Of a stretch of DNA of 64,000 nt, positions 1 through 64,000 are shown piece by piece. The first letter of the stretch is position 1. Each line of letters opens with the position of its first letter. The stretch spans positions 62,001 through 126,000 of the forward strand of contig NZ_JACGLS010000002.1 in the NCBI RefSeq assembly GCF_014062345.1, written 5' to 3'. Both the position numbers and the translations under genes were made by a program. Origin of the DNA: Tenacibaculum pelagium. Its GTDB lineage: Bacteria; Bacteroidota; Bacteroidia; Flavobacteriales; Flavobacteriaceae. The notes beneath the pieces were generated by a model that was given only the letters and a program-made list of their open reading frames with translations, searched no databases and had not been told where the DNA came from.

Positions 1-380
1 TCTTGAACTAGATCAGGTGGAGAATAATATTGATGTGACTCGATTTGCTTTTCAAAATCTTGAAAAACGAATTGATAAGCATTATAAAATGCTAAAACTA
101 TTTTTAGCTCATCAAAACTAACATCATCTAAAGAATGTTTTTGAAATTCATCTTGCCCATCAATTTGATGAACTTCATCTTTACAACATTTCTTTTTCTT
201 TGTAACAGTAGCACATTCATCTACACCACCATCACTATTACAAGTATCAGCTTTACCTAAATAAGAAACATCTACTAAATAATCACCGCAGTAATGCTTC
301 TCTACCGTAAAAGAAAACGTAGAAAACAGCACTAAAAATGCTAATACTGATGATACTATTTTAGTAATTACTTGTTTCAT
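1..380 (-). CDS. HYC_CC_PP-type small secreted protein, 3' end missing
   Basis: The frame opens at an ATG at 380 and stays open to the window edge, so the C-terminus is cut off. The visible 126 residues begin with a signal peptide or membrane helix (about residues 5-25, VITKIVSSVLAFLVLFSTFSF). Then come a His-Tyr-Cys motif (EKHYCG), a Lys/Cys cluster (KKKCCKDE) and near the edge Ser-Pro-Pro. This HYC, CC, PP order is that of a small Bacteroidota family often found near metal-related or TonB-dependent genes. The conserved Cys and His residues suggest metal binding, but no function is established. A TAACTTTG element just upstream of the start resembles the Bacteroidota -7 box. Confidence 0.62.
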   Translation of the reverse strand, partial: MKQVITKIVSSVLAFLVLFSTFSFTVEKHYCGDYLVDVSYLGKADTCNSDGGVDECATVTKKKKCCKDEVHQIDGQDEFQKHSLDDVSFDELKIVLAFYNAYQFVFQDFEKQIESHQYYSPPDLVQ

Positions 381-488
381 TGGCTGCAAAGTTACAAAAA
401 ATCAAAAATCTATTTTTTAAAACAATTGTTAAATCTATTTTTGTAAGTTCTTAACCTTAATTACGAACTAGGTAATAAACATTTTAAA

Positions 489-941
489 ATGAACTTACAA
501 GCATTAAAAAACAACATAGATAACATCGCAGAAAATAATTCTACCAAAGAAGAAAAACTTCAACAAATATGTGATTATTTAGCTTCTGAAATTTCATATT
601 ATGATTGGGTAGGATTTTACTTTAAAAACGGTGATAAAGACGAATTAAAATTAGCACAATTTAACGGTGAACCAACAGATCATACAATCATTCCTTTCGG
701 AAAAGGAATTTGTGGTCAAGTAGCTGTTAGTAATAAGAATTTTGTTGTGCAAGATGTTAGCGAACAAGACAATTATATTTCTTGTGGATGGAAGGTTAAA
801 TCAGAGATTGTAATTCCAATTTTTGTTAACGAAGAAAATATCGGGCAAATAGATATTGACTCTCATACAGTTAACCCATTTACAGCTGATGACGAAGCTT
901 TATTAGAGTACACTTGTAAAAAAGTAGCTGATTTTATATAA
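489..941 (+). CDS. GAF domain protein, probable free methionine-(R)-sulfoxide reductase
   Basis: A 150-residue single GAF domain. The segment GKGICGQVAV...VVQDVSEQDNYISCGWKVKSEIVIPI follows the fRMsr family (E. coli MsrC/YebR type), including two of its redox cysteines, Cys75 in GICG and Cys99 in ISCG. The family reduces free methionine-R-sulfoxide in the cytosol using thioredoxin. The third family cysteine seen in E. coli is absent, as in many homologues. It is monocistronic, with an ATG start 108 nt from the divergent HYC_CC_PP gene. Substrate is inferred from the family; a plain ligand-binding GAF protein is the alternative. Confidence 0.75.
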   Translation: MNLQALKNNIDNIAENNSTKEEKLQQICDYLASEISYYDWVGFYFKNGDKDELKLAQFNGEPTDHTIIPFGKGICGQVAVSNKNFVVQDVSEQDNYISCGWKVKSEIVIPIFVNEENIGQIDIDSHTVNPFTADDEALLEYTCKKVADFI

Positions 942-955
942 TTTTATTGTAATCG

Positions 956-987
956 TTTGATTGTTAGGATTTTTTTTCTTTAATTTG
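956..987 (+). promoter_or_regulatory. Candidate promoter of the 41-aa gene
   Basis: TTTG at 956-959 is followed by 20 nt and then TTAATTTG at 980-987, one mismatch from the Bacteroidota -7 consensus TAnnTTTG. It lies about 38 nt before the ATG at 1025 and would give the small gene its own transcript. Confidence 0.4.
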
Positions 988-1024
988 AAAAGATTTATTA
1001 ACCCTTGCTTAATTCCCCTATATT

Positions 1025-1150
1025 ATGAGCAACAAAGAATACCCTACTTACGCTGCGTTAGGCAATCCTAATGCACGTGCAAATTCTCAACAATCTTTTT
1101 TCGAAAAATTTACAATGTGGTTTCGTGATTTCTTAGAAAACGCGGAATAA
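1025..1150 (+). CDS. 41-aa microprotein with an FtsA-like C-terminal amphipathic helix
   Basis: ATG at 1025, stop TAA at 1148-1150. The N-terminal half (MSNKEYPTYAALGNPNARAN) is polar and probably unstructured. The C-terminal half, SFFEKFTMWFRDFLENAE, is an amphipathic helix with Phe, Trp and Leu on one face. It matches the last 18 residues of FtsA from this same window (SIFEKFTEKFKEFLDNAE) at 12 of 18 positions, ending in the same NAE before the stop. In FtsA this tail is the membrane-targeting sequence. The gene stands alone between a candidate promoter and a perfect terminator. I know of no named family. Membrane binding and a link to division are inference; the resemblance is seen directly. 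Confidence 0.72.
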   Translation: MSNKEYPTYAALGNPNARANSQQSFFEKFTMWFRDFLENAE

Positions 1151-1170
1151 TATTTTATATTTTGTTGAAC

Positions 1171-1208
1171 AAAACACCACCAAAAACATATAGTTTTGGT
1201 GGTGTTTT
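1171..1208 (+). terminator. Terminator after the 41-aa gene
   Basis: A perfect 15-bp stem, AAAACACCACCAAAA at 1171-1185 pairing with 1194-1208, and an 8-nt loop; it ends in a T run. It separates the microprotein gene from purH. Confidence 0.85.
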
Positions 1209-1235
1209 TATTTAATAATAAACCAAAATAATTTA

Positions 1236-1266
1236 TTGTATAACCTTTACTGTTTTAGTAGTTTTG
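1236..1266 (+). promoter_or_regulatory. purH promoter
   Basis: TTG at 1236-1238, a 20-nt spacer, then TAGTTTTG at 1259-1266 fits the Bacteroidota consensus. The leader CTTAACAACACAACAACAAT (1271-1290) runs into the start codon and recurs before rpe. Confidence 0.65.
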
Positions 1267-1288
1267 CTAGCTTAACAACACAACAACA

Positions 1289-2815
1289 ATGAACAATCAA
1301 AAAACTATTAAATCTGCACTGATTTCGGTCTTTCATAAAGACGGTTTAGAACCAGTTGTAAAAAAACTGAACGAGCTTGGAGTTACTATTTACTCTACAG
1401 GAGGAACAGAAAAATTTATTAAAGATTTAGGTATCGATGTAGTACCTGTAGAAGATATTACTTCTTACCCTTCAATATTAGGGGGTCGAGTAAAAACTTT
1501 ACATCCTAAAGTTTTCGGAGGAATTTTAAACAGACAAAATCATGAAGGTGATATTGCTGAAATGCAAGAATATAACATTCCGCAATTAGATGTAGTAATT
1601 GTAGATTTATACCCTTTTGAAAAAACAGTAGCTTCAAATGCACCAGAACAAGATATTATAGAGAAGATTGATATCGGAGGAATTTCTTTAATTCGTGCTG
1701 CTGCTAAAAATTTTAAAGATACTGTGATTGTCTCTTCTATGGATCAATACGAAGCCTTTTTAAATTTAATTTCTGAAAATAACGGAAGTACATCTATCAG
1801 TGATAGAAAAAAGTTTGCTGCAAAGGCTTTCAATATTTCTTCTCATTACGATACAGCTATTTTTAATTACTTTAACGAAGACGAAGTTGCCTATAAAGCA
1901 AGTGAAACAACTTCTAAGACTTTAAGATATGGAGAAAATCCGCATCAAAAAGGGTATTTCTTTGGTGATTTAGATGCTATGTTTGATAAATTACATGGTA
2001 AAGAATTAAGCTATAATAATTTATTAGATGTTGATGCTGCTGTAAACTTAATGAATGAGTTTAAAGGAGAAACTCCAACGTTTGCTATTTTAAAACACAA
2101 CAACGCTTGTGGATTTGCTCAAAGAGAAACAATTCATCAAGCTTATGTAGATGCTTTAGCTGGTGACCCAGTTTCTGCTTTTGGTGGGATTTTAATTTCA
2201 AACACAAAAATAGACAAAGCCACTGCAGAAGAAATCCATAAACTATTCTGTGAAGTTGTAATTGCCCCTTCTTATGATGATGATGCTTTAGAGGTTTTAA
2301 AAGGAAAGAAAAACAGAGTTTTATTAATTCAAAAAGAAGTAGAATTACCTAAGCAAACTGTTCGTACAGCTTTAAACGGTTTATTAATTCAAGATAAAGA
2401 TTATATTACTGATAAATTAGAAGACCTTTCATACCCAACAAACAATAAACCTAACGAAAGTGAGTTAGATGATTTATTATTTGCTTCTAAGTTGTGTAAA
2501 AACACAAAATCTAATACTATTATCTTAGTAAAAAACAAGCAATTATTAGCTGGTGGAACAGGACAAACAAGTAGAGTTGATGCTTTAAAACAAGCAATCG
2601 ACAAAGCAAATAGTTTTAATTTTGATTTAAACGGAGCTGTTATGGCGAGTGATGCATTTTTTCCGTTTCCAGATTGTGTAGAAATTGCAAATAATGCTGG
2701 GGTAAAAAGTGTAATTCAACCAGGTGGTTCTATTAAAGATCAATTAAGTATTGATTATTGTAATGACCATGATGTTTCAATGGTTTTTACAGGAACTAGA
2801 CATTTTAAACATTAA
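1289..2815 (+). CDS. purH: Bifunctional AICAR transformylase / IMP cyclohydrolase
   Basis: This enzyme does the last two steps of de novo purine synthesis: formylation of AICAR with 10-formyl-THF, then ring closure to IMP. The N-terminal MGS-like cyclohydrolase domain (about 8-150) has STGGTEKFIKDLGI and GGRVKTLHPKVFGGIL. The C-terminal transformylase domain has RYGENPHQKG, the catalytic KHNNACG and the family's end VFTGTRHFKH. Length 508 aa is normal. It has its own promoter with an A/C-rich leader; mreB follows 80 nt later with its own promoter-like element. No PurR-type operator was recognised. Confidence 0.97.
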   Translation: MNNQKTIKSALISVFHKDGLEPVVKKLNELGVTIYSTGGTEKFIKDLGIDVVPVEDITSYPSILGGRVKTLHPKVFGGILNRQNHEGDIAEMQEYNIPQLDVVIVDLYPFEKTVASNAPEQDIIEKIDIGGISLIRAAAKNFKDTVIVSSMDQYEAFLNLISENNGSTSISDRKKFAAKAFNISSHYDTAIFNYFNEDEVAYKASETTSKTLRYGENPHQKGYFFGDLDAMFDKLHGKELSYNNLLDVDAAVNLMNEFKGETPTFAILKHNNACGFAQRETIHQAYVDALAGDPVSAFGGILISNTKIDKATAEEIHKLFCEVVIAPSYDDDALEVLKGKKNRVLLIQKEVELPKQTVRTALNGLLIQDKDYITDKLEDLSYPTNNKPNESELDDLLFASKLCKNTKSNTIILVKNKQLLAGGTGQTSRVDALKQAIDKANSFNFDLNGAVMASDAFFPFPDCVEIANNAGVKSVIQPGGSIKDQLSIDYCNDHDVSMVFTGTRHFKH

Positions 2816-2824
2816 TAATTTTAG

Positions 2825-2858
2825 TTGTAGAAACATTACATATTTTTAGTTAGATTTG
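2825..2858 (+). promoter_or_regulatory. Candidate promoter of the mre operon
   Basis: TTG at 2825-2827 and TAGATTTG at 2851-2858 are 23 nt apart, the long end of the usual spacing. The -7 box matches exactly. It lies in the purH-mreB gap, 37 nt before the mreB ATG. Confidence 0.5.
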
Positions 2859-2895
2859 TAATAATCCTCTTAAATTAAAGAAATAACAATATCAT

Positions 2896-3924
2896 ATGGG
2901 TTTTTTCGACTTTATGACTGAAGACATCGCGGTAGATTTAGGTACTGCGAATACATTAATTATACACAATGGTAAAGTTGTTATAGACAACCCCTCTATC
3001 GTTGCACGTAACCGATTGACTGGAAAAATTATTGCTACTGGTCATGAAGCAAACAGAATGCAAGGAAAAACTCATGAGAATATTAAAACTATTCGTCCAT
3101 TAAAAGATGGAGTTATTGCAGATTTTCAAGCTTCTGAAGAAATGATTAAAGAGTTTGTTAAACAAATTCCTGCAATAAAGAAAAAGCTTTTCCCACCTTC
3201 ATTACGAATGGTAATTTGTATTCCTTCAGGAATTACAGAAGTTGAAAAACGTGCTGTTATTGATTCAGGCCGTCATATGAACGCCAAAGAAATCTATTTA
3301 ATTTACGAACCAATGGCTGCAGCTATTGGTGTTGGTGTTGATATTATGGAGCCAAAAGGAAACATGATTATTGATATAGGTGGAGGTACTACTGAGATTG
3401 CAGTTATTGCACTTGCTGGTATTGTTTGTGATCAATCTGTAAAAGTTGCGGGTGATTTATTTACAAGCGACATTATGTATTACATGCGTACCCAACACAA
3501 TTTACATGTTGGTGAAACTACTGCCGAAAAAATAAAAATACAAATAGGTTCTGCTACCGAAGATTTAGATACTCCGCCAGAGGACATGATGGTTCAAGGA
3601 CGTGATCTTTTAAGTGGAAAACCAAAACAAGTACAAGTTTCTTATCGTGAAATTGCAAAAGCTTTAGATAAATCTATTTTACGTATCGAAGATGCTGTAA
3701 TGGAAACTCTATCTAAAACTCCACCAGAATTAGCTGCTGATATTTATAATACAGGTATTTATTTAGCTGGAGGTGGATCTATGCTTAGAGGCCTTGATAA
3801 ACGTTTATCTAGAAAAACTGATTTACCTGTTTATGTTGCAGAAGATCCTTTACGTGCTGTAGTTCGAGGAACTGGTATTGCATTAAAAAATCTTGAAAAA
3901 TACAAATCAGTATTAATCAAATAA
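2896..3924 (+). CDS. mreB: Rod shape-determining actin-like protein MreB
   Basis: MreB is a bacterial actin that forms membrane-bound filaments directing lateral wall synthesis. The 342-aa protein shows the actin-fold phosphate loops AVDLGTANTLI (phosphate 1), MIIDIGGGTTEIAVIA (phosphate 2) and the adenosine motif LAGGGSMLRGLDKRL. The N-terminus MGFFDFMTED is short, hydrophobic and amphipathic, consistent with membrane contact. It is the first gene of mreB-mreC-mreD-mrdA-rodA; mreC follows after 16 nt. Confidence 0.97.
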   Translation: MGFFDFMTEDIAVDLGTANTLIIHNGKVVIDNPSIVARNRLTGKIIATGHEANRMQGKTHENIKTIRPLKDGVIADFQASEEMIKEFVKQIPAIKKKLFPPSLRMVICIPSGITEVEKRAVIDSGRHMNAKEIYLIYEPMAAAIGVGVDIMEPKGNMIIDIGGGTTEIAVIALAGIVCDQSVKVAGDLFTSDIMYYMRTQHNLHVGETTAEKIKIQIGSATEDLDTPPEDMMVQGRDLLSGKPKQVQVSYREIAKALDKSILRIEDAVMETLSKTPPELAADIYNTGIYLAGGGSMLRGLDKRLSRKTDLPVYVAEDPLRAVVRGTGIALKNLEKYKSVLIK

Positions 3925-3940
3925 ATTTTAATGATTATTT

Positions 3941-4768
3941 ATGCAACAGCTTTTTTATTTCTTTCAAAAGAATAAATATTTTTTATTTTTTCTATTTCTA
4001 GAGATTATAGCTGTTGCATTAATCATTAACAATCATTCTTTTCATAAAAGCAAATTCATCAGTTCTACAAATTATATTACTGGAGGGCTTTATGAAAAAT
4101 CTTCTGAACTTACTGAATATTTAAATCTAAAAGAAAGAAATAAAAATCTTTCAGAAGAAAATACTAGTCTTAAAAATAAGTTAGACCAATTGTATTTAAT
4201 GATTGATAGTATAAGTATTACTAAAATCAGTGATTCTTTAAATCACAATCAACAATACAAGTACATTAATGGAAAGGTAATTAATAATATTTATCACAAG
4301 TCTGATAACTTTATTACCATTAACAGAGGTGCTAAAAACGGTGTTTCAACTGAAATGGCTGTAATTAATAACAAAGGTGTTATTGGTATTACTGACAATG
4401 TTGGCCCTAAGTTTTCAAGAGTGCAGTCAATTTTAAATTCAAATAGTAAAATAAACGCCAGTTTTAAAAACAGTAATTATTTTGGGACTTTAATTTGGAA
4501 TGGAAAAGACTACAACATCACTCAGCTAACAGATATTCCTCGTCAAGCAAATTTTAAAATTGGAGACACTATAATTACTGGAGGTAGATCAACAATATTC
4601 CCAAAAGGAATTCCAATAGGAACCGTTGCTGACATTCCAGAAAAATTATCGGCTACAAACACAATTAATATTAAATTATTCAATGATATGGCTAATCTTG
4701 GACATATCTACATTATTACAAATCTTAATAAAAAAGAAATAAAAACAGTAGAAAACAAAAATGAATAG
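3941..4768 (+). CDS. mreC: Rod shape-determining protein MreC
   Basis: MreC is a single-pass inner-membrane protein of the elongasome that activates PBP2 from the periplasm. Here a short cytoplasmic N-terminus is followed by one membrane helix (about 12-31), a coiled coil (about 58-92, LKERNKNLSEENTSLKNKLDQLYLMI) and a beta-rich domain carrying NRGAKNGVSTEMAVINNKGVIGI and GDTIITGGRSTIFPKGIPIGTV. Length 275 aa is typical of the family. Its end overlaps mreD by 8 nt, suggesting translational coupling. Confidence 0.95.
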   Translation: MQQLFYFFQKNKYFLFFLFLEIIAVALIINNHSFHKSKFISSTNYITGGLYEKSSELTEYLNLKERNKNLSEENTSLKNKLDQLYLMIDSISITKISDSLNHNQQYKYINGKVINNIYHKSDNFITINRGAKNGVSTEMAVINNKGVIGITDNVGPKFSRVQSILNSNSKINASFKNSNYFGTLIWNGKDYNITQLTDIPRQANFKIGDTIITGGRSTIFPKGIPIGTVADIPEKLSATNTINIKLFNDMANLGHIYIITNLNKKEIKTVENKNE

Positions 4769-5267
4769 AACAGTTTATATCATCTTTTTATTTGTTTTTT
4801 TCTTGCTCTTGCAAGTACTAATACTTAACAACGTTTTGTTTTTAGGATATGTAAACCCTTATTTATATATCACTTTTGTTTTTTTATATCCATTAAACAC
4901 TAATCAGTTTCCTTTTTTAAGTTTAGCTTTCCTATTAGGTTTATTCGTTGATGCATTTTCTAACTCAGGAGGTGTACATGCTTTTGCTATATTATTTATA
5001 GCTTATATCCGGTTATTTTTTATTCGAACAATTTTCAAAAAAACTCCCTCGGACTATTTACTTTTTAACTTAAGACAAGAAACTTTTGATAAAGTTTTTA
5101 ATTATACTGCTATTTTAACAATCATTCATCATTTTATTTTATTCAGTTTAATTAATTTCAGCTTTTATAATTTATCTAATGTGGTTGTTAACACACTTTT
5201 TTCTAGTGCATTTACGTTAGTATTATATTTTTTAGGTAGTTTTATATTTAAGAAAAAACTCACATAA
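4761..5267 (+). CDS. mreD: Rod shape-determining membrane protein MreD
   Basis: A 168-aa, very hydrophobic protein with about five membrane helices and no soluble domain. Sequence identity in this family is low; the call rests on length, topology, the MreD-like GLFVDAFSNSGGVHAFA segment and its position between mreC and mrdA. It is thought to link MreC to the rest of the elongasome. mrdA starts 15 nt downstream. Confidence 0.9.
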   Translation: MNRTVYIIFLFVFFLLLQVLILNNVLFLGYVNPYLYITFVFLYPLNTNQFPFLSLAFLLGLFVDAFSNSGGVHAFAILFIAYIRLFFIRTIFKKTPSDYLLFNLRQETFDKVFNYTAILTIIHHFILFSLINFSFYNLSNVVVNTLFSSAFTLVLYFLGSFIFKKKLT

Positions 5268-5282
5268 AAATAAAAGCAGTAA

Positions 5283-7166
5283 ATGAAAAGAAGTTTCCTT
5301 CTTATTTTTCTAATTTCACTAGTCGGAATAATCTATATCGGTAGATTATTTCAACTACAAATTATACGTGGCGGAAATCAAAACCCTATTCAAGGATCTA
5401 CTGTTAAAATCGAATATGATTATCCTGAAAGAGGCTATATATACGACCGAAATGGAAAGCTTCTGGTTGCCAATCAGCTATCTTACGATGTAATGATAAT
5501 ACCGAAAGAGGTTGAACCTCTTGACACTCTTGAATTTTGCAATCTTTTAAAAATTACAAAAGAAGATTTAAAAAAACGTTTTAAAAAAGCTGAAAAATAT
5601 GCTAGATGGCTCCCTTCAAAATTCTTAAAACAATTAGCAAAAGAAGATTTTGCTTACCTGCAAGAAAAGCTGCCCAAATACAAAGGTTTTTATATTCAAA
5701 AACGTATTATTAGAAACTACCCCATTAAATCTGCTGCAAATGTTGTTGGGTTTATTGCCGAAGTAAACGAACAAAAGGCAAAAACCAATGATTATTATGA
5801 ACAAGGTGAACTTATTGGGAAACTTGGTGTAGAAAAACAATATGAAAATGCTCTTAGAGGAATTAAAGGAAAAAAGATTTTTAAAAGAAATAATTTAAAT
5901 AAAATAACTGGATCTTTTAAAAACGGAGAATACGATACTTTAGCTGTAGCTGGTCAGGATTTAACATTAACGATTGACACAGAACTACAACAATATGGAG
6001 AGTTGTTAATGAGGGGAAAAAGAGGAGGTATTGTTGCTTTAGAACCAAAAACTGGTGAAATTTTAGCTCTTGTTACTGCTCCTAGTTACGATCCTAATTT
6101 ATTAGTTGGAAGGAAGCGATCACCAAATTCAGTAAAATTATTTGAAGATAATATAACGAAACCTACTTTTGATAGAGCTTTAAAAGCACAGTATGCACCA
6201 GGATCACCTTTTAAAATCATTAATGGCTTAATTGGATTAGAAGAAAACGTTATTGACGAAAATTTTGGAGTTAAATGTTATCGAGGATATCGATACGGTA
6301 ATCGAAAAAGTGCTTTTATGGGTTGCCACTGCGATATTGTTGGGAGACCGATACGTTTAAAAACTGCCATATCTAAATCATGTAATAGTTATTTTGCAAC
6401 TACCTATAGAAAAATAATTGACAAATATGAGAATAGCACTATTGGCGCCAATAAGTGGAGTGAACACGCAAAGAGTTTTGGATTAGGAAATTACTTAGGT
6501 TATGATTTACCTGAAGGTCAAAAAGGAAGGATCCCTAACGGAGAATATTATAATAAGGTCTACCCAAAGTTTCGTTGGGGTGCCACACATACAATATCAA
6601 ATGCAATTGGACAAGGAGAGGTAGAAACCACACCAATTCAGTTAGCGAATATGACAGCAGCTATTGCTAACAGAGGGTATTTTTACACTCCACATATTAT
6701 AAAAGAAATAGATCATAAACCAATTAGCGACTCTACTTATACTACAAAAAGGAACACTACTATAAACCCTAAGCATTTCTCTGTTGCTATAGATGCCATG
6801 CACGAAGTTTTTAAAACTGGTACTGCAAAATGGTTCCAAATGAAGGATATTGACATGTGCGGAAAAACAGGAACTGTAGAAAACTTTATTCGTGTAGATG
6901 GTGTAAAAAAACAACTAGAAGATCATTCTATTTTTATTGCTTTTGCTCCCAAAGAAGACCCTAAAATAGCAATGGCTATTTTTGTTGAGAACGGAGGGTA
7001 TGGATCCACAATAGCGGCTCCAATTACAAGTTTAATGATTGAAAAATATTTAACTGGAAAGACCAAAAGAAAACATATCGAAGAAAGAATGATTAATCTT
7101 AGTCTTCAAAAGGAATATGATAAATTAATTCAGAAAAAAGACACACTTGAGACAGGAACGAAATAA
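5283..7166 (+). CDS. mrdA: Penicillin-binding protein 2 (elongasome transpeptidase)
   Basis: A class B PBP that crosslinks peptidoglycan during elongation together with RodA. The 627-aa protein has an N-terminal membrane anchor (about 4-24), a pedestal domain with ERGYIYDRNGKLLVAN, and a transpeptidase domain. The active-site motifs are SxxK at Ser308-Lys311 (GSPFK), SxN at Ser366-Asn368 (SCN) and KTG at Lys528-Gly530. The end overlaps the rodA start by 20 nt. The cysteine-rich stretch CYRGYRYGNRKSAFMGCHC (331-350) lies inside the transpeptidase domain. Confidence 0.96.
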   Translation: MKRSFLLIFLISLVGIIYIGRLFQLQIIRGGNQNPIQGSTVKIEYDYPERGYIYDRNGKLLVANQLSYDVMIIPKEVEPLDTLEFCNLLKITKEDLKKRFKKAEKYARWLPSKFLKQLAKEDFAYLQEKLPKYKGFYIQKRIIRNYPIKSAANVVGFIAEVNEQKAKTNDYYEQGELIGKLGVEKQYENALRGIKGKKIFKRNNLNKITGSFKNGEYDTLAVAGQDLTLTIDTELQQYGELLMRGKRGGIVALEPKTGEILALVTAPSYDPNLLVGRKRSPNSVKLFEDNITKPTFDRALKAQYAPGSPFKIINGLIGLEENVIDENFGVKCYRGYRYGNRKSAFMGCHCDIVGRPIRLKTAISKSCNSYFATTYRKIIDKYENSTIGANKWSEHAKSFGLGNYLGYDLPEGQKGRIPNGEYYNKVYPKFRWGATHTISNAIGQGEVETTPIQLANMTAAIANRGYFYTPHIIKEIDHKPISDSTYTTKRNTTINPKHFSVAIDAMHEVFKTGTAKWFQMKDIDMCGKTGTVENFIRVDGVKKQLEDHSIFIAFAPKEDPKIAMAIFVENGGYGSTIAAPITSLMIEKYLTGKTKRKHIEERMINLSLQKEYDKLIQKKDTLETGTK

Positions 7167-8424
7167 TATTTTTGCTGGTATCGATTGGCTACTAGTTCTA
7201 CTATATATAATCTTAGTTGGATTTGGCTGGCTTAACATATACGCTGCATCATCAACTGATGAATCTAGAGAGGTTTTCACTTTTTCTTCTCAATATGGTA
7301 AGCAACTTATTTTTATCGGATTAAGTGTTCCGGTAATTATATTAATCCTCTTTTTTAATTCAAAGTTTTACGAGCAATTTTCTAGTGTCTTTTATATTCT
7401 TTCTTTAGTTTTATTAGCTGGAGTTTTAGTTTTAGGAAAAAAAATAAACGGAGCTACTTCTTGGTACAACTTTGGAGGAATTGGATTACAACCTTCCGAG
7501 TTTTCAAAAGCATTTACTGCGCTTGCTCTAGCAAAGTTAATGAGTGATCGACAATACAATTTAAAGCTTTTCAAAAATCAGATAAAAGCTTTTATTGTAA
7601 TATTTCTCCCTGCTTTTTTTATTACATTACAACCAGATATGGGATCTGTATTAATTTACTTTGCTTTCTTTTTTGTATTAAACAGAGAAGGTTTAACATT
7701 AGCTTATATTCTATTCGGTGTAATTTCAATAGTATTATTTTTACTTACTATTTATTTTGGTGCCAAGTGGATTCTCATAATATGTTTATCTATATTAACC
7801 TTAGGCATCTTATATGGATACTATAAAAACAAGCGTTTTATCCGATTTAATGCTATAAAAATAATAAGTCTCTATTTATTTACAAGTGTTTTTGTTTTTG
7901 GTATAGGCTACACCTATGATAACATCTTAGAACCGCATCAAAAAGACAGGTTTGATATTCTTTTAGGAAAAACAACAGATCTTAAAAATAAAGGATATAA
8001 CACATATCAATCTGAGCTAACAATTAGTTCTGGTGGTTTTTTAGGTAAAGGCTTTTTACAAGGAGATAGAACTCAAGGTAAATTTGTTCCTGAACAGGAA
8101 ACGGATTACATTTATAGTACAGTAGGTGAAGAATGGGGGTTTGCTGGAAGTTCTTTGGTAATTATTCTATTTATACTACTACTCTATCGTATTATTTATT
8201 TAGCTGAAACCCATACTAATAAATTTGGTAGAATATACGGTTACGGTATTGCATCAATTATATTCTTCCATGTTATTGTAAATATAGGAATGGTTATTGG
8301 ATTGTTACCTACTATCGGAATTCCACTACCTTTCTTTAGCTATGGAGGGTCGTCTTTATGGGGATTTACCATCTTACTTTTTATTTTTATTAGGCTAGAC
8401 GCACATAAAAAATATGATTGGTAA
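7147..8424 (+). CDS. rodA: SEDS peptidoglycan glycosyltransferase RodA
   Basis: RodA polymerises lipid II into glycan strands for elongation, as partner of PBP2. The 425-aa polytopic protein carries SEDS motifs GATSWYNFGGIGLQPSEFSK, LQPDMGSVLIY and GMVIGLLPTIGIPLPFFSYGGSS. The reading frame begins with TTG, inside the end of mrdA, so translation is probably coupled; no ATG lies close to the expected N-terminus NNIFAGIDW. It is the last gene of the mre operon and converges on a small secreted-protein gene whose stop is 4 nt away. Confidence 0.95.
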   Translation: MRQERNNIFAGIDWLLVLLYIILVGFGWLNIYAASSTDESREVFTFSSQYGKQLIFIGLSVPVIILILFFNSKFYEQFSSVFYILSLVLLAGVLVLGKKINGATSWYNFGGIGLQPSEFSKAFTALALAKLMSDRQYNLKLFKNQIKAFIVIFLPAFFITLQPDMGSVLIYFAFFFVLNREGLTLAYILFGVISIVLFLLTIYFGAKWILIICLSILTLGILYGYYKNKRFIRFNAIKIISLYLFTSVFVFGIGYTYDNILEPHQKDRFDILLGKTTDLKNKGYNTYQSELTISSGGFLGKGFLQGDRTQGKFVPEQETDYIYSTVGEEWGFAGSSLVIILFILLLYRIIYLAETHTNKFGRIYGYGIASIIFFHVIVNIGMVIGLLPTIGIPLPFFSYGGSSLWGFTILLFIFIRLDAHKKYDW

Positions 8425-8428
8425 GTAT

Positions 8429-8740
8429 TTAGTTACTCAACTCAACCTCTTTACTCTCTGTTAAATTAATCTTTTCTTTTAATATTAATTTATCTATTAA
8501 CTCTTTAGATATTTTATTTTTATTAGTTAGTTTTTTTTCATTATTAAATCTTTTTCTCAAAACCAAATTCTCACTAAGAGTTCTTACCTCTTTTTTTGAA
8601 ATATTATCACGTGTAATAACACATTTATCTATACTATTTACATCAACTATATGGTTTTCTTTCGATTCGCAAACTTCTACTTGAGCAATCAAATTTAAAG
8701 TGTTAAAAACTGCAAAAACAAAAATCAATATACTTTTCAT
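8429..8740 (-). CDS. Small secreted protein of unknown function
   Basis: 103 residues with a signal peptide (MKSILIFVFAVFNTLNLIAQ, cleavage likely after about 20). The mature part is charged and Lys/Glu/Asn-rich, has two cysteines (VCESKE, KCVITRD) and is predicted to be helical near its end. I recognise no family. It is convergent with rodA and separated from rpsT by a terminator, so it is a single-gene unit. Confidence 0.6.
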   Translation of the reverse strand: MKSILIFVFAVFNTLNLIAQVEVCESKENHIVDVNSIDKCVITRDNISKKEVRTLSENLVLRKRFNNEKKLTNKNKISKELIDKLILKEKINLTESKEVELSN

Positions 8741-8844
8741 GTTATTTCTTTTAAAAAATTATATATGAGATTTAGTACGCACTAAATTCTTTTAACTTTC
8801 TTTCGAAATAAGTATTTAACATATTTTTATAGTTTTAGGCAAAA

Positions 8845-8873
8845 AAAAGCGTTTCGAAAATCGAAACGCTTTT
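8845..8873 (-). terminator. Terminator between rpsT and the small secreted-protein gene
   Basis: 13-bp perfect stem AAAAGCGTTTCGA / TCGAAACGCTTTT with a 3-nt loop, flanked by A and T runs so it can work in both directions; placed to end the rpsT transcript. Confidence 0.8.
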
Positions 8874-8897
8874 AACTATTAACTAACCTTAAAACTC

Positions 8898-9149
8898 TTA
8901 TAAAGCTGCAACGTGTTTAGCCAATTTAGACTTTAAATTTGCTGCTTTATTCTTATGAATAATGTTGTTCTTTGCTAATTTATCTAACATAGATACAACT
9001 GACGAAAACATTCCTTCCGCTTCCTTCTTATCTTCAGTAGCTCTTAATTTTCTAACAGCATTACGTGTAGTTTTGTGCTGATATTTATTTCTTAAGCGCT
9101 TTGCTTCGTTACTTCTAATTCTTTTAATTGCTGACTTATGATTTGCCAT
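8898..9149 (-). CDS. rpsT: 30S ribosomal protein S20
   Basis: 83 aa, very basic and helical: [35 protein letters not shown] at the start and [24 protein letters not shown] at the end match the S20 family, which binds 16S rRNA early in 30S assembly. It lies just downstream of two tRNA-Glu genes on the same strand and has its own terminator. Confidence 0.97.
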
Positions 9150-9183
9150 TGTGCTAAATTCTTAATTGTTTATAAAAACTTTG

Positions 9184-9255
9184 TAGTCCGTACGGGAATC
9201 GAACCCGTGTTACCAGGATGAAAACCTGGCGTCCTAACCCCTAGACGAACGGACC
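9184..9255 (-). tRNA. tRNA-Glu (anticodon TTC), copy 1
   Basis: 72-nt cloverleaf read on the minus strand: acceptor GGTCCGT/ACGGACT, anticodon stem CCAGG/CCTGG with loop TTTTCAT (anticodon TTC), T arm with GGTTCGATTCC. CCA is not encoded. An 82-bp block including the gene (9183-9264) is identical to 9381-9462. Confidence 0.96.
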
Positions 9256-9280
9256 AAAACAATCGTTCTGATTGCGGGTG

Positions 9281-9310
9281 CAAATATACAATACTTTTTA
9301 ATATTTGCAA
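9281..9310 (-). promoter_or_regulatory. Promoter of tRNA-Glu copy 1
   Basis: Minus strand TTG (9310-9308), 19-nt spacer, TATATTTG (9288-9281), followed by CACCCGCAAT. An exact Bacteroidota consensus promoter, about 25 nt before the tRNA. Confidence 0.75.
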
Positions 9311-9381
9311 TAATTTTTAATCTTTTAATTATCAATTTGATAAAAGGTCTTTAACATCACATTAAAGCTGATTAAACCTAG

Positions 9382-9453
9382 TAGTCCGTACGGGAATCGA
9401 ACCCGTGTTACCAGGATGAAAACCTGGCGTCCTAACCCCTAGACGAACGGACC
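9382..9453 (-). tRNA. tRNA-Glu (anticodon TTC), copy 2
   Basis: Identical in sequence to the copy at 9184-9255, 198 bp away in the same direction. It has its own promoter, so the pair is a tandem duplication that kept separate transcription starts. Confidence 0.96.
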
Positions 9454-9482
9454 AAAACAATCATTTTTCGTGATTGCGGGTG

Positions 9483-9513
9483 CAAATATAAAAACTGTTT
9501 TTTATTTGAACAA
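9483..9513 (-). promoter_or_regulatory. Promoter of tRNA-Glu copy 2
   Basis: Minus strand TTG (9513-9511), 20-nt spacer, TATATTTG (9490-9483), then CACCCGCAATC exactly as in copy 1. Confidence 0.75.
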
Positions 9514-9530
9514 AGCTTTTTTTATTTTTT

Positions 9531-9905
9531 TTAACCAACCTCTGTTTTCTTTAGATTATAAATTCCTAAAATCATAAAAATCACTTCTAAAATCACTCCA
9601 GGAACATATTGATATGATATACCATCTAAAACAAAACTAAGAAGCCTTCCAAGTGCTAATCCTCCCATAAAGATTATATTAGACAATGTAGCAGCTTTCC
9701 AATAAGTGTTATTTGCAGCGCCAAGAGCCCAGAAAAAAGCAAATCCTAAATACAGTCCCATTATAGCTCGAAAAATATTCTTTAGCTCTAAACTCTCTAC
9801 TTTAAAATCAAAAACTAATGGTAAAACTCTATTTGGGTTTCCGCCATATAGTAAAGCTACTATAATAATTAGCATAGCAGAAGTTAATAAATGAAACTTT
9901 CTCAT
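9531..9905 (-). CDS. DUF4345-type small membrane protein
   Basis: 124 aa with about four membrane helices. The pattern GGNPNRVLP...FRAIMGLYLGFAFFWALGA...GGLALGRLLSFVLDGI fits DUF4345, a family of unknown function. The open frame extends upstream to 10013, but the ATG at 9905 is preferred: a longer version would overlap proS and translate through the proS terminator at 9921-9945. Same strand as proS. Confidence 0.75.
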   Translation of the reverse strand: MRKFHLLTSAMLIIIVALLYGGNPNRVLPLVFDFKVESLELKNIFRAIMGLYLGFAFFWALGAANNTYWKAATLSNIIFMGGLALGRLLSFVLDGISYQYVPGVILEVIFMILGIYNLKKTEVG

Positions 9906-9920
9906 ACTTTTTACAAATAA

Positions 9921-9945
9921 AAAATCCTGCAAAAAGCAGGATTTT
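9921..9945 (-). terminator. proS terminator
   Basis: Perfect 10-bp stem AAAATCCTGC/GCAGGATTTT with an A5 (plus strand) loop, 11 nt past the proS stop. It also fixes the start of the following membrane-protein gene. Confidence 0.8.
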
Positions 9946-9955
9946 GAAATAGTTA

Positions 9956-11434
9956 TTAATATGCTTTCGCAAAAAGCACTCTTTTCGATGAAGGTTTTCC
10001 TGTAAAAACACAAACTCCTTCTTCCTCTTTAGCATCATTAGGAATACATCTAATAGTTGCTTTTGTTACTTCTTTAATTTTATCTTCAGTTTCTATCGTT
10101 CCGTCCCAATGTGCAGAAACAAATCCTCCTTTGTTTTTTATCACATCTTTAAACTCATCAAACGTATCAACTTCAGTAATATGATTATTTCTATAATCTA
10201 GTGCTTTTGTAAATAAGTTCTCTTGAATTTCTTCTAATAGACTAGCAACAACATCAACAACATTACCTTGAGCAACAGTTTGCTTTTCGAAAGTATCACG
10301 ACGTGCTACCTCAACTGTTCCGTTTTCTAGATCTCGTTTACCCATTGCTATTCTTACAGGGACTCCTTTTAGCTCGTATTCTGCAAATTTAGCTCCAGGG
10401 CGGAAAGTATCTCTATTATCAAATTTAACTGAAATTCCTCTCGCTCTTAACTCCTTTACAAAAACGGATACTTTTTCAGAAATTGCCTCTAATTGCTCTT
10501 CTCCTTTATATATAGGTACAATTACTACTTGAATAGGCGCTAATTTTGGAGGCAATACTAATCCTGCATCATCTGAATGTGTCATAATTAATCCACCAAT
10601 TAAACGAGTAGACACTCCCCAAGAAGTAGCCCAAACATGTTCTTGCTTACCTTCTTTAGATGTATACTTTACATCAAATGCCTTTGCAAAGTTCTGACCT
10701 AAGAAGTGAGAAGTACCTGCCTGCAATGCTTTACCATCTTGCATTAATGCTTCAATAGTTAAAGTATCATCAGCTCCTGCAAAACGTTCGCTCTCTGATT
10801 TTGCTCCTTTTACCACTGGCATTGCCATAAAGTTTTCTGCAAACGTAGCATACACCTCTTGCATTTGTTTCGATTCTGCAATTGCTTCCGCTTTTGTAGC
10901 ATGTGCAGTATGACCTTCTTGCCATAAAAATTCAGCAGTACGTAAAAACAAACGCGTACGCATTTCCCAACGAACAACATTTGCCCATTGATTAATTAAC
11001 AACGGTAAATCTCTATATGATTGAATCCATCCTTTATATGTATTCCAAATAATAGCTTCAGACGTTGGACGAACCACTAACTCTTCTTCTAATTTAGCCT
11101 CCGGATCAACTCTTAATTTCCCTTCATTATCAGGATCATTTTGTAAACGATAGTGTGTAACAACCGCACATTCTTTAGCAAAACCCTCTGCATTCTTCTC
11201 TTCAGCTTCAAACAAACTTTTAGGTACAAATAGCGGAAAATATGCATTTTCATGTCCTGTTTCTTTAAACATTCTATCTAATTCTGCTTGCATTTTTTCC
11301 CAAATAGCGAATCCGTAAGGCTTTATAACCATACATCCTCTAACTGCTGAGTTCTCAGCTAAATCAGCTTTTACAACTAATTCGTTATACCATTTCGAAT
11401 AATCTTCGGCTCTTTTTGTTAAGTGTTTGCTCAT
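9956..11434 (-). CDS. proS: Prolyl-tRNA synthetase, archaeal/eukaryotic type
   Basis: Class II aminoacyl-tRNA synthetase charging tRNA-Pro. [41 protein letters not shown] is the standard Bacteroidota start, so the ATG at 11434 is chosen over one two codons upstream. Motif 2 region [24 protein letters not shown], motif 3 region [23 protein letters not shown], anticodon-binding domain from about 290, and a C-terminal domain ending in LFAKAY are present. 492 aa without the editing insertion of the bacterial ProRS type. Confidence 0.96.
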
Positions 11435-11579
11435 AATCAAAAGTTTGGCACAAAACTTGTTACTTTTTATGCGTAAATTGTAAGTGCAAAACTACATTAA
11501 AAAGGTAACAAGCCCAACAAAGAAATAAGTTTTTGCAATGCATTTTTAAAAAATTTGCTTTAACCTAAAAATACACGAC

Positions 11580-12869
11580 ATGAAGTTACATTACGCCAAC
11601 ACCAAACTTCCATTTTATATTCTATCATTATTAATGGTGGCAACATTTGTTTCCTGCGGAACAATGCAAACGGTTGCTGGTAGTGATGACGGTATTTATG
11701 CCGATGATCAAGAACAAATACAAAAACCTCAACGTAGAGTTGTTGTTGAAAATAGTAGAGAACATAAAGAGCACGAGGAGAATTACTTTAGAAAAGAAGT
11801 TGAACGTTTAGGTACACTAAATGGAACCGACATCTTTACAGATATTGAAAATTATAGTTCTGAAGATTTTGATGTAGAAGAAGAAATTATTGATGAAGAA
11901 AGACCAGAAACAAGAATTACATATAACGATAACGAACCTTGGGGATACAACACAAATTCTGATGTTGTTATAAACATTAACACTAATCCTCGTTGGGGAT
12001 GGGGCTATAATGGATTTTACGACCCTTATTGGGATGGAGCATGGGGATGGAATAATAATTGGCGTTGGAACAGATGGCGTTGGAATAGATGGAACAACTG
12101 GGGATACAACCCTAACTGGCATCCTTACCACTGGAATTCAGGATTATATGTTGGTATTGGCTTAGGCGGTTTTTACAATAATCCTTTTTACTGCCCTCCA
12201 TATTATAGAAATAGATTCTACAACAATAGATATTATAGAGGAGCTAATCCATACAGAGGATATCGTACTGCTTCAAATTCGAGAAGAGGATATACTAATG
12301 GCAGAAGAGCAACCACTACATCAAGAAGATCTTCAAATGTATATCGAAGAAGTAATAGAAGTGCTACTTCTCGTACATCAAGAGGAACAAGATCTACAAG
12401 AGGATACAACTCCAATAGAAGAAACACTCGATCTACAAGATCAACGAGAGGTTATAATTCCAACGGGAGTAGATCTATAAGAAGTTCTAGAGGAACAAGA
12501 AATACTCGTAGTCACTATAACACAAGAGGTTCTCGTGCTTCTAATAATTCTAGAGGTTACAACTCTAATGGTAACAGATCTGTAAATAGCTCACGAAGTA
12601 CAAGAAGCAGAGTCTCTAACAACTCAAGAGGAAACAGTACTAGAAGCTATAAAAATTCTACTCAAAAAAACACACGTAGTTACTCAAAACCAACTAGAAG
12701 TAGCAGAGACTATGCCTCTAACAAAAACTCAAGATCTAGTAGATCAAATAGCTACTCAAGCTCTTCAAGAAGCAGAAGCTCTCGTAGTTATTCAGCTCCA
12801 TCAAGAAGTAGTTCTAACAGAAGTTCTAGTTCTTCTTCAAGCCGAAGAAGCTCAAGAAGTAGACGATAA
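11580..12869 (+). CDS. Lipoprotein with aromatic and Arg/Ser-rich low-complexity regions
   Basis: 429 aa. Signal peptide with a lipobox (FVSC, Cys26). Then an acidic segment (about 35-110), a Trp/Asn/Tyr/Gly-rich segment (about 115-215, with WGWNNNWRWNRWRWNRW) and about 210 residues of Arg, Ser, Asn and Thr ending SRRSSRSRR. Similar flavobacterial proteins are sometimes mislabelled vitellogenin because of the serine-rich tail; no function is known. Likely attached to the outer membrane and, from its charge, able to bind polyanions (inference). It shares the Arg/Ser tail style with the protein at 55024-56217. The FadL-like gene follows 46 nt downstream. Confidence 0.75.
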   Translation: MKLHYANTKLPFYILSLLMVATFVSCGTMQTVAGSDDGIYADDQEQIQKPQRRVVVENSREHKEHEENYFRKEVERLGTLNGTDIFTDIENYSSEDFDVEEEIIDEERPETRITYNDNEPWGYNTNSDVVININTNPRWGWGYNGFYDPYWDGAWGWNNNWRWNRWRWNRWNNWGYNPNWHPYHWNSGLYVGIGLGGFYNNPFYCPPYYRNRFYNNRYYRGANPYRGYRTASNSRRGYTNGRRATTTSRRSSNVYRRSNRSATSRTSRGTRSTRGYNSNRRNTRSTRSTRGYNSNGSRSIRSSRGTRNTRSHYNTRGSRASNNSRGYNSNGNRSVNSSRSTRSRVSNNSRGNSTRSYKNSTQKNTRSYSKPTRSSRDYASNKNSRSSRSNSYSSSSRSRSSRSYSAPSRSSSNRSSSSSSSRRSSRSRR

Positions 12870-12915
12870 TTTAAACCAACTTTTCTAAATAAGTTTTAAA
12901 CTAATTAACGAAAAC

Positions 12916-14265
12916 ATGAAACGAATTTTAACCTTCGCGATTCTTATCGCTAGTACTTTTACTGCCTTTTCACAATCTTTAGGCTACAATGATTTAGGCA
13001 TCCTTTTTTCAAAAGATGATAATTTTGGAACCGCTCGTTTTGAAGCCATGAGTGGAGCATTCGGAGCCTTAGGTGGTGACATATCTGCCTTCGGAATTAA
13101 CCCAGCAGGATCTGCTGTAGCTAAAAAAAGTATGGCTTCTATTACGCTTAACAATAGAAACACTGAATATTTAGCTAATTACTACGGAAACACAACAAAC
13201 TCACAAGATGATTTTTTTAACATCTCACAAGCTGGAGCTATTTTATCTTTCGATACTGCTTATAACTCTGAATGGAATCGATTTGCTTTAAGCTTTAACT
13301 ATAGAGTAAAGAAAGATTTTGATGGATTTTACACTGCTACAGGAAATAGTAATAGATTATTTTATACAGAACACGCTGGAGACACTAATACTCCTAAAAG
13401 AGAATTTGACGCAAGTGTAGATCAATTTATTTCAAGTAGAACTAGAGGGCAATCTAGTGTTTTCAATTTAGGTTTTTCTGCAGTACATCAAAATAAATTA
13501 TTTGTTGGAGGTTCTTTAAATTTTCATGATTTAGAATTTCGTAGAGAATATCTTTTTAACGAAGTAAATGATGATGCTGCCGGAAATATATTAGATGTTG
13601 AAGAATTTAAAGATAGCCGCATACAAGGAAGTGGGTTTTCTCTTGGTTTAGGTTTTATATATAAGTTTAATCAAAACTTACGATTAGGTTTAGCTTATGA
13701 AACACCTACATGGTATCAAGAAGTTTTAGAAGATTATTACGATGAACTTTTAATGAAAGAAGTAAGCGCGTTAAATATTCCTCAAGACAGAGATATTATT
13801 GAAGAAGGATATTTGTATAAATTTAAATCTCCTAGTAGAATTACTGCAAGTGGTGCTTATGTTATCGGAAAAAAAGGCTTAATAAGTGTTGATTACACCT
13901 ATAGAGATTATAAAAACATTAAATTTAGAGATGGTAACTTTTCTCAAGAAAATGCAAATTTTGCCAATAACTATAGAAACACACAAGCTTTAAACATCGG
14001 TACCGAATGGCGTTTCGATAAAATGAGTATTAGAGGTGGGTATCATTATGAAAAAGACCCAAACCTTTTATTAGGAGGAAACACCAATAAAGACAATGTA
14101 CAAGGGTACTCAGCTGGATTAGGTTATAATTTCGGAAATATGAAATTTGATTTATCGTATTCAAAATTCGAAAACAAACAATTTTACACCATATATAACG
14201 CTGATGATTTAAATATTAACAATAACACTTCAAGAGTTTCGGCTACCCTTACCTTTAGCTTATAA
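12916..14265 (+). CDS. OmpP1/FadL/TodX family outer membrane transporter
   Basis: 449 aa with a signal peptide (cleaved after AFSQ) and a C-terminus alternating hydrophobic strands and ending in TLTFSL, as in beta-barrels. The N-terminal SLGYNDLGILFSKDDNFGTARFEAMSGAFGALGGDISAFGINPAGSAV is the FadL hatch-type motif (GAFGALGGD..A...NPAG). FadL-family barrels carry hydrophobic compounds across the outer membrane. The substrate is unknown; an alkB gene elsewhere in the window makes hydrocarbons one possibility, without direct support. Confidence 0.88.
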   Translation: MKRILTFAILIASTFTAFSQSLGYNDLGILFSKDDNFGTARFEAMSGAFGALGGDISAFGINPAGSAVAKKSMASITLNNRNTEYLANYYGNTTNSQDDFFNISQAGAILSFDTAYNSEWNRFALSFNYRVKKDFDGFYTATGNSNRLFYTEHAGDTNTPKREFDASVDQFISSRTRGQSSVFNLGFSAVHQNKLFVGGSLNFHDLEFRREYLFNEVNDDAAGNILDVEEFKDSRIQGSGFSLGLGFIYKFNQNLRLGLAYETPTWYQEVLEDYYDELLMKEVSALNIPQDRDIIEEGYLYKFKSPSRITASGAYVIGKKGLISVDYTYRDYKNIKFRDGNFSQENANFANNYRNTQALNIGTEWRFDKMSIRGGYHYEKDPNLLLGGNTNKDNVQGYSAGLGYNFGNMKFDLSYSKFENKQFYTIYNADDLNINNNTSRVSATLTFSL

Positions 14266-14287
14266 TTCTAAACTGTTAAACAATATC

Positions 14288-14312
14288 AAAGTCCTGCTTC
14301 TTGCAGGACTTT
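14288..14312 (+). terminator. Terminator after the FadL-like gene
   Basis: AAAGTCCTGC/GCAGGACTTT, 10-bp perfect stem, 5-nt loop, then a T run. Confidence 0.85.
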
Positions 14313-14341
14313 TTATATATACATATCTCAGTTTTTTACCG

Positions 14342-14349
14342 TAATTTTG
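14342..14349 (+). promoter_or_regulatory. -7 element of the nfu-ubiE-porT transcript
   Basis: TAATTTTG matches TAnnTTTG exactly and lies 18 nt before the ATG at 14368. No clear -33 TTG at normal spacing. Confidence 0.45.
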
Positions 14350-14367
14350 CACTTCATTTTACAAGAC

Positions 14368-15261
14368 ATGAGCTCAATTAAAATAAACATACAAGAAACT
14401 AATAACGAAACCATTATTAAATTTGTTAGTAATAGCATTTTAGTTAATGGTGGTAGTTATGAATTCAACAATATAGACGAAGCTAAAAACTCACCTTTAG
14501 CACAACAACTTTTTTATCTTCCTTTTGTAAAAAAAGTATTAGTTACCGCTAATTTTATAGCGATTCAACGATACGATATTGTACAATGGGATGATGTTGA
14601 AGAAGAAGTACGTGAGCAAATTGAAGCGTATTTACAAGAAGGAAATTCTGTTGTTAAAGAAGAAACAACGAAGAAAGACGCTGTTGAAGTATATGCCGAA
14701 GTTACTCCTAATCCAGCAGTTATGAAGTTCGGCACCAACAAAGCCTTAACACAAACTGATGTTGAATTTAAAAATATTGAAGAGGCAAGTAAATCATCTC
14801 CTCTAGCGCAACAATTATTCAGTTTTGCTTTCGTGAAAGAAATCTTTATTTCAGAAAATTATATTTCAATTACGAAATATGATATGATTGAATGGAATGA
14901 AGTTTATCAAGAAGTAAGAACTTTTATAAGAAGCTATCTTCAAGATGGAAAAACGATTATTAAAGAGCTTCCAAAGCAACAAACAAAACAAAACGTTGAA
15001 ATTCCAAAAGAAGATTTAACCGATACCGAAGCTAAAATTGTTGATATTTTAGATGAGTATATTAAACCTGCTGTAGCTTCAGATGGTGGAAATATTGCTT
15101 TTCAATCTTATGACGAAAACTCTAAACAAGTTCGAGTAATTTTACAAGGAGCTTGTAGCGGATGTCCATCATCAACAGTAACTTTAAAAAACGGTATCGA
15201 AACCATGTTAAAAGAAATGCTTCCTAATCAAATTAACGAAGTAGTTGCTATTAACGGATAA
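14368..15261 (+). CDS. Nfu/NifU-type iron-sulfur carrier with duplicated N-domain
   Basis: 297 aa. The C-terminal NifU domain has the Fe-S binding motif [21 protein letters not shown]. Upstream are two related Nfu N-terminal domains (about 1-90 and 105-190), each with the pattern [14 protein letters not shown] / ...[19 protein letters not shown]. The protein probably delivers 4Fe-4S clusters to client enzymes. The frame opens at 14347, but that ATG lies within the promoter element, so the ATG at 14368 is chosen. The next gene starts 11 nt downstream. Confidence 0.88.
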
Positions 15262-15272
15262 TCAAAAAACAA

Positions 15273-16001
15273 ATGTCAAAAACAATCAAACCATATAAAG
15301 ATTCCGAATTAGGAAAAAAAGAGCAAGTTGCTAAAATGTTTGACAATATTTCTGAAGATTACGACGGGTTAAATCGTGTTATTTCTTTAGGAATTGATGT
15401 AAGCTGGCGTAAAAAAGTAGTAAAATTAGTTGGCGAAAATAAACCTCAACAAATTTTAGATATCGCTACTGGAACTGGTGATTTAGCTTTAATGATGTCT
15501 GATTTAAATCCTACAAAAATTGTTGGTTTAGATATTTCTGAAGGAATGTTAGAAGTTGGTAAGCAAAAAGTAGCTAGAGCAAACTTATCAGATAAAATTG
15601 AAATGATTGTTGGCGACAGTGAAAACATTCCTTTTGAGGATAACACTTTTGATGCTATTACAGTATCCTTTGGTGTACGTAACTTCGAAAATTTAGACAA
15701 AGGATTAACTGAAATATTTCGTGTGCTTAAACCAGGTGGAAAGTTTGTGGTTTTAGAAACTTCAAATCCAACTAAATTTCCTTTTAAACAAGGTTATAAA
15801 TTTTACACTAACTTTATCTTACCTGTTATTGGTAAAATATTTTCGAAAGACAAGGTTGCTTATTCATATTTATCAGAAAGTGCTAATTATTTTCCTTTTG
15901 GAGAAGCTTTCAACAATATTTTGCAAAAAAACGGGTTTAAGAATGCAAAGAATTTACCTGTAACTTTTGGAGTTGCATCAATTTATACTGCTACAAAATA
16001 A
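15273..16001 (+). CDS. ubiE: Demethylmenaquinone methyltransferase
   Basis: SAM-dependent class I methyltransferase, 242 aa, with motif [14 protein letters not shown], the UbiE/MenG signature [17 protein letters not shown] and [34 protein letters not shown]. It does the last step of menaquinone synthesis, the respiratory quinone of Bacteroidota, so menG is an equally valid name. porT begins 1 nt after its stop. Confidence 0.95.
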
Positions 16002-16002
16002 T

Positions 16003-16713
16003 ATGCTTAAAAGACTTTTATTATTAGGATTTTTAGGGGCTTTTACAATTACCTCTTATGCTCAAGAAGAAAAAATATTGAAACTACCTAGTTTTGACAA
16101 ACCTCTTTTTCATTATGGTTTTTACTTGGGAGTTAACAACAACGGATATAAAGTGTCTTATAAACCGAGCGACATAACTAATAATCCTGAAGTAGAAGTT
16201 TCATCATCTGTAGGGTTTAATGTTGGTTTAATTGCCGACTTAAGACTACATAATAACATTAATTTAAGATTCGAACCAGGTTTAATGTCTAATACCAAAA
16301 CATTAAAATTTAACCATATTACTGGCGCTGATAATATTAAAACTAGAGAAGTTGGAGCAACCTACTTACACTTACCACTTATTTTAAAGCTAAGCACAAA
16401 TAGATTAAATAATTTTAGACCATACGTATTAGGTGGTATTTCTTATGACTATAATTTTTCAAGTAACGAAAGTAATAGTGATGACAACTTTGCTGGAGAA
16501 TTTAGAACCACTACCAGCAACTTAATGTATGAACTAGGTATTGGTGTAGATTTTTATTTAAGTTATTTTAAGTTTTCGCCATCAATTAGAGGAGTTTTTG
16601 CAGTTAACAACGAACTTGTAAGAGATGGTCAAAGACCAGGAGGTAGCCAATGGACTGACCCTATCGACTTTCTAGGAACCAGAGGTATATTCTTACATTT
16701 ATCTTTTGAATAA
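16003..16713 (+). CDS. porT: Type IX secretion outer membrane protein PorT
   Basis: 236 aa with a signal peptide (MLKRLLLLGFLGAFTITSYAQ) followed by an eight-strand-like barrel: HYGFYLGVNNNGYKV, VGFNVGLIADLRLHNNINLRFEPGL and the ending GIFLHLSFE. PorT (SprT in Flavobacterium johnsoniae) is needed for the type IX secretion system and, where present, gliding. Position directly after ubiE is a conserved flavobacterial arrangement and supports the name over a generic porin. ATG at 16003; a longer frame from 15967 would overlap ubiE. Confidence 0.85.
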   Translation: MLKRLLLLGFLGAFTITSYAQEEKILKLPSFDKPLFHYGFYLGVNNNGYKVSYKPSDITNNPEVEVSSSVGFNVGLIADLRLHNNINLRFEPGLMSNTKTLKFNHITGADNIKTREVGATYLHLPLILKLSTNRLNNFRPYVLGGISYDYNFSSNESNSDDNFAGEFRTTTSNLMYELGIGVDFYLSYFKFSPSIRGVFAVNNELVRDGQRPGGSQWTDPIDFLGTRGIFLHLSFE

Positions 16714-16759
16714 CTGACATTCAACACAATACACTTACAGGGTGTTTTTATATAACACA

Positions 16760-16787
16760 AATGGCTTTTGTTTTCACAAAAGCCATT
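16760..16787 (+). terminator. porT operon terminator
   Basis: Perfect 11-bp stem AATGGCTTTTG/CAAAAGCCATT with a 6-nt loop, followed by CTTTATT. Confidence 0.75.
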
Positions 16788-16800
16788 CTTTATTAACACC

Positions 16801-16830
16801 GAGATAGTAGTCCCCCCAGAAAACTATCTC
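16801..16830. other. Hairpin with C6 loop (paired element 1)
   Basis: GAGATAGT (16801-16808) pairs with ACTATCTC (16823-16830). The loop AGTCCCCCCAGAAA has six consecutive C, very unusual in this AT-rich sequence. A near copy is at 16934-16957. Strand of transcription is not clear. The 303-bp gap 16714-17016 holds this pair, two terminators and no supported ORF. Confidence 0.5.
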
Positions 16831-16875
16831 CTCTATTTTAGACACTTTATTGTTTTTAAAGTCACAGTTTAGTGC

Positions 16876-16904
16876 AAAAAAAATGACCATCCGAAGATGG
16901 TCAT
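16876..16904 (-). terminator. Minus-strand terminator with TTCG tetraloop
   Basis: On the minus strand, ATGACCATC-TTCG-GATGGTCAT is followed by a run of T (16882-16876): a textbook intrinsic terminator. It could end the mscS transcript or a small RNA starting near 16980. Confidence 0.8.
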
Positions 16905-16933
16905 AATTTGTAAAGATTACTCTTTACTTATAA

Positions 16934-16957
16934 GATAGAAGTCCCCCGAAATCTATC
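16934..16957. other. Hairpin with C5 loop (paired element 2)
   Basis: GATAGA (16934-16939) pairs with TCTATC (16952-16957), loop AGTCCCCCGAAA. Compared with element 1 the loop-closing pair changes from T-A to A-T, keeping the stem: a compensatory change. On the minus strand the loop reads TTTCGGGGGACT. Confidence 0.5.
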
Positions 16958-16988
16958 ATTCTACTTTTATTTCAATTCTATTTGACTT

Positions 16989-16996
16989 CAAATATA
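16989..16996 (-). promoter_or_regulatory. Possible -7 element of a minus-strand small RNA
   Basis: TATATTTG on the minus strand, upstream of hairpin 2 and the terminator at 16876-16904. A start near 16980 would give an RNA of about 105 nt. No TTG at -33, so weak. Confidence 0.3.
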
Positions 16997-17016
16997 TGAA
17001 AAAATATTAATTTTCC

Positions 17017-17835
17017 TTATTTTCTAACGACTATTTTACTGTCAACCACATCTTTAATCGGTATAACAACCTTACCATCTCCAGTAGCTACTGTTAAACA
17101 AATGTTGTCTATTGCTACTACTACACCTTCTATATCATTAATAATTATCTTTTCTCCTATACCTATATTCTTTCTAGAATAATAACCGAACAACAATCTT
17201 GAAACCGCATCACGGGCTCCTAAACCAAAGGCAATAGTAAATGCTAAAAGAATAGAACCTATCAACATCAACAAATTACTTTTAATAACCGATGTATCAA
17301 CTCCAGCTTGATCTAATGCTGTTATTGATAAGAAAATTACTATTAAATAAAAAGCAATGTTACCTACTAAGTTACCTCCTGAAATTTCGAGAGATTTAAA
17401 CATTGTATGAATAGCTTTTTTAACCATAGTTCCTAAGTATGCCCCAGCCACAAAAATTCCTAGTGCCGTTAATAATTTAGGCAAGTAAGCGAAGAAACTT
17501 TTTATACCTTCAGATACAGCAGATAAACCAAACATTTCTGCACCAACCATAACAAACATAAAAATCAAGAACCATTTTAAAACAGCCAAAATTACATTTG
17601 TTAAAACGATATTTATTGTTGAATTTCCAAAAATCTCTGTTTTACTTAACTTCTTAGACCATTCATCAATTTTAGTTTTAGCTAAAGCTTTTCTAACAAT
17701 ATATAAAAACACCTTTATTAAAAGCCAAGAAACTATAATAAATCCAACAAAACCAGCAACTGTTGGTAACGTTTCAACTATATCTTCAAATGTATTTCTA
17801 AAGGGTTTTAAAAAATCTATTTGCAATGAGTACAT
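17017..17835 (-). CDS. MscS-type mechanosensitive channel family protein
   Basis: 272 aa with four or five membrane helices and a short C-terminal beta domain (GIGEKIIINDIEGVVVAIDNICLTVATGDGKVVIPIKDVVDSKIVV) as in MscS beta domains. It carries the conserved-TM-helix family pattern (ALGIFVAGAYLGTMVKKAI; IAFGLGARDAVSRLLFGYYSRK). The large cytoplasmic vestibule of MscS is missing, so this is a minimal family member. Third gene after the ECF sigma factor and a 63-aa protein (32-nt gap), suggesting a membrane-stress regulon (inference). Confidence 0.82.
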   Translation of the reverse strand: MYSLQIDFLKPFRNTFEDIVETLPTVAGFVGFIIVSWLLIKVFLYIVRKALAKTKIDEWSKKLSKTEIFGNSTINIVLTNVILAVLKWFLIFMFVMVGAEMFGLSAVSEGIKSFFAYLPKLLTALGIFVAGAYLGTMVKKAIHTMFKSLEISGGNLVGNIAFYLIVIFLSITALDQAGVDTSVIKSNLLMLIGSILLAFTIAFGLGARDAVSRLLFGYYSRKNIGIGEKIIINDIEGVVVAIDNICLTVATGDGKVVIPIKDVVDSKIVVRK

Positions 17836-17867
17836 AATTCTTTGTTTTTATTCTTAGTTAGTTGTAA

Positions 17868-18059
17868 TTAATCTTCTTTATCTTTTTTGTTAGAGCTCCC
17901 CCCACCTATTAAATCTGCAATTACATTTGGGTATTTTACCACAAATAAGTCTGCAACATCAATAGACAGTTTAATCATTGCCACATCATTAAGTACTTTA
18001 TCTTTAAGTACCTCTGGCAATTCTTCGTTATGTAATATTTTCTTAAATGGGTTATCCAT
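17868..18059 (-). CDS. 63-aa protein between sigma factor and MscS genes
   Basis: MDNPFKKILHNEELPEVLKDKVLNDVAMIKLSIDVADLFVVKYPNVIADLIGGG plus a charged Lys/Asp tail. Soluble and mostly helical, no cysteines, no membrane segment. Starts 5 nt after the sigma factor stop, the place where anti-sigma factors often sit, but it lacks a membrane helix or zinc motif. I recognise no named family. Confidence 0.65.
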   Translation of the reverse strand: MDNPFKKILHNEELPEVLKDKVLNDVAMIKLSIDVADLFVVKYPNVIADLIGGGSSNKKDKED

Positions 18060-18064
18060 AATTA

Positions 18065-18634
18065 TTACAGTTCGTTATATGCTTTAACAACTTTTTCTTT
18101 CGCTCTTTTTAAACGCATTTTTACTGCGCTATCTCCTAAATCTAATGCCAAAGAGATTTCTTTAATGCTCATATCATCTTGATATTTCATTAAAAGAATC
18201 ATTTTTTCAGCAACAGGTATTATTTCTAAAGCTTTCGCTAATTTATCAGATTTCAATTCAAATAATGTAGAGTCGTCGATTTCATCTACATTACCATCTT
18301 CTTTAATTTGATCGGTTACTACGGTTACTTTTTCTTTCTTTTTCTCTTTATTTCTTTGAACGTAATTTACACAGAAATTGTAGGTAAAAGAATATAACCA
18401 AGTAGAAAACTTAGATCTACCTTTAAAAGATCTTAATTTTACAAATAGCTGTATAAACACATCGTGGGTTAAATCTTGTGCCTCTTCTTTATTTTTAGAA
18501 AAGCCATAGCATTTATTATAAACCACGGGTGCATAACGATCATATAAAACAGCGAATAAATGAGTATCATTTTTTTCAACTATTTTACTAACCAGTTCTT
18601 CATCGCTTAATTTTGTTATATCAAGACTTTTCAA
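18065..18634 (-). CDS. ECF-type RNA polymerase sigma factor
   Basis: 189 aa. Region 2: YDRYAPVVYNKCYGFSKNKEEAQDLTHDVFIQLFVKLRSFKGRSKFSTWLYSFTYNFCVNYVQR. Region 4: LEIIPVAEKMILLMKYQDDMSIKEISLALDLGDSAVKMRLKRAKEKVVKAY. A charged linker (about 104-140) joins them. It redirects RNA polymerase to a stress or envelope regulon. It heads a three-gene operon with no recognisable anti-sigma gene and is divergent from rpoD across 223 bp. Confidence 0.92.
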   Translation of the reverse strand: MKSLDITKLSDEELVSKIVEKNDTHLFAVLYDRYAPVVYNKCYGFSKNKEEAQDLTHDVFIQLFVKLRSFKGRSKFSTWLYSFTYNFCVNYVQRNKEKKKEKVTVVTDQIKEDGNVDEIDDSTLFELKSDKLAKALEIIPVAEKMILLMKYQDDMSIKEISLALDLGDSAVKMRLKRAKEKVVKAYNEL

Positions 18635-18857
18635 CAGCTATCTTTAGTTCTTATAAGTGGGTTAGACATATTATCATTTAGACACCTTTTACATAAAAAA
18701 GTCACTAATTGTATCTAATCTCAAAATCAAATTTAACACTTCTTTAACAACTACAGAAAATTAAATAAAAAAGTTTCATCTTTTTGTAACATTATTGAAA
18801 CATCGTACGTATAAGAGTATGTAGGAAGATTAAGAATTTAAAACACACCTTAATTAC

Positions 18858-19721
18858 ATGAGACAACTTAAGATTACAAAACAGGTTACCAATAGAGAAA
18901 CCGCCTCTTTAGATAAATATTTACAAGAAATAGGAAAAGTAGATTTAATTACTGCTGACGAAGAAGTAGAATTAGCTCAACGAATTAAAGCTGGTGACCA
19001 AAGAGCCTTAGAAAAATTAACTAAAGCAAACTTACGTTTTGTAGTATCGGTTGCTAAGCAATATCAAAACCAAGGATTAACATTACCAGATTTAATTAAC
19101 GAAGGAAACTTAGGTTTAATTAAAGCTGCTAAGCGTTTTGATGAAACTCGTGGTTTTAAATTTATATCTTATGCTGTATGGTGGATTCGTCAATCTATCT
19201 TACAAGCGTTAGCAGAACAATCTCGTATCGTTCGTTTACCTTTAAACAAGATTGGATCGATAAACAAGATTAATAAAATGTACGCTTTCTTAGAGCAAGA
19301 AAATGAAAGACCTCCAAGTCCTGAAGAAATTGCTAAGAAATTAGACATGACTGTTAACGACGTAAAAGAATCTATGAAAAATTCTGGTCGTCACGTATCA
19401 ATGGATGCTCCTTTAATTGAAGGAGAAGATTCTAACTTATATGATGTATTAAACTCGGGTGAATCACCAAATCCAGATAAAACATTATTACACGAATCTT
19501 TACGTATCGAGATTAATAGAGCTTTAGAAACGTTAACTCCTCGTGAAGCTGATGTTGTAAAGTTATACTTTGGTTTAGGTGAACACCAACCAATGACTTT
19601 AGAGGAAATTGGAGAAACTTTCGATTTAACTCGTGAGCGTGTTCGTCAAATTAAAGAAAAAGCGATTCGTAGATTAAAGCATACTTCTCGCAGTAAAATT
19701 TTAATGACTTATTTAGGATAG
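18858..19721 (+). CDS. rpoD: Primary sigma factor RpoD/SigA (short Bacteroidota form)
   Basis: 287 aa: region 1.2 ([31 protein letters not shown]), region 2 ([37 protein letters not shown]...[10 protein letters not shown]), region 3 and region 4 ([50 protein letters not shown]). Region 1.1 is missing, which is usual for Bacteroidota and accounts for the short length. It recognises the TTG / TAnnTTTG promoters found throughout this window. Confidence 0.96.
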
Positions 19722-19814
19722 TATCACTGATGCTTTTAGCATAAGCATATTTGTAAACAATATATACAACAACAAATAGTTATTATAACTATTCGTTTTT
19801 TGATTAATGAATGG

Positions 19815-19840
19815 AAAACTCTCGAATTATCGAGAGTTTT
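19815..19840 (+). terminator. rpoD terminator
   Basis: AAAACTCTCGA/TCGAGAGTTTT, 11-bp perfect stem, ATTA loop, T-rich tail. Confidence 0.85.
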
Positions 19841-19872
19841 CTTTTTTATACAACCACCCTTTATGTTTTCAT

Positions 19873-19880
19873 TATATTTG
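19873..19880 (+). promoter_or_regulatory. -7 element of rpe with A/C-rich leader
   Basis: TATATTTG, exact consensus, 30 nt before the rpe ATG. The leader CTTAACAACACAACAACAAT (19886-19905) is identical to 1271-1290 before purH. No clear -33 TTG. Confidence 0.55.
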
Positions 19881-19909
19881 CTCAACTTAACAACACAACA
19901 ACAATTACA

Positions 19910-20566
19910 ATGAATAAACTTGTAGCTCCTTCAGTTTTAGCCGCTGATTTTGCAAACCTTCAAAGAGATATAGAAATGGTAAACGATTCGAAAGCCGATT
20001 GGTTCCATATCGATATTATGGACGGCGTTTTTGTACCTAATATCTCTTTTGGAATGCCTGTTTTAAAAGCCATTTCTAAGCACGCAAAAAAAATAATAGA
20101 TGTACACTTGATGATTGTAGATCCTGATAGATACATTCAAACTTTTGCAGACTTAGGTGCTGATATTTTAACTGTACACCATGAAGCATGCACACATTTA
20201 CACAGAACAGTACAAGCTATTAAAGCTGCAGGAATGAAAGCTGGAGTTGCTTTAAATCCTCATACACCAATTGCTGTTTTAGAAGACATCATTCAAGATT
20301 TAGACTTAGTATGTATTATGAGTGTAAATCCTGGTTTTGGAGGACAATCTTTTATTGAAAATACTTATAAAAAAGTAAGTCAATTAAAACATCTAATTGA
20401 ATTCACCAACTCTTCTACTTTAATAGAAATTGATGGAGGCGTAACTGATAAAAATGCAAATCAACTAATTGAAGCTGGTGCAGATGTTCTGGTAGCTGGT
20501 AGTTATGTTTTTAAAAGTGATAATCCAACCGATACAATTGAAAATTTAAAAAATCTAATAAACTAA
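19910..20566 (+). CDS. rpe: Ribulose-phosphate 3-epimerase
   Basis: 218-aa TIM barrel interconverting ribulose-5-P and xylulose-5-P in the pentose phosphate pathway. Start VAPSVLAADFANL, metal/catalytic motifs WFHIDIMDGVFVPNISFG, DVHLMI, SVNPGFGGQSF, and the phosphate loop EIDGGVTDKNANQLIEAGADVLVAGSYVF. The frame opens earlier at 19811, but that region is the rpoD terminator and the rpe promoter, so ATG 19910 is correct. Confidence 0.96.
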   Translation: MNKLVAPSVLAADFANLQRDIEMVNDSKADWFHIDIMDGVFVPNISFGMPVLKAISKHAKKIIDVHLMIVDPDRYIQTFADLGADILTVHHEACTHLHRTVQAIKAAGMKAGVALNPHTPIAVLEDIIQDLDLVCIMSVNPGFGGQSFIENTYKKVSQLKHLIEFTNSSTLIEIDGGVTDKNANQLIEAGADVLVAGSYVFKSDNPTDTIENLKNLIN

Positions 20567-20594
20567 AAAGAGGAGGCAATTGCCTCCTCTTTTT
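20565..20594. terminator. Bidirectional terminator between rpe and the CBS gene
   Basis: AAAAAGAGGAGGC/GCCTCCTCTTTTT, 13-bp perfect stem with AATT loop. It lies between converging genes and serves both. Confidence 0.88.
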
Positions 20595-21014
20595 TTAAAA
20601 CTGCTCTAACAAATAATTTATTAAATCAGTTGTTGTAACTATACCTACTAAATTATTATCATCAACTACTGGTAAAGCATGAAATTCTTTTTTAGCTAAA
20701 ATTTCCGCTACTTCTTTTATCTTTGTAGACGAAGTTACTTTTACTAAATTCTTAGCCATTACCTGATCTATTGTAAACATATTATACACAACTGTATCTA
20801 CATCAGTTTCATTATCATCAACAGCATCTGCAAAACTAATTCTTAATAAATCTGTATAACTTAACATTCCTACAATTTCTTTTCCACTCACAACAGGAAT
20901 ATGTCTTATACTGTTTTCTTTAAATAATTTTTCGGCTGTCATTAAATCATCTACACTACTAAGCGTTATAACATCTTTAGTCATAATTGCTGATACTGGC
21001 GTTCTTTTTTTCAT
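20595..21014 (-). CDS. Two-CBS-domain protein
   Basis: 139 aa made of two CBS repeats and nothing else: VSAIMTKDVITLSSVDDLMTAEKLFKENSIRHIPVVSGKEIVGMLSYTDLL (about 5-55) and IDQVMAKNLVKVTSSTKIKEVAEILAKKEFHALPVVDDNNLVGIVTTTDLINYLL (about 80-138). Such pairs bind adenine nucleotides and act as energy or redox sensors. The partner is unknown. It is divergent from the Crp-like gene. Confidence 0.88.
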   Translation of the reverse strand: MKKRTPVSAIMTKDVITLSSVDDLMTAEKLFKENSIRHIPVVSGKEIVGMLSYTDLLRISFADAVDDNETDVDTVVYNMFTIDQVMAKNLVKVTSSTKIKEVAEILAKKEFHALPVVDDNNLVGIVTTTDLINYLLEQF

Positions 21015-21140
21015 TTTTATAGAGTATTAATCGTTATTTTCTATATCAAATTTCAGAAATAAACTCAATAGAAAAACTGATTAAAATCATCATGATTTAA
21101 TTTATTTTTTTGTAAATTTTCACTCCAAAATTCCAGAAAA

Positions 21141-21773
21141 TTGATACAAGATTTAAAAAGCTATTATGGTTATTTGTTTGAGGATGAATTACTGAACGAA
21201 ATAGCCAAAACAGCCACTCCTAGGTCATTTAAAGCAAATACTACTATTATTGATGTTAATAGCTACATAACCTCTATTCCTTTACTTCTTAGTGGTGCTA
21301 TTAAAATTTTACGCGAAGACAAAGAAGGAGATGAATTAGCTCTTTATTATATTGAAAAAGGCGACACTTGCGCTATGACACTATCTTGTTGTGCTGGATT
21401 AACAAAAAGTAAAATTAAAGCTGTTGCCGAAACTGATATTGAGTTATTAATGATTCCGAAAGAAAAAATGTCGGAATGGTTAAGTAAATATAAAACCTGG
21501 CAAGAATTTATTTTACAAAGTTATCATTCGCGTCTCGATGAATTTATTGAAGCTGTTGATACGATTGCCTTTTTAAACATGGACGAACGTTTAATTAAAT
21601 ACCTAAAAGACAAAGCAATGATTATAGGTAGTGATGAAATAATTGCTACACATCAACAAATTGCGAATGATTTACACACTTCTAGAGTGGTGGTTTCAAG
21701 ACTGTTGAAATCTTTAGAAAATAAAGGAGAAATAAAGCTACAACGAAACCAAATTAAAGTTTTAAACGTTTAA
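21141..21773 (+). CDS. Crp/Fnr family transcriptional regulator
   Basis: 210 aa: N-terminal cyclic-nucleotide-binding fold (about 15-125) and C-terminal winged helix (ATHQQIANDLHTSRVVVSRLLKSLENKGEIKLQRNQIKVL). The sensor domain has a run DTCAMTLSCCAG with three cysteines; whether they hold an Fe-S cluster or sense redox is open. The start is TTG, with no suitable ATG nearby. Its stop overlaps the convergent M90 peptidase gene by 12 nt. Confidence 0.85.
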   Translation: MIQDLKSYYGYLFEDELLNEIAKTATPRSFKANTTIIDVNSYITSIPLLLSGAIKILREDKEGDELALYYIEKGDTCAMTLSCCAGLTKSKIKAVAETDIELLMIPKEKMSEWLSKYKTWQEFILQSYHSRLDEFIEAVDTIAFLNMDERLIKYLKDKAMIIGSDEIIATHQQIANDLHTSRVVVSRLLKSLENKGEIKLQRNQIKVLNV

Positions 21774-22577
21774 TTTGACCGATTTATAGTTAAGCATAAC
21801 TTCAATCTTCTTATATAATTTAGGGAATTTTTCTTGAAGGTCTTCTGGTGTTTCGAAAAAATGCTCCATAATAACTGCCACAAACTCTAGCTTGTTTGTT
21901 AAAGCATATTCTCTAAAATAATTAGATTGTTTTATAGCTTCTAAGTTTTCTTCTGAATTCATAAAACTGGTTATTTCTTCAAATACACTATAAAATATTC
22001 TTGCACTAACATCTTTAGATTTCCTTCCGTGAAAAGTTAAGGCATGAGTAAATTCATGAATTCCTAAATTCAAATTATCATTAACCACAACATCTCCAAG
22101 TAAAAAATCTTCCCAAGAGAACACAATCATTTTAAAAGCAGGATTAAATTCTCCTTTATGATATTGCTTAGTTATAAGCGAGTAGAAATTATTTGGATAT
22201 ACTACAATTTTATCAAAAGTCGTTGTTAAATATTTTCGCATACCAAAAGTTAATTTCACATAAGATGAGGCTATTAAAACCTTAGCCTCTGGGGTTAACT
22301 CAAAGTTTTCTCTTTCTACAAAATCGTATGTTCTAATAAATTTTGTTAATCTATGTTCGAAGTAACCTTTATGTTTATTACTTAACTTATTATAAAAAGA
22401 CACGTTATTAACTAAAAATTCTTTCTTTTTCTTTGGTAATTTCTTCTTAACCAAATACAAGTGTACAAATATTGGCTTATTAAAAAGATACACATAAATG
22501 GATTCAACTACATTAATTCCAGCACTTAAAAAGCCTAGCAAAATTGCCGAATATTTAATTATATAAATGTGCTTCAT
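21762..22577 (-). CDS. MtfA/M90-like zinc-dependent peptidase
   Basis: 271 aa with an N-terminal membrane helix (about 7-30). The zinc motif HEFTHAL is about two-thirds along, with a Glu-rich segment downstream (FEEITSFMNSEENLEAI). The preceding VVYPNNFYSLI...FKMIVFSWEDFLLGDVVVNDNLNLGIHEFTH fits the M90 family (MtfA, whose E. coli member releases the Mlc glucose regulator). A TM anchor and no Mlc partner here suggest another role. Convergent overlap with the Crp-like gene. Confidence 0.78.
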   Translation of the reverse strand: MKHIYIIKYSAILLGFLSAGINVVESIYVYLFNKPIFVHLYLVKKKLPKKKKEFLVNNVSFYNKLSNKHKGYFEHRLTKFIRTYDFVERENFELTPEAKVLIASSYVKLTFGMRKYLTTTFDKIVVYPNNFYSLITKQYHKGEFNPAFKMIVFSWEDFLLGDVVVNDNLNLGIHEFTHALTFHGRKSKDVSARIFYSVFEEITSFMNSEENLEAIKQSNYFREYALTNKLEFVAVIMEHFFETPEDLQEKFPKLYKKIEVMLNYKSVKLNV

Positions 22578-22688
22578 TATTTATAGTTTCCTTTAGCTAT
22601 GTAACAAATGTTACATTATTTAGTATAACGATTGTTTATTTTTAATATTCCTATTAAGAAGTAGCCCCCTTTTTCTTATCCCTTAAAA

Positions 22689-22719
22689 AAAAGCAGTAAA
22701 ATTAACTTTTACTGCTTTT
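22689..22719 (-). terminator. Terminator after tRNA-Arg
   Basis: AAAAGCAGTAAAA/TTTTACTGCTTTT, 13-bp perfect stem, 5-nt loop, T-rich on the minus side; 9 nt past the tRNA 3' end. Confidence 0.82.
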
Positions 22720-22727
22720 ATTTTATG

Positions 22728-22801
22728 CGACCGCGAAGGGATTCGAACCCCCAACCTTCAGAGCCGAAATCTGATATTCTATCCAGTTGAACTACGCAGC
22801 C
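22728..22801 (-). tRNA. tRNA-Arg (anticodon TCG)
   Basis: 74-nt cloverleaf: acceptor GGCTGCG/CGCGGTC, anticodon loop TTTCGGC (TCG, reads CGA/CGN), T arm GGGGGTTCGAATCCCTT. It starts 10 nt after the yqeY stop on the same strand and has no promoter of the type seen at the other tRNAs, so it is probably made from the yqeY transcript. Confidence 0.95.
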
Positions 22802-22811
22802 AAATATCTTG

Positions 22812-23258
22812 TTATATTAAATTCTTACGAACCAACGTTGAAATTGTTTTTCCGTCTGCTTGACCTGCTAACTGTTTAGATACGATTCCCATTACTTTAC
22901 CCATATCTTTCATTCCTTCAGCTCCAACTTTTGCAATTGTTTCTTTAACCACTTTCTCAATTTCCTCTTCACTTAAAGCTTCTGGTAAAAATTGCTCTAA
23001 AATTGCTGCTTCAGCTAATTCTGGCTCAGCTAAATCACTTCTTCCTTGTTCTGAAAAAACAGCAGCACTATCTTTACGTTGCTTAACTTGTTTCTGAATA
23101 ATTTTCATTTCATCTCCTTCCGACAACTCTCCAGATCCAACTTCAGTATTTGCTAGCATAAAAGCAGATTTTAATGCTCTTAAAGCTGTTAAAGCTACAG
23201 TATCTTTCGATTTCATAGCTTCTTTCATTTTATCCATTACTTGTTTTTGCACACTCAT
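22812..23258 (-). CDS. yqeY: GatB/YqeY domain protein
   Basis: 148 aa, all-helical YqeY: KQVMDKMKEAMKSKDTVALTALRALKSAF, EIVIQKQVKQRKDSAAVF-type segment and AILEQFLPEALSEEEIEKVVKETI. It resembles the tRNA-binding tail of GatB, but has no amidotransferase core. Direct linkage to ftsZ and to a tRNA gene is a conserved flavobacterial arrangement for the first and a transcript link for the second. A terminator separates it from ftsZ. Confidence 0.92.
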   Translation of the reverse strand: MSVQKQVMDKMKEAMKSKDTVALTALRALKSAFMLANTEVGSGELSEGDEMKIIQKQVKQRKDSAAVFSEQGRSDLAEPELAEAAILEQFLPEALSEEEIEKVVKETIAKVGAEGMKDMGKVMGIVSKQLAGQADGKTISTLVRKNLI

Positions 23259-23280
23259 AATTGTAATTATTTTAATTAAA

Positions 23281-23305
23281 AAATTCCCGATGTTATCGGG
23301 AATTT
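23281..23305 (-). terminator. dcw cluster terminator after ftsZ
   Basis: AAATTCCCGA/TCGGGAATTT, 10-bp perfect stem with 5-nt loop, 23 nt past the ftsZ stop. Confidence 0.78.
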
Positions 23306-23327
23306 AAAAGTATATGTTATTTTTTAA

Positions 23328-25196
23328 TTAATCTACATTATCATGTAAAAACGAATTATTAGAACGTAACAAATCATTATTATCAGTATTTAATGCAGTA
23401 TCTGATTTACTAATATCAGATCGAGTATCGATATCTACTCCTAATCTTTTATATGCTGGCTGACGTTCAATTTCGTCGATATTCTTACTTACCTGATCGT
23501 TGAACTTATAATTAAACCCTTTCATTTTTTCGCGACGCTCTTTTGCTCTTTGCTTTAATTCTGAAACCGTTAAACTTAAAGGAGAAACTTCTTCGCTAAC
23601 TGTAGCTATATTATTAATTTCTTCTTGAGTTTTACTTTTTACTTCGAACTGTAAAGCTTCTTCAACTTCATCTTTTATTATTGGGGTAGAACTTTTACCT
23701 ATCGTAGGCTGCACATCAAAATCATCAAGAACATAACGTTTTTCTATTTGATGTCCTCTTGGTTTAACTTCTTCAGCTACCACCTCAATATTTTTAATTT
23801 CTTGGGTCGTTTCAACTAACTTAGAAGCTGGTTTAATTTCTTCGTAAGAATTCAACGGTAAATCAAACAATAAATCTTGTTGAACTACTTGTTGTTTTAC
23901 TTCTTGAACCTCTTCTTTTTGCTCTATAACATTAGTAATGATAAAATCATCTTCTGAGATTGTTTCAATCTCTATCTGATCATAAGTTACGTTTATGTTT
24001 TTAATAGCTTCAGTAGTAGTAATCAAATCTAACTTTGGTTCTACAACTTCTTCTTCTAAAACATGAACAACTTTAGCTTCTGGTTTACTTGTTAAAGGCT
24101 CATTAATACTTGGTGCAGACTGTACTTTTTGTTCAGTAAAATTATAAGTAGCTTTTTGCTCATCCTCTAAAGTATGTACAATTTTCTTAACCTCTGTATT
24201 TGTAATATTACTTTGTTGCTCTACTGCGAAACCAGTAGCAACAATAGTTACAGCTATTCCATCCTCTAACGATTCGTCTTCACCAATACCCATAATGATG
24301 TTTGCATCATACCCAGCTTCATCTTGAATGTAATCGTTAATCTCACCGATTTCATCTAAAGTAACTTCATTTTGTCCAGATACAATTAACAATAATACAT
24401 TCTTCGCACCAGTAATTTTATTATCATTCAATAACGGTGAATCTAATGCTTTTACAATTGCATTTTTAGCACGGTTTGCTCCAGTTTCTTTCGCAGATCC
24501 CATAATTGCTGTACCACTATTAGAAAGCACCGTTTTAGCATCATGTAAATCGATATTTTGCTTATAGTGATGTGTAATTACTTCCGCAATTCCTTTAGCA
24601 GCTGTAGCTAAAACTTCATCTGCTTTAGAGAAACCTGCTTTGAATCCTAAATTACCGTAAACCTCACGTAATTTATTATTATTGATAACAATTAATGAAT
24701 CTACATTTTTACGTAGTTCATCAATTCCATTTTGAGCTTGTTTTGAACGCATTCGACCTTCGAACTGAAATGGCATTGTTACGATTCCTACCGTAAGAAT
24801 ATCCATGTCTTTCGCAATTTTGGCAATAATAGGTGCTGCACCTGTACCTGTACCACCACCCATACCAGCAGTAATAAATACCATTTTGGTATGTGTACTT
24901 AGCATTTGCTGTATTTCTTGAATACTTTCTGCTGCTGCTTGTGCACCAACATCAGGATTTGCTCCTGCACCTAACCCAGAAGTTAAATGTGCTCCTAATT
25001 GTATTTTATTAGGAATTGGACTGTTCTCTAATGCTTGTGCATCTGTGTTACAAATTACGAAGTCTACTCCGTGAATTTGCTTGTTAAACATGTGGTTTAC
25101 TGCATTGCTACCTCCCCCACCAACACCAATTACTTTAATGGCATTCGATTGAGTTTTTGGCATATCGAATGAAATGTTATTGAATTCTGCGCTCAT
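23328..25196 (-). CDS. ftsZ: Cell division GTPase FtsZ with long C-terminal linker
   Basis: Tubulin-like GTPase forming the Z ring. The globular part (about 15-330) has [15 protein letters not shown], the tubulin signature GGGTGTG (113-119), NNNKL and the T7 loop region. About 270 extra residues follow: a Glu/Val-rich acidic linker with little predicted structure, a basic patch ([19 protein letters not shown]) and a conserved tail ending SFLHDNVD. Length 622 aa is far above the roughly 380 of E. coli; long tails are usual in Flavobacteria. It lies 82 nt after ftsA. Confidence 0.97.
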
Positions 25197-25278
25197 AATA
25201 ACTTTTCTTTTTATTAATTCTTATTCATTTTACATTCCTATTTTAGGGAGTAACAGGAACAACTTATTCTATTTATTT

Positions 25279-26625
25279 CTATTCAGCGTTATCTAAAAAC
25301 TCTTTGAATTTTTCAGTGAATTTTTCAAAAATTGATTTAGACTTCTCTTTCGCTTTATACTCTTTTTCTACCACTGGCTCTTCTAAAATCTCTTCTTCTA
25401 AAGCATCATTTATTGGAGCAGTTACTTCAGGTTGATTTTCAACAACTTCTTCCTCTACTTCAATATCTTTTCTTAACCCTTCCATTAATAATCCAACTGC
25501 TGTTGCATATGACGGACTAGATAAAACGCTATCTGAATCTCCAGCTAAATGCTCGTTAGGATACCCAATACGCGCATCCATTCCAGTAATATATTCAACT
25601 AATTGACGTAAGTGTTGTAACTGAGATCCTCCTCCTGTTAAAACAATACCAGCTATTAGTTTTCCTTTTTGAGTTTCGTGTCCATAGTTTTTAATTTCCA
25701 AGTACACGTGCTCAATAATTTCTTGAACTCTAGCATGAATTATTTTTGATAAATTTTTAAGCGTAATCTCTTTCGGCTCTCTACCTCTTAATCCAGGAAT
25801 TGAAACTATTTCTGTTTCTTTATTCTCCCCAGGCCATGCGCTACCAAACTTAATTTTTAATAATTCTGCTTGCTTTTCAATAATCGAACAACCTTCTTTA
25901 ATATCCTCAGTAATTACATTTCCTCCGAAAGGGATTACTGCTGTATGACGGATTATACCGTCTTTAAAAATGGCCAAATCTGTTGTTCCACCACCTATAT
26001 CAATCAAAGCAACTCCAGCTTCTTTCTCTTCTTGGCTTAATACAGCAGATGCAGATGCTAAAGGCTCTAATGTTATATCAGACAAATTTAAACCAGCACT
26101 CTTAACACATCTTCCAATATTTCTAATAGAAGACACTTGACCTACTACAACATGAAAGTTTGCTTCTAAGCGCCCTCCATACATTCCGATAGGTTCTTTT
26201 ATTTCAGGCTGACTATCAACTTTAAATTCTTGTGGCAATACATGTATAATTTCTTCACCAGGAAGCATTACTAATTTATGTACTTGACCAACTAAATTTT
26301 CTATATCAAACTCATCAATTACTTCATCAGACTTTTCACGAGTTATATAATCGCTATGATGCAAACTACGTATATGCTGACCTGCAATACCAACAACAAC
26401 ATTTTCAATCTTTTGTCCAGAAACACTTTGTGCTTCATCAACAGCTTGTTGTATCGACTGTATTGTTTGAGTTATATTATTTACCACACCTCTTTTTACA
26501 CCTAAACTTTTGGCTTTACCAATACCTAAAACTTCAATTTTACCGTATTCGTTTTTACGCCCAATCATGGCAACAATCTTGGTTGTACCAATATCTAAAC
26601 CAACTGCGATTTTATTGTTTTCCAT
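25279..26625 (-). CDS. ftsA: Cell division actin-like protein FtsA
   Basis: FtsA tethers FtsZ to the membrane. Actin-fold motifs: VGLDIGTTKIVAMIGR, ALIDIGGGTTDLAIF and GIVLTGGGSQLQHL. An acidic linker (about 390-425) leads to the C-terminal amphipathic helix KSIFEKFTEKFKEFLDNAE, the membrane-targeting sequence. The ATG at 26625 is preferred to 26649 because MENNKIAVGLDIGTT is the usual start. It overlaps ftsQ by 14 nt. Its last 18 residues are closely matched by the 41-aa protein at 1025-1150. Confidence 0.96.
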   Translation of the reverse strand: MENNKIAVGLDIGTTKIVAMIGRKNEYGKIEVLGIGKAKSLGVKRGVVNNITQTIQSIQQAVDEAQSVSGQKIENVVVGIAGQHIRSLHHSDYITREKSDEVIDEFDIENLVGQVHKLVMLPGEEIIHVLPQEFKVDSQPEIKEPIGMYGGRLEANFHVVVGQVSSIRNIGRCVKSAGLNLSDITLEPLASASAVLSQEEKEAGVALIDIGGGTTDLAIFKDGIIRHTAVIPFGGNVITEDIKEGCSIIEKQAELLKIKFGSAWPGENKETEIVSIPGLRGREPKEITLKNLSKIIHARVQEIIEHVYLEIKNYGHETQKGKLIAGIVLTGGGSQLQHLRQLVEYITGMDARIGYPNEHLAGDSDSVLSSPSYATAVGLLMEGLRKDIEVEEEVVENQPEVTAPINDALEEEILEEPVVEKEYKAKEKSKSIFEKFTEKFKEFLDNAE

Positions 26626-27355
26626 CTTGATTTTGTTTTGTGCACACAACTTGGTTGTGGTATTTTACAGTTATTGTCTTATAATTATTTATAGTTTTAT
26701 CAGCTAATGCCTTATTGTAAAAGGCTATTAACTTTTTAAACTTAACGTCAACGTTTATAAACTCACCAAAAACTATTTTATAGTCACCGCTACGAACGGT
26801 AAAAACATATTCATTTTTAGCATTTTTTTGAATTGCAATAATTTCTTTTACAAGAAAATCGTTGCTTTCAATTGCTTTTATTAAAGTCGTTAATTCTTTG
26901 ATTTCTTCAGAATCCCCTACTCCTGAAACTAACGGTACTCTTGCTGAAAAATTTGATGATAATGGAATTTTAACTCCATACTTATCAACATAAAAAGATT
27001 TTTCTTTATCAACAATACGAGCTATCGGAGTCCTTTGTTTTATCACTGTTTTCAACACCCCTTCAATGGTTAAAAACACGTCTGCTTTTTCAACATATGG
27101 ATTCGCCGATACATTAGCCTCTAGAAAGTGTAAATCTAACACTCTTTTTGGTTGGTTTTTAACAAATTCTTGATTTTGTATTAACAATTTATCAACCATA
27201 CTGTGTGTCAAAAAGTTATTGTCTCCAGCTTTAAATTCAACCACTGGTTTTAATACCTTTTTAGCTCCATTTCTATTGGATGAAAAACCGTATAACACTG
27301 CCAAAAACACTAGCAACACTAAAAAAGACAAATATGTAGCCACTTTTTTAATCAT
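26612..27355 (-). CDS. ftsQ: Cell division protein FtsQ/DivIB
   Basis: 247-aa bitopic protein: membrane helix (about 5-25), then a POTRA-like region (HFLEANVSANPYVEKADVFLTIEGVLKTVIKQRTPIARI) and a beta domain (DKYGVKIPLSSNFSARVPLVSG). It links FtsA/FtsZ to the periplasmic synthases FtsW and FtsI. It lies between murC (8-nt overlap) and ftsA, the standard place. Confidence 0.92.
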   Translation of the reverse strand: MIKKVATYLSFLVLLVFLAVLYGFSSNRNGAKKVLKPVVEFKAGDNNFLTHSMVDKLLIQNQEFVKNQPKRVLDLHFLEANVSANPYVEKADVFLTIEGVLKTVIKQRTPIARIVDKEKSFYVDKYGVKIPLSSNFSARVPLVSGVGDSEEIKELTTLIKAIESNDFLVKEIIAIQKNAKNEYVFTVRSGDYKIVFGEFINVDVKFKKLIAFYNKALADKTINNYKTITVKYHNQVVCTKQNQDGKQ

Positions 27356-28700
27356 CCAGCTTGTATTTTTTAATCAAACTATCTTTTACTTCATCAACCA
27401 TTAAACCTATATCTCCAGCTCCTAACATCACCACAATTTTAGACTCAGATTTTAAGATTTCGTCACTTAATTTTTCTTTAGAAATCAGTTTTTTATTTTC
27501 TGAACTCATTTTCTCTAACAACCAAGAAGAAGTGATGCCTTTTATTGGTAATTCTCTCGCTGGATATATATCTAATAATAACACTTCGTCGAACTTAGAA
27601 AGCGCTTTAGCAAAATCATCAGCAAAATCTTTTGTTCTACTAAATAAATGTGGCTGAAATACAGCCAACACCTTATCATTAGAATACATTTCTCTTACCG
27701 AATGTTCCACTGCATTTATCTCTGTTGGATGATGAGCATAATCATCAATTAAAACACTTTCGTCCGTTTTAATTTTATAAGAAAATCGACGTTTTACACC
27801 TCTAAAGGTTTTTAATTGTTCTTTTACACTCTCTAAAGAAACTCCATAAACATCAGCCATTGCTAAAGCAGCCAGCGCATTCATCATGTTATGCTTTCCT
27901 GGTAAATGAAATTCTATATTTTTAATTTCTGATGTTGGTGTTTGTACATCGAAAACATACTTACCATCATCAATTTTTACATTATATGCTTTATAATCGG
28001 CCTCTTCATTAACAGCATAGGTTAAACCTTTTAAAGGCAATCCTTTCGCTACAACTAAAGTATCAGAAACTTTATTTGCAAAATCTCTAAACGACTGTTG
28101 CAATTGTTCGTTCTCACCATAAATATCTAAATGATCTGCATCCATAGAAGTAACACAAGCAATATTTGGTGATAACTTCAGGAAAGATCTATCAAATTCA
28201 TCAGCCTCAACTACCGATATTTTATCTTCACCTAGAATAAGATTTGAGTCATAATTTTCAGTAATTCCCCCTAAAAATGAAGTAGCTTTTTCTGGCTGCA
28301 TTATATGACCCAAGATAGAAGACGTAGTTGTTTTACCATGTGTTCCTGCAACTCCTAAACAAAAAGTATTTCTTGTTATTTCTCCTAAAATTTCAGCTCT
28401 TTTTAAAACTGAAAACCTATTATTTATAAAATAATTTAACTCTTGATGATTATTAGGTATCGCTGGAGTATACACCACCAACGTTTTATCTTTATCTAAA
28501 AATGAAATTGGAATGTTCTTAACCGAATCTTTAAAGTGAATTTCAATTCCTATTTCTTCTAAACCATTTGTTATAGGGCTAGGAGTTTTATCATAACCTG
28601 CAACAGTTTTTCCGTTTACAGAAAAATAACGCGCAATAGCACTCATTCCGATTCCTCCGATTCCTACAAAATAAACGTTATGTATCGTTTTTAAATTCAC
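27348..28700 (-). CDS. murC: UDP-N-acetylmuramate--L-alanine ligase
   Basis: Adds L-Ala to UDP-MurNAc, the first amino acid of the stem peptide. 450 aa with N-terminal Rossmann domain (YFVGIGGIGMSAIARYF), ATP loop GVAGTHGKTTTSSI, central domain EADEFDRSFLKL...DHLDIYG and C-terminal DDYAHHPTEI. Shares one nucleotide with the murG stop. Confidence 0.97.
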   Translation of the reverse strand: MNLKTIHNVYFVGIGGIGMSAIARYFSVNGKTVAGYDKTPSPITNGLEEIGIEIHFKDSVKNIPISFLDKDKTLVVYTPAIPNNHQELNYFINNRFSVLKRAEILGEITRNTFCLGVAGTHGKTTTSSILGHIMQPEKATSFLGGITENYDSNLILGEDKISVVEADEFDRSFLKLSPNIACVTSMDADHLDIYGENEQLQQSFRDFANKVSDTLVVAKGLPLKGLTYAVNEEADYKAYNVKIDDGKYVFDVQTPTSEIKNIEFHLPGKHNMMNALAALAMADVYGVSLESVKEQLKTFRGVKRRFSYKIKTDESVLIDDYAHHPTEINAVEHSVREMYSNDKVLAVFQPHLFSRTKDFADDFAKALSKFDEVLLLDIYPARELPIKGITSSWLLEKMSSENKKLISKEKLSDEILKSESKIVVMLGAGDIGLMVDEVKDSLIKKYKLDD

Positions 28701-29791
28701 TAATAAATTAGTTTTTCTATTTCGTTAACAATATCATTTGTTGCATTTGGTAATGCCAACTCATTAATATTCTCACTTAAACTTTCTTGTTTTCCTTTAT
28801 CCTTTAGCAAAGTTTCAACTACAATAGGAAAAGTTTCTAATTCAGACTCTTTTATTACAATAGCACCATGTTTATCCGCTATTGATTTTGCGTTTTTTGT
28901 TTGATGATCTTCTGCAACATTAGGTGACGGAATAAAAATCGTTGGTTTACCAACAATACACAATTCAGACACCGAGCTAGCCCCTGCTCTAGACACTATA
29001 AAATCTGTTGCGGCATAAGCTAAATCCATTCTATTTAAGAACTGATAAACTTGTACGTTTTCTAACTCATTGTACTTTTTATATTCATCGAAATACAATT
29101 TACCACACTGCCAAATCAACTGAACTTTTTGTTCTTTAAAAAACTCTAAATTTGATTCTATTAACTGATTTATCTTTCGAGCTCCTAAACTTCCGCCAAT
29201 AACCAGTATCGTTTTTTTCTTTTTATTTAATTTGAAAAAGACTTTACCTTCATCAACTTTTGTATGAATAAACAGTAAGTCTTGACGAACAGGATTTCCT
29301 GTTTTTATAATCCTCTCTTGAGGAAAAAAGCGTTCTAAATTATCATAGGCAACACAAATTTTATTTGCCTTTTTACTCAACAATTTATTAGTAATTCCCG
29401 GATAAGAATTCTGCTCTTGCACCAATGTTGGAATTCCTTTTCTATTCGCCATCATTAAAGTTGGTCCACTTGCAAATCCACCAGTACCTATAGCTACATC
29501 TGGCTTAAACTCATTAATGATTTTATTCGCATTCCACAAACTACTAATCATCTTAAAAGGAAACATTAAATTTTTTAACGTTAACTTTCTTTGAATCCCT
29601 GAAATCCACAATCCTTTTATATCATAACCAGCTTGTGGCACTTTTTCCATTTCCATTTTATCCTTAGCTCCTACAAATAAGATATTCGCATCTGGATAGC
29701 GAACCTTTATCTCGTTCGCTATTGCTATGGCAGGATAAATATGACCTCCTGTTCCTCCTCCGCTTATAATAACATTAATCGATTGTTTCAT
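28700..29791 (-). CDS. murG: UDP-GlcNAc:lipid I N-acetylglucosaminyltransferase
   Basis: Makes lipid II from lipid I at the inner membrane face. 363 aa, GT-B fold: [17 protein letters not shown] at the N-terminus, [35 protein letters not shown], second glycine loop [11 protein letters not shown] and donor motif [35 protein letters not shown]. Overlaps ftsW by 17 nt. Confidence 0.97.
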
Positions 29792-30965
29792 GTAAAATAT
29801 CTAAAGGATTATCATCTAAAATTGTTTCTTCAGTTTCGTTTTTAGAAGCACTAACACTTAAAATCATTCCTAATGCGAAACATGTCATCCAAATTGAGGT
29901 ACCTCCACTACTGATTAACGGAAGCGTTTGCCCTGTTACTGGTAAAATATTTACGGCAACTGCCATATTAATCATTGCTTGAAAAACAATAGGAACTCCT
30001 ACTCCTATTACTAATAAAGTCGCGAAAATAGTTGTTGCTTTTTTTGCTGTTATTAAAATTCTAAAGAGTAATAAAAAGTAGATAAATACAACCACTAAGG
30101 CACCTACAAACCCATACTCTTCAACAATAATTGCATAAATAAAATCGGATGATGATTGTGGCAAAAAATTCTTCTGAACACTCTTACCAGGACCTTTACC
30201 CACAACTCCTCCTGTAGCAATAGCTATCTTTGCTTTTTCTACTTGATAATCTTCTTTTCCATCAGATTTTGAGAAGTTTTCAATTCTACTTTTCCATGTA
30301 TTTACACGATTTGGCATTGCATCTGGAAATGCTTTGGCTACCAAAATAAAAAACAGAAAAGCAAAAAGTCCGATACCCAAAATATAGCCTATAAACTTTA
30401 ATGGGTATCCACCGATAAAACTCAACAACAACACCATAAAAAAGATTATTGCTGTAGTTGAAAAATTCGCTGGCAATATTAGAACCAAAACTAGCCCCAC
30501 AGGCAACCACAGGTTTATTAGACTCTCTTTAAAATCAATTAATTTCTCTTTATTTTTAGCAAGATATCTTGCAACATAAACCATCAACACCAATCCCGCT
30601 AAGGTTGATGTTTGAAACCCAATACCAACAAATGGTATACGAATCCAACGACTTGCATTGGCTCCTCCAATAGTAGTTCCTTGCGCTAATGTTACTATTA
30701 AAAGCAACACAACAACCGGTAACATTAAAGCGGATCCTCCGCTAAAATATCTATACGGAATTTTATGCACTCCATAGATAACTGCAAAACCAGTTAGCAG
30801 TAAAACTATATGTTTTACTAAATGCCCTAAAGTAGAACCATTACCAACCACATACACCAAATTTGTACTTGCGCTATAAATTGGCATAAAAGAAAAAATC
30901 GCTAATATGGTAACTATCGCCCAAATAGCTTTATCTCCTTTTATATGATGAAAAATGGTTTTCAT
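29775..30965 (-). CDS. ftsW: SEDS division glycosyltransferase FtsW
   Basis: 396 aa, about ten membrane helices. Paralogue of the RodA at 7147-8424, here acting with FtsI at the septum. SEDS motifs: [49 protein letters not shown] and [35 protein letters not shown]. Its place between murD and murG identifies it as FtsW, not a second RodA. Confidence 0.95.
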
Positions 30966-30974
30966 TTTTAATTC

Positions 30975-32309
30975 TTATAAATTCTTTACCGCTTGTTTAA
31001 ACTTATTCCCTCTATCTTCATAGCTATCAAACAAATCGAAACTTGCACAAGCTGGAGATAATAAAACAGTATCTCCTTTCTTTGAAATTTTATGAGCTAC
31101 TTTAACAGCTTCTTCTGCTCCTGCTGTTTCAACTAATACATCTACAACACTACCAAAAGTGTCGATGATTTTTTGATTATCTAAACCTAAACAAACAATT
31201 GCTTTTACTTTCTCTCTTACTAACGGCATTAAATCGCTATAATCATTTCCTTTATCTACACCACCAACAATCCAAACTGTAGGATTATCCATACACTCTA
31301 ATGCATAAAATGCAGCATTTACGTTTGTTGCTTTGCTATCGTTGATATACTGTACTCCGTTTATCTTTTGCACATTCTCTAATCGGTGTTCTACTCCTTC
31401 GAAATCTGATAAACTTTCAGCGATTGTTTCTTTTCTAGTTTTTAATAATCTAGCCGCTAAAGAAGCTGCCATCGCATTTTTAGTGTTATGCTTTCCTTGT
31501 AATGTTAATTCAGAAACATTCATTAGTATATCTTCAGTTTTTAATTTCATTATAATTTTATCTCCTCTTAAAAAAGCTCCATACTCTAACTCTTTCTCCA
31601 TAGAAAAAGGAACTAATTTTGATTTAATTTTATTATTACTCAACCAATTTTGTATTGCTTCGTCATCTGCATCATAGATTAAAAAATCGTTTTCTGTTTG
31701 ATTTTTTACTATGCGAAATTTTGAATCTATATACTTATCAAAATTGTATTCATATCGATCTAAATGATCAGGTGTAATATTTGTAATTATCGCTATATGT
31801 GAATTGAAATTTTCAATTCCATCTAACTGAAAACTACTTAACTCTAACACATAGTTTTCAAAGCTCTTTTCAGCTACCTGTTTAGCAAAACTATCACCGA
31901 TATTACCCCCAACTCCCACATCTAAGCCCGCTTTTCTTAACACATAATGTACTAACATTGTAGTGGTTGTTTTTCCATTTGAACCTGTAATTCCAACAAT
32001 AGTTGCATTGGTATACTCTGAAGTAAACTCTATTTCAGAAACTACTTTAATTTGTTTTGAAACTAACTCTTGAATCAACGCTACTTTATCAGGAATACCT
32101 GGGCTTTTCATTACTAAATCAGCCGCAAAAATTTTGCTTTCTGTATGCTGATTTTCTTCAAAATCGATATTATGATGTAAAAGAACTTTTTTATATTTAT
32201 CTGCAATTGCTCCCTTATCAGAAACAAAAACATTAAATCCTTTTTGCTTACCCAAAATAGCTGTACCAACACCACTCTCTCCCCCTCCTAAGACAACTAG
32301 GTTTTTCAT
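30975..32309 (-). CDS. murD: UDP-N-acetylmuramoyl-L-alanine--D-glutamate ligase
   Basis: Adds D-Glu to the stem peptide. 444 aa: Rossmann start VVLGGGESGVGTAILGKQKGF, ATP loop GITGSNGKTTTTML, LELSSFQLDGI, DHLDRYEY, NDSKATNVNAAFYAL and the end PACASFDLFDSYEDRGNKFKQAV are all family signatures. Directly abuts mraY. Confidence 0.97.
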   Translation of the reverse strand: MKNLVVLGGGESGVGTAILGKQKGFNVFVSDKGAIADKYKKVLLHHNIDFEENQHTESKIFAADLVMKSPGIPDKVALIQELVSKQIKVVSEIEFTSEYTNATIVGITGSNGKTTTTMLVHYVLRKAGLDVGVGGNIGDSFAKQVAEKSFENYVLELSSFQLDGIENFNSHIAIITNITPDHLDRYEYNFDKYIDSKFRIVKNQTENDFLIYDADDEAIQNWLSNNKIKSKLVPFSMEKELEYGAFLRGDKIIMKLKTEDILMNVSELTLQGKHNTKNAMAASLAARLLKTRKETIAESLSDFEGVEHRLENVQKINGVQYINDSKATNVNAAFYALECMDNPTVWIVGGVDKGNDYSDLMPLVREKVKAIVCLGLDNQKIIDTFGSVVDVLVETAGAEEAVKVAHKISKKGDTVLLSPACASFDLFDSYEDRGNKFKQAVKNL

Positions 32310-33536
32310 TTATCTTAACTTTAATGTTACGATTGTAAATACCGCCAATAGAATTCCTACAATCCAAAAGCGAGTTACAATTTTACTTTCGTGATAGTTT
32401 AATTTTTGATAATGATGATGCAATGGTGACATTTTAAATACACGTCTACCTTCTCCAAATTTCTTTTTCGTGTACTTAAACCAAGAAACCTGAATCATAA
32501 CTGATAAGTTTTCTATCACAAAAATTCCTGCTAAAATTGGCAACAATAATTCTTTACGAATTGCGATTGCGATAACTGCAATGATTCCTCCAATTGTTAA
32601 ACTTCCTGTATCTCCCATAAACACTTGAGCTGGATAGGTATTATACCACAAAAATCCTATTAAAGCTCCTGCAAAAGCTAGTATAAAAACCGTCATTTCT
32701 CCAGATTTTGGTATGTACATGACATCTAGGTAATCTGCAAAAATGATGTTACCAGATACCCATGCGAAAATTGCTAGAGTTATTACTATTATTGCGGACG
32801 AACCTGCTGCTAAACCATCTATTCCATCTGTTAAATTTGCTCCATTTGAAACTCCAGTTACAATAAACACTACTACGAATATGAATACAATCCAACCGTA
32901 TTTCTCATAACCATCACCTAAAAAGCTAAACGCCTTTGCATAATCCAACTCATTATCTTTTAGAAAAGGTACTGTCGTTTTTGTTGATTTATGCGCATCA
33001 CCAAAAACTTTCTTCTTCCCATCAACCTGAACCATTTGTTCAGACTTAGGTAATTGCTCTTTTATTGTTACATCTGAATTAAAATACAACATAGCCCCTA
33101 CTATAATTCCTAAACCTACTTGCCCAAGAACTTTGAATTTTCCTTTTAATCCCGCTTTATCTTTTTTAAATACTTTTATGTAATCATCAGTAAAACCAAT
33201 TAACCCCATCCAAACCGTGGTGATTAATAAAATAATGATGTATATATTTTCTAACCTCGCTAATAACAGTACAGGAATTAAGGTTGCTAAAATTATAATA
33301 ACCCCACCCATAGTTGGCGTTCCTGCTTTTTGAACTTGACCTGCTAACCCTAAATCCCTAACTGTTTCTCCTACTTGTTGTCTTCTTAAAAAATCAATTA
33401 TTTTTTTTCCGAAAATTGTCGAAATCAATAATGATAAAATAAAAGCTGCAGCTGCACGAAATGTGATAAACTGAAACACACTTGCCCCTGTAAGGTTAAA
33501 TTCGCTTTCTAAATATTGAAATATATAATACAGCAT
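32310..33536 (-). CDS. mraY: Phospho-N-acetylmuramoyl-pentapeptide transferase
   Basis: Attaches phospho-MurNAc-pentapeptide to undecaprenyl phosphate to make lipid I. 408 aa with about ten membrane helices; [52 protein letters not shown] and the HHHYQ loop near the C-terminus are the MraY motifs. About 45 residues longer than E. coli MraY because of a loop at about 165-205 ([21 protein letters not shown]), a known Bacteroidota trait. Confidence 0.96.
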
Positions 33537-33539
33537 TCT

Positions 33540-35006
33540 TTAAGAGTTTTTTAGTTGATTAAAACAGTTGGTTACTTCTTCTAAATCATCAAAATGATGT
33601 TTTACACCATTTATTTCTTGATAATTTTCATGCCCTTTTCCTGCAATTAGTATTATATCTCCTGTTTTAGCTAGTTTGCACGCCGTTTTAATTGCTTGTC
33701 TTCTATCTAAAATTGATAATGTTTTTTTGTAATTCTCAGCAGCAACACCTACTTCCATCTCATCAATAATTACCTGAGCATCTTCAGTTCTTGGGTTATC
33801 TGATGTAAAAATTGCTTGATTACTCAGCAAAGAAGCTATGCTTGCCATTTTTGGTCGCTTGGTTTTATCTCTGTCTCCTCCACAACCAACTACAGTTAAC
33901 ACACTTTCGTTTCCTGTACGGATATCGTTAATGGTTTGTAATACATTCTTTAGTGCATCTGGCGTATGCGCATAATCAACTATAGCTGTAACTCCATTAC
34001 TTGAAATTGTATATTCGAAACGACCACTTATACTTTCTAACTCGCTAATAACTCTAAGAATTTCTAACTTTTCAAGACCTAACAATTCAGCAACTCCATA
34101 AATCGCTAGTAAATTAGACGCGTTAAACTCCCCAATCAGTTTTGTCCAAACTTCAATATTATTAATAGTTAATAGTGTACCTGAAAACCTTTTCTCTAAA
34201 ACTTTTGCTTTAAAATCTCCCAAAGTTTTCAAAGCATATGTTTGCTTATTTGCTTTGGTATTTTGTAGCATTACTTGACCATTTTTATCATCAATATTCA
34301 CCAATGCAAATGCTGATTTTGGTAACGAATCGAAAAATGATTTTTTAACATCACGATATTCTGCAAAAGTTTCATGATAATCTAAATGATCGTGAGATAG
34401 GTTTGTAAATACTCCGCCAACAAAATTTAATCCTTCAGTACGTTTTTGATGAACTCCATGAGAGCTTACTTCCATAAAACAATACTCAACACCCTCATTA
34501 ATCATCATGGATAAATATTTATTTATCATCAACGAATTAGGCGTTGTATGTGTAGCCTCATATTCGGTTTCATCTACCATTATTTTTACAGTAGATAATA
34601 AACCTACTTTATATCCTGCCTTTTTAAATAATTGATATAGTAATGTTGCTATTGTTGTTTTACCATTTGTTCCAGTAACTCCAACAAGCTGTAAATCATC
34701 TGACGGATTATCGTAAAAATTAGCAGACATTATTGCTAACGCAACATTCGAATCTTCAACTTGCACACAAGTAACTTCTTCTTGCAAATCTGATGGAATC
34801 TCTTCACAAATTATTACCGAAGCTCCTAACAATAAAGCTTTATTTATAAATTGATGACCATCAACAGTTACACCTTTCTGAGCAACAAAAACATCATTTT
34901 TTTGAATCTGCCTGCTATCAAATTGAATATTATTAATTTCAATATCCGTATTTCCGTAAACAGCATTTACAGAAACTTTATACAATATGTCTTTTAAATT
35001 TTTCAA
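33540..35006 (-). CDS. murE: UDP-MurNAc-tripeptide synthetase, meso-diaminopimelate type
   Basis: Adds the third stem-peptide residue. 488 aa: ATP loop GVTGTNGKTTIATLL, THTTPNSL, DHLDYHETF, DYAHTPDAL and the substrate motif DNPR (SDNPRTED). DNPR marks enzymes that use meso-diaminopimelate, so the wall should be of the A1-gamma type. Start abuts the ftsI stop. Confidence 0.96.
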   Translation of the reverse strand: MKNLKDILYKVSVNAVYGNTDIEINNIQFDSRQIQKNDVFVAQKGVTVDGHQFINKALLLGASVIICEEIPSDLQEEVTCVQVEDSNVALAIMSANFYDNPSDDLQLVGVTGTNGKTTIATLLYQLFKKAGYKVGLLSTVKIMVDETEYEATHTTPNSLMINKYLSMMINEGVEYCFMEVSSHGVHQKRTEGLNFVGGVFTNLSHDHLDYHETFAEYRDVKKSFFDSLPKSAFALVNIDDKNGQVMLQNTKANKQTYALKTLGDFKAKVLEKRFSGTLLTINNIEVWTKLIGEFNASNLLAIYGVAELLGLEKLEILRVISELESISGRFEYTISSNGVTAIVDYAHTPDALKNVLQTINDIRTGNESVLTVVGCGGDRDKTKRPKMASIASLLSNQAIFTSDNPRTEDAQVIIDEMEVGVAAENYKKTLSILDRRQAIKTACKLAKTGDIILIAGKGHENYQEINGVKHHFDDLEEVTNCFNQLKNS

Positions 35007-37019
35007 TTATGATAATTTTAAATAAACTGTTGCGCCTTTTTTAACTTTAACTCCATTATTGATAGATTGCTCAGTAACCTTACCCATTCCTGAAAACTTA
35101 ACGTTCAACCCCATATTCTCCAACAAAGCAATTGCATCCATACCACTCATTCCTAAAACCTTTGGCATAATGGTTTTATATTTTCTAAGTTTTCGATAAT
35201 AATTTTGATAATTTTTATCAAGACTAGCATATTCAATTTTATCTGACACCAGCTGATTATCAATAGGGTTTGAAGTGTAAATTTTTTGAGCAATTTCTTT
35301 AAATACCGGAGCTGCTACTGTTGCACCATAATATCCTTTTTCTTTCTTCGGGCTATGAACCACCACTATACACGAATACTTTGGTTTTTTAGCTGGAAAG
35401 AACCCAGCAAAAGAGGCTACATATTTTTTATTTGAATAGTGACCATAAATTGTTTCACCATTTTCATCTTTATGTTTAGGAATGTATTTTTTTGCCGTAC
35501 CTGTTTTTCCAGCCATTGAGAAATTTGGCGAATACACATTACTTGCAGTTCCTTTTTTAACCACATTCTCCATCACTTTCCTAACCTTATCAAGAGTTGT
35601 TTGTGATGCTATTTTATCTTTTAAAACTTCAGTAGTAAAACTTTTCTCAACTTTACCTCCAACTCTTAATTCTTTTACAAAAAATGGCTTCACTAATTTT
35701 CCATCGTTTGCAACTGCATTATAAAAAGCCAATGTTTGTAAAGGCGTTAAAGAAACTCCATATCCCCAAGCCATCCATTCTAACGAAATTGGATGCCAGC
35801 TTTTTTCTGAAGGATTTGGTATATAAGGTTTCCCTTCTCCCATTATCTTAACTCCTGTTAATTGATCTAAACCAAACGACTTTATTTTATCTGTAAATTT
35901 ATTTGGGTTTTTATCGTAGTACTTTTGAATTGTTTTTACAATCCCCACATTTGAAGAAACTTCAAAAACGCGTGCTAATGATATTTTACCATACCCACCT
36001 CTTTTACTATCTTCAACTTTACGATTATTAATAAATATTTTTCCTTTTTCACAATCAACAACATCGGAAGTATCAGCAACCTTATCTTCCAAAGCAACCA
36101 TTAAACTTGCCAACTTAAATGTTGATCCAGGTTCATGACTTTCCCAAACTGCATAATTTCTTTTCTCGTAATATTTACCCTTTGAAGTTCTACCTAAATT
36201 AGAAATCGCTTTTATTTCACCTGTTTCTACCTCCATCACCACGGCACAACCATGATCTGCTTCAAAGCGCTCTAATTGCCTCAACAAAGCATGATGCGTA
36301 ATGTCTTGAATATTCACATCAATAGTTGTAATCACATCACTTCCATCAATCGGCTCTTTTTCATTTACATCATTAATAGGTTTCCATTGCCCTTTAGCTA
36401 TTCGCTGCTTTAATCTCCAACCGTTTTCACCTTGCATATACTCAGCAAAAGCGCCTTCGATACCAGCACCTCCTCTATGATTATCGTAACCTATTGTTCT
36501 TTCCGCAATTTTTCCAATCGGATGCACACGAACAGTTTTATGCTCCGCAATAAAACCTCCTCTATACACTCCCAATTTAAAAATTGGGAAATTTTTCATT
36601 TTCACATAATCATTATACCCAACATTACGAGCAATTAGCAAATAACGATTTTTACGTTTTTTTGCTTCTCTTAATTTTTGTTGATAATAATTTGTTGACT
36701 TCCCCAGTAAACCTGACAAAGATTCAGAAAGAGCTCGGATATTTTTTTCAAACACTTCTGAATTTACAGCCAACACATCCATTCGAATAGTGAATTTAGA
36801 CATTGAGGTTGCTAACAAATTACCATCTGCTGCATACACATTACCTCTGTTTGCAAAAATCGTGTCGTTTTTTACTGTTTTTTCTAGAGAAAGTTGTCGA
36901 TACTTATCTCCTTCAACATATTGAAGTTTAAATACTCTAAAAACAATAACTATAAAAAAAAGCATCATTAAAACAGCAACTACATAGAGCTTATTTAATA
37001 TACCTTTTTTAATTACCAT
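35007..37019 (-). CDS. ftsI: Septal transpeptidase FtsI/PBP3 with PASTA domain
   Basis: Class B PBP crosslinking septal wall as partner of FtsW. 670 aa: membrane anchor (about 10-30), pedestal with ANRGNVYAADGNLLATS, transpeptidase motifs SxxK at Ser299-Lys302, SxN at Ser355-Asn357 and KTG at Lys505-Gly507. The last 60 residues form one PASTA domain (MPKVLGMSGMDAIALLENMGLNVKFSGMGKV...). ftsL ends 3 nt upstream. Confidence 0.96.
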   Translation of the reverse strand: MVIKKGILNKLYVVAVLMMLFFIVIVFRVFKLQYVEGDKYRQLSLEKTVKNDTIFANRGNVYAADGNLLATSMSKFTIRMDVLAVNSEVFEKNIRALSESLSGLLGKSTNYYQQKLREAKKRKNRYLLIARNVGYNDYVKMKNFPIFKLGVYRGGFIAEHKTVRVHPIGKIAERTIGYDNHRGGAGIEGAFAEYMQGENGWRLKQRIAKGQWKPINDVNEKEPIDGSDVITTIDVNIQDITHHALLRQLERFEADHGCAVVMEVETGEIKAISNLGRTSKGKYYEKRNYAVWESHEPGSTFKLASLMVALEDKVADTSDVVDCEKGKIFINNRKVEDSKRGGYGKISLARVFEVSSNVGIVKTIQKYYDKNPNKFTDKIKSFGLDQLTGVKIMGEGKPYIPNPSEKSWHPISLEWMAWGYGVSLTPLQTLAFYNAVANDGKLVKPFFVKELRVGGKVEKSFTTEVLKDKIASQTTLDKVRKVMENVVKKGTASNVYSPNFSMAGKTGTAKKYIPKHKDENGETIYGHYSNKKYVASFAGFFPAKKPKYSCIVVVHSPKKEKGYYGATVAAPVFKEIAQKIYTSNPIDNQLVSDKIEYASLDKNYQNYYRKLRKYKTIMPKVLGMSGMDAIALLENMGLNVKFSGMGKVTEQSINNGVKVKKGATVYLKLS

Positions 37020-37022
37020 TTT

Positions 37023-37352
37023 TTATTCTTTATTATATGTTACTTTTATTTTTCTTGGCGGTGTCTTTGCAGGAGACAACCCTTTTTGCTTTACTTTATC
37101 ACGAATATTACTTTCCAATTTCATTCGCATCAGCCTCGTACTTGTATCAATATCTTCAGCACGCAACTCTCTTATTTCCTTATTCAATTGTGATATTCGA
37201 ACCACTTTTGCATCAGCGCTATGAGAACTATATATCATAACCAGCAATAGAATTACCACAAAAATTAAAATCCGCCAGTTTTTAAAAGAGCTCTCGTCAG
37301 TCAAAAAGCCTCCACGTAAAATATCGTAAACGTTTTTTTTAACTTTCGACAT
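37023..37352 (-). CDS. ftsL: FtsL-like division protein
   Basis: 109 aa, low sequence conservation but typical build: short cytoplasmic part, one membrane helix (about 28-43, ILIFVVILLLVMIYSS) and a periplasmic coiled coil (ISQLNKEIRELRAEDIDTSTRLMRMKLESNIRDKVKQKGL). Position between rsmH (stop and start share one base) and ftsI supports FtsL, which forms the FtsQLB complex. Confidence 0.88.
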   Translation of the reverse strand: MSKVKKNVYDILRGGFLTDESSFKNWRILIFVVILLLVMIYSSHSADAKVVRISQLNKEIRELRAEDIDTSTRLMRMKLESNIRDKVKQKGLSPAKTPPRKIKVTYNKE

Positions 37353-38248
37353 TATTTTAATGTTGCTATTCTAAGTTTTGCACTACGTGCTCTATTATTA
37401 ACCTTAATCTCCTCTTTTGTTGGCACTATCATCTTCCCTACCTTCTGCATAGGAACACTAATATTTCCGTAAAAATCTTTTTCAGGCTCCCCAACAAACA
37501 AACCAGTCCTTATAAATCTTTTCACTAAACGATCTTCTAAAGAATGGTATGAGATTACACTTAATCTACCATCATCATTTAATAGTTTTGGCATCTGCTC
37601 TAAAAACTCCTTCAACACCTCCAACTCTTGATTCACCTCAATTCTTACCGCTTGAAATATCTGTGCTAATATCTTATGTTCTTTTGCTTTTGGAAGATGC
37701 TTTTGCAACACTTCTTTTAGCTGAAAACTTGTCTCAATATCTTCCTCTTCTCTAGCTTCAACTATAGTTTTTGCCAAAGCACGAGCACTTCTCAACTCCC
37801 CATACAAAAACAAAATATCTGCTAACTCTTTTTCCTCATATTTATTGATTATTTTTTTAGCTGACAAATCAGATTTCTGATCCATTCTCATATCTAAATC
37901 AGCATCAAATCGAGTAGAAAACCCCCTTTCCGCTTCATCAAACTGATGGGAAGAAACTCCTAAATCAGCCAAAACACCATCCACTTTTTTCACTCCGTAA
38001 AAACGAAGAAATCTTGATATGAATCTAAAATTCTCTCCAATCAAGACAAATCGATCATCATCAATTTTATTTTGCTGTGCATCCGGATCTTGATCAAAAG
38101 CAAACAACCTTCCGTTCTCCCCCAACCTACTTAATATCTCTCGCGAATGACCTCCTCCACCAAAAGTCACATCCACATACACACCATCTTCTTTTATATT
38201 AAGTGCATCTACACTCTCCTTCAACAAAACCGGACTATGATAATTCAT
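37352..38248 (-). CDS. rsmH: 16S rRNA (cytosine(1402)-N(4))-methyltransferase
   Basis: 298 aa, MraW/RsmH: MNYHSPVLLKESVDALNI, SAM motif YVDVTFGGGGHSREIL, DGVLADLGVSSHQFDEAERGFSTRFDADLDMRMD, and the end ISYHSLEDRLVKRFI..NNRARSAKLRIAT. It modifies the P-site of the 30S subunit. Overlaps mraZ by 14 nt. Confidence 0.97.
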   Translation of the reverse strand: MNYHSPVLLKESVDALNIKEDGVYVDVTFGGGGHSREILSRLGENGRLFAFDQDPDAQQNKIDDDRFVLIGENFRFISRFLRFYGVKKVDGVLADLGVSSHQFDEAERGFSTRFDADLDMRMDQKSDLSAKKIINKYEEKELADILFLYGELRSARALAKTIVEAREEEDIETSFQLKEVLQKHLPKAKEHKILAQIFQAVRIEVNQELEVLKEFLEQMPKLLNDDGRLSVISYHSLEDRLVKRFIRTGLFVGEPEKDFYGNISVPMQKVGKMIVPTKEEIKVNNRARSAKLRIATLK

Positions 38249-38702
38249 CTACATCTGTATTACCCATTACCTCTTCTGCCAAATCAGCAAAATCAACAAC
38301 AGCATCATCAATTACTTTCTCATACTTATCTTTATCCCAAATCTCAATAATATTTACTGCAGACGAAAGCACAACTTGCTTCTCTATGCCTGCAAAATGA
38401 CATAAGTCTTTTGGAATTAAAACCCTACCCGAAGCATCCATTTCAACCATTTTTACACCAGCCGTAAACCTCCTGATAAAATCATTGTTCTTCTTTACGA
38501 AACGATTCAACTTGTTAATTTTACCCATCATTAAATTCCATTCCTGCATTGGATACAACTCCAAACAAGACTGAAATACAGATCTTTTAACAACAAAACC
38601 CTCTTGCAACACAGAAGAAAGCTGCTTCTTGAAAGCTGATGACATCATCAACCTTCCTTTAGCATCAACCTTGCATTCGTATGTTCCAATTAAATTTATC
38701 AC
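38235..38702 (-). CDS. mraZ: Division/cell wall cluster repressor MraZ
   Basis: 155 aa, two AbrB-like swapped-hairpin domains: GTYECKVDAKGRLMMSSAFKKQL (about 6-28) and GVKMVEMDASGRVLIPKDLCHFA (about 82-104) carry the two DxxGR motifs that bind DNA as a ring oligomer. It represses its own dcw operon. Start is GTG at 38702. Three direct 10-bp repeats 39 nt upstream are its likely operator. Confidence 0.95.
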   Translation of the reverse strand: MINLIGTYECKVDAKGRLMMSSAFKKQLSSVLQEGFVVKRSVFQSCLELYPMQEWNLMMGKINKLNRFVKKNNDFIRRFTAGVKMVEMDASGRVLIPKDLCHFAGIEKQVVLSSAVNIIEIWDKDKYEKVIDDAVVDFADLAEEVMGNTDVDELS

Positions 38703-38725
38703 GTAAAGAAACTATAGTTATGCTT

Positions 38726-38733
38726 CAAAAATA
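38726..38733 (-). promoter_or_regulatory. -7 element of the dcw cluster promoter
   Basis: TATTTTTG on the minus strand, exact TAnnTTTG match, 24 nt before the mraZ GTG. The -33 position falls inside the MraZ repeats and shows no TTG. Confidence 0.55.
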
Positions 38734-38740
38734 GAAAATA

Positions 38741-38770
38741 TTTACCACTTTTTACCACTTTTTACCACTT
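38741..38770 (-). promoter_or_regulatory. MraZ operator: three direct 10-bp repeats
   Basis: Minus strand reads AAGTGGTAAA three times in perfect tandem. Known MraZ boxes are direct TGG-containing repeats at 10-bp spacing upstream of mraZ, so each repeat puts a GTGG on the same helix face. The block covers the -33 region, so binding would block RNA polymerase. Confidence 0.82.
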
Positions 38771-38906
38771 TGTTGATAAGTTTTAATTTTACAGCTAAAA
38801 AACTGACCCTAAGAGTGTTTACATAGCGACTAAGTATCGAAATAATAAAAATGTAGATTTAACAAAAAAGAACTACATTTGTGCTTAAGTCAAACCGTAG
38901 ATATAA

Positions 38907-39671
38907 ATGACTGATTTTTTAAAGAAAGAAGGCAAATTTACATATGCAGAAGCAGGGGAAGGGAGAGCACTAATCGTATTACACGGCTTAATGGGTGCAC
39001 TTAGTAATTTTGATGAAACTTTTAACTATTTCTCTAAAAAAGGTTATAAAGTTTTAATTCCTGAATTACCTTTATATAGCTTACCACTTCTAAAAACTAA
39101 TGTTAAAAACTTAGCTAGTTTTTTGCATGATTTTATAGAACATAAAGAACTAAAAGACGTTGTTTTACTAGGAAACTCTTTAGGCGGACACATAGGTTTA
39201 TATTACACAAAACATTACTCGCAAGACGTTGCTGCACTTGTACTTACAGGAAGCTCTGGCTTATATGAAAAAGCTATGGGAGATAGTTTTCCAAAAAGAG
39301 GTAACTACGAGTATATTACAGAAAAAACACAAGCTGTTTTTTATGACCCAGCAATCGCAACAAAGGAATTAGTTGATGATGTTTTTGAAATAGTAAACGA
39401 CAGAAGTTCAGTTATTAGAACTCTATCTATTGCTAAAAGTGCGATTAGACACAATATGGCAAAAGACCTACCAAACATGCAACAACCTACTTGTCTTATT
39501 TGGGGAAAGCAAGATACCGTTACTCCACCAGAAGTAGCTGAAGATTTTCATAAACTTTTACCTGATTCTGATTTATTTTGGATTGACAAATGTGGTCATG
39601 CTGCAATGATGGAAACTCCTGAAGAATTTAATACAATTTTAGAAGGCTGGCTTTCTAAAAGAAATATATAA
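38907..39671 (+). CDS. Alpha/beta hydrolase
   Basis: 254 aa, alpha/beta fold: oxyanion LHGLMGALSNFDETF, nucleophile elbow LLGNSLGGHIGLYY (Ser in GNSLGG), acid in WGKQDTVTPPEVAEDF and catalytic His in DKCGHAAMMETPEEF. Substrate is not predictable; the C-C hydrolase/esterase subgroup is the closest in motif style. Divergent from mraZ; engB follows 20 nt later. Confidence 0.88.
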   Translation: MTDFLKKEGKFTYAEAGEGRALIVLHGLMGALSNFDETFNYFSKKGYKVLIPELPLYSLPLLKTNVKNLASFLHDFIEHKELKDVVLLGNSLGGHIGLYYTKHYSQDVAALVLTGSSGLYEKAMGDSFPKRGNYEYITEKTQAVFYDPAIATKELVDDVFEIVNDRSSVIRTLSIAKSAIRHNMAKDLPNMQQPTCLIWGKQDTVTPPEVAEDFHKLLPDSDLFWIDKCGHAAMMETPEEFNTILEGWLSKRNI

Positions 39672-39691
39672 TAGCCACTTAGCTTACATCA

Positions 39692-40303
39692 ATGAAAATA
39701 AAATCTGCTGAATTTGTAATGAGTAACAGCAATGTTACCAAGGCTCCTAAAGACAGAATACCAGAGTACGCCTTTATTGGACGTTCAAATGTTGGAAAAT
39801 CTTCATTAATAAACATGTTAATGGAGCGTAAAGATTTAGCTAAAATTTCTGGAAAACCTGGAAAAACACAACTTATCAATCATTTTAAAATAAATGACGA
39901 ATGGTTTTTAGTTGATTTACCTGGATATGGTTATGCGCAAGTTTCAAAAAAGAAACGACAAATATTTCAGTTTTTTATTGAAAACTACTTCAAAGAACGT
40001 GAGCAATTGGTTTGTACTTTTGTTTTGATTGATTCCCGTCATGATCCACAAAAAATTGATTTAGAATTCATGAAATTCTTAGGCGAAAATCAAATTCCGT
40101 TCTGTATTGTTTTTACAAAAGCAGATAAATTAGGAAGCTCTAAATTAAATAAGCAAATAACTTCTTATAAAAAGAAATTATTAAATTTCTGGGAAGAGCT
40201 ACCAATGAGTTTTGTTACCTCATCATCTACAGGTTTTGGTCGTGATGAATTTTTAAAATTTATCGAGCAAATAAACGAAGATGTAGCTGATAACTTTAAA
40301 TAA
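39692..40303 (+). CDS. engB: Ribosome biogenesis GTPase EngB/YsxC
   Basis: 203-aa TRAFAC GTPase required for 50S assembly: G1 GRSNVGKSSLIN, G2 GKTQLIN, G3 DLPGYGYAQVSKKK, G4 FTKADKLG. Start MKIKSAEFVMSNSNVTKAP is the usual N-terminus. Also called yihA. Confidence 0.96.
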   Translation: MKIKSAEFVMSNSNVTKAPKDRIPEYAFIGRSNVGKSSLINMLMERKDLAKISGKPGKTQLINHFKINDEWFLVDLPGYGYAQVSKKKRQIFQFFIENYFKEREQLVCTFVLIDSRHDPQKIDLEFMKFLGENQIPFCIVFTKADKLGSSKLNKQITSYKKKLLNFWEELPMSFVTSSSTGFGRDEFLKFIEQINEDVADNFK

Positions 40304-40335
40304 CATTTCGATAATACTCGAATTGACTTTTTAAA

Positions 40336-41022
40336 ATGTATTCTACTAAAGAAAACTTACAGGTTATACACGAAGACAATCATTTAATTATTGTTAATAA
40401 ACGTGCTGGTGATATTGTTCAAGGTGATAAAACTGGAGACAAACCGCTTTCTGATGTTGCAAAAGAATACATAAAAGATAAATACAATAAACCCGGAGCT
40501 GTTTTTTTAGGAACTGTGCATCGTTTAGACCGACCTACTTCTGGCGTTGTTATCTACGCCAGAACTTCAAAGGCCTTAGAGCGTTTAAATAAAATGCTTC
40601 GAGAGAAAACCATCAAGAAAACCTATTGGGCTGTTGTAAAAAATCAACCTAAAAAAGCCTCAGACACTTTAATAAACTTCTTAAAAAAGAATCCTAAAAA
40701 CAATAAATCTACAGCGTATTCTAAAGAAATTGACGGTAGTAAAAAAGCGATTCTACACTATAAGACAATTAAAAAACTTGATAATTACGCTTTATTAGAA
40801 ATTGATTTAGAAACTGGTCGTCATCATCAAATTAGAGTACAACTTTCAAATATTGGTTCTACTATAAAAGGAGACTTAAAATACGGTGCTAAAAGAAGTA
40901 ATAAAAATGGAAGTATTCACTTGCACGCTCGTAAAATTGAATTTATACATCCAGTTAGTAAAGAATTAATAAAGGTAACAGCACCCACTCCATCTGGTCC
41001 TATTTGGGATGCTTGCTCCTAA
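40336..41022 (+). CDS. RluA-family pseudouridine synthase
   Basis: 228 aa, with catalytic motif HRLDRPTSGVVIYARTSKAL (Asp in HRLD) and ALLEIDLETGRHHQIRVQLSNIGSTIKGDLKYG. No S4 domain, so it is the short RluA/TruC-like type. Target RNA and position cannot be told from sequence. alkB starts 26 nt downstream. Confidence 0.93.
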   Translation: MYSTKENLQVIHEDNHLIIVNKRAGDIVQGDKTGDKPLSDVAKEYIKDKYNKPGAVFLGTVHRLDRPTSGVVIYARTSKALERLNKMLREKTIKKTYWAVVKNQPKKASDTLINFLKKNPKNNKSTAYSKEIDGSKKAILHYKTIKKLDNYALLEIDLETGRHHQIRVQLSNIGSTIKGDLKYGAKRSNKNGSIHLHARKIEFIHPVSKELIKVTAPTPSGPIWDACS

Positions 41023-41048
41023 TTTGTATCTTTAGGGAAATTTCAAAG

Positions 41049-42080
41049 ATGAAAGCCCTCAAATATTTATCAATTTCTATTCTACCCATTACTGTATATT
41101 TTGCTTTTACTGGTAAAGGATGGATTACACTTTTACCTATAATTACTTTTTTTGGAGCTGTTCCGTTGGCTGAGTTATTCTTTAAACCAAACAAAGAAAA
41201 CTTCACCAAAGAAGAAGCGCAAAAAGAAAAAGAAAACAAATTGTATACGGCCATTTTATACGCAACTGTGCCAATTCAGGTTTTCTTTTTAGGATGGTTC
41301 TTTTTTGCCATTCAAGAAACTGGATTGACTAATTTAGAAATTGTTGGAAGAATAACAGCAATGGGAATTATGTGTAGCGCTATAGGCATTAATGTTGGGC
41401 ACGAGTTAGGACATCGTAATAACAGATTTGACGAATTACTAGGTGAAATATTATTATTAACCTCTATAAACACTCACTTTTTACCGTACCATAATGCGGG
41501 ACATCATTTAAATGTAGCCACTCCAAAAGATGCAGCAACAGCAAGAAAAAACGAAATTCTATATACATTTTTGTTTCGCTCTCATATTACAAGCTATTAT
41601 CAAGCTTGGGAAGCCGAAAATACACGTTTAAAAAGCACCAACAGAAGTTGGTTTCACATTCAAAACAGAATGCTTATTTACACCATTTGTAATGTGCTTT
41701 TAGTTGGAGGAATTTATTTTTTCTTCGGTAGCTTTGTTACTCTAGCCTTTTTAGCCGCTGCTGTTTTCGGAATTTTACAATTAGAAACCGTAAACTATAT
41801 AGAACATTACGGGTTGTTACGTAAGAAAAATGAGCATGGAAGGTACGAACGTGTAAAAAGAACACATTCTTGGAATTCAGACCATGTTATTGGACAAGCA
41901 ATGTTGTTTAATTTATCACGTCACTCTGATCATCATTATAACGGATCTAAACATTATCAATTATTAAAAACATTACCCGAAAGTCCGCAAATGCCTACTG
42001 GTTACCCTGGCATGATGTTGCTTTCATTAATCCCGCCATTATGGTTTTCGGTAATGAATAAAAAACTACAAGAAATTTAA
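41049..42080 (+). CDS. alkB: AlkB-type alkane 1-monooxygenase
   Basis: 343-aa integral-membrane di-iron enzyme that hydroxylates the terminal carbon of alkanes. The histidine boxes are HELGH (118-122), HNAGHH (148-153, followed by VATPKDAATAR) and RHSDHH (291-296); NYIEHYGL (249-256) is the alkane-hydroxylase signature. Six membrane helices. ATG 41049 is chosen; the longer frame overlaps the previous gene. It needs a rubredoxin, which is not in the window. An aldehyde dehydrogenase starts 4 nt downstream. Confidence 0.9.
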   Translation: MKALKYLSISILPITVYFAFTGKGWITLLPIITFFGAVPLAELFFKPNKENFTKEEAQKEKENKLYTAILYATVPIQVFFLGWFFFAIQETGLTNLEIVGRITAMGIMCSAIGINVGHELGHRNNRFDELLGEILLLTSINTHFLPYHNAGHHLNVATPKDAATARKNEILYTFLFRSHITSYYQAWEAENTRLKSTNRSWFHIQNRMLIYTICNVLLVGGIYFFFGSFVTLAFLAAAVFGILQLETVNYIEHYGLLRKKNEHGRYERVKRTHSWNSDHVIGQAMLFNLSRHSDHHYNGSKHYQLLKTLPESPQMPTGYPGMMLLSLIPPLWFSVMNKKLQEI

Positions 42081-42084
42081 TTTT

Positions 42085-43458
42085 ATGAATATTCCACAAT
42101 TGGTTCAGTCGCAAAAAGATTTTTTTGCTACACAACAAACCAAAGATATTTCCTATAGAAAAACTGCTTTAAAACGTCTTCAGAAAGAATTAATCAGAAG
42201 AGAAAATGATATTATTAAAGCATTGAATGATGACTTTAAAAAATCAGAATATGAAGCTGTAATGACAGAAACTTCTATCGTTTTAGCGGAGTTAAAAATG
42301 GTACTGAAGAACATTCATTCTTGGAGCAAACCCAAACGTGTTTTACCATCGTTGTTAAACTTTCCGTCTTCAGCAAAAATTTATAAAGAACCTTATGGAA
42401 CTGTTTTAATTATTGCGCCATGGAACTATCCTTATCAATTAGCTTTTGCACCATTATTAGGAGCAATTGCTGCTGGAAATACCGCAGTATTAAAACCATC
42501 GGAATTAACACCGAACACAAGTAAAATTACTAGAGAAATTGTTGAAGCAGTTTTTGATAAAAATCATGTTTCTGTAGTAGAGGGTGGCGTCCCAGTTTCG
42601 CAAGAACTACTAGCACAACGTTGGGATTATATTTTCTTTACAGGAAGTGTACCTATAGGTAGAATTGTTGCCAAAGCTGCTGCTGAACATATTACTCCAG
42701 TTACTTTAGAGTTAGGAGGAAAAAGCCCTTGTATTGTTGATGAAACTGCTAATATTAAACTAGCCGCAAAAAGATTAGTTTGGGGTAAATTTATCAATGG
42801 AGGACAAACCTGTATTGCTCCAGATTATTTGTTAATTCATAAATCTGTAAAAGAAAAATTTGTATCGCATTTTAAAGATGAAGTTTTTAGAGCCTACGGA
42901 GAAAACCCACAAACATCTGAAGATTATCCAAGAATTGTAAATACTCGAAATTTTGATCGATTAGTATTAATGCTAGAAAACGAACAATTTTTAATTGGCG
43001 GACAAACTGAAAGAGAAGATCGATATATTGCTCCAACTATTGTAGATGAACCAAGTTTAGATAGCGAAGTAATGAAAGGTGAGATTTTCGGACCTATTTT
43101 TCCATTAATCTCTTACGAAAACGAACAAGATATTGCCACAACATTAGCTAAATACGACAAACCTTTAGCACTATATGTATTTACAACTCGCAACAAGTTT
43201 GCAAAAAAAATGATTGCTGATTATTCTTTTGGTGGCGGAACCATAAACGATACAACTGTTCATTTTGCCAACCACCGATTACCTTTTGGAGGCGTTGGAG
43301 AAAGTGGCATTGGCGGCTATCACGGAAAACAAACATTCGATACTTTTTCACACAAAAAAGGTGTTGTTACTAGAGGAAACTGGTTAGACATACCTACGCG
43401 ATATGCACCATACAAAGGGAAATTGAAACAATTAAAAACCTTGATGAAAATAGGATAA
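42085..43458 (+). CDS. Aldehyde dehydrogenase (ALDH3-like)
   Basis: 457 aa, short ALDH class as in fatty aldehyde dehydrogenases. NAD-binding APWNYPYQLAFAPLLGAIAAGN and FTGSVPIGRIV; catalytic Glu in LELGGKSP; catalytic Cys in NGGQTCIAPDY; GEIFGPIFPL. It lies directly behind alkB and probably oxidises the fatty aldehyde made from its product alcohol to the acid (inference from order). It shares its last base region with the nitroreductase start. Confidence 0.93.
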   Translation: MNIPQLVQSQKDFFATQQTKDISYRKTALKRLQKELIRRENDIIKALNDDFKKSEYEAVMTETSIVLAELKMVLKNIHSWSKPKRVLPSLLNFPSSAKIYKEPYGTVLIIAPWNYPYQLAFAPLLGAIAAGNTAVLKPSELTPNTSKITREIVEAVFDKNHVSVVEGGVPVSQELLAQRWDYIFFTGSVPIGRIVAKAAAEHITPVTLELGGKSPCIVDETANIKLAAKRLVWGKFINGGQTCIAPDYLLIHKSVKEKFVSHFKDEVFRAYGENPQTSEDYPRIVNTRNFDRLVLMLENEQFLIGGQTEREDRYIAPTIVDEPSLDSEVMKGEIFGPIFPLISYENEQDIATTLAKYDKPLALYVFTTRNKFAKKMIADYSFGGGTINDTTVHFANHRLPFGGVGESGIGGYHGKQTFDTFSHKKGVVTRGNWLDIPTRYAPYKGKLKQLKTLMKIG

Positions 43459-44195
43459 TGACAAAAGAAAAAACAGTTTCAGAAGCCGTTAATTATCGAC
43501 GCTCAGTAAGAATATTTGATGCTGAAAAACCAATTGATACTACTGTTGTAAAAAAATGTTTAGAACAAGCTAGTTTAGCTCCAACGAGTAGTAATATGCA
43601 ATTGTGGGAATTTTATCATATTACCTCTAAAGAAACTATTGCTAAAATTGCACCGATGTGTTTTAATCAAAATGCGGCAAAAACGGCACAACAATTGGTA
43701 GTTTTTGTTACTAGAAAAGATTTATGGCGTAAACGTGCTAAAGCAAACTTAGCTTTTATGGATAAAACTTTTGGAAAAGATAATCCGAAAGCAGCACAAA
43801 GTAGTAGAGAAAAAGTAGCACGTAATTATTATGGTAAAATCATTCCATTTGCTTATTCAGATTTCTTAGGGATTTTAGGTTTCTTTAAATACTTAATGAT
43901 TTTAATTACTGGCCTATTTCGCCCAATTTATCGTGAAGTTCGTAATAGTGATATGCGAATTGTAGCTCAAAAAACTACGGGACTAGCAGCCCAAACCTTT
44001 ATGTTATCTATGGCTGCTGAAGGTTATGATACCTGCCCTATGGAAGGCTCTGATACTTGGCGAGTAAAAAAACTATTAAACATTCCTCATAGTGCAGAAA
44101 TAAACATGATTGTTTCTTGTGGTATTAGAACCGAAAAAGGTGTGTATGGAGAGCGCTTTAGAATTCCATTTAATGAGATTTATAAAGAAGTTTAA
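43458..44195 (+). CDS. Nitroreductase family flavoprotein
   Basis: 245 aa, FMN-binding nitroreductase fold: NYRRSVRIFDAEKP (FMN phosphate), SLAPTSSNMQLWEFYHI, and AAQTFMLSMAAEGYDTCPMEGSD. A middle insertion (about 110-160) with a hydrophobic stretch (FLGILGFFKYLMILITGLF) is unusual and suggests membrane association. Start overlaps the ALDH stop by one base, so it belongs to the alkB-ALDH operon; its substrate is unknown. Confidence 0.85.
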   Translation: MTKEKTVSEAVNYRRSVRIFDAEKPIDTTVVKKCLEQASLAPTSSNMQLWEFYHITSKETIAKIAPMCFNQNAAKTAQQLVVFVTRKDLWRKRAKANLAFMDKTFGKDNPKAAQSSREKVARNYYGKIIPFAYSDFLGILGFFKYLMILITGLFRPIYREVRNSDMRIVAQKTTGLAAQTFMLSMAAEGYDTCPMEGSDTWRVKKLLNIPHSAEINMIVSCGIRTEKGVYGERFRIPFNEIYKEV

Positions 44196-44196
44196 T

Positions 44197-44739
44197 ATGA
44201 GAAAACTTATTTTATTTGGGATAATAATTAGTGGAATCTTAATTGGATGTAAAGAGAAAAAAACTACCAAGAAACTTTCTGAAATCACCATTTCAAACAA
44301 TGGTATTAATAAAATTGATTTAGGAAAGTGTATTAATATTGATTCTTTAAAAATAGCTTTTCCTGATTATAAAATCAGCTCTAAAATTGGTCAGCAAGAC
44401 GGACCTGACTACCAATATTTTGAAGTTAAAAAAGATAGCACAACGATTAATTTTATAATGAGCGAACAAGAAGGTTGTTTGGTTGATGAGATTAATGCTA
44501 CAACAAATTTACCTGATATATACGGAGTGAAAATTGGAATGACTTACGAGGAAGTAAAAAAGCTGCGTCCTGAAATTACTCATAAAACCAATTATCATTT
44601 TCACACGATTTTATCTACACCAAATTCTAATTTAAAATATGAAATCTCTGGCACTTTTGACGGTCCCGACAAACAAGATTTTATTTATGATGAAGTTAAA
44701 AAATGGAAGGTCACTCAGTTTTTGATTAGAGGATATTGA
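44197..44739 (+). CDS. Lipoprotein of unknown function
   Basis: 180 aa. Lipoprotein signal MRKLILFGIIISGILIGC (lipobox LIGC, Cys18). The mature domain has two similar halves resembling DUF-type secreted domains, e.g. GVKIGMTYEEVKKLRPEI, a pattern shared with small periplasmic lipoproteins. No function known. ATG 44197, 1 nt after the nitroreductase stop; possibly last gene of that operon. Convergent with the KAP NTPase gene. Confidence 0.75.
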   Translation: MRKLILFGIIISGILIGCKEKKTTKKLSEITISNNGINKIDLGKCINIDSLKIAFPDYKISSKIGQQDGPDYQYFEVKKDSTTINFIMSEQEGCLVDEINATTNLPDIYGVKIGMTYEEVKKLRPEITHKTNYHFHTILSTPNSNLKYEISGTFDGPDKQDFIYDEVKKWKVTQFLIRGY

Positions 44740-44752
44740 TTTAACAATATTA

Positions 44753-46114
44753 TTAATTTATTAAATATTTATAGTTTAAAAACTCTAAGAATTCTTTCCA
44801 AATCATCGATTTAGTAACACTTTTTAAATTAAGATAAACATCTAACTCTACATTAAACTCATTAGAAACCTCAAAATCAATGATTTTATTATTCCACAAG
44901 CTAAACCCATATCTTTTTTCGTTGTTAGCCAACTCTTCGTTTACCTCTATTTTTTCTTTTCCATTATCATAATAAAAACCAATAATATACTTTAACAACT
45001 CGCCCCAAAAAGTTTTTTTAATTGTACCATCTTTTTCAGTAGACACTCCATTAAAAGCCTTTGCTAAATCTTTATAATCTCCATTAAACAGCTCCATCAT
45101 GTCCTCTAAAACCTCAACTAAATTTTTTCCCCTATTAAAATCCATATTAGACATTCTTCTTAACTGCCTAAAACTTAATTGCCTATTATTAAATAATAGA
45201 GCTATTAAGTTTATTTTTAAGTCAGGAAAACCTCCATATTCATATAAATTAAAATCATGTCTAAATAAATTTTTAATAGCATCATAAAATGTTAAAAAAT
45301 AAATTTTATTTGAATAAAATTTATTGATATAACCCTCAAAATCAGAACCCTTTCCATACTTGTGATGATATATGCTTTTTACATTATAGTAATCAGCAAC
45401 AATAATTACCTTATCTATTCCAAATTTGTTAATTGAGTATCCAGAATTATCAAAATTAGCTGAAAATATATTTAAAAGCCTAAAAATATGTTCTGGATCA
45501 ATTCTATCTAAATCATCTAATATTAATATATTTTCCTTTTCACTATCTCCTTTCTTTATCTCTACCAGCTTGTTATTAATATAAGTAGTAATTATATCGT
45601 TTTCAAAAATACTTCCTTTAGTATTTTCTATTTTATTAATAAAAGAATTAAGTTCAGGAGTATTAAATTCTTGTTCATATAATTCTAAAATTTCCTTTTC
45701 TACAATTTTAAAAGCTCCTATTATTTCCTTAAGAGCTTTTCCTATTTCCGGAATTTTCTCAACAAAACTTAACAGAATAGCTTTAATATTCTTTTCTGCA
45801 ATTTTCTTTGTAGCTTCCTTATAATTTATATCTATCTCTTCTGTTATATCATTTTGCTTTAATAATTCAAATAATAAATCATATTTAACCAACTCAAATA
45901 CGTCTTCATTTTTATTTACTGCGTAATGTACAGGGTACAGATGAAAAAAATTATATTTACTTTTATTCTCTTCTGAACTTATAAAATCTTTAATAAAAGT
46001 AGTTTTACCTAAACCAAATGGTGCTGACAAGAAAACAAAATCTGAATCTTCTAAATGTTCTTTAAAATTTAAAAAAGAGTTAGTCTTAAGTTTGTAATCT
46101 TTTTTCTTATTCAT
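44753..46114 (-). CDS. KAP-type P-loop NTPase
   Basis: 453 aa. Walker A SAPFGLGKTTFIKDF (about 30-44), Walker B with the KAP signature NILILDDLDRIDPEHIFRLLNIF. KAP proteins are STAND-like ATPases, some in phage-defence systems (QatA, for instance). The usual pair of inserted membrane helices is not evident; a hydrophobic-amphipathic segment (about 110-140) is the only candidate. It starts 16 nt after the penicillin acylase stop on the same strand. More AT-rich and Asn/Lys-rich than its neighbours, as for an acquired gene. Function unknown. Confidence 0.72.
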   Translation of the reverse strand: MNKKKDYKLKTNSFLNFKEHLEDSDFVFLSAPFGLGKTTFIKDFISSEENKSKYNFFHLYPVHYAVNKNEDVFELVKYDLLFELLKQNDITEEIDINYKEATKKIAEKNIKAILLSFVEKIPEIGKALKEIIGAFKIVEKEILELYEQEFNTPELNSFINKIENTKGSIFENDIITTYINNKLVEIKKGDSEKENILILDDLDRIDPEHIFRLLNIFSANFDNSGYSINKFGIDKVIIVADYYNVKSIYHHKYGKGSDFEGYINKFYSNKIYFLTFYDAIKNLFRHDFNLYEYGGFPDLKINLIALLFNNRQLSFRQLRRMSNMDFNRGKNLVEVLEDMMELFNGDYKDLAKAFNGVSTEKDGTIKKTFWGELLKYIIGFYYDNGKEKIEVNEELANNEKRYGFSLWNNKIIDFEVSNEFNVELDVYLNLKSVTKSMIWKEFLEFLNYKYLIN

Positions 46115-46130
46115 TAATTATTTTTTAAGT

Positions 46131-48512
46131 TTATTTCTTCGGCAAAAACACCAACTTATTTTCACTCTTTTCTATATCAGACTGATTCAAGTTCATTTTT
46201 ACAAAATCGCCATTTACATATTTTTCTGCTTGGTCCTTATAGTGTTCGCTAAATACATTCCCCGATTGCCCAGTTGGTAAAATAGTAATACTGTTTTCTA
46301 CATCCGAAAAATCTATAATTCTACGAGTCGATGGTCCTGCGATGATTTTATAATACCCGGTACTATCAATCTTGTAAATTTGGTTATTAATTACCTGATC
46401 ACCTCCATTGGTTTCGAAAGGACCTACATTAAAAAACTTTCGCAACAATCCTCCCGCTTTTCCTATTGCATGCTCATACTCTACTGTAGTTACTCTTTTC
46501 CAATACCAACCATCTACATTTTCACCTAATTGCTTTTGTAAAAAAGCGATTGTATTTTGGAATGATTTATTTACAACATCCTGCTTAGTTTCTTTTTCTT
46601 TTGTTGAAATATCATCCCACCAAACCGAATTATCTTTTCTTACTTGAGCTGCTACTACTTTTTCTTCGAAAGGTGTATTTACAAATTGTTCAAAAGCATC
46701 ACCCATTTCATCTTTAAAAGTATTCTTTACAAACTCGTACCACAAACGCGTATAAATAACCGGAGCTACTTTCTTTTTTCCATAATGACCATCCCAATTT
46801 TTTAAAATATTAAATGCTTTTTTCTCGCTAGCAGTTAATTGAGTAACATCAATATCTTTAGCAATTTTCATTATATTTTCTGGTGCTACGGGTGATGTTA
46901 CATCATTAATCATTTCAGAAACATCAAACTTTGTCCAATCGTTTTTATCCTCTAACAAATATTCTATTCTTTTAGCTCTATCTTCTGGTAAATAATACCC
47001 AGGATATAAAACACCTGCAATAGAATCTGGTTGATTATTGGCTGAATACACATAATTCCAATCTGGATTTATCGCTTGCGGATTCTCTTCAAAATCAATC
47101 CATTCTACAATTTCATCTTTTCCAGAGGCTCCATCTAAAATCACCTTTGTGTTTAAACTATCTCGGTATTTATATAATTTTCCTGATGCAAACCAAGCAA
47201 TATTATCTTTTGCATCGCCATACATAATATTTAACCCAGGCGCATGTAATTTACTTGCTCCCACTTTAAAATCTGACAATGATTTTGCATGTGACATCTT
47301 GTAAGAAACATCTAATAATTGATTTTCTAATTTCGTGTAAATCCACTGCATTGCAATAGGACGTTCATCTTCTATAAAATCAATTAAACCATTCATAACT
47401 GGTCCGTGCTTACTAACTTTTACTTGGTAAGTAGTATCGGCACCTCCTTTAACTTTTATCGTTTTATCAATTAATTTATATTTCTGATACCCTTGTGGAG
47501 TTTTATATTCTAATGAATTGTTTGGATTGTTTTCTTCGTAGTAAAAATCAACATCATCATTTTCAAACATTGTTAATCCGTACGCATAATTACGATTGTG
47601 CCCCAATAATGGAAATGGAGTTAAAGCTAAATTAAATCCATACATTTCGTAATTAGGGGTTTTAATATGCGATTGATACCAAACTGAAGGTTGTGAAAAC
47701 CCGATATGCGGATCGTTTGCAAAAATCACTTTTCCATTTTTGGTTTTTTCTGGTCCTAATACCCATGAATTACTTCCGATAAATGGAGAAATTGGTAATT
47801 TATCAAGCAAATTATTCATTGCTTTTGCAAATTCTGCTTTTATCTCTGGGTTCTTTTGATTTTTAATCAAGGTTAAATTTTCAGTGCTTGCTCCGTTTAA
47901 TTCATTAAAATATACCTCGCCTAATTTCTCCTTTATTTCCGTTAACATCGGATCCGTTTTATGAGCAACTGCAAAACTAAATGCCATATACCCAAAAACA
48001 TTATATACATCTTTAACTGTATATTTTTCTTTATCAAGTCCAACTAAATAAAACTCTAATGGCTTAGCACCTTCATCAATAAATTGGTTAATTCCGTTCA
48101 AATAAGCTTCTGTCATCTTATAAGCTTCGGAATTTTTATCTAAATTTTGAATTGTTTTGGAAGCCGCTTCTTCAATTCCCAAACCAGAGAAAAACTTATC
48201 TGTACGCACTAACTCTTTTCCGAAAACCTCAGCCAATCTCCCTGCTGCAATTCTACGAATCAACTCCATTTGCCACAATCTATCTTGCGCATGTACATAA
48301 CCCAAAGCGGTATATGCATCTTGCTGATTTTGCGCATTAATATGCGGTACACCTACTTCGTCGTAGTACACTGTAACTTTATCAGAAATATTTGCTAATT
48401 CTAATTCTCCGTTATAAGTTGGATGCAATGTTTTAGTAAACAGCCAAACACCAACAAATAACAACACTACTACTAGTAAAAATATTTTGAAAATCTTTTT
48501 AAACAATTTCAT
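46131..48512 (-). CDS. Penicillin acylase family protein (N-terminal nucleophile amidase)
   Basis: 793 aa: N-terminal membrane helix or signal (about 5-25), alpha chain, and the autocleavage site with Ser247 as new N-terminal nucleophile in FIGSNSWVLGP. Downstream FANDPHIGFSQPSVWYQSHI and VYSANNQPD are family motifs. Such enzymes hydrolyse amide bonds of beta-lactam side chains, acyl-homoserine lactones or other acyl amides. Substrate is not predictable; signal quenching is one possibility. Confidence 0.9.
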   Translation of the reverse strand: MKLFKKIFKIFLLVVVLLFVGVWLFTKTLHPTYNGELELANISDKVTVYYDEVGVPHINAQNQQDAYTALGYVHAQDRLWQMELIRRIAAGRLAEVFGKELVRTDKFFSGLGIEEAASKTIQNLDKNSEAYKMTEAYLNGINQFIDEGAKPLEFYLVGLDKEKYTVKDVYNVFGYMAFSFAVAHKTDPMLTEIKEKLGEVYFNELNGASTENLTLIKNQKNPEIKAEFAKAMNNLLDKLPISPFIGSNSWVLGPEKTKNGKVIFANDPHIGFSQPSVWYQSHIKTPNYEMYGFNLALTPFPLLGHNRNYAYGLTMFENDDVDFYYEENNPNNSLEYKTPQGYQKYKLIDKTIKVKGGADTTYQVKVSKHGPVMNGLIDFIEDERPIAMQWIYTKLENQLLDVSYKMSHAKSLSDFKVGASKLHAPGLNIMYGDAKDNIAWFASGKLYKYRDSLNTKVILDGASGKDEIVEWIDFEENPQAINPDWNYVYSANNQPDSIAGVLYPGYYLPEDRAKRIEYLLEDKNDWTKFDVSEMINDVTSPVAPENIMKIAKDIDVTQLTASEKKAFNILKNWDGHYGKKKVAPVIYTRLWYEFVKNTFKDEMGDAFEQFVNTPFEEKVVAAQVRKDNSVWWDDISTKEKETKQDVVNKSFQNTIAFLQKQLGENVDGWYWKRVTTVEYEHAIGKAGGLLRKFFNVGPFETNGGDQVINNQIYKIDSTGYYKIIAGPSTRRIIDFSDVENSITILPTGQSGNVFSEHYKDQAEKYVNGDFVKMNLNQSDIEKSENKLVFLPKK

Positions 48513-48674
48513 TTGGGATTGATTTTCACCAAAGATAACAGAATTTTTATTTTAGGTTTTTGAGTAATCTTCTTTTTTATATACTACAATCTGTAAAAAT
48601 TTAATTTCGTTAATTCTTCAAAATCAATCAGAGATTGTTTGTATTTTTGTTCTACTAAAAAATTCGTTTATCAG

Positions 48675-49802
48675 ATGAAAAAAATTCAAATGGTTGACCT
48701 ACAAGGTCAGTACGCAAAAATAAAACCTCAAGTAAATAAAGCTTTCGAAAGTGTTTTAGACACTGCTTATTATATCGGAGGTCCAGAAGTTAAAGGATTC
48801 GGAAGCGATTTAGAAAAATATTTAGGTGTAAAGCACGTAATTCCTTGTGCAAACGGAACAGATGCTTTACAAATTGCAATGATGGGATTAGGCTTAGAGC
48901 AAGGTGATGAAGTTATTACTGCCGATTTTACTTTTGCTGCTACTGTAGAGGTAATTGCATTATTAAAGCTAACACCTGTTTTAGTAGATGTTGAGCCTGA
49001 TACATTTAACATTGATATTGAAGCTTTAAAAAAGGCGATCACTCCAAAAACAAAAGCGATTGTACCTGTACATTTATTTGGTCAGTGTGCTAATATGGAA
49101 GCTGTAATGGAAGTTGCTAAAGAGCATAACTTATTTGTAATTGAAGATAATGCACAGGCAATTGGAGCAGATTACACTTTTTCTGACGGAACTAAAAAGA
49201 AATCTGGAACGATTGGAAATGTAGGAACTACTTCTTTCTTCCCGTCTAAAAACTTAGGTTGTTATGGTGATGGTGGAGCTATTTTTACAAACGATGATGA
49301 TTTAGCACATACAATTAGAGGAATTGTAAATCACGGGATGTACAAACGTTATTACCATGATGTTGTAGGAGTAAATTCTCGTTTAGATAGTTTACAAGCT
49401 GCTGTTTTACAGATAAAACTACCTTTATTAGATTCTTACTGTGATGCTCGTAGAGAAGCAGCTATGTATTATACAGAAGCTTTCGCAACCAATTCAAATA
49501 TTATTACGCCTGCGATTAGCACTTTTACCACACATGTTTTTCATCAATATACTTTAAGAATTACCAATGGGAAACGAGATGAATTACATCAACATTTGTT
49601 AGATAATAATATTCCGAATGCGATTTATTATCCTGTTCCGTTACACGCTCAAAAAGCATATAAAGATGAACGTTATAATGAAGATGATTTTGCAATTACT
49701 AATCAATTAATTGATGAAGTAATTTCGTTACCAATGCACACAGAGTTAGATGAAGAGCAATTAGCTTTTATTTCAAAAACTATTAATGATTTTATAGGAT
49801 AA
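48675..49802 (+). CDS. DegT/DnrJ/EryC1/StrS family sugar aminotransferase
   Basis: 375 aa, PLP-dependent: VIPCANGTDALQIAMMGLGL, DNAQAIGADYTF, PLP-binding Lys in TSFFPSKNLGCYGDGGAIF, and GVNSRLDSLQAAVLQIKLPLLD. Such enzymes aminate nucleotide-linked keto-sugars for O-antigen or capsule synthesis; here no sugar pathway genes are near. ATG 48675 chosen (MKKIQMVDLQGQY); the frame starts earlier at 48639. A -7 box TATTTTTG lies at 48642-48649. Confidence 0.93.
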   Translation: MKKIQMVDLQGQYAKIKPQVNKAFESVLDTAYYIGGPEVKGFGSDLEKYLGVKHVIPCANGTDALQIAMMGLGLEQGDEVITADFTFAATVEVIALLKLTPVLVDVEPDTFNIDIEALKKAITPKTKAIVPVHLFGQCANMEAVMEVAKEHNLFVIEDNAQAIGADYTFSDGTKKKSGTIGNVGTTSFFPSKNLGCYGDGGAIFTNDDDLAHTIRGIVNHGMYKRYYHDVVGVNSRLDSLQAAVLQIKLPLLDSYCDARREAAMYYTEAFATNSNIITPAISTFTTHVFHQYTLRITNGKRDELHQHLLDNNIPNAIYYPVPLHAQKAYKDERYNEDDFAITNQLIDEVISLPMHTELDEEQLAFISKTINDFIG

Positions 49803-49809
49803 TCTATAT

Positions 49810-50211
49810 ATGAATCAAAAAATAAAAACGCTCAAAATAATTCATTTAGCATTAGTGGCTGGAGTTACTCTGGCTTACTTTTTACTCGGTGATTTTAAAA
49901 ATATATTGAATCTTGAAATTGACAATGCTTCGCTACCTTACTCTTTTATTCCTGCTGTAGCATATGTTTTAAGTAATTTTTTATTCAATAAAACTTTAAA
50001 AAACATACAAAAAGATTCTTCTGATGATGAAAAGTTTTCTATTTATCAAAGTGCCTCTATTATAAAATGGGCGGTATTAGAAGGGGCTTGTTTTTTAATT
50101 TTATTATTAAAACCTGAGTTTTTATTATTTGGAGTAATTCTTTTATTCTATATGATTCTTTTAGCACCTAAAGAAGATAAAATATTTCAACTTTTAAATA
50201 TTAAAAGTTAA
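49810..50211 (+). CDS. Small membrane protein of unknown function
   Basis: 133 aa, about four membrane helices (KIIHLALVAGVTLAYFLLG; LPYSFIPAVAYVLSNFLF; WAVLEGACFLILLLKP; LLFGVILLFYMILL), with small charged loops. No family recognised. It starts 7 nt after the aminotransferase stop and ends before a strong terminator. Confidence 0.65.
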   Translation: MNQKIKTLKIIHLALVAGVTLAYFLLGDFKNILNLEIDNASLPYSFIPAVAYVLSNFLFNKTLKNIQKDSSDDEKFSIYQSASIIKWAVLEGACFLILLLKPEFLLFGVILLFYMILLAPKEDKIFQLLNIKS

Positions 50212-50215
50212 GCAT

Positions 50216-50250
50216 AAAAAAAGCGAACTCAATTTGAGTTCGCTTTTTTT
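50216..50250. terminator. Bidirectional terminator between the membrane-protein gene and fabD
   Basis: AAAAAAAGCGAACTC/GAGTTCGCTTTTTTT, 15-bp perfect stem with 5-nt loop; A run and T run on both sides of a convergent pair. Confidence 0.9.
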
Positions 50251-50267
50251 ATTTACTTTATAACTTC

Positions 50268-51155
50268 TTAAGCTTCTATACTTGCTCCACTAGCTGTAAC
50301 ACTTCTATCAATCTTACGCATTAAACCTTGTAATACTTTACCTGGACCAACTTCAATAAACTCAGTTCCTCCATCTGCAATCATTGCTTGGATACATTGT
50401 GTCCATTTAACAGGTGCCGTTAATTGCTTCATTAAATTCTTCTTAATCTCTTCTGGATTTGTAACTGCACTTGCTGTTACATTTTGATATACTGGACAAG
50501 TAGGTTCACTAAAAGTAGTTTCTTCAATCGCTTTCGCTAATTCTTCACGAGCTGGCTCCATCATTGGTGAATGAAATGCTCCTCCTACAGGTAAAACTAA
50601 TGCTCTACGTGCTCCTTTTTCTGTTAATACTTCACAAGCTTTTTCTACAGCTTCAACTTCACCAGAAATTACTAATTGACCTGGGCAATTATAATTTGCT
50701 GCAACTACAACTCCATCAATCTCAGCACAAGTGTCTTCAACTACTTTATCCTCTAGTCCTAAAACAGCTGCCATAGTTGACTTCTGTATTTCACAAGCTT
50801 TTTGCATTGCTAAAGCACGTTTAGATACTAAGGTCAATCCATCTTCAAAAGATAAAACTCCGTTAGCTACTAATGCAGATAATTCTCCTAACGAATGTCC
50901 TGCAACCATTTCTGGTTTAAAATCATCACCTAACACTTTTGCTAAAATTACAGAATGTAAAAAAATGGCAGGTTGCGTAACTTTTGTTTCTTTTAACTCT
51001 TCAGCAGTACCTTCAAACATTACATCAGTAATACTAAAACCTAATATATCGTTAGCCTTTTCAAAAAGCTCTTGAGCTAATGGCGATTTTTCATATAAAT
51101 CTAATCCCATTCCTGTAAACTGTGCTCCTTGACCTGGAAAAATATATGCTTTCAT
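50268..51155 (-). CDS. fabD: Malonyl-CoA--ACP transacylase
   Basis: 295 aa: AYIFPGQGAQFTGMGLDLY, nucleophile VAGHSLGELSALV (Ser in GHSLGE), the acidic-region ANYNCPGQLVISG, and catalytic His in GGAFHSPMMEPAREEL. It loads malonyl onto ACP for fatty acid synthesis. ATG 51155 is chosen; a longer frame to 51251 runs into the neighbouring divergent gene. A TATGTTTG box lies upstream on the minus strand. Confidence 0.96.
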   Translation of the reverse strand: MKAYIFPGQGAQFTGMGLDLYEKSPLAQELFEKANDILGFSITDVMFEGTAEELKETKVTQPAIFLHSVILAKVLGDDFKPEMVAGHSLGELSALVANGVLSFEDGLTLVSKRALAMQKACEIQKSTMAAVLGLEDKVVEDTCAEIDGVVVAANYNCPGQLVISGEVEAVEKACEVLTEKGARRALVLPVGGAFHSPMMEPAREELAKAIEETTFSEPTCPVYQNVTASAVTNPEEIKKNLMKQLTAPVKWTQCIQAMIADGGTEFIEVGPGKVLQGLMRKIDRSVTASGASIEA

Positions 51156-51227
51156 TTTATTTGTTGTTTGTTTTATGCTGCAAACATACACATTTTTAAA
51201 ATCATTATTAATTAGTAACTTCGTTCT

Positions 51228-51932
51228 ATGACTGAGAAACTGAAAAACCAAGCACAGTTAATTTATTTAATTTTAGCCGCTTTATTTATTGCCTCTTTAG
51301 TAACTTCTAACTTAATTTTTCAGAAGTTTTTTTATTGGTACCCATTCAACATAGAAATTTTTGACGTTAAGCTTTTCGAAATTTCAGTAGGTCTTTTACC
51401 ATATCCAATCACTTTTTTAATTACCGATATTTTATCTGAAATCTACGGAAAGAAAAAAGCGAATCAAGTTGTAATCGCAGGTATTTTTGCATCTTTCTTT
51501 TCTTTAGGAATTATTTATGTTTCAAAAAATGTTCCTGCTACCTCATGGTCTACAATAGATAACACAACTTTTATTAATGTTTTTGGCGCTGCTCCATTAG
51601 CTGTATTAGCATCAATGTTGGCTTATTTAGCTGCTCAATTTATTGATATTAGAGTCTACCATTTTTGGAAAAACTTTACCAAAGGAAAACATTTATGGCT
51701 ACGTAATAATTTTTCGACATTCACCTCGCAAATAGTTGATACATTAACCGTATTAGTTTTGTTATGCTATTTTGGAATTATACAATGGAATTTATTTTGG
51801 GGTTTATTAATTAGTGGAGTACTTTTTAAAATGATGATTGCAGCCATAGACACTCCTATTTTATATTTAATTGTGTTTTTATTCAGAAAAAAATTCAATT
51901 TAAAAGTTGGTGAAGAGATTCGCAATATCTAA
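51228..51932 (+). CDS. Queuosine precursor transporter (YhhQ/VUT family)
   Basis: 234 aa, about six membrane helices. The family signature GLLPYPITFLITDILSEIYGKKKANQVVIAG and WLRNNFSTFTSQIVDTLTVLVLLC identify a VUT-1/YhhQ protein, which imports the queuosine precursor preQ0/preQ1 or queuine. Divergent from fabD; an ABC permease gene follows 9 nt later. Confidence 0.88.
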   Translation: MTEKLKNQAQLIYLILAALFIASLVTSNLIFQKFFYWYPFNIEIFDVKLFEISVGLLPYPITFLITDILSEIYGKKKANQVVIAGIFASFFSLGIIYVSKNVPATSWSTIDNTTFINVFGAAPLAVLASMLAYLAAQFIDIRVYHFWKNFTKGKHLWLRNNFSTFTSQIVDTLTVLVLLCYFGIIQWNLFWGLLISGVLFKMMIAAIDTPILYLIVFLFRKKFNLKVGEEIRNI

Positions 51933-51941
51933 TTTCGATTT

Positions 51942-53018
51942 ATGAAGAATTCTAATTCTCTTTGGCAAATTGCTATCCAAAAATTTAAGCAAAGTAAAAT
52001 TGGTATGCTTAGTTTTAGCTACATTATTCTTTGTGGGTTAATAGCTGTTTTTTGTTACGTTTTAGCTCCAGACAATAGCAACGCTGCCAACCAAATGCAC
52101 TTAGAAATTCATTCAAAAGCGCCTGGGTTTTCAGTTCAAATATTATCGATTCCTTCTGAAGAAAAAACAGCACAATCTTGGTTTTCAATTTTTATGGATG
52201 GAAAACAAAATTCAAGTTATGAAATTCCTATAAAATCCTATTCAATAAATAACAATCAATTAGAAGTAATTAAGTATTCTGATGGATTACCTAAAAACTA
52301 TTCACTCTCATTATTTAATAATCAACCTGAAGAATTTATTCAAAACCGAACTTTTTTATTCGGAACCGATAAATATGGTCGCGATTTATTAAGTAGACTA
52401 TTAATTGGAGCTAGAATCTCTTTTTTTATTGGCTTTATTGCTGTTTTTATCTCTTTATTAATTGGAATTCCTATTGGAGCAATTGCGGGTTATTTTGGAG
52501 GAAAAATTGACAACTTTATTATGTGGATCATCAACATCACTTGGTCAATACCAACTTTACTATTAGTTATTGCAATTACATTGGCTTTGGGTAAAGGCTT
52601 TTGGCAAGTATTTATTGCTGTTGGTTTGACCATGTGGGTAGAAGTTGCCCGTGTTGTTCGAGGGCAAGTAATCACCACGAAACAACAACAATATGTTGAA
52701 GCCGTAAAAGCATTAGGTTTCTCTGATTTCAGAATTATATTTAAACATATTTTACCGAATATTTTAGCGCCTATCATCGTTATTTCTGCGGCTAATTTTG
52801 CCGCTGCTATTTTAATTGAAAGCGGATTGAGTTTTTTAGGCATCGGGGCACAACCTCCTACTCCTTCTTGGGGTGCCATGATTAAAAATCATTATAACTA
52901 TATTATTCTTGGCAAACCTTTTTTAGCTTTAATTCCTGGATTGGCAATTATGAGTTTGGTAATGGCTTTTATGCTTATTGGAAACACATTACGTGATGCT
53001 TTAGATGTAAAATCTTAA
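51942..53018 (+). CDS. ABC transporter permease, DppC/OppC-like
   Basis: 358 aa. Membrane helix near the start (about 20-42), a periplasmic insertion of about 90 residues (NNSNAANQMHLEIHSKAPGF...), then the permease domain with five helices and the EAA loop EAVKALGFSDFRIIFKHILPNILAPIIVIS. It belongs to peptide/nickel-type importers. No ATPase, partner permease or binding protein is next to it, so the rest of the transporter must lie elsewhere. Confidence 0.88.
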   Translation: MKNSNSLWQIAIQKFKQSKIGMLSFSYIILCGLIAVFCYVLAPDNSNAANQMHLEIHSKAPGFSVQILSIPSEEKTAQSWFSIFMDGKQNSSYEIPIKSYSINNNQLEVIKYSDGLPKNYSLSLFNNQPEEFIQNRTFLFGTDKYGRDLLSRLLIGARISFFIGFIAVFISLLIGIPIGAIAGYFGGKIDNFIMWIINITWSIPTLLLVIAITLALGKGFWQVFIAVGLTMWVEVARVVRGQVITTKQQQYVEAVKALGFSDFRIIFKHILPNILAPIIVISAANFAAAILIESGLSFLGIGAQPPTPSWGAMIKNHYNYIILGKPFLALIPGLAIMSLVMAFMLIGNTLRDALDVKS

Positions 53019-53064
53019 TCTCAGCCGTTATAATTTTGTACTTTCGTTTTTAAAAAATATATAA

Positions 53065-53508
53065 ATGAATTTTAGCGTACAATTTAAAACAAGATGGTCT
53101 GATTTTGATGCCAATATACATATGCGTCATACTGCATATAACGATTATGCCGCTGAAGTAAGGTTGCGTTTTTTTAAAGAACATGATATCACTATCCAAG
53201 ATTTTACCAAAGAAAAAACAGGACCGATTCTATTTGAAGAAAACACCAAGTTTTTACGCGAAATTCACATGGGAACAGATATTTCTGTAAACCTTAAAGT
53301 TATTGGACTATCTAGTAAAGGTGAACGCTGGAAAATTCAACATGAAATTTTTAATGAAGCAGGAAAATTATCTGCAATTATCACAGTTTATGGAGCTTGG
53401 TTAGATTTAGAAAAACGTAAATTAACCACTCCTCCAACTAAATTTCAGACAATCTTTAATGAAGTTGAAAAAACTGAAGACTTTAAAGAGATTCTACTAA
53501 AAAGCTAA
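53065..53508 (+). CDS. Hot-dog-fold acyl-CoA thioesterase
   Basis: 147 aa, 4HBT type: VQFKTRWSDFDANIHMRHTAYNDYAAEVRLRFF is the thioesterase start with the catalytic Asp/His area; FLREIHMGTDISVNLKVIGLSSKGERWKIQHEIF is the long strand pair. It hydrolyses an acyl-CoA of unknown chain. Its stop shares a base with the nuclease start. Confidence 0.85.
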   Translation: MNFSVQFKTRWSDFDANIHMRHTAYNDYAAEVRLRFFKEHDITIQDFTKEKTGPILFEENTKFLREIHMGTDISVNLKVIGLSSKGERWKIQHEIFNEAGKLSAIITVYGAWLDLEKRKLTTPPTKFQTIFNEVEKTEDFKEILLKS

Positions 53509-54314
53509 TGAGTACTTCCAAAAAAATAAAACTTGTTATTACCATTATAGTTTTAATCGCTGGATGGTGGCTGCAACGAAAAGAAAATGCAGAAATTTCT
53601 TCTCAAGTACCTATTAAACATACTAATAATCCTGAAAGTTTTAATTATTTACCAACTTCAACTACTGGGGCTGTTGTTAAACACAATGGATATCAACTAT
53701 CATATAACGAACAACACGAGCAAGCTGAGTGGGTTGCTTATACATTAGATAAAAATGATATTATTTATACGAAGCACAAACGTCCTTTTTTTATTAGTGA
53801 TCCAAAAGTAAAAACAAAATCTGCTGATTGGAGAAATTATAAAAATTCGGGTTATGATAAAGGACATTTATGTCCTGCTGGTGATAAACGTTATTCTAAA
53901 AAAGCACACGACGAAACTTTTTATACGTCTAATATATCACCTCAAAAACACGATTTCAATGCTGGGATTTGGAATAAATTAGAGCAAAAAACTCGTTATT
54001 GGGCTAAGAAATACAATCATTTGTATGTAGTTACTGGCGGTATTTTAGAACCGAACTTAAAAACCATTGGTCGAGACAAGGTTTCAGTACCTAAGTATTT
54101 TTATAAAATTTTATTAGACTATACGCAACCTGAAATAAAAGCAATTGCTTTTTTAGTTCCACATAAAGAAAGCAATAAACCCCTTTATTATTTTGTAGTT
54201 TCAATTGACGATATTGAACAAAAAACTGGGATTGATTTTTTTCCTGATTTACCCGATACTATTGAAACAAAATTAGAGAGTTCTACTAGTTATAAGAATT
54301 GGAGTTTTAGATAA
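53508..54314 (+). CDS. DNA/RNA non-specific endonuclease (NUC1 type)
   Basis: 268 aa: N-terminal membrane helix or uncleaved signal (about 8-25), then the His-Me-finger nuclease. Catalytic DKGHLCPAGD (variant of DRGH) and SNISPQKHDFNAGIWNKLEQKTRYWAKKY contain the His general base and the Asn metal ligand. Likely secreted or surface anchored to obtain nucleotides or degrade extracellular DNA. Confidence 0.9.
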   Translation: MSTSKKIKLVITIIVLIAGWWLQRKENAEISSQVPIKHTNNPESFNYLPTSTTGAVVKHNGYQLSYNEQHEQAEWVAYTLDKNDIIYTKHKRPFFISDPKVKTKSADWRNYKNSGYDKGHLCPAGDKRYSKKAHDETFYTSNISPQKHDFNAGIWNKLEQKTRYWAKKYNHLYVVTGGILEPNLKTIGRDKVSVPKYFYKILLDYTQPEIKAIAFLVPHKESNKPLYYFVVSIDDIEQKTGIDFFPDLPDTIETKLESSTSYKNWSFR

Positions 54315-54326
54315 AAAATATTAAAC

Positions 54327-54929
54327 ATGAAAAAAGCATTAGTAATAACGATAATCTTTATAACGACTTCTATAAGTGCTCAAATGTACCAAGTTGTTCA
54401 CCCTAAAAAAATTAATAAAAAAGAATTTCATTCCTGTAAAATATTTTTTAAAAATGATAGTATTGCTAGTGGTTATGGAACATTTTTTCAAACCGGTTTT
54501 TACGGGATTCGATTTACTGACTCTATTCCTGAAAAAGAATATATTAAAAATTTCAAGCTCATTTCAATGATGGATTTTGAGAAGGTTGAGATGGTAAAAA
54601 ACTCAAAGAAAACTGTGTTCCACTCTATTAAAACAAAAGGTGTTTTTAAAAAATATATATTATTAAAAGTTTATGAATCCAACTTAATGACGCTCTACAG
54701 AAACCCCTTATATACTGAGATTTTTGGTTTTCATAAAAAGAATGAAGAAAAAGCTAAAATGTTAGGTTTTATGTTTAAAAATAAAACAAAAAAAATGCCT
54801 TCAAGAATTTTGAGAGTATTTAACGATTGTCCTCAAATAAAAAAGAATTACAAAAAAAAGATTTATAAAAATAATTATGAAAGTTTAATTCAAATAATAA
54901 ACGATTACGATAAATGTAAATCAAATTAA
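54327..54929 (+). CDS. Secreted protein of unknown function
   Basis: 200 aa with a signal peptide (MKKALVITIIFITTSISA). The mature part is Lys/Asn/Phe-rich, basic, and has two or three cysteines (SCKIFF, NDCPQ, DKCKSN). No family recognised. It follows the nuclease gene by 12 nt and ends before a terminator. Confidence 0.6.
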   Translation: MKKALVITIIFITTSISAQMYQVVHPKKINKKEFHSCKIFFKNDSIASGYGTFFQTGFYGIRFTDSIPEKEYIKNFKLISMMDFEKVEMVKNSKKTVFHSIKTKGVFKKYILLKVYESNLMTLYRNPLYTEIFGFHKKNEEKAKMLGFMFKNKTKKMPSRILRVFNDCPQIKKNYKKKIYKNNYESLIQIINDYDKCKSN

Positions 54930-54971
54930 GTTTGTCATTAATGAACAAACTTCTCAAAAATTACAGCATAG

Positions 54972-55000
54972 AAAAACCACATTTTTACAATGTGGTTTTT
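54972..55000. terminator. Terminator between two convergent secreted-protein genes
   Basis: AAAAACCACAT/ATGTGGTTTTT, 11-bp perfect stem with 7-nt loop; usable in both directions. Confidence 0.85.
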
Positions 55001-55023
55001 ATTACTTACTATATCTTTTATTC

Positions 55024-56217
55024 TTATCGTCTACTTCTAACTTCTCTAGATCTTGAACTATTCCCTTTTGACTTAGAATAATTTTTATTTCTACTCACTT
55101 TTGCTATAGACCTTGACGAATTACCTTTACTTTTATACCTACTATTTTGAGATCTTTTTGTTGAACTAGCTGTACGATTCCTAGAATACCCTCTTGAGGT
55201 ATTTTTAGTTTGAGTACTTCTAGTTGGTCTATTATATTTTTTTGATGTTTCTCTATTAGATCTTTTCGATATAACATTTCTATTTCTATCACTAGCTGTT
55301 CTTTTTCTTGAGATAGAACTATTAATCCCTCTTTCTCTAGAAATCTTTCTTGAATTTCTTGCTATTACTCGAGATTCATTAACCTTATAACCTCTATTAT
55401 TATTTGCGACTCTTGAGTTCCCTCTATTATTTTTACGATAGTTACGATCATTTTTTTGATACATAGTTCTTCTATGATCTTTTGATCTAAACTTTACACT
55501 TCTTGCACTAGCAACTCTTCTTCCTCTGTTAAAGTTTCTTACACTATTTCCTGGTCTATAATAATTACGATTTCTATACGATCTACCATAATATCCATCA
55601 TAATAATTGTCTCTGTATACTGTATACGAATATCTATTTGGAGAATAGAATCTTCTATAAGGACTATTCCAAACCACACATCTATCTACTACGGGTACCG
55701 CAAAATATCTATGGTATGGTCTATATACGTAATACCTGTTAAAACTATTAATATATCCTGTAAAGTTTAAGAAATTACCATAACTATTATAGTGCACAAA
55801 TAATCCTCCTACTCTAGACACACGTCCCCAACGGTTGTATCTAATAAATACATCTCCTGCCTGTACAATTCTTCCATAATGGTCGTAAAAAACTGGAATG
55901 TCTTCAATTTGTACTACCGCTCCATAATCGTCATACTGTACAAACGGATCATAATTAAACCCTGAATTAAAACTTATATTTACCCCAGGAGCGTTAAAAT
56001 TAACATTTACTCCATTTCTAGAACCATTTAAATAGAAATCGAATTGCCCATCTGGATACACAGCAAATTCAACTCCTCCTTCATTAAAAATAAACGATTT
56101 ACCATAGTTATAATACCTTACGTTTTCAATTGTATTTGTGCTAGTACTTAAATCTGATGCATTAATCGTAAATGATGTTAATAAAAGTCCGGTAAGTAAT
56201 AAAACAAAATTTTTCAT
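55024..56217 (-). CDS. Secreted protein with Arg/Ser-rich tail
   Basis: 397 aa: signal peptide (MKNFVLLLTGLLLTSFTINA), a domain of short tyrosine/glycine repeats of the type VQYDDYGAVVQIEDIPVFYDHYGRIVQAGDVFIRYNRWGRVSRVGGLFVHYNSYG (about 95-160), then over 190 residues rich in Arg, Ser, Asn and Lys ending SRSREVRSRR. The repeats resemble surface repeat proteins of Bacteroidota. ATG 56217 chosen. The tail is like that of the lipoprotein at 11580-12869. Confidence 0.72.
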   Translation of the reverse strand: MKNFVLLLTGLLLTSFTINASDLSTSTNTIENVRYYNYGKSFIFNEGGVEFAVYPDGQFDFYLNGSRNGVNVNFNAPGVNISFNSGFNYDPFVQYDDYGAVVQIEDIPVFYDHYGRIVQAGDVFIRYNRWGRVSRVGGLFVHYNSYGNFLNFTGYINSFNRYYVYRPYHRYFAVPVVDRCVVWNSPYRRFYSPNRYSYTVYRDNYYDGYYGRSYRNRNYYRPGNSVRNFNRGRRVASARSVKFRSKDHRRTMYQKNDRNYRKNNRGNSRVANNNRGYKVNESRVIARNSRKISRERGINSSISRKRTASDRNRNVISKRSNRETSKKYNRPTRSTQTKNTSRGYSRNRTASSTKRSQNSRYKSKGNSSRSIAKVSRNKNYSKSKGNSSRSREVRSRR

Positions 56218-56377
56218 ACGATCTAATTTTAAATGTCTATCATTATTTTGATATACAACTAAATAGAACCAAGTAACGTGCCAAAAATTACAAATCCCCA
56301 AATTCAAGAGTTAAAATTGTATTGTCAGTACGTAATAAAATTTTGTAATAATTAAGAGAAATGAAAGTTTTAATAAT

Positions 56378-56409
56378 AAAAAAGCTCAACTATATAGTTG
56401 AGCTTTTTT
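56378..56409 (-). terminator. Terminator after tRNA-Leu
   Basis: AAAAAAGCTCAAC/GTTGAGCTTTTTT, 13-bp perfect stem with TATATA loop, just past the tRNA 3' end. Confidence 0.88.
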
Positions 56410-56410
56410 G

Positions 56411-56492
56411 TACGGGCGGAGAGACTCGAACTCTCACACCTCACGGCACTAGATCCTAAGTCTAGCGTGTCTACCAATTCCACCACGCCCGC
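56411..56492 (-). tRNA. tRNA-Leu (anticodon TAG)
   Basis: 82 nt: acceptor GCGGGCG/CGCCCGT, anticodon loop CTTAGGA (TAG, reads CUA), long variable arm typical of class II tRNA-Leu, T arm GAGTTCGAGTC. CCA not encoded. Confidence 0.95.
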
Positions 56493-56512
56493 ATTCTTTG
56501 AATTTGTGGATG

Positions 56513-56541
56513 CAAATATAAACAATACTTGTAAACTACAA
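56513..56541 (-). promoter_or_regulatory. Promoter of tRNA-Leu
   Basis: Minus strand TTG (56541-56539), 18-nt spacer, TATATTTG (56520-56513), then CATCCACAA; closely parallels the two tRNA-Glu promoters. Confidence 0.72.
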
Positions 56542-56592
56542 AGAACATGCATAATATTTTTATTATTTTTGAAGCTCACTAATTTACAACAC

Positions 56593-57981
56593 ATGCAAAA
56601 CGTAAAAGAATATATTTCTCAACATAAAGATAGGTTTATTAATGAGCTTATCGAGCTATTAAAAATCCCTTCAGTAAGTGCTGATCCAGCATATAATCAA
56701 GATGTATTAAACACAGCTGATGCTGTAAAAGAAAGCTTAGAAAAAGCAGGGTGCGACAAAGTAGAAATTTGTGAAACTCCTGGTTATCCAATTGTATATG
56801 GTGAAAAAATAATCGATCTAAATTTACCAACGATTTTAGTATATGGTCATTACGATGTACAACCTGCAGATCCAATTGAATTATGGGATTCACCTGCATT
56901 TGAACCCGTAATTAAAAAGACTGATATTCATCCTGAAGGAGCAATTTTTGCTCGTGGAGCTTGTGATGACAAAGGACAAATGTACATGCATGTTAAAGCG
57001 CTAGAGTACATGACTTCTACAGGAAACTTGCCTTGTAATGTTAAGTTTATGATCGAAGGTGAAGAAGAAGTTGGTTCGGAAAGTTTAGCTTGGTTTGTGC
57101 CAAGAAATAAAGAGAAATTAGCTAATGACGTGATTTTAATTTCTGATACAGGGATGATTGCAAACGACATACCATCTATTACTACGGGTTTACGTGGTTT
57201 AAGTTATGTTGAAGTAGAAGTTACCGGACCTAACAGAGATTTACACTCTGGTTTATATGGTGGTGCTGTTGCAAATCCTATTAATATTTTAACACAAATG
57301 ATTGCTTCTCTACATGACGAAAACAATCATATTACCATTCCTGGTTTTTACGATAAAGTAGAAAATTTATCTCGTGAAGAACGTAATGAAATGGCAAAAG
57401 CTCCTTTTTCTTTAGAAGAATATAAAGCTGCTTTAGATATAGAAGATGTACATGGAGAAACAGGATACACAACAAACGAACGCAACTCTATTCGCCCTAC
57501 ATTAGATGTTAATGGTATTTGGGGAGGTTACACTGGCGAAGGCGCTAAGACTGTTATTGCCTCTAAAGCATATGCCAAAATATCTATGCGTTTAGTACCT
57601 GGGCAAGAATGGGAAGAAATAACCGAATTGTTTAAAAAACATTTTGAAAGCATTGCACCAAAATCGGTAAAAGTAGTTGTAAAACCTCACCATGGCGGGC
57701 AAGGTTACGTAACCCCTATTGATAGTATTGGTTACCAAGCAGCTAGCAAAGCATATCAAGAAACATTTGGAGTTACTCCAATTCCACAAAGAAGCGGAGG
57801 TAGTATTCCTATCGTAGCTTTATTTGAACAAGAATTGAAAAGTAAAACTATTTTAATGGGATTCGGATTAAATTCTGATGCTATTCATTCACCAAATGAG
57901 CATTTTGGGGTATGGAATTATTTAAAAGGAATAGAAACCATTCCTCATTTTTACAAACATTTTACTGAATTATCAAAATAA
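56593..57981 (+). CDS. M20-family dipeptidase
   Basis: 462-aa zinc peptidase: VYGHYDVQPADP (zinc His, Asp), GACDDKGQMYMH (bridging Asp), MIEGEEEVGSESL (catalytic Glu) and HSPNEHF near the end. A lid domain (about 205-370) includes LRGLSYVEVEVTGPNRDLHSGLYGGAVANP. Cytosolic dipeptidases of this type recycle peptides. ATG 56593 is chosen; the longer frame is antisense to tRNA-Leu. Confidence 0.93.
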   Translation: MQNVKEYISQHKDRFINELIELLKIPSVSADPAYNQDVLNTADAVKESLEKAGCDKVEICETPGYPIVYGEKIIDLNLPTILVYGHYDVQPADPIELWDSPAFEPVIKKTDIHPEGAIFARGACDDKGQMYMHVKALEYMTSTGNLPCNVKFMIEGEEEVGSESLAWFVPRNKEKLANDVILISDTGMIANDIPSITTGLRGLSYVEVEVTGPNRDLHSGLYGGAVANPINILTQMIASLHDENNHITIPGFYDKVENLSREERNEMAKAPFSLEEYKAALDIEDVHGETGYTTNERNSIRPTLDVNGIWGGYTGEGAKTVIASKAYAKISMRLVPGQEWEEITELFKKHFESIAPKSVKVVVKPHHGGQGYVTPIDSIGYQAASKAYQETFGVTPIPQRSGGSIPIVALFEQELKSKTILMGFGLNSDAIHSPNEHFGVWNYLKGIETIPHFYKHFTELSK

Positions 57982-58002
57982 TTCACACGCTACAACACTA
58001 GT

Positions 58003-58036
58003 AAAATAGCCTTGAAAACTTATTCAAGGCTATTTT
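58003..58036 (+). terminator. Terminator of the M20 peptidase gene
   Basis: AAAATAGCCTTGAA/TTCAAGGCTATTTT, about 14-bp stem with a small loop and T run. Confidence 0.85.
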
Positions 58037-58054
58037 TTTACATCAAAAACCTAC

Positions 58055-58068
58055 TCTACACTTGTAGA
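58055..58068. promoter_or_regulatory. BlaI-type operator 1
   Basis: TCTACA-CT-TGTAGA, a 14-bp palindrome with the TACA-n2-TGTA core recognised by BlaI/MecI repressors. It contains the -33 TTG. Confidence 0.8.
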
Positions 58069-58092
58069 ATATGTTTTTTATCTCTACATTTG
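58062..58092 (+). promoter_or_regulatory. blaI promoter
   Basis: TTG at 58062-58064, 20-nt spacer, TACATTTG at 58085-58092; exact Bacteroidota consensus. Each element lies within one BlaI palindrome. Confidence 0.75.
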
Positions 58093-58097
58093 TAGAG
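58082..58097. promoter_or_regulatory. BlaI-type operator 2
   Basis: CTCTACA-TT-TGTAGAG, a perfect 16-bp palindrome overlapping the -7 box. A third half-site TGTAGAG (58111-58117) touches the start codon. Confidence 0.82.
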
Positions 58098-58117
58098 CTA
58101 ATTCTAATTATGTAGAG

Positions 58118-58486
58118 ATGCAATTATCAAAAACCGAAGAACAAGTAATGCAATATTTATGGAAACTTAAAAAAGGTTTCATGAAAGATATATTAGCCGA
58201 ATTTCCAGAACCTAAGCCAGCAACAACAACTGTAGCAACATTACTTAAAAGAATGAACGATAAAGGTTTTGTAAATTATAAATTATTTGGAAAATCAAGA
58301 GAGTATTATCCAGTCGTTAAAAAAACCGATTACTTCTCTAAACACGTAAACGGATTGATAAAAAACTTCTTTAATAATTCAGCTAGCCAGTTCGCTTCAT
58401 TTTTTACTGAAAAAACAGATTTATCAGTTTCTGAATTAGAAGAACTAAAAAAAATTATTGATAGTCAAATTAAAAAACAACAGTAA
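58118..58486 (+). CDS. BlaI/MecI/CopY family repressor
   Basis: 122 aa with a winged helix (LSKTEEQVMQYLWKLKKGFMKDILAEFPEPKPATTTVATLLKRMNDKGFVNYKLFGKSREYYPVV) and a C-terminal dimerisation part (about 85-122). In BlaI/BlaR systems the repressor is cleaved after signal detection by the M56 sensor protease. It is the first gene of the pair, overlaps the M56 gene stop-start by one base, and has two operators at its own promoter. Confidence 0.93.
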   Translation: MQLSKTEEQVMQYLWKLKKGFMKDILAEFPEPKPATTTVATLLKRMNDKGFVNYKLFGKSREYYPVVKKTDYFSKHVNGLIKNFFNNSASQFASFFTEKTDLSVSELEELKKIIDSQIKKQQ

Positions 58487-60705
58487 TGATTGTTTATTTT
58501 TTAAAATCTTTTATCTGTTTAGCATTGCTATTAGCTTTTTACCATCTGGTTTTAGAGCGTGAAAAAATGCATCAATTTAATCGTTTCTATTTATTAGGCA
58601 GCATTCTATTTTCTTTTATTGCTCCGTTATATAAGATATATATTGAAGTAGCACAAACAATCGTTGAAAACACTCAACCTTTAGTGCTAGATTACCCTAT
58701 TCCTACAGAAATTACAGAACCTGTACAGGAAACAAACTATATGCAATATGCTCTTTTTGTGTATCTAACAATATCGCTTATTCTAACAATTAGATTTATA
58801 AAAAACTTAGTTGCTATATATCTTAAAACAAAACAGCATAAAAAAATAAAAAAGGGAAAAGTAATTTTAGTTTTAGTAGACGACTTAATAAGTCCACATA
58901 CTTTTTGGAACTATATTTTTATCAATAAAGAAGAATATTATTCTAACAAAATTGAAACAGAACTTTACACACACGAATTAACACACGCTCTCCAAAAGCA
59001 CACTTTTGACATACTTTTAATTGAAGTATTACAAATTGTTTTTTGGATAAACCCTACATACATATTACTTAAAAAAGCTATTAAATTAAATCATGAATTT
59101 TTAGCTGATAGTAATGTAATTACCAAACACAAAAACACTTCTGAGTATCAATATTTATTATTAAACAGAGTTGCTTGGAACAACGAATATTACTTGGCCA
59201 GTAATTTGAATTATTTATTAACTAAAAAAAGATTACTTATGATAACAAAGCAAAGTTCTCGAACAAAAATCTTGTTTAAAAAACTGGCTGTAATACCAGT
59301 ATTAGCGGGATTCACTTTCCTTTTTGCTGAAAGAGTTGAAGCAGAAAATTCAGAAATTAAATTTATTGACTCTGAGGTTATTGACAAACAAAAAAATGAA
59401 GAAAAACCTGAAGAGGTTTTAAAAGACATTAAAGAAAAATTAAAAGATGTAAACTCATTAAAATTAAGTTTAATTAATCAAACTCCTATTTTAAAAATAG
59501 ACATAAAAAAGAATTTATTCTATTTAAACAACCGCTTAATTGAATTAAAAGATCTAAAAAAAGAATTTATAAAAGAAACTGAAGGGGGTAAGTCTGATTT
59601 AAAAATAGATATTAATGGAAAGATATTAATGTCTACAATTAAAAATATTCAAAGAAAAATAGGTAAAGAACATCTTAATAAAATATTATTATTTAATGCT
59701 CAATCTTATATTCTTGATGATGAAACTTCTTTAAAAACTTCAAATATAGACTCTATCCCTAAACATAGAAGAGTTATAAATCTCCATAAAGGTACATTTA
59801 TGTATACTGATAAAAATGGTAAGGTCATCTCGAAAAAAATATCAGAATTAACAGATGAGGAGAAGAAAATGATTCCACCACCTCCACCACCAGTTGGCTT
59901 GGTAAAGAAAACCGTAACTAAGAATTTACTTGACAAGTTAAAAAACTCAAAAAAATACGCGGTTTGGATTGATGGAAAAGTAATAAATAATAATGTTTTA
60001 AATAATTATAAACCTTCCGATTTTTATAATTACATGGGAAGTTTTGTGCACAAAAATGCTAGGAGCAAACGTTTCCCGCAAGAATATCAATATCAATTAA
60101 ATACTAAAAAACATATTGACAAAAGAAGAAAACACTTACCTCCACCTCCTCCAAAATCTAAAACAAAAGTTTTAGCTCCACCACCTCCTAAAACTGGTTT
60201 TTATGAAAGTAACGGGCAAAAACTTTACTATGTACAGAAAGGAAAGGAATTCACTTTTTATAATAAATATGGGCAAGTTGTTACAAAACAAGGAAAAGTT
60301 ATCAACCCAAATCAAACTGCTTCAGACAAAGTTATACCTGGTCAAAATATAACTAAAGTATATAAAGACAATAAAGTAGTAACTCGATTCAAAAACACGA
60401 ATCTCCCACCACCTCCACCTAAAGCTAATTTTCTTGAGGTAAAAAAAGGGAAAATGTCTAATATTCCACCACCACCTAAATCAGATTCAAAGAAGTTCCC
60501 AAGTTATCCGCCACCACCTCCACCAATGAGTGCAAAAGAGCTGGTATTTAAATATCCAAGTGCTACCTATTATTTTAATAACAAAAAAGTTAGTCATGAA
60601 AAAGTTCTAGATTTACTTAAAAATCGAAAAAGAATAAATGTTTTAACTCAAGAAAAGAATGGGAATAAAGTGATTAAGTTTACTTCTAAAGACTTTGTAA
60701 AGTAA
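58486..60705 (+). CDS. BlaR1-like M56 membrane metallopeptidase with polyproline segments
   Basis: 739 aa. N-terminal membrane part with four helices (about 5-20, 35-55, 85-110, 270-290) and the zinc motif HELTH at 163-167 with HEFLADSNVI downstream. This is the sensor-protease half of a BlaR-like pair. After the last helix comes a long extracytoplasmic region with six proline clusters of 4-6 residues between about 463 and 680, separating short repeats such as YESNGQKLYYVQKGKEFTFYNKYGQVV. No penicillin-binding domain is present, so the signal is probably not a beta-lactam. Confidence 0.88.
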   Translation: MIVYFLKSFICLALLLAFYHLVLEREKMHQFNRFYLLGSILFSFIAPLYKIYIEVAQTIVENTQPLVLDYPIPTEITEPVQETNYMQYALFVYLTISLILTIRFIKNLVAIYLKTKQHKKIKKGKVILVLVDDLISPHTFWNYIFINKEEYYSNKIETELYTHELTHALQKHTFDILLIEVLQIVFWINPTYILLKKAIKLNHEFLADSNVITKHKNTSEYQYLLLNRVAWNNEYYLASNLNYLLTKKRLLMITKQSSRTKILFKKLAVIPVLAGFTFLFAERVEAENSEIKFIDSEVIDKQKNEEKPEEVLKDIKEKLKDVNSLKLSLINQTPILKIDIKKNLFYLNNRLIELKDLKKEFIKETEGGKSDLKIDINGKILMSTIKNIQRKIGKEHLNKILLFNAQSYILDDETSLKTSNIDSIPKHRRVINLHKGTFMYTDKNGKVISKKISELTDEEKKMIPPPPPPVGLVKKTVTKNLLDKLKNSKKYAVWIDGKVINNNVLNNYKPSDFYNYMGSFVHKNARSKRFPQEYQYQLNTKKHIDKRRKHLPPPPPKSKTKVLAPPPPKTGFYESNGQKLYYVQKGKEFTFYNKYGQVVTKQGKVINPNQTASDKVIPGQNITKVYKDNKVVTRFKNTNLPPPPPKANFLEVKKGKMSNIPPPPKSDSKKFPSYPPPPPPMSAKELVFKYPSATYYFNNKKVSHEKVLDLLKNRKRINVLTQEKNGNKVIKFTSKDFVK

Positions 60706-60738
60706 AAATTAGTTTATACTGTATTAAAGAATTATGTT

Positions 60739-60763
60739 AAAAGCCTCACAATGTGAGGCTTTT
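60739..60763 (+). terminator. Terminator of the blaI-M56 operon
   Basis: AAAAGCCTCAC/GTGAGGCTTTT, 11-bp perfect stem with AAT loop and T run. Confidence 0.87.
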
Positions 60764-60812
60764 TTGTAACATTATATAAAAACACTCGTTCTTATTGTAT
60801 AAGCTTATATAC

Positions 60813-61913
60813 ATGATCAAAGATTTTTTCCTTCTATGCGCTGGTGTGGATCAAAATTTAATTAAAAAATGCTCTAACGGAGAGCAAAATAAATATGCTG
60901 GAATTGGCGCTACTGTTTTTTTTACTGCTCTAATGGCAACCATAGCTTGTAGCTATGCACTATTTACAGTTTTTGGCAATATTTACACTGCTATTTTTTT
61001 CGGAATTCTTTGGGGATTGTTGATTTTTAATTTAGATCGATTTATTGTTTCTACTTTTAAAAAAAGAGATTCTAAACGTCAAGAAGTTTTACAAGTTATT
61101 CCAAGGCTATTATTGGCTATGATTATCGCAGTTGTAATTTCTAAACCTTTAGAATTAAAGATTTTCGAGAAAGAAATTAATCAAGTTTTGTTAACTGAAA
61201 AAAACCTAATGACTTTGGATAACAAGACACAAATAGCTCAGCAATTTACTCCTGAAATAACAAATATTGAAGCAGAAGTTAGTGCTTTAAAAGATGAAGT
61301 AGCTGCAAAAGAAAATGAAGTAAATAATCTTTATGAAACCTATATTGCAGAGGCTGAAGGCAGAAAAGGAACTAAACTACTAGGAAAAGGTCCTGTCTAC
61401 AAAGAAAAACGTGAAAAGCACGATGCTGCTTTAAAAGAATTAAGTCAGTTAAAAACTGATAATAACGAAAAAATAAAAGCCAAAGAAGCTACTATTACCA
61501 ACTTAGTTCAACAACAAAAAGATACAGAGAGTAAAACACAACCAATAATTTCAAATTTTGATGGTTTAATGGCGCGTATTAACGCCTTAAATAAACTCCC
61601 TTGGTTGCCTTCTTTATTTATTTTCTTATTATTTTTAGCAATAGAAACCGCTCCAATTTTTACAAAACTTATCAGCTCTAAAGGAGAGTATGATTTTAAA
61701 TTAGAAAATGAAGAATCAATTGTAAAAACATGGATTCAACAGCAAGTACATCAACGAAATGCTATTTTAAAAACTGATATTGATCTTAATGAAAAGGTAT
61801 ATGCTGATTTAAAAACTGAAGAAGAATTGTATAATTACAAACAAAAAATGGCTCGTAATTTAATGAAACTTCAAGCTGATTCTTTTTATAAAAATCAACA
61901 AGAGATTTTATAA
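60813..61913 (+). CDS. DUF4407 membrane protein
   Basis: 366 aa: MIKDFFLLCAGVDQNLIKKCSNGEQNKYAGIGATVFFTALMA is the DUF4407 start. Membrane helices at about 30-50, 55-75, 92-112 and 255-275; between the third and fourth lies a long coiled coil (about 125-245). C-terminal part soluble. Function unknown. ATG 60813 preferred over the TTG at 60795. Stop overlaps the convergent Lrp gene by 6 nt. Confidence 0.85.
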   Translation: MIKDFFLLCAGVDQNLIKKCSNGEQNKYAGIGATVFFTALMATIACSYALFTVFGNIYTAIFFGILWGLLIFNLDRFIVSTFKKRDSKRQEVLQVIPRLLLAMIIAVVISKPLELKIFEKEINQVLLTEKNLMTLDNKTQIAQQFTPEITNIEAEVSALKDEVAAKENEVNNLYETYIAEAEGRKGTKLLGKGPVYKEKREKHDAALKELSQLKTDNNEKIKAKEATITNLVQQQKDTESKTQPIISNFDGLMARINALNKLPWLPSLFIFLLFLAIETAPIFTKLISSKGEYDFKLENEESIVKTWIQQQVHQRNAILKTDIDLNEKVYADLKTEEELYNYKQKMARNLMKLQADSFYKNQQEIL

Positions 61914-62366
61914 CGCAATAGCATTCGAATTTTTCACCTCTCCAATAGTAAATGTACTATGGGTATTTCCTATATGCTTCAAAGCTGTTAGTTTATTTAC
62001 CATAAACTCACGATACTCATCCATATCCTTTACGTATATTTTCAAAATATAATCGTAATCGCCACTCACATGAAAACACTCAGTTACTTCATCTAACTTG
62101 TTAATTTCTCTTTCAAAAACAGTAATATATTCTTTAGTATGCTTTTCTAATCTAATGTGACAAAACACCAAGAACGATTTACCTATTTTATTTTTATTCA
62201 CCAGCGCTACGTATTGTTTAATCACTTGCTCTCTTTCAAGTTTTTTAATACGTTCATATACCGCAGTAACAGACAAATCTAACTGTAAAGACAGCTGTTT
62301 TGTTGTTTGCTTACTATCTTTTTGAAGTAATTCTAGCAGTTTTTTATCTATACCATCTAATCTCAT
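61908..62366 (-). CDS. Lrp/AsnC family transcriptional regulator
   Basis: 152 aa: N-terminal helix-turn-helix (LDGIDKKLLELLQKDSKQTTKQLSLQLDLSVTAVYERIKKLEREQVIKQY) and C-terminal RAM ligand-binding domain (VFCHIRLEKHTKEYITVFEREINKLDEVTECFHVSGDYDYILKIYV). Divergent from the PLP lyase gene across 165 bp, which it probably regulates in response to an amino acid. A palindrome TTGAATTTCAA lies at 62388-62398. Confidence 0.93.
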   Translation of the reverse strand: MRLDGIDKKLLELLQKDSKQTTKQLSLQLDLSVTAVYERIKKLEREQVIKQYVALVNKNKIGKSFLVFCHIRLEKHTKEYITVFEREINKLDEVTECFHVSGDYDYILKIYVKDMDEYREFMVNKLTALKHIGNTHSTFTIGEVKNSNAIAL

Positions 62367-62531
62367 CTGAAAATTTTACAGTTTTTATTGAATTTCAATT
62401 CGAAAAACTTGTTTTTAAAACTATCAAAACATAAAAATAAAGAAAAATAATCCAATTTAAACCATTTGACTTGATTTAAAATCACATATAAAAGTAATTT
62501 ACAGTCAATTAAACAACTAAAAATTACTATT

Positions 62532-63749
62532 ATGGATTTTAAACCAGCTAACAATATTCAAGACTTACAATATTTTGGAGAATTTGGTGGTGTTAACCCT
62601 TCAATTTCTGATTCATCCACTTATACTTTCATGAAAGCAAAAACAATGTTTGATACTTTTGAAGGTAATACAGACGGGTGCTATTTATACTCTCGTCATA
62701 CCTCTCCTTCAAATTTATATCTAGGAGAAGCTTTGGCTGCTATGGAAGGTACCGAAACTGCAAATGTAGCTGGTTCTGGCATGGGAGCAATTACTCCTAC
62801 TATTTTACAAATCTGTGGTACAGGAGATCATATTGTATCAAGTAGAACGATTTACGGAGGAACCTATGCTTTCTTAAAGAATTTTACTCCGAGAATGGGA
62901 ATTGAAACTTCTTTTGTAAACATCACAAAATTAGATATTGTTGAAGCAGCTATAAATGAAAACACTAAAATGATTTACTGCGAAACCGTAAGTAATCCTC
63001 TTTTAGAAGTTGCAGATATAAAAGGTTTATCTGCTTTAGCTAAAAAATACAATTTACAATTAGTGGTTGATAATACATTTTCACCGCTATCTATTTCTCC
63101 TGCACAATTAGGTGCCGATGTTGTTATTCATAGTTTAACAAAATTCATCAATGGATCATCTGACACTATGGGTGGTGTAGTTTGTGCGAGTACAGATTTT
63201 ATCAACTCACAAAAAAGTGTGATCGATGGTGCAAGTATGCTATTAGGTTCTTCTATGGATTCTTTACGTTCTTCTTCAATTTTAAAGAATATGAGAACGC
63301 TTCATATCCGTATGAAACAGCATAGTAAAAATGCTACTTATTTAGCTGAAAAGTTTGAAGCTGATGGATTAAAAACTGTATATCCTGGATTAAAATCGCA
63401 TCCATCACACGAGATTTTTAAATCGATGATGAATGAAGAATATGGTTTTGGAGGAATGTTAACTATTGACGCGGGCTCTTTAGAAAAAGCGAATGCTTTA
63501 ATGGAATTAATGCAAGAACGTAACTTAGGTTATTTAGCTGTAAGTTTAGGATTCTACAAAACATTATTCTCTGCACCTGGAACTTCAACTTCATCAGAAA
63601 TACCAGAGGAAGAACAAGTTGAAATGGGATTAACCGATGGACTAATTCGTTTTTCTATTGGATTAGATAACGACATAGAGCGTACTTATGAAATGATGAA
63701 GGCTTGTATGTTAGAAATAGGAGTTTTAAAAGAAGAGGTTCTAGCTTAA
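62532..63749 (+). CDS. Cys/Met metabolism PLP-dependent enzyme, methionine gamma-lyase-like
   Basis: 405 aa, gamma family of the transsulfuration fold: YSRHTSPSNLYLGEALAAMEGTE, SSRTIYGGTYAFLKNFTPRMGI, VDNTFSPLSISPAQLGADVVIHSLTKFINGSSDTMGG (PLP Lys in SLTKF) and GLIRFSIGLDND. Candidates are methionine gamma-lyase, cystathionine gamma-lyase or O-acetylhomoserine sulfhydrylase; the divergent Lrp regulator favours a catabolic lyase. Tyr and Arg of the YSR motif are present. Confidence 0.9.
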   Translation: MDFKPANNIQDLQYFGEFGGVNPSISDSSTYTFMKAKTMFDTFEGNTDGCYLYSRHTSPSNLYLGEALAAMEGTETANVAGSGMGAITPTILQICGTGDHIVSSRTIYGGTYAFLKNFTPRMGIETSFVNITKLDIVEAAINENTKMIYCETVSNPLLEVADIKGLSALAKKYNLQLVVDNTFSPLSISPAQLGADVVIHSLTKFINGSSDTMGGVVCASTDFINSQKSVIDGASMLLGSSMDSLRSSSILKNMRTLHIRMKQHSKNATYLAEKFEADGLKTVYPGLKSHPSHEIFKSMMNEEYGFGGMLTIDAGSLEKANALMELMQERNLGYLAVSLGFYKTLFSAPGTSTSSEIPEEEQVEMGLTDGLIRFSIGLDNDIERTYEMMKACMLEIGVLKEEVLA

Positions 63750-63761
63750 GAACTGAGACAT

Positions 63762-63792
63762 AAAAAAGTCCCGCATTTTGCGGGACTTTTTA
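63762..63792. terminator. Bidirectional terminator after the PLP lyase gene
   Basis: AAAAAAGTCCCGC/GCGGGACTTTTTT, 13-bp stem, 5-nt loop (ATTTT); reaches the stop of the convergent gene at the edge. Confidence 0.87.
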
Positions 63793-64000
63793 TTTACCGT
63801 AAATCCTTTCTTTAAATTTTTTAAAATCTTCCTTAGATGGCGGAGCTCCATTAAAAGGAACCATATCCCAACGATCTCCTTCTTTTTTTAACTCAAAACT
63901 AAATACAGAAGTATTTACATCATCAGGATTTAATAAAGGATAACGCAAATCTAAATACTTTACATTCTTACTCGAATCCATTGACATTAAGTTGTAGTAG
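63790..64000 (-). CDS. C-terminal part of an unidentified protein
   Basis: Minus-strand frame ending at 63790 and open through the window edge; no internal stop before position 64000, so the ATG at 63987 is probably not the real start. Visible C-terminus: ...YYNLMSMDSSKNVKYLDLRYPLLNPDDVNTSVFSFELKKEGDRWDMVPFNGAPPSKEDFKKFKERIYGK. Charged, soluble, Pro-rich near the end. No family recognised from this fragment. Confidence 0.6.
   Translation of the reverse strand, partial: YYNLMSMDSSKNVKYLDLRYPLLNPDDVNTSVFSFELKKEGDRWDMVPFNGAPPSKEDFKKFKERIYGK

What the first reader, a model, noticed from the sequence alone, without database searches (positions are those of the whole stretch)
1025..1150. 41-aa microprotein that copies the FtsA membrane-targeting tail
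The C-terminal 18 residues SFFEKFTMWFRDFLENAE match the last 18 of FtsA (SIFEKFTEKFKEFLDNAE, 25279-25335 minus) at 12 positions; K/R, E/D, D/E and I/F changes are conservative, and both end NAE-stop. The gene is 24 kb from ftsA, has a candidate promoter and its own perfect terminator, and no other domain. It could compete with FtsA for the membrane or for a partner, or mark a site for a division protein. I know no named family for it.
Basis: partly seen in the sequence, partly recalled or inferred. Interest (0 to 1): 0.85.

Follow-up and report, generated by a model that had tools for sequence, protein, structure and literature searches.

The report
Microprotein that copies FtsA's anchor
Marine bacteria of the Tenacibaculum/Polaribacter group carry a conserved protein of about 40 residues that is little more than a copy of the tail with which the cell-division protein FtsA holds on to the membrane, so it may be a small regulator of cell division, though no experiment has tested that.

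Summary
The ORF at 1025-1150 is a real gene. It lies between a GAF-domain gene and purH in all 54 loci checked, and 89 of 146 genomes of the window's genus show it in an unbroken small frame (my count). It is under purifying selection, strongest in the tail (pooled dN/dS 0.201 overall, 0.089 for the last 18 codons). A profile of microproteins alone finds the FtsA C-terminus as the main other match in Flavobacteriaceae (27 of the 28 other-genus loci fetched there are FtsA). The two tails match beyond a shared amphipathic pattern (0 of 200,000 class-preserving permutations as high), best with FtsA of the own genus. Constant differences are a Trp at -10 and a more hydrophobic helix. No Pfam, NCBIfam or PDB relative was found. 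By parsimony the gene is old in the clade and lost repeatedly: an accessory gene. Most likely it is a peripheral-membrane peptide acting at the site or partner that FtsA's tail uses; membrane binding and any division role are inferred, not shown. A new variant of a known kind (division-linked amphipathic microproteins).

The parts
1025..1150 (+). microprotein gene (mp1), 41 codons plus stop
   Evidence: orthologues at the same place in 54 of 54 loci; pooled dN/dS 0.201
1094..1147 (+). codons of the FtsA-like tail SFFEKFTMWFRDFLENAE, predicted helix
   Evidence: 12 of 18 identical to the FtsA tail; helix 15-39 in a single-sequence AlphaFold model, block means of pLDDT 93 and 96 over residues 21-40; pooled dN/dS 0.089
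998..1024 (+). conserved C-rich leader (TTAACCC...AATTCCCCTATATT) directly before the start codon
   Evidence: CCC[CT] within 22 nt before the ATG in 50 of 54 loci, 0 of 54 before purH (the motif was chosen after looking)
961..987 (+). promoter-like TTG ... TAATTTG (Bacteroidetes type, consensus recalled)
   Evidence: read from sequence; similar in 7 relatives printed; not tested
1171..1208 (+). intrinsic terminator, 15-pair stem
489..941 (+). upstream neighbour, GAF-domain protein
   Evidence: PF13185 E 6e-11
1289..2815 (+). downstream neighbour purH (name recalled), followed by an mreB-like gene (name recalled)
   Evidence: ORFs; order conserved
25279..26649 (-). ftsA ORF; the copied tail plus stop is 25279-25335
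   Evidence: TIGR01174, translation

Best explanation
A conserved microprotein, old in the Tenacibaculum/Polaribacter clade, that consists of a variable, probably flexible N-terminal half and an amphipathic C-terminal helix copying the membrane-anchoring tail of FtsA. Proposed mechanism: when made, the helix lies on the inner face of the cytoplasmic membrane (its Trp at -10 and higher hydrophobicity suggest binding at least as strong as FtsA's own tail), and its FtsA-type ending lets it occupy the site or partner that FtsA's tail uses, so that it tunes how much FtsA and Z-ring is tethered. Shown: gene, conservation, selection on the protein, likeness to the FtsA tail beyond amphipathicity. Inferred from sequence: translation, helix, membrane binding. 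Inferred without direct evidence: action on FtsA or division.
For: Synteny in 54 of 54 loci. Purifying selection. A microprotein-only profile finds FtsA tails; 27 of the 28 other-genus loci fetched are FtsA C-termini, the other a relic of the microprotein itself. Similarity beyond amphipathicity and in C-terminal register: family 0 of 200,000 and window pair 1 of 200,000 class-preserving shuffles as high; offset 0 scores 45.61, all other offsets 6.84 or less. Against FtsA tails chosen by an FtsA model the mean score is 48.7 and 47.2 in the own genus and 36.6 in two genomes of another genus of the family; other families average 22.6, best 35.7. Negative control: a profile of similar length for the neighbouring small ORF mp2 finds no other protein consistently in 20 genomes. 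Predicted helix 15-39; hydrophobic moment median 0.58 against 0.65 for FtsA tails, hydrophobicity 0.52 against 0.24. [quoted passage not shown]
Against: No experiment. Missing in many genomes of the genus, and the FtsA tails of ten such genomes look unchanged (L021, L022, L024-L031; three of these genomes are under 80% complete). Net charge of the microprotein tail is -1 to -4, and most members lack the basic stretch that precedes the tail in FtsA, so membrane affinity is uncertain; FtsA's own tail is also -1 to -3. The ending is not strict: FLENAE in 27 of 54 loci, FLETAE in 13, others FIENAE, FLDNAE, FLENGE, FLDSAE, FLESFE, and distant members end FLDNDE, FLEKAE, FIEKAE, FLENSE or LIEKAE. 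For a genus outside its own, the likeness to FtsA (36.6) barely exceeds the best other-family tail (35.7). The gene is not linked to ftsA; its nearest cell-shape neighbour is an mreB-like gene behind purH.
Confidence: 0.4

Rival explanations
1. A membrane-surface amphipathic microprotein (curvature or stress sensor, or helper of another membrane protein) with no link to FtsA; the likeness is convergence on the same kind of membrane helix.
For: Both tails are strongly amphipathic. A Trp-Phe-x-acidic pattern is common in FtsA tails elsewhere in the phylum (W in 24 of the 30 loci fetched out of 61 genomes, read by eye), so such helices recur. Repeated loss fits an accessory role. The family-specific part of the likeness weakens outside the own genus.
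Against: Polar residues also match: 0 of 200,000 class-preserving permutations reach the observed score, and F at -6 and E at -1 are invariant in both sets of that call (one distant member, L293, has L at -6).
Confidence: 0.36
2. The shared ending is a recognition tag (for a protease, chaperone or adaptor) and the microprotein is a decoy or co-substrate that sets FtsA turnover.
For: Both end at the same residue, and the C-terminus is the most conserved part. In 20 genomes only these two proteins carry the tail strongly.
Against: A general tag should occur on more proteins; none seen. Members vary at the last residues.
Confidence: 0.15
3. The locus acts as an RNA (small RNA or structured leader) and the ORF is incidental.
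For: The window's transcript with terminator folds well (z -5.69). Leader plus coding region alone gives z of -3 or lower in 4 of 30 loci, the window's among them. The leader is conserved.
Against: dN/dS well below 1. Over 30 loci the coding region has mean z -0.72, leader plus coding region -1.03. No Rfam family reaches its gathering score.
Confidence: 0.05

Closest known systems
FtsA C-terminal membrane-targeting helix (Pichoff and Lutkenhaus 2005, seen only as cited in passages of PMC6126333 and PMC5832921)
   Same: 18-residue C-terminal amphipathic helix, same register to the stop, same S-[FL]-[FL]-[ED]-K-[FL]-T ... F-L-[DE]-N-A-E pattern as Flavobacteriaceae FtsA
   Different: no actin-like domain and no acidic linker; Trp at -10 where the FtsA tails have R, G, K, S or N; helix more hydrophobic; usually no basic stretch before it
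MciZ of Bacillus subtilis (4.0 kDa inhibitor of FtsZ assembly; passages of PMC6126333)
   Same: a division protein of similar size (a division role is only proposed here)
   Different: MciZ caps FtsZ filaments; no sequence comparison was made; here the likeness is to FtsA's anchor
SpoVM of Bacillus subtilis (recalled: 26-residue amphipathic helix on curved membranes)
   Same: tiny protein that is mostly one amphipathic helix
   Different: not known to me to end like FtsA; no sequence comparison made
microProteins of eukaryotes: small single-domain relatives of larger proteins that interfere with their complexes (start of the abstract of PMC6003976, seen in the listing)
   Same: logic of a small stand-alone copy of one part of a larger protein
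   Different: bacterial; the shared part is a tail, not a domain; common descent not shown

Membership tests
FtsA family | actin-like ATPase core (TIGR01174, PF14450) | tested here: not met
   41 aa, no hit in Pfam or NCBIfam; no FtsA hit for any of 32 members
FtsA family | C-terminal amphipathic membrane-targeting helix, as sequence | tested here: met
   sequence, register and amphipathicity; predicted helix
FtsA family | membrane binding by that helix | not testable with these tools
   needs experiment
FtsA family | common descent of the tail with ftsA | tested here: inconclusive
   39 of 60 nt identical, codon position 3 only 7 of 20; N-terminal PTYAALG/PSYATAVG likeness not significant (median p 0.12)
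division-inhibiting microproteins (MciZ; SidA recalled) | binds or inhibits a divisome protein | not testable with these tools
   needs experiment
SpoVM-type amphipathic microproteins | binds the membrane surface | not testable with these tools
   only predicted
known families of Pfam, NCBIfam, PHROGs | profile match | tested here: not met
   no hit for the window protein; among 32 members only single-member hits at E 0.039-0.086

The most novel reading that the evidence does not exclude
A division-control module of marine Flavobacteriaceae: a stand-alone mimic of FtsA's membrane anchor (mp1), in some relatives followed or replaced by a second conserved basic microprotein (mp2), often behind the same C-rich leader, that adjusts Z-ring tethering by occupying the anchor's target.
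Probability: 0.26. Interest if true: 0.85.

Novelty: new variant of a known kind. Interest (0 to 1): 0.62.

Why it matters
If true, it would be a bacterial microprotein that works by copying the anchor of the essential division protein FtsA, a control point I know of in no other bacterium. It would also point to an unknown reader of the FtsA tail: all 41 FtsA tails read end in exactly FLDNAE (a set chosen by likeness to the microprotein; the four family members picked by an FtsA model end so too), which is more constraint than an amphipathic anchor should need. Even if the division link fails, this is a conserved, unnamed microprotein family with a clear test. My paper searches listed nothing on it; only openly licensed papers were searched, I saw listings and passages of three papers, and the small-protein catalogue paper PMC11364881 names none of the terms Flavobacter, Tenacibaculum, Polaribacter or marine in its main text.

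Tried and rejected
Descent from ftsA with loss of its linker: the N-terminal PTYAALG resembles FtsA's PSYATAVG, but shuffles give median p 0.12 for 34 distinct sequences with P-x-Y-x-x-L and 0.48 for the 11 others; not claimed.

RNA function: rejected as the main role. Start-codon hairpin with a C-rich loop: P(AUG paired) is about 0.93 or more in 12 of 42 distinct leaders, but over all 42 the mean energy is -2.21 against -2.30 for base-shuffled leaders and P 0.64 against 0.54; purH starts -4.18 and 0.47; not claimed.

Phage origin: a viral-contig scan found 21 pattern stretches, none confirmed. Extra copies in G438: one contig end repeats the GAF-mp1-purH stretch inverted, probably an assembly artefact. 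mp2 as a mimic of FtsZ's C-terminal peptide: the window's FtsZ-like ORF (name recalled) ends SFLHDNVD, unlike mp2; dropped by eye. PDB and Rfam scans gave only weak chance hits.

Biases: A1-A3 hold sequences found by likeness to this ORF, so conservation figures lean upward; weak members show looser endings. The FtsA loci were the best hits of microprotein queries, so the family mean of 46.0 leans upward; one search gives the four loci chosen by an FtsA model instead. Profile A3 holds both kinds of tail, so its matches are partly by construction. The 51 microproteins are 45 distinct ones plus six. The 54 loci include some genomes reached twice (45 distinct proteins). Of the 118 other-genus genomes I looked at the 28 whose loci were fetched. 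The tree used 84 rows: 10 near-duplicates or repeats and two repeats of G000 and G020 were left out beforehand, 10 of the 28 other-genus loci were used, and L071 was dropped.

Full report
What is there. The ORF at 1025-1150 encodes MSNKEYPTYAALGNPNARANSQQSFFEKFTMWFRDFLENAE. It sits between a GAF-domain gene (489-941) and purH (1289-2815; name recalled), with an mreB-like gene next. A 15-pair terminator follows at 1171-1208. No Pfam, NCBIfam or PHROG family matches; when 32 family members are scanned singly, only single-member hits at E 0.039-0.086 appear.

It is a gene. Searches find intact orthologues in the window's genus. The named records are Tenacibaculum or Polaribacter in 36 of 37 loci, the other a 'Bacteroidia bacterium'. 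Of 146 genomes of the genus (own included), I count in the listing 89 with a match at E 2.7e-7 or better in a small frame without a stop. One more (G401, L136) has a frame broken near its start, and two diverged copies (L131, L139) were recognised at the expected place. In all 54 loci examined (17, 37) the order is GAF, microprotein, purH. Pooled over 13 pairs, dN/dS is 0.201 (95% 0.144-0.276); 0.330 for the N-terminal part and 0.089 (0.044-0.147) for the last 18 codons. In 28 loci from other genera of the family none has it; in 14 of the 28 GAF and purH are direct neighbours with a spacer of 73-248 nt. One genome of another genus (G116, L071) holds a degenerate copy before purH.

History. On a purH tree of 84 loci (quick method, SH-aLRT only) the label 'mp1 present' needs 14 changes, 8 of them forced by starred branches, with carriers on both sides of the genus's first split, whose placing is not strongly supported. 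The simplest reading is one old gain and many losses. Of 30 genomes chosen because the profile had not found the gene, 25 show no copy, 2 only mp2, 2 a diverged copy and 1 a broken one. The gene is therefore dispensable in many species.

The FtsA likeness. In the own genome the only second match is the C-terminus of FtsA (E 0.0155). A profile of 16 microproteins finds a match in 258 of 299 Flavobacteriaceae genomes at E 1 or less (not all are FtsA). Nearly all matches listed there lie in a frame of 430-470 residues. Of the 28 other-genus loci fetched by that call, 27 are FtsA C-termini and one is the relic L071. All 41 FtsA tails read (14 of the genus, 27 others) end FLDNAE. Aligned from the stop, 51 microproteins and 21 distinct FtsA tails agree in kind at 16 of 18 columns (my reading of the table); F at -6 and E at -1 are invariant in both sets, though a distant member found later has L at -6 (L293). 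Permuting columns within hydrophobic and polar classes never reached the observed score (0 of 200,000; window pair alone 1 of 200,000), and no offset other than zero scores high. hhalign of the family against this FtsA gives 89% probability over 23 columns. A profile of the neighbouring small ORF mp2, of similar length, finds mp2 itself strongly in 8 of 20 genomes and no other protein consistently, so short profiles do not automatically find partners in these genomes.

How specific it is. The mean score of 38 distinct microprotein tails is 46.0 against 20 distinct Flavobacteriaceae FtsA tails, most of them chosen by likeness, and 22.6 against 19 distinct tails of other families of the order. 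For tails chosen by an FtsA model the scores are 48.7 (own genome), 47.2 (own genus) and 36.6 twice (another genus of the family); the best of the other families is 35.7. None of 26 other-family loci ends FLDNAE. So the likeness is strongest to FtsA of the own genus and fades outside. Two columns differ constantly: at -10 the microprotein has Trp (48 of 51) where these FtsA tails have R, G, K, S or N, and at -11 it lacks FtsA's usual acidic residue. FtsA tails elsewhere in the phylum do have Trp at the corresponding place (24 of 30 loci fetched, by eye). The microprotein thus combines a Trp common in FtsA anchors elsewhere with the ending of its own family's FtsA.

Physical picture. AlphaFold (single sequence, mean pLDDT 80.7) gives helices over residues 9-13 and 15-39. 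The last 18 residues have a hydrophobic moment of 0.58 (median of 38 distinct tails), each above at least 95.9% of shuffles of its letters, against 0.65 for 19 FtsA tails; mean hydrophobicity is 0.52 against 0.24. A helix on the membrane surface is expected. The negative net charge and the usual lack of a basic stretch speak for caution.

Mechanism. [quoted passage not shown] the latter also says that ATP is thought to free this helix in S. pneumoniae FtsA). A free copy of the helix could compete for lipid surface, dock where FtsA's own tail docks, or titrate a reader of the ending. I favour action at the FtsA-tail target (0.40) narrowly over a membrane peptide without a link to FtsA (0.36). 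The tag reading and the RNA reading are less likely (0.15, 0.05).

A second feature. The start codon is preceded by a conserved C-rich leader: CCC[CT] ending 2-8 nt before the ATG in 50 of 54 loci, 0 of 54 before purH (motif chosen after looking). The fuller form TAATCATTAANYCCC occurs 24 times in 17 of 97 genomes of the genus, against 7 times in 6 genomes for the reversed pattern. By my count 14 of the 24 lie before mp1 or mp2 genes, from which the pattern was drawn, 7 before a tandem array of one 71-residue ORF in G009, and 3 elsewhere. It may be a translational control element; a start-codon hairpin was tested and is not general.

Verdict. The functional claim stays a hypothesis.

Noticed in passing
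L009:1644-1772; also L012, L015, L020, L051, L065, L067, L143, L144, L164, L165, L167, L171, L170: A second conserved small ORF (mp2, 42-45 aa, usually starting MKKQ, motif Y..LV..F[KR]) follows mp1, or stands in its place, before purH in some loci, often with its own CCCCT-like leader; no Pfam family, only one PHROG hit at E 0.22.
   Followed up: partly
window 998-1024; G009 C1:1021428-1024792 (L174, L176-L181): The leader TAATCATTAANYCCC, 5-8 nt before ATG, also precedes a seven-copy tandem array of a 71-residue probable membrane protein in one genome in which mp1 was not found; possibly a shared translational control element.
   Followed up: partly
FtsA C-termini, window 25279-25335 and 41 loci: The FtsA ending FLDNAE is identical in 41 of 41 Flavobacteriaceae loci read (chosen by likeness to mp1) and in 0 of 26 loci of other families of the order; more constraint than an amphipathic anchor should need.
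   Followed up: partly
L071 (G116, another genus): Degenerate mp1 copy upstream of purH, with a stop inside and no ATG at the expected place.
   Followed up: no
L289 (G438 contig end): Inverted duplicate of the GAF-mp1-purH stretch at a contig end, probably an assembly artefact.
   Followed up: yes
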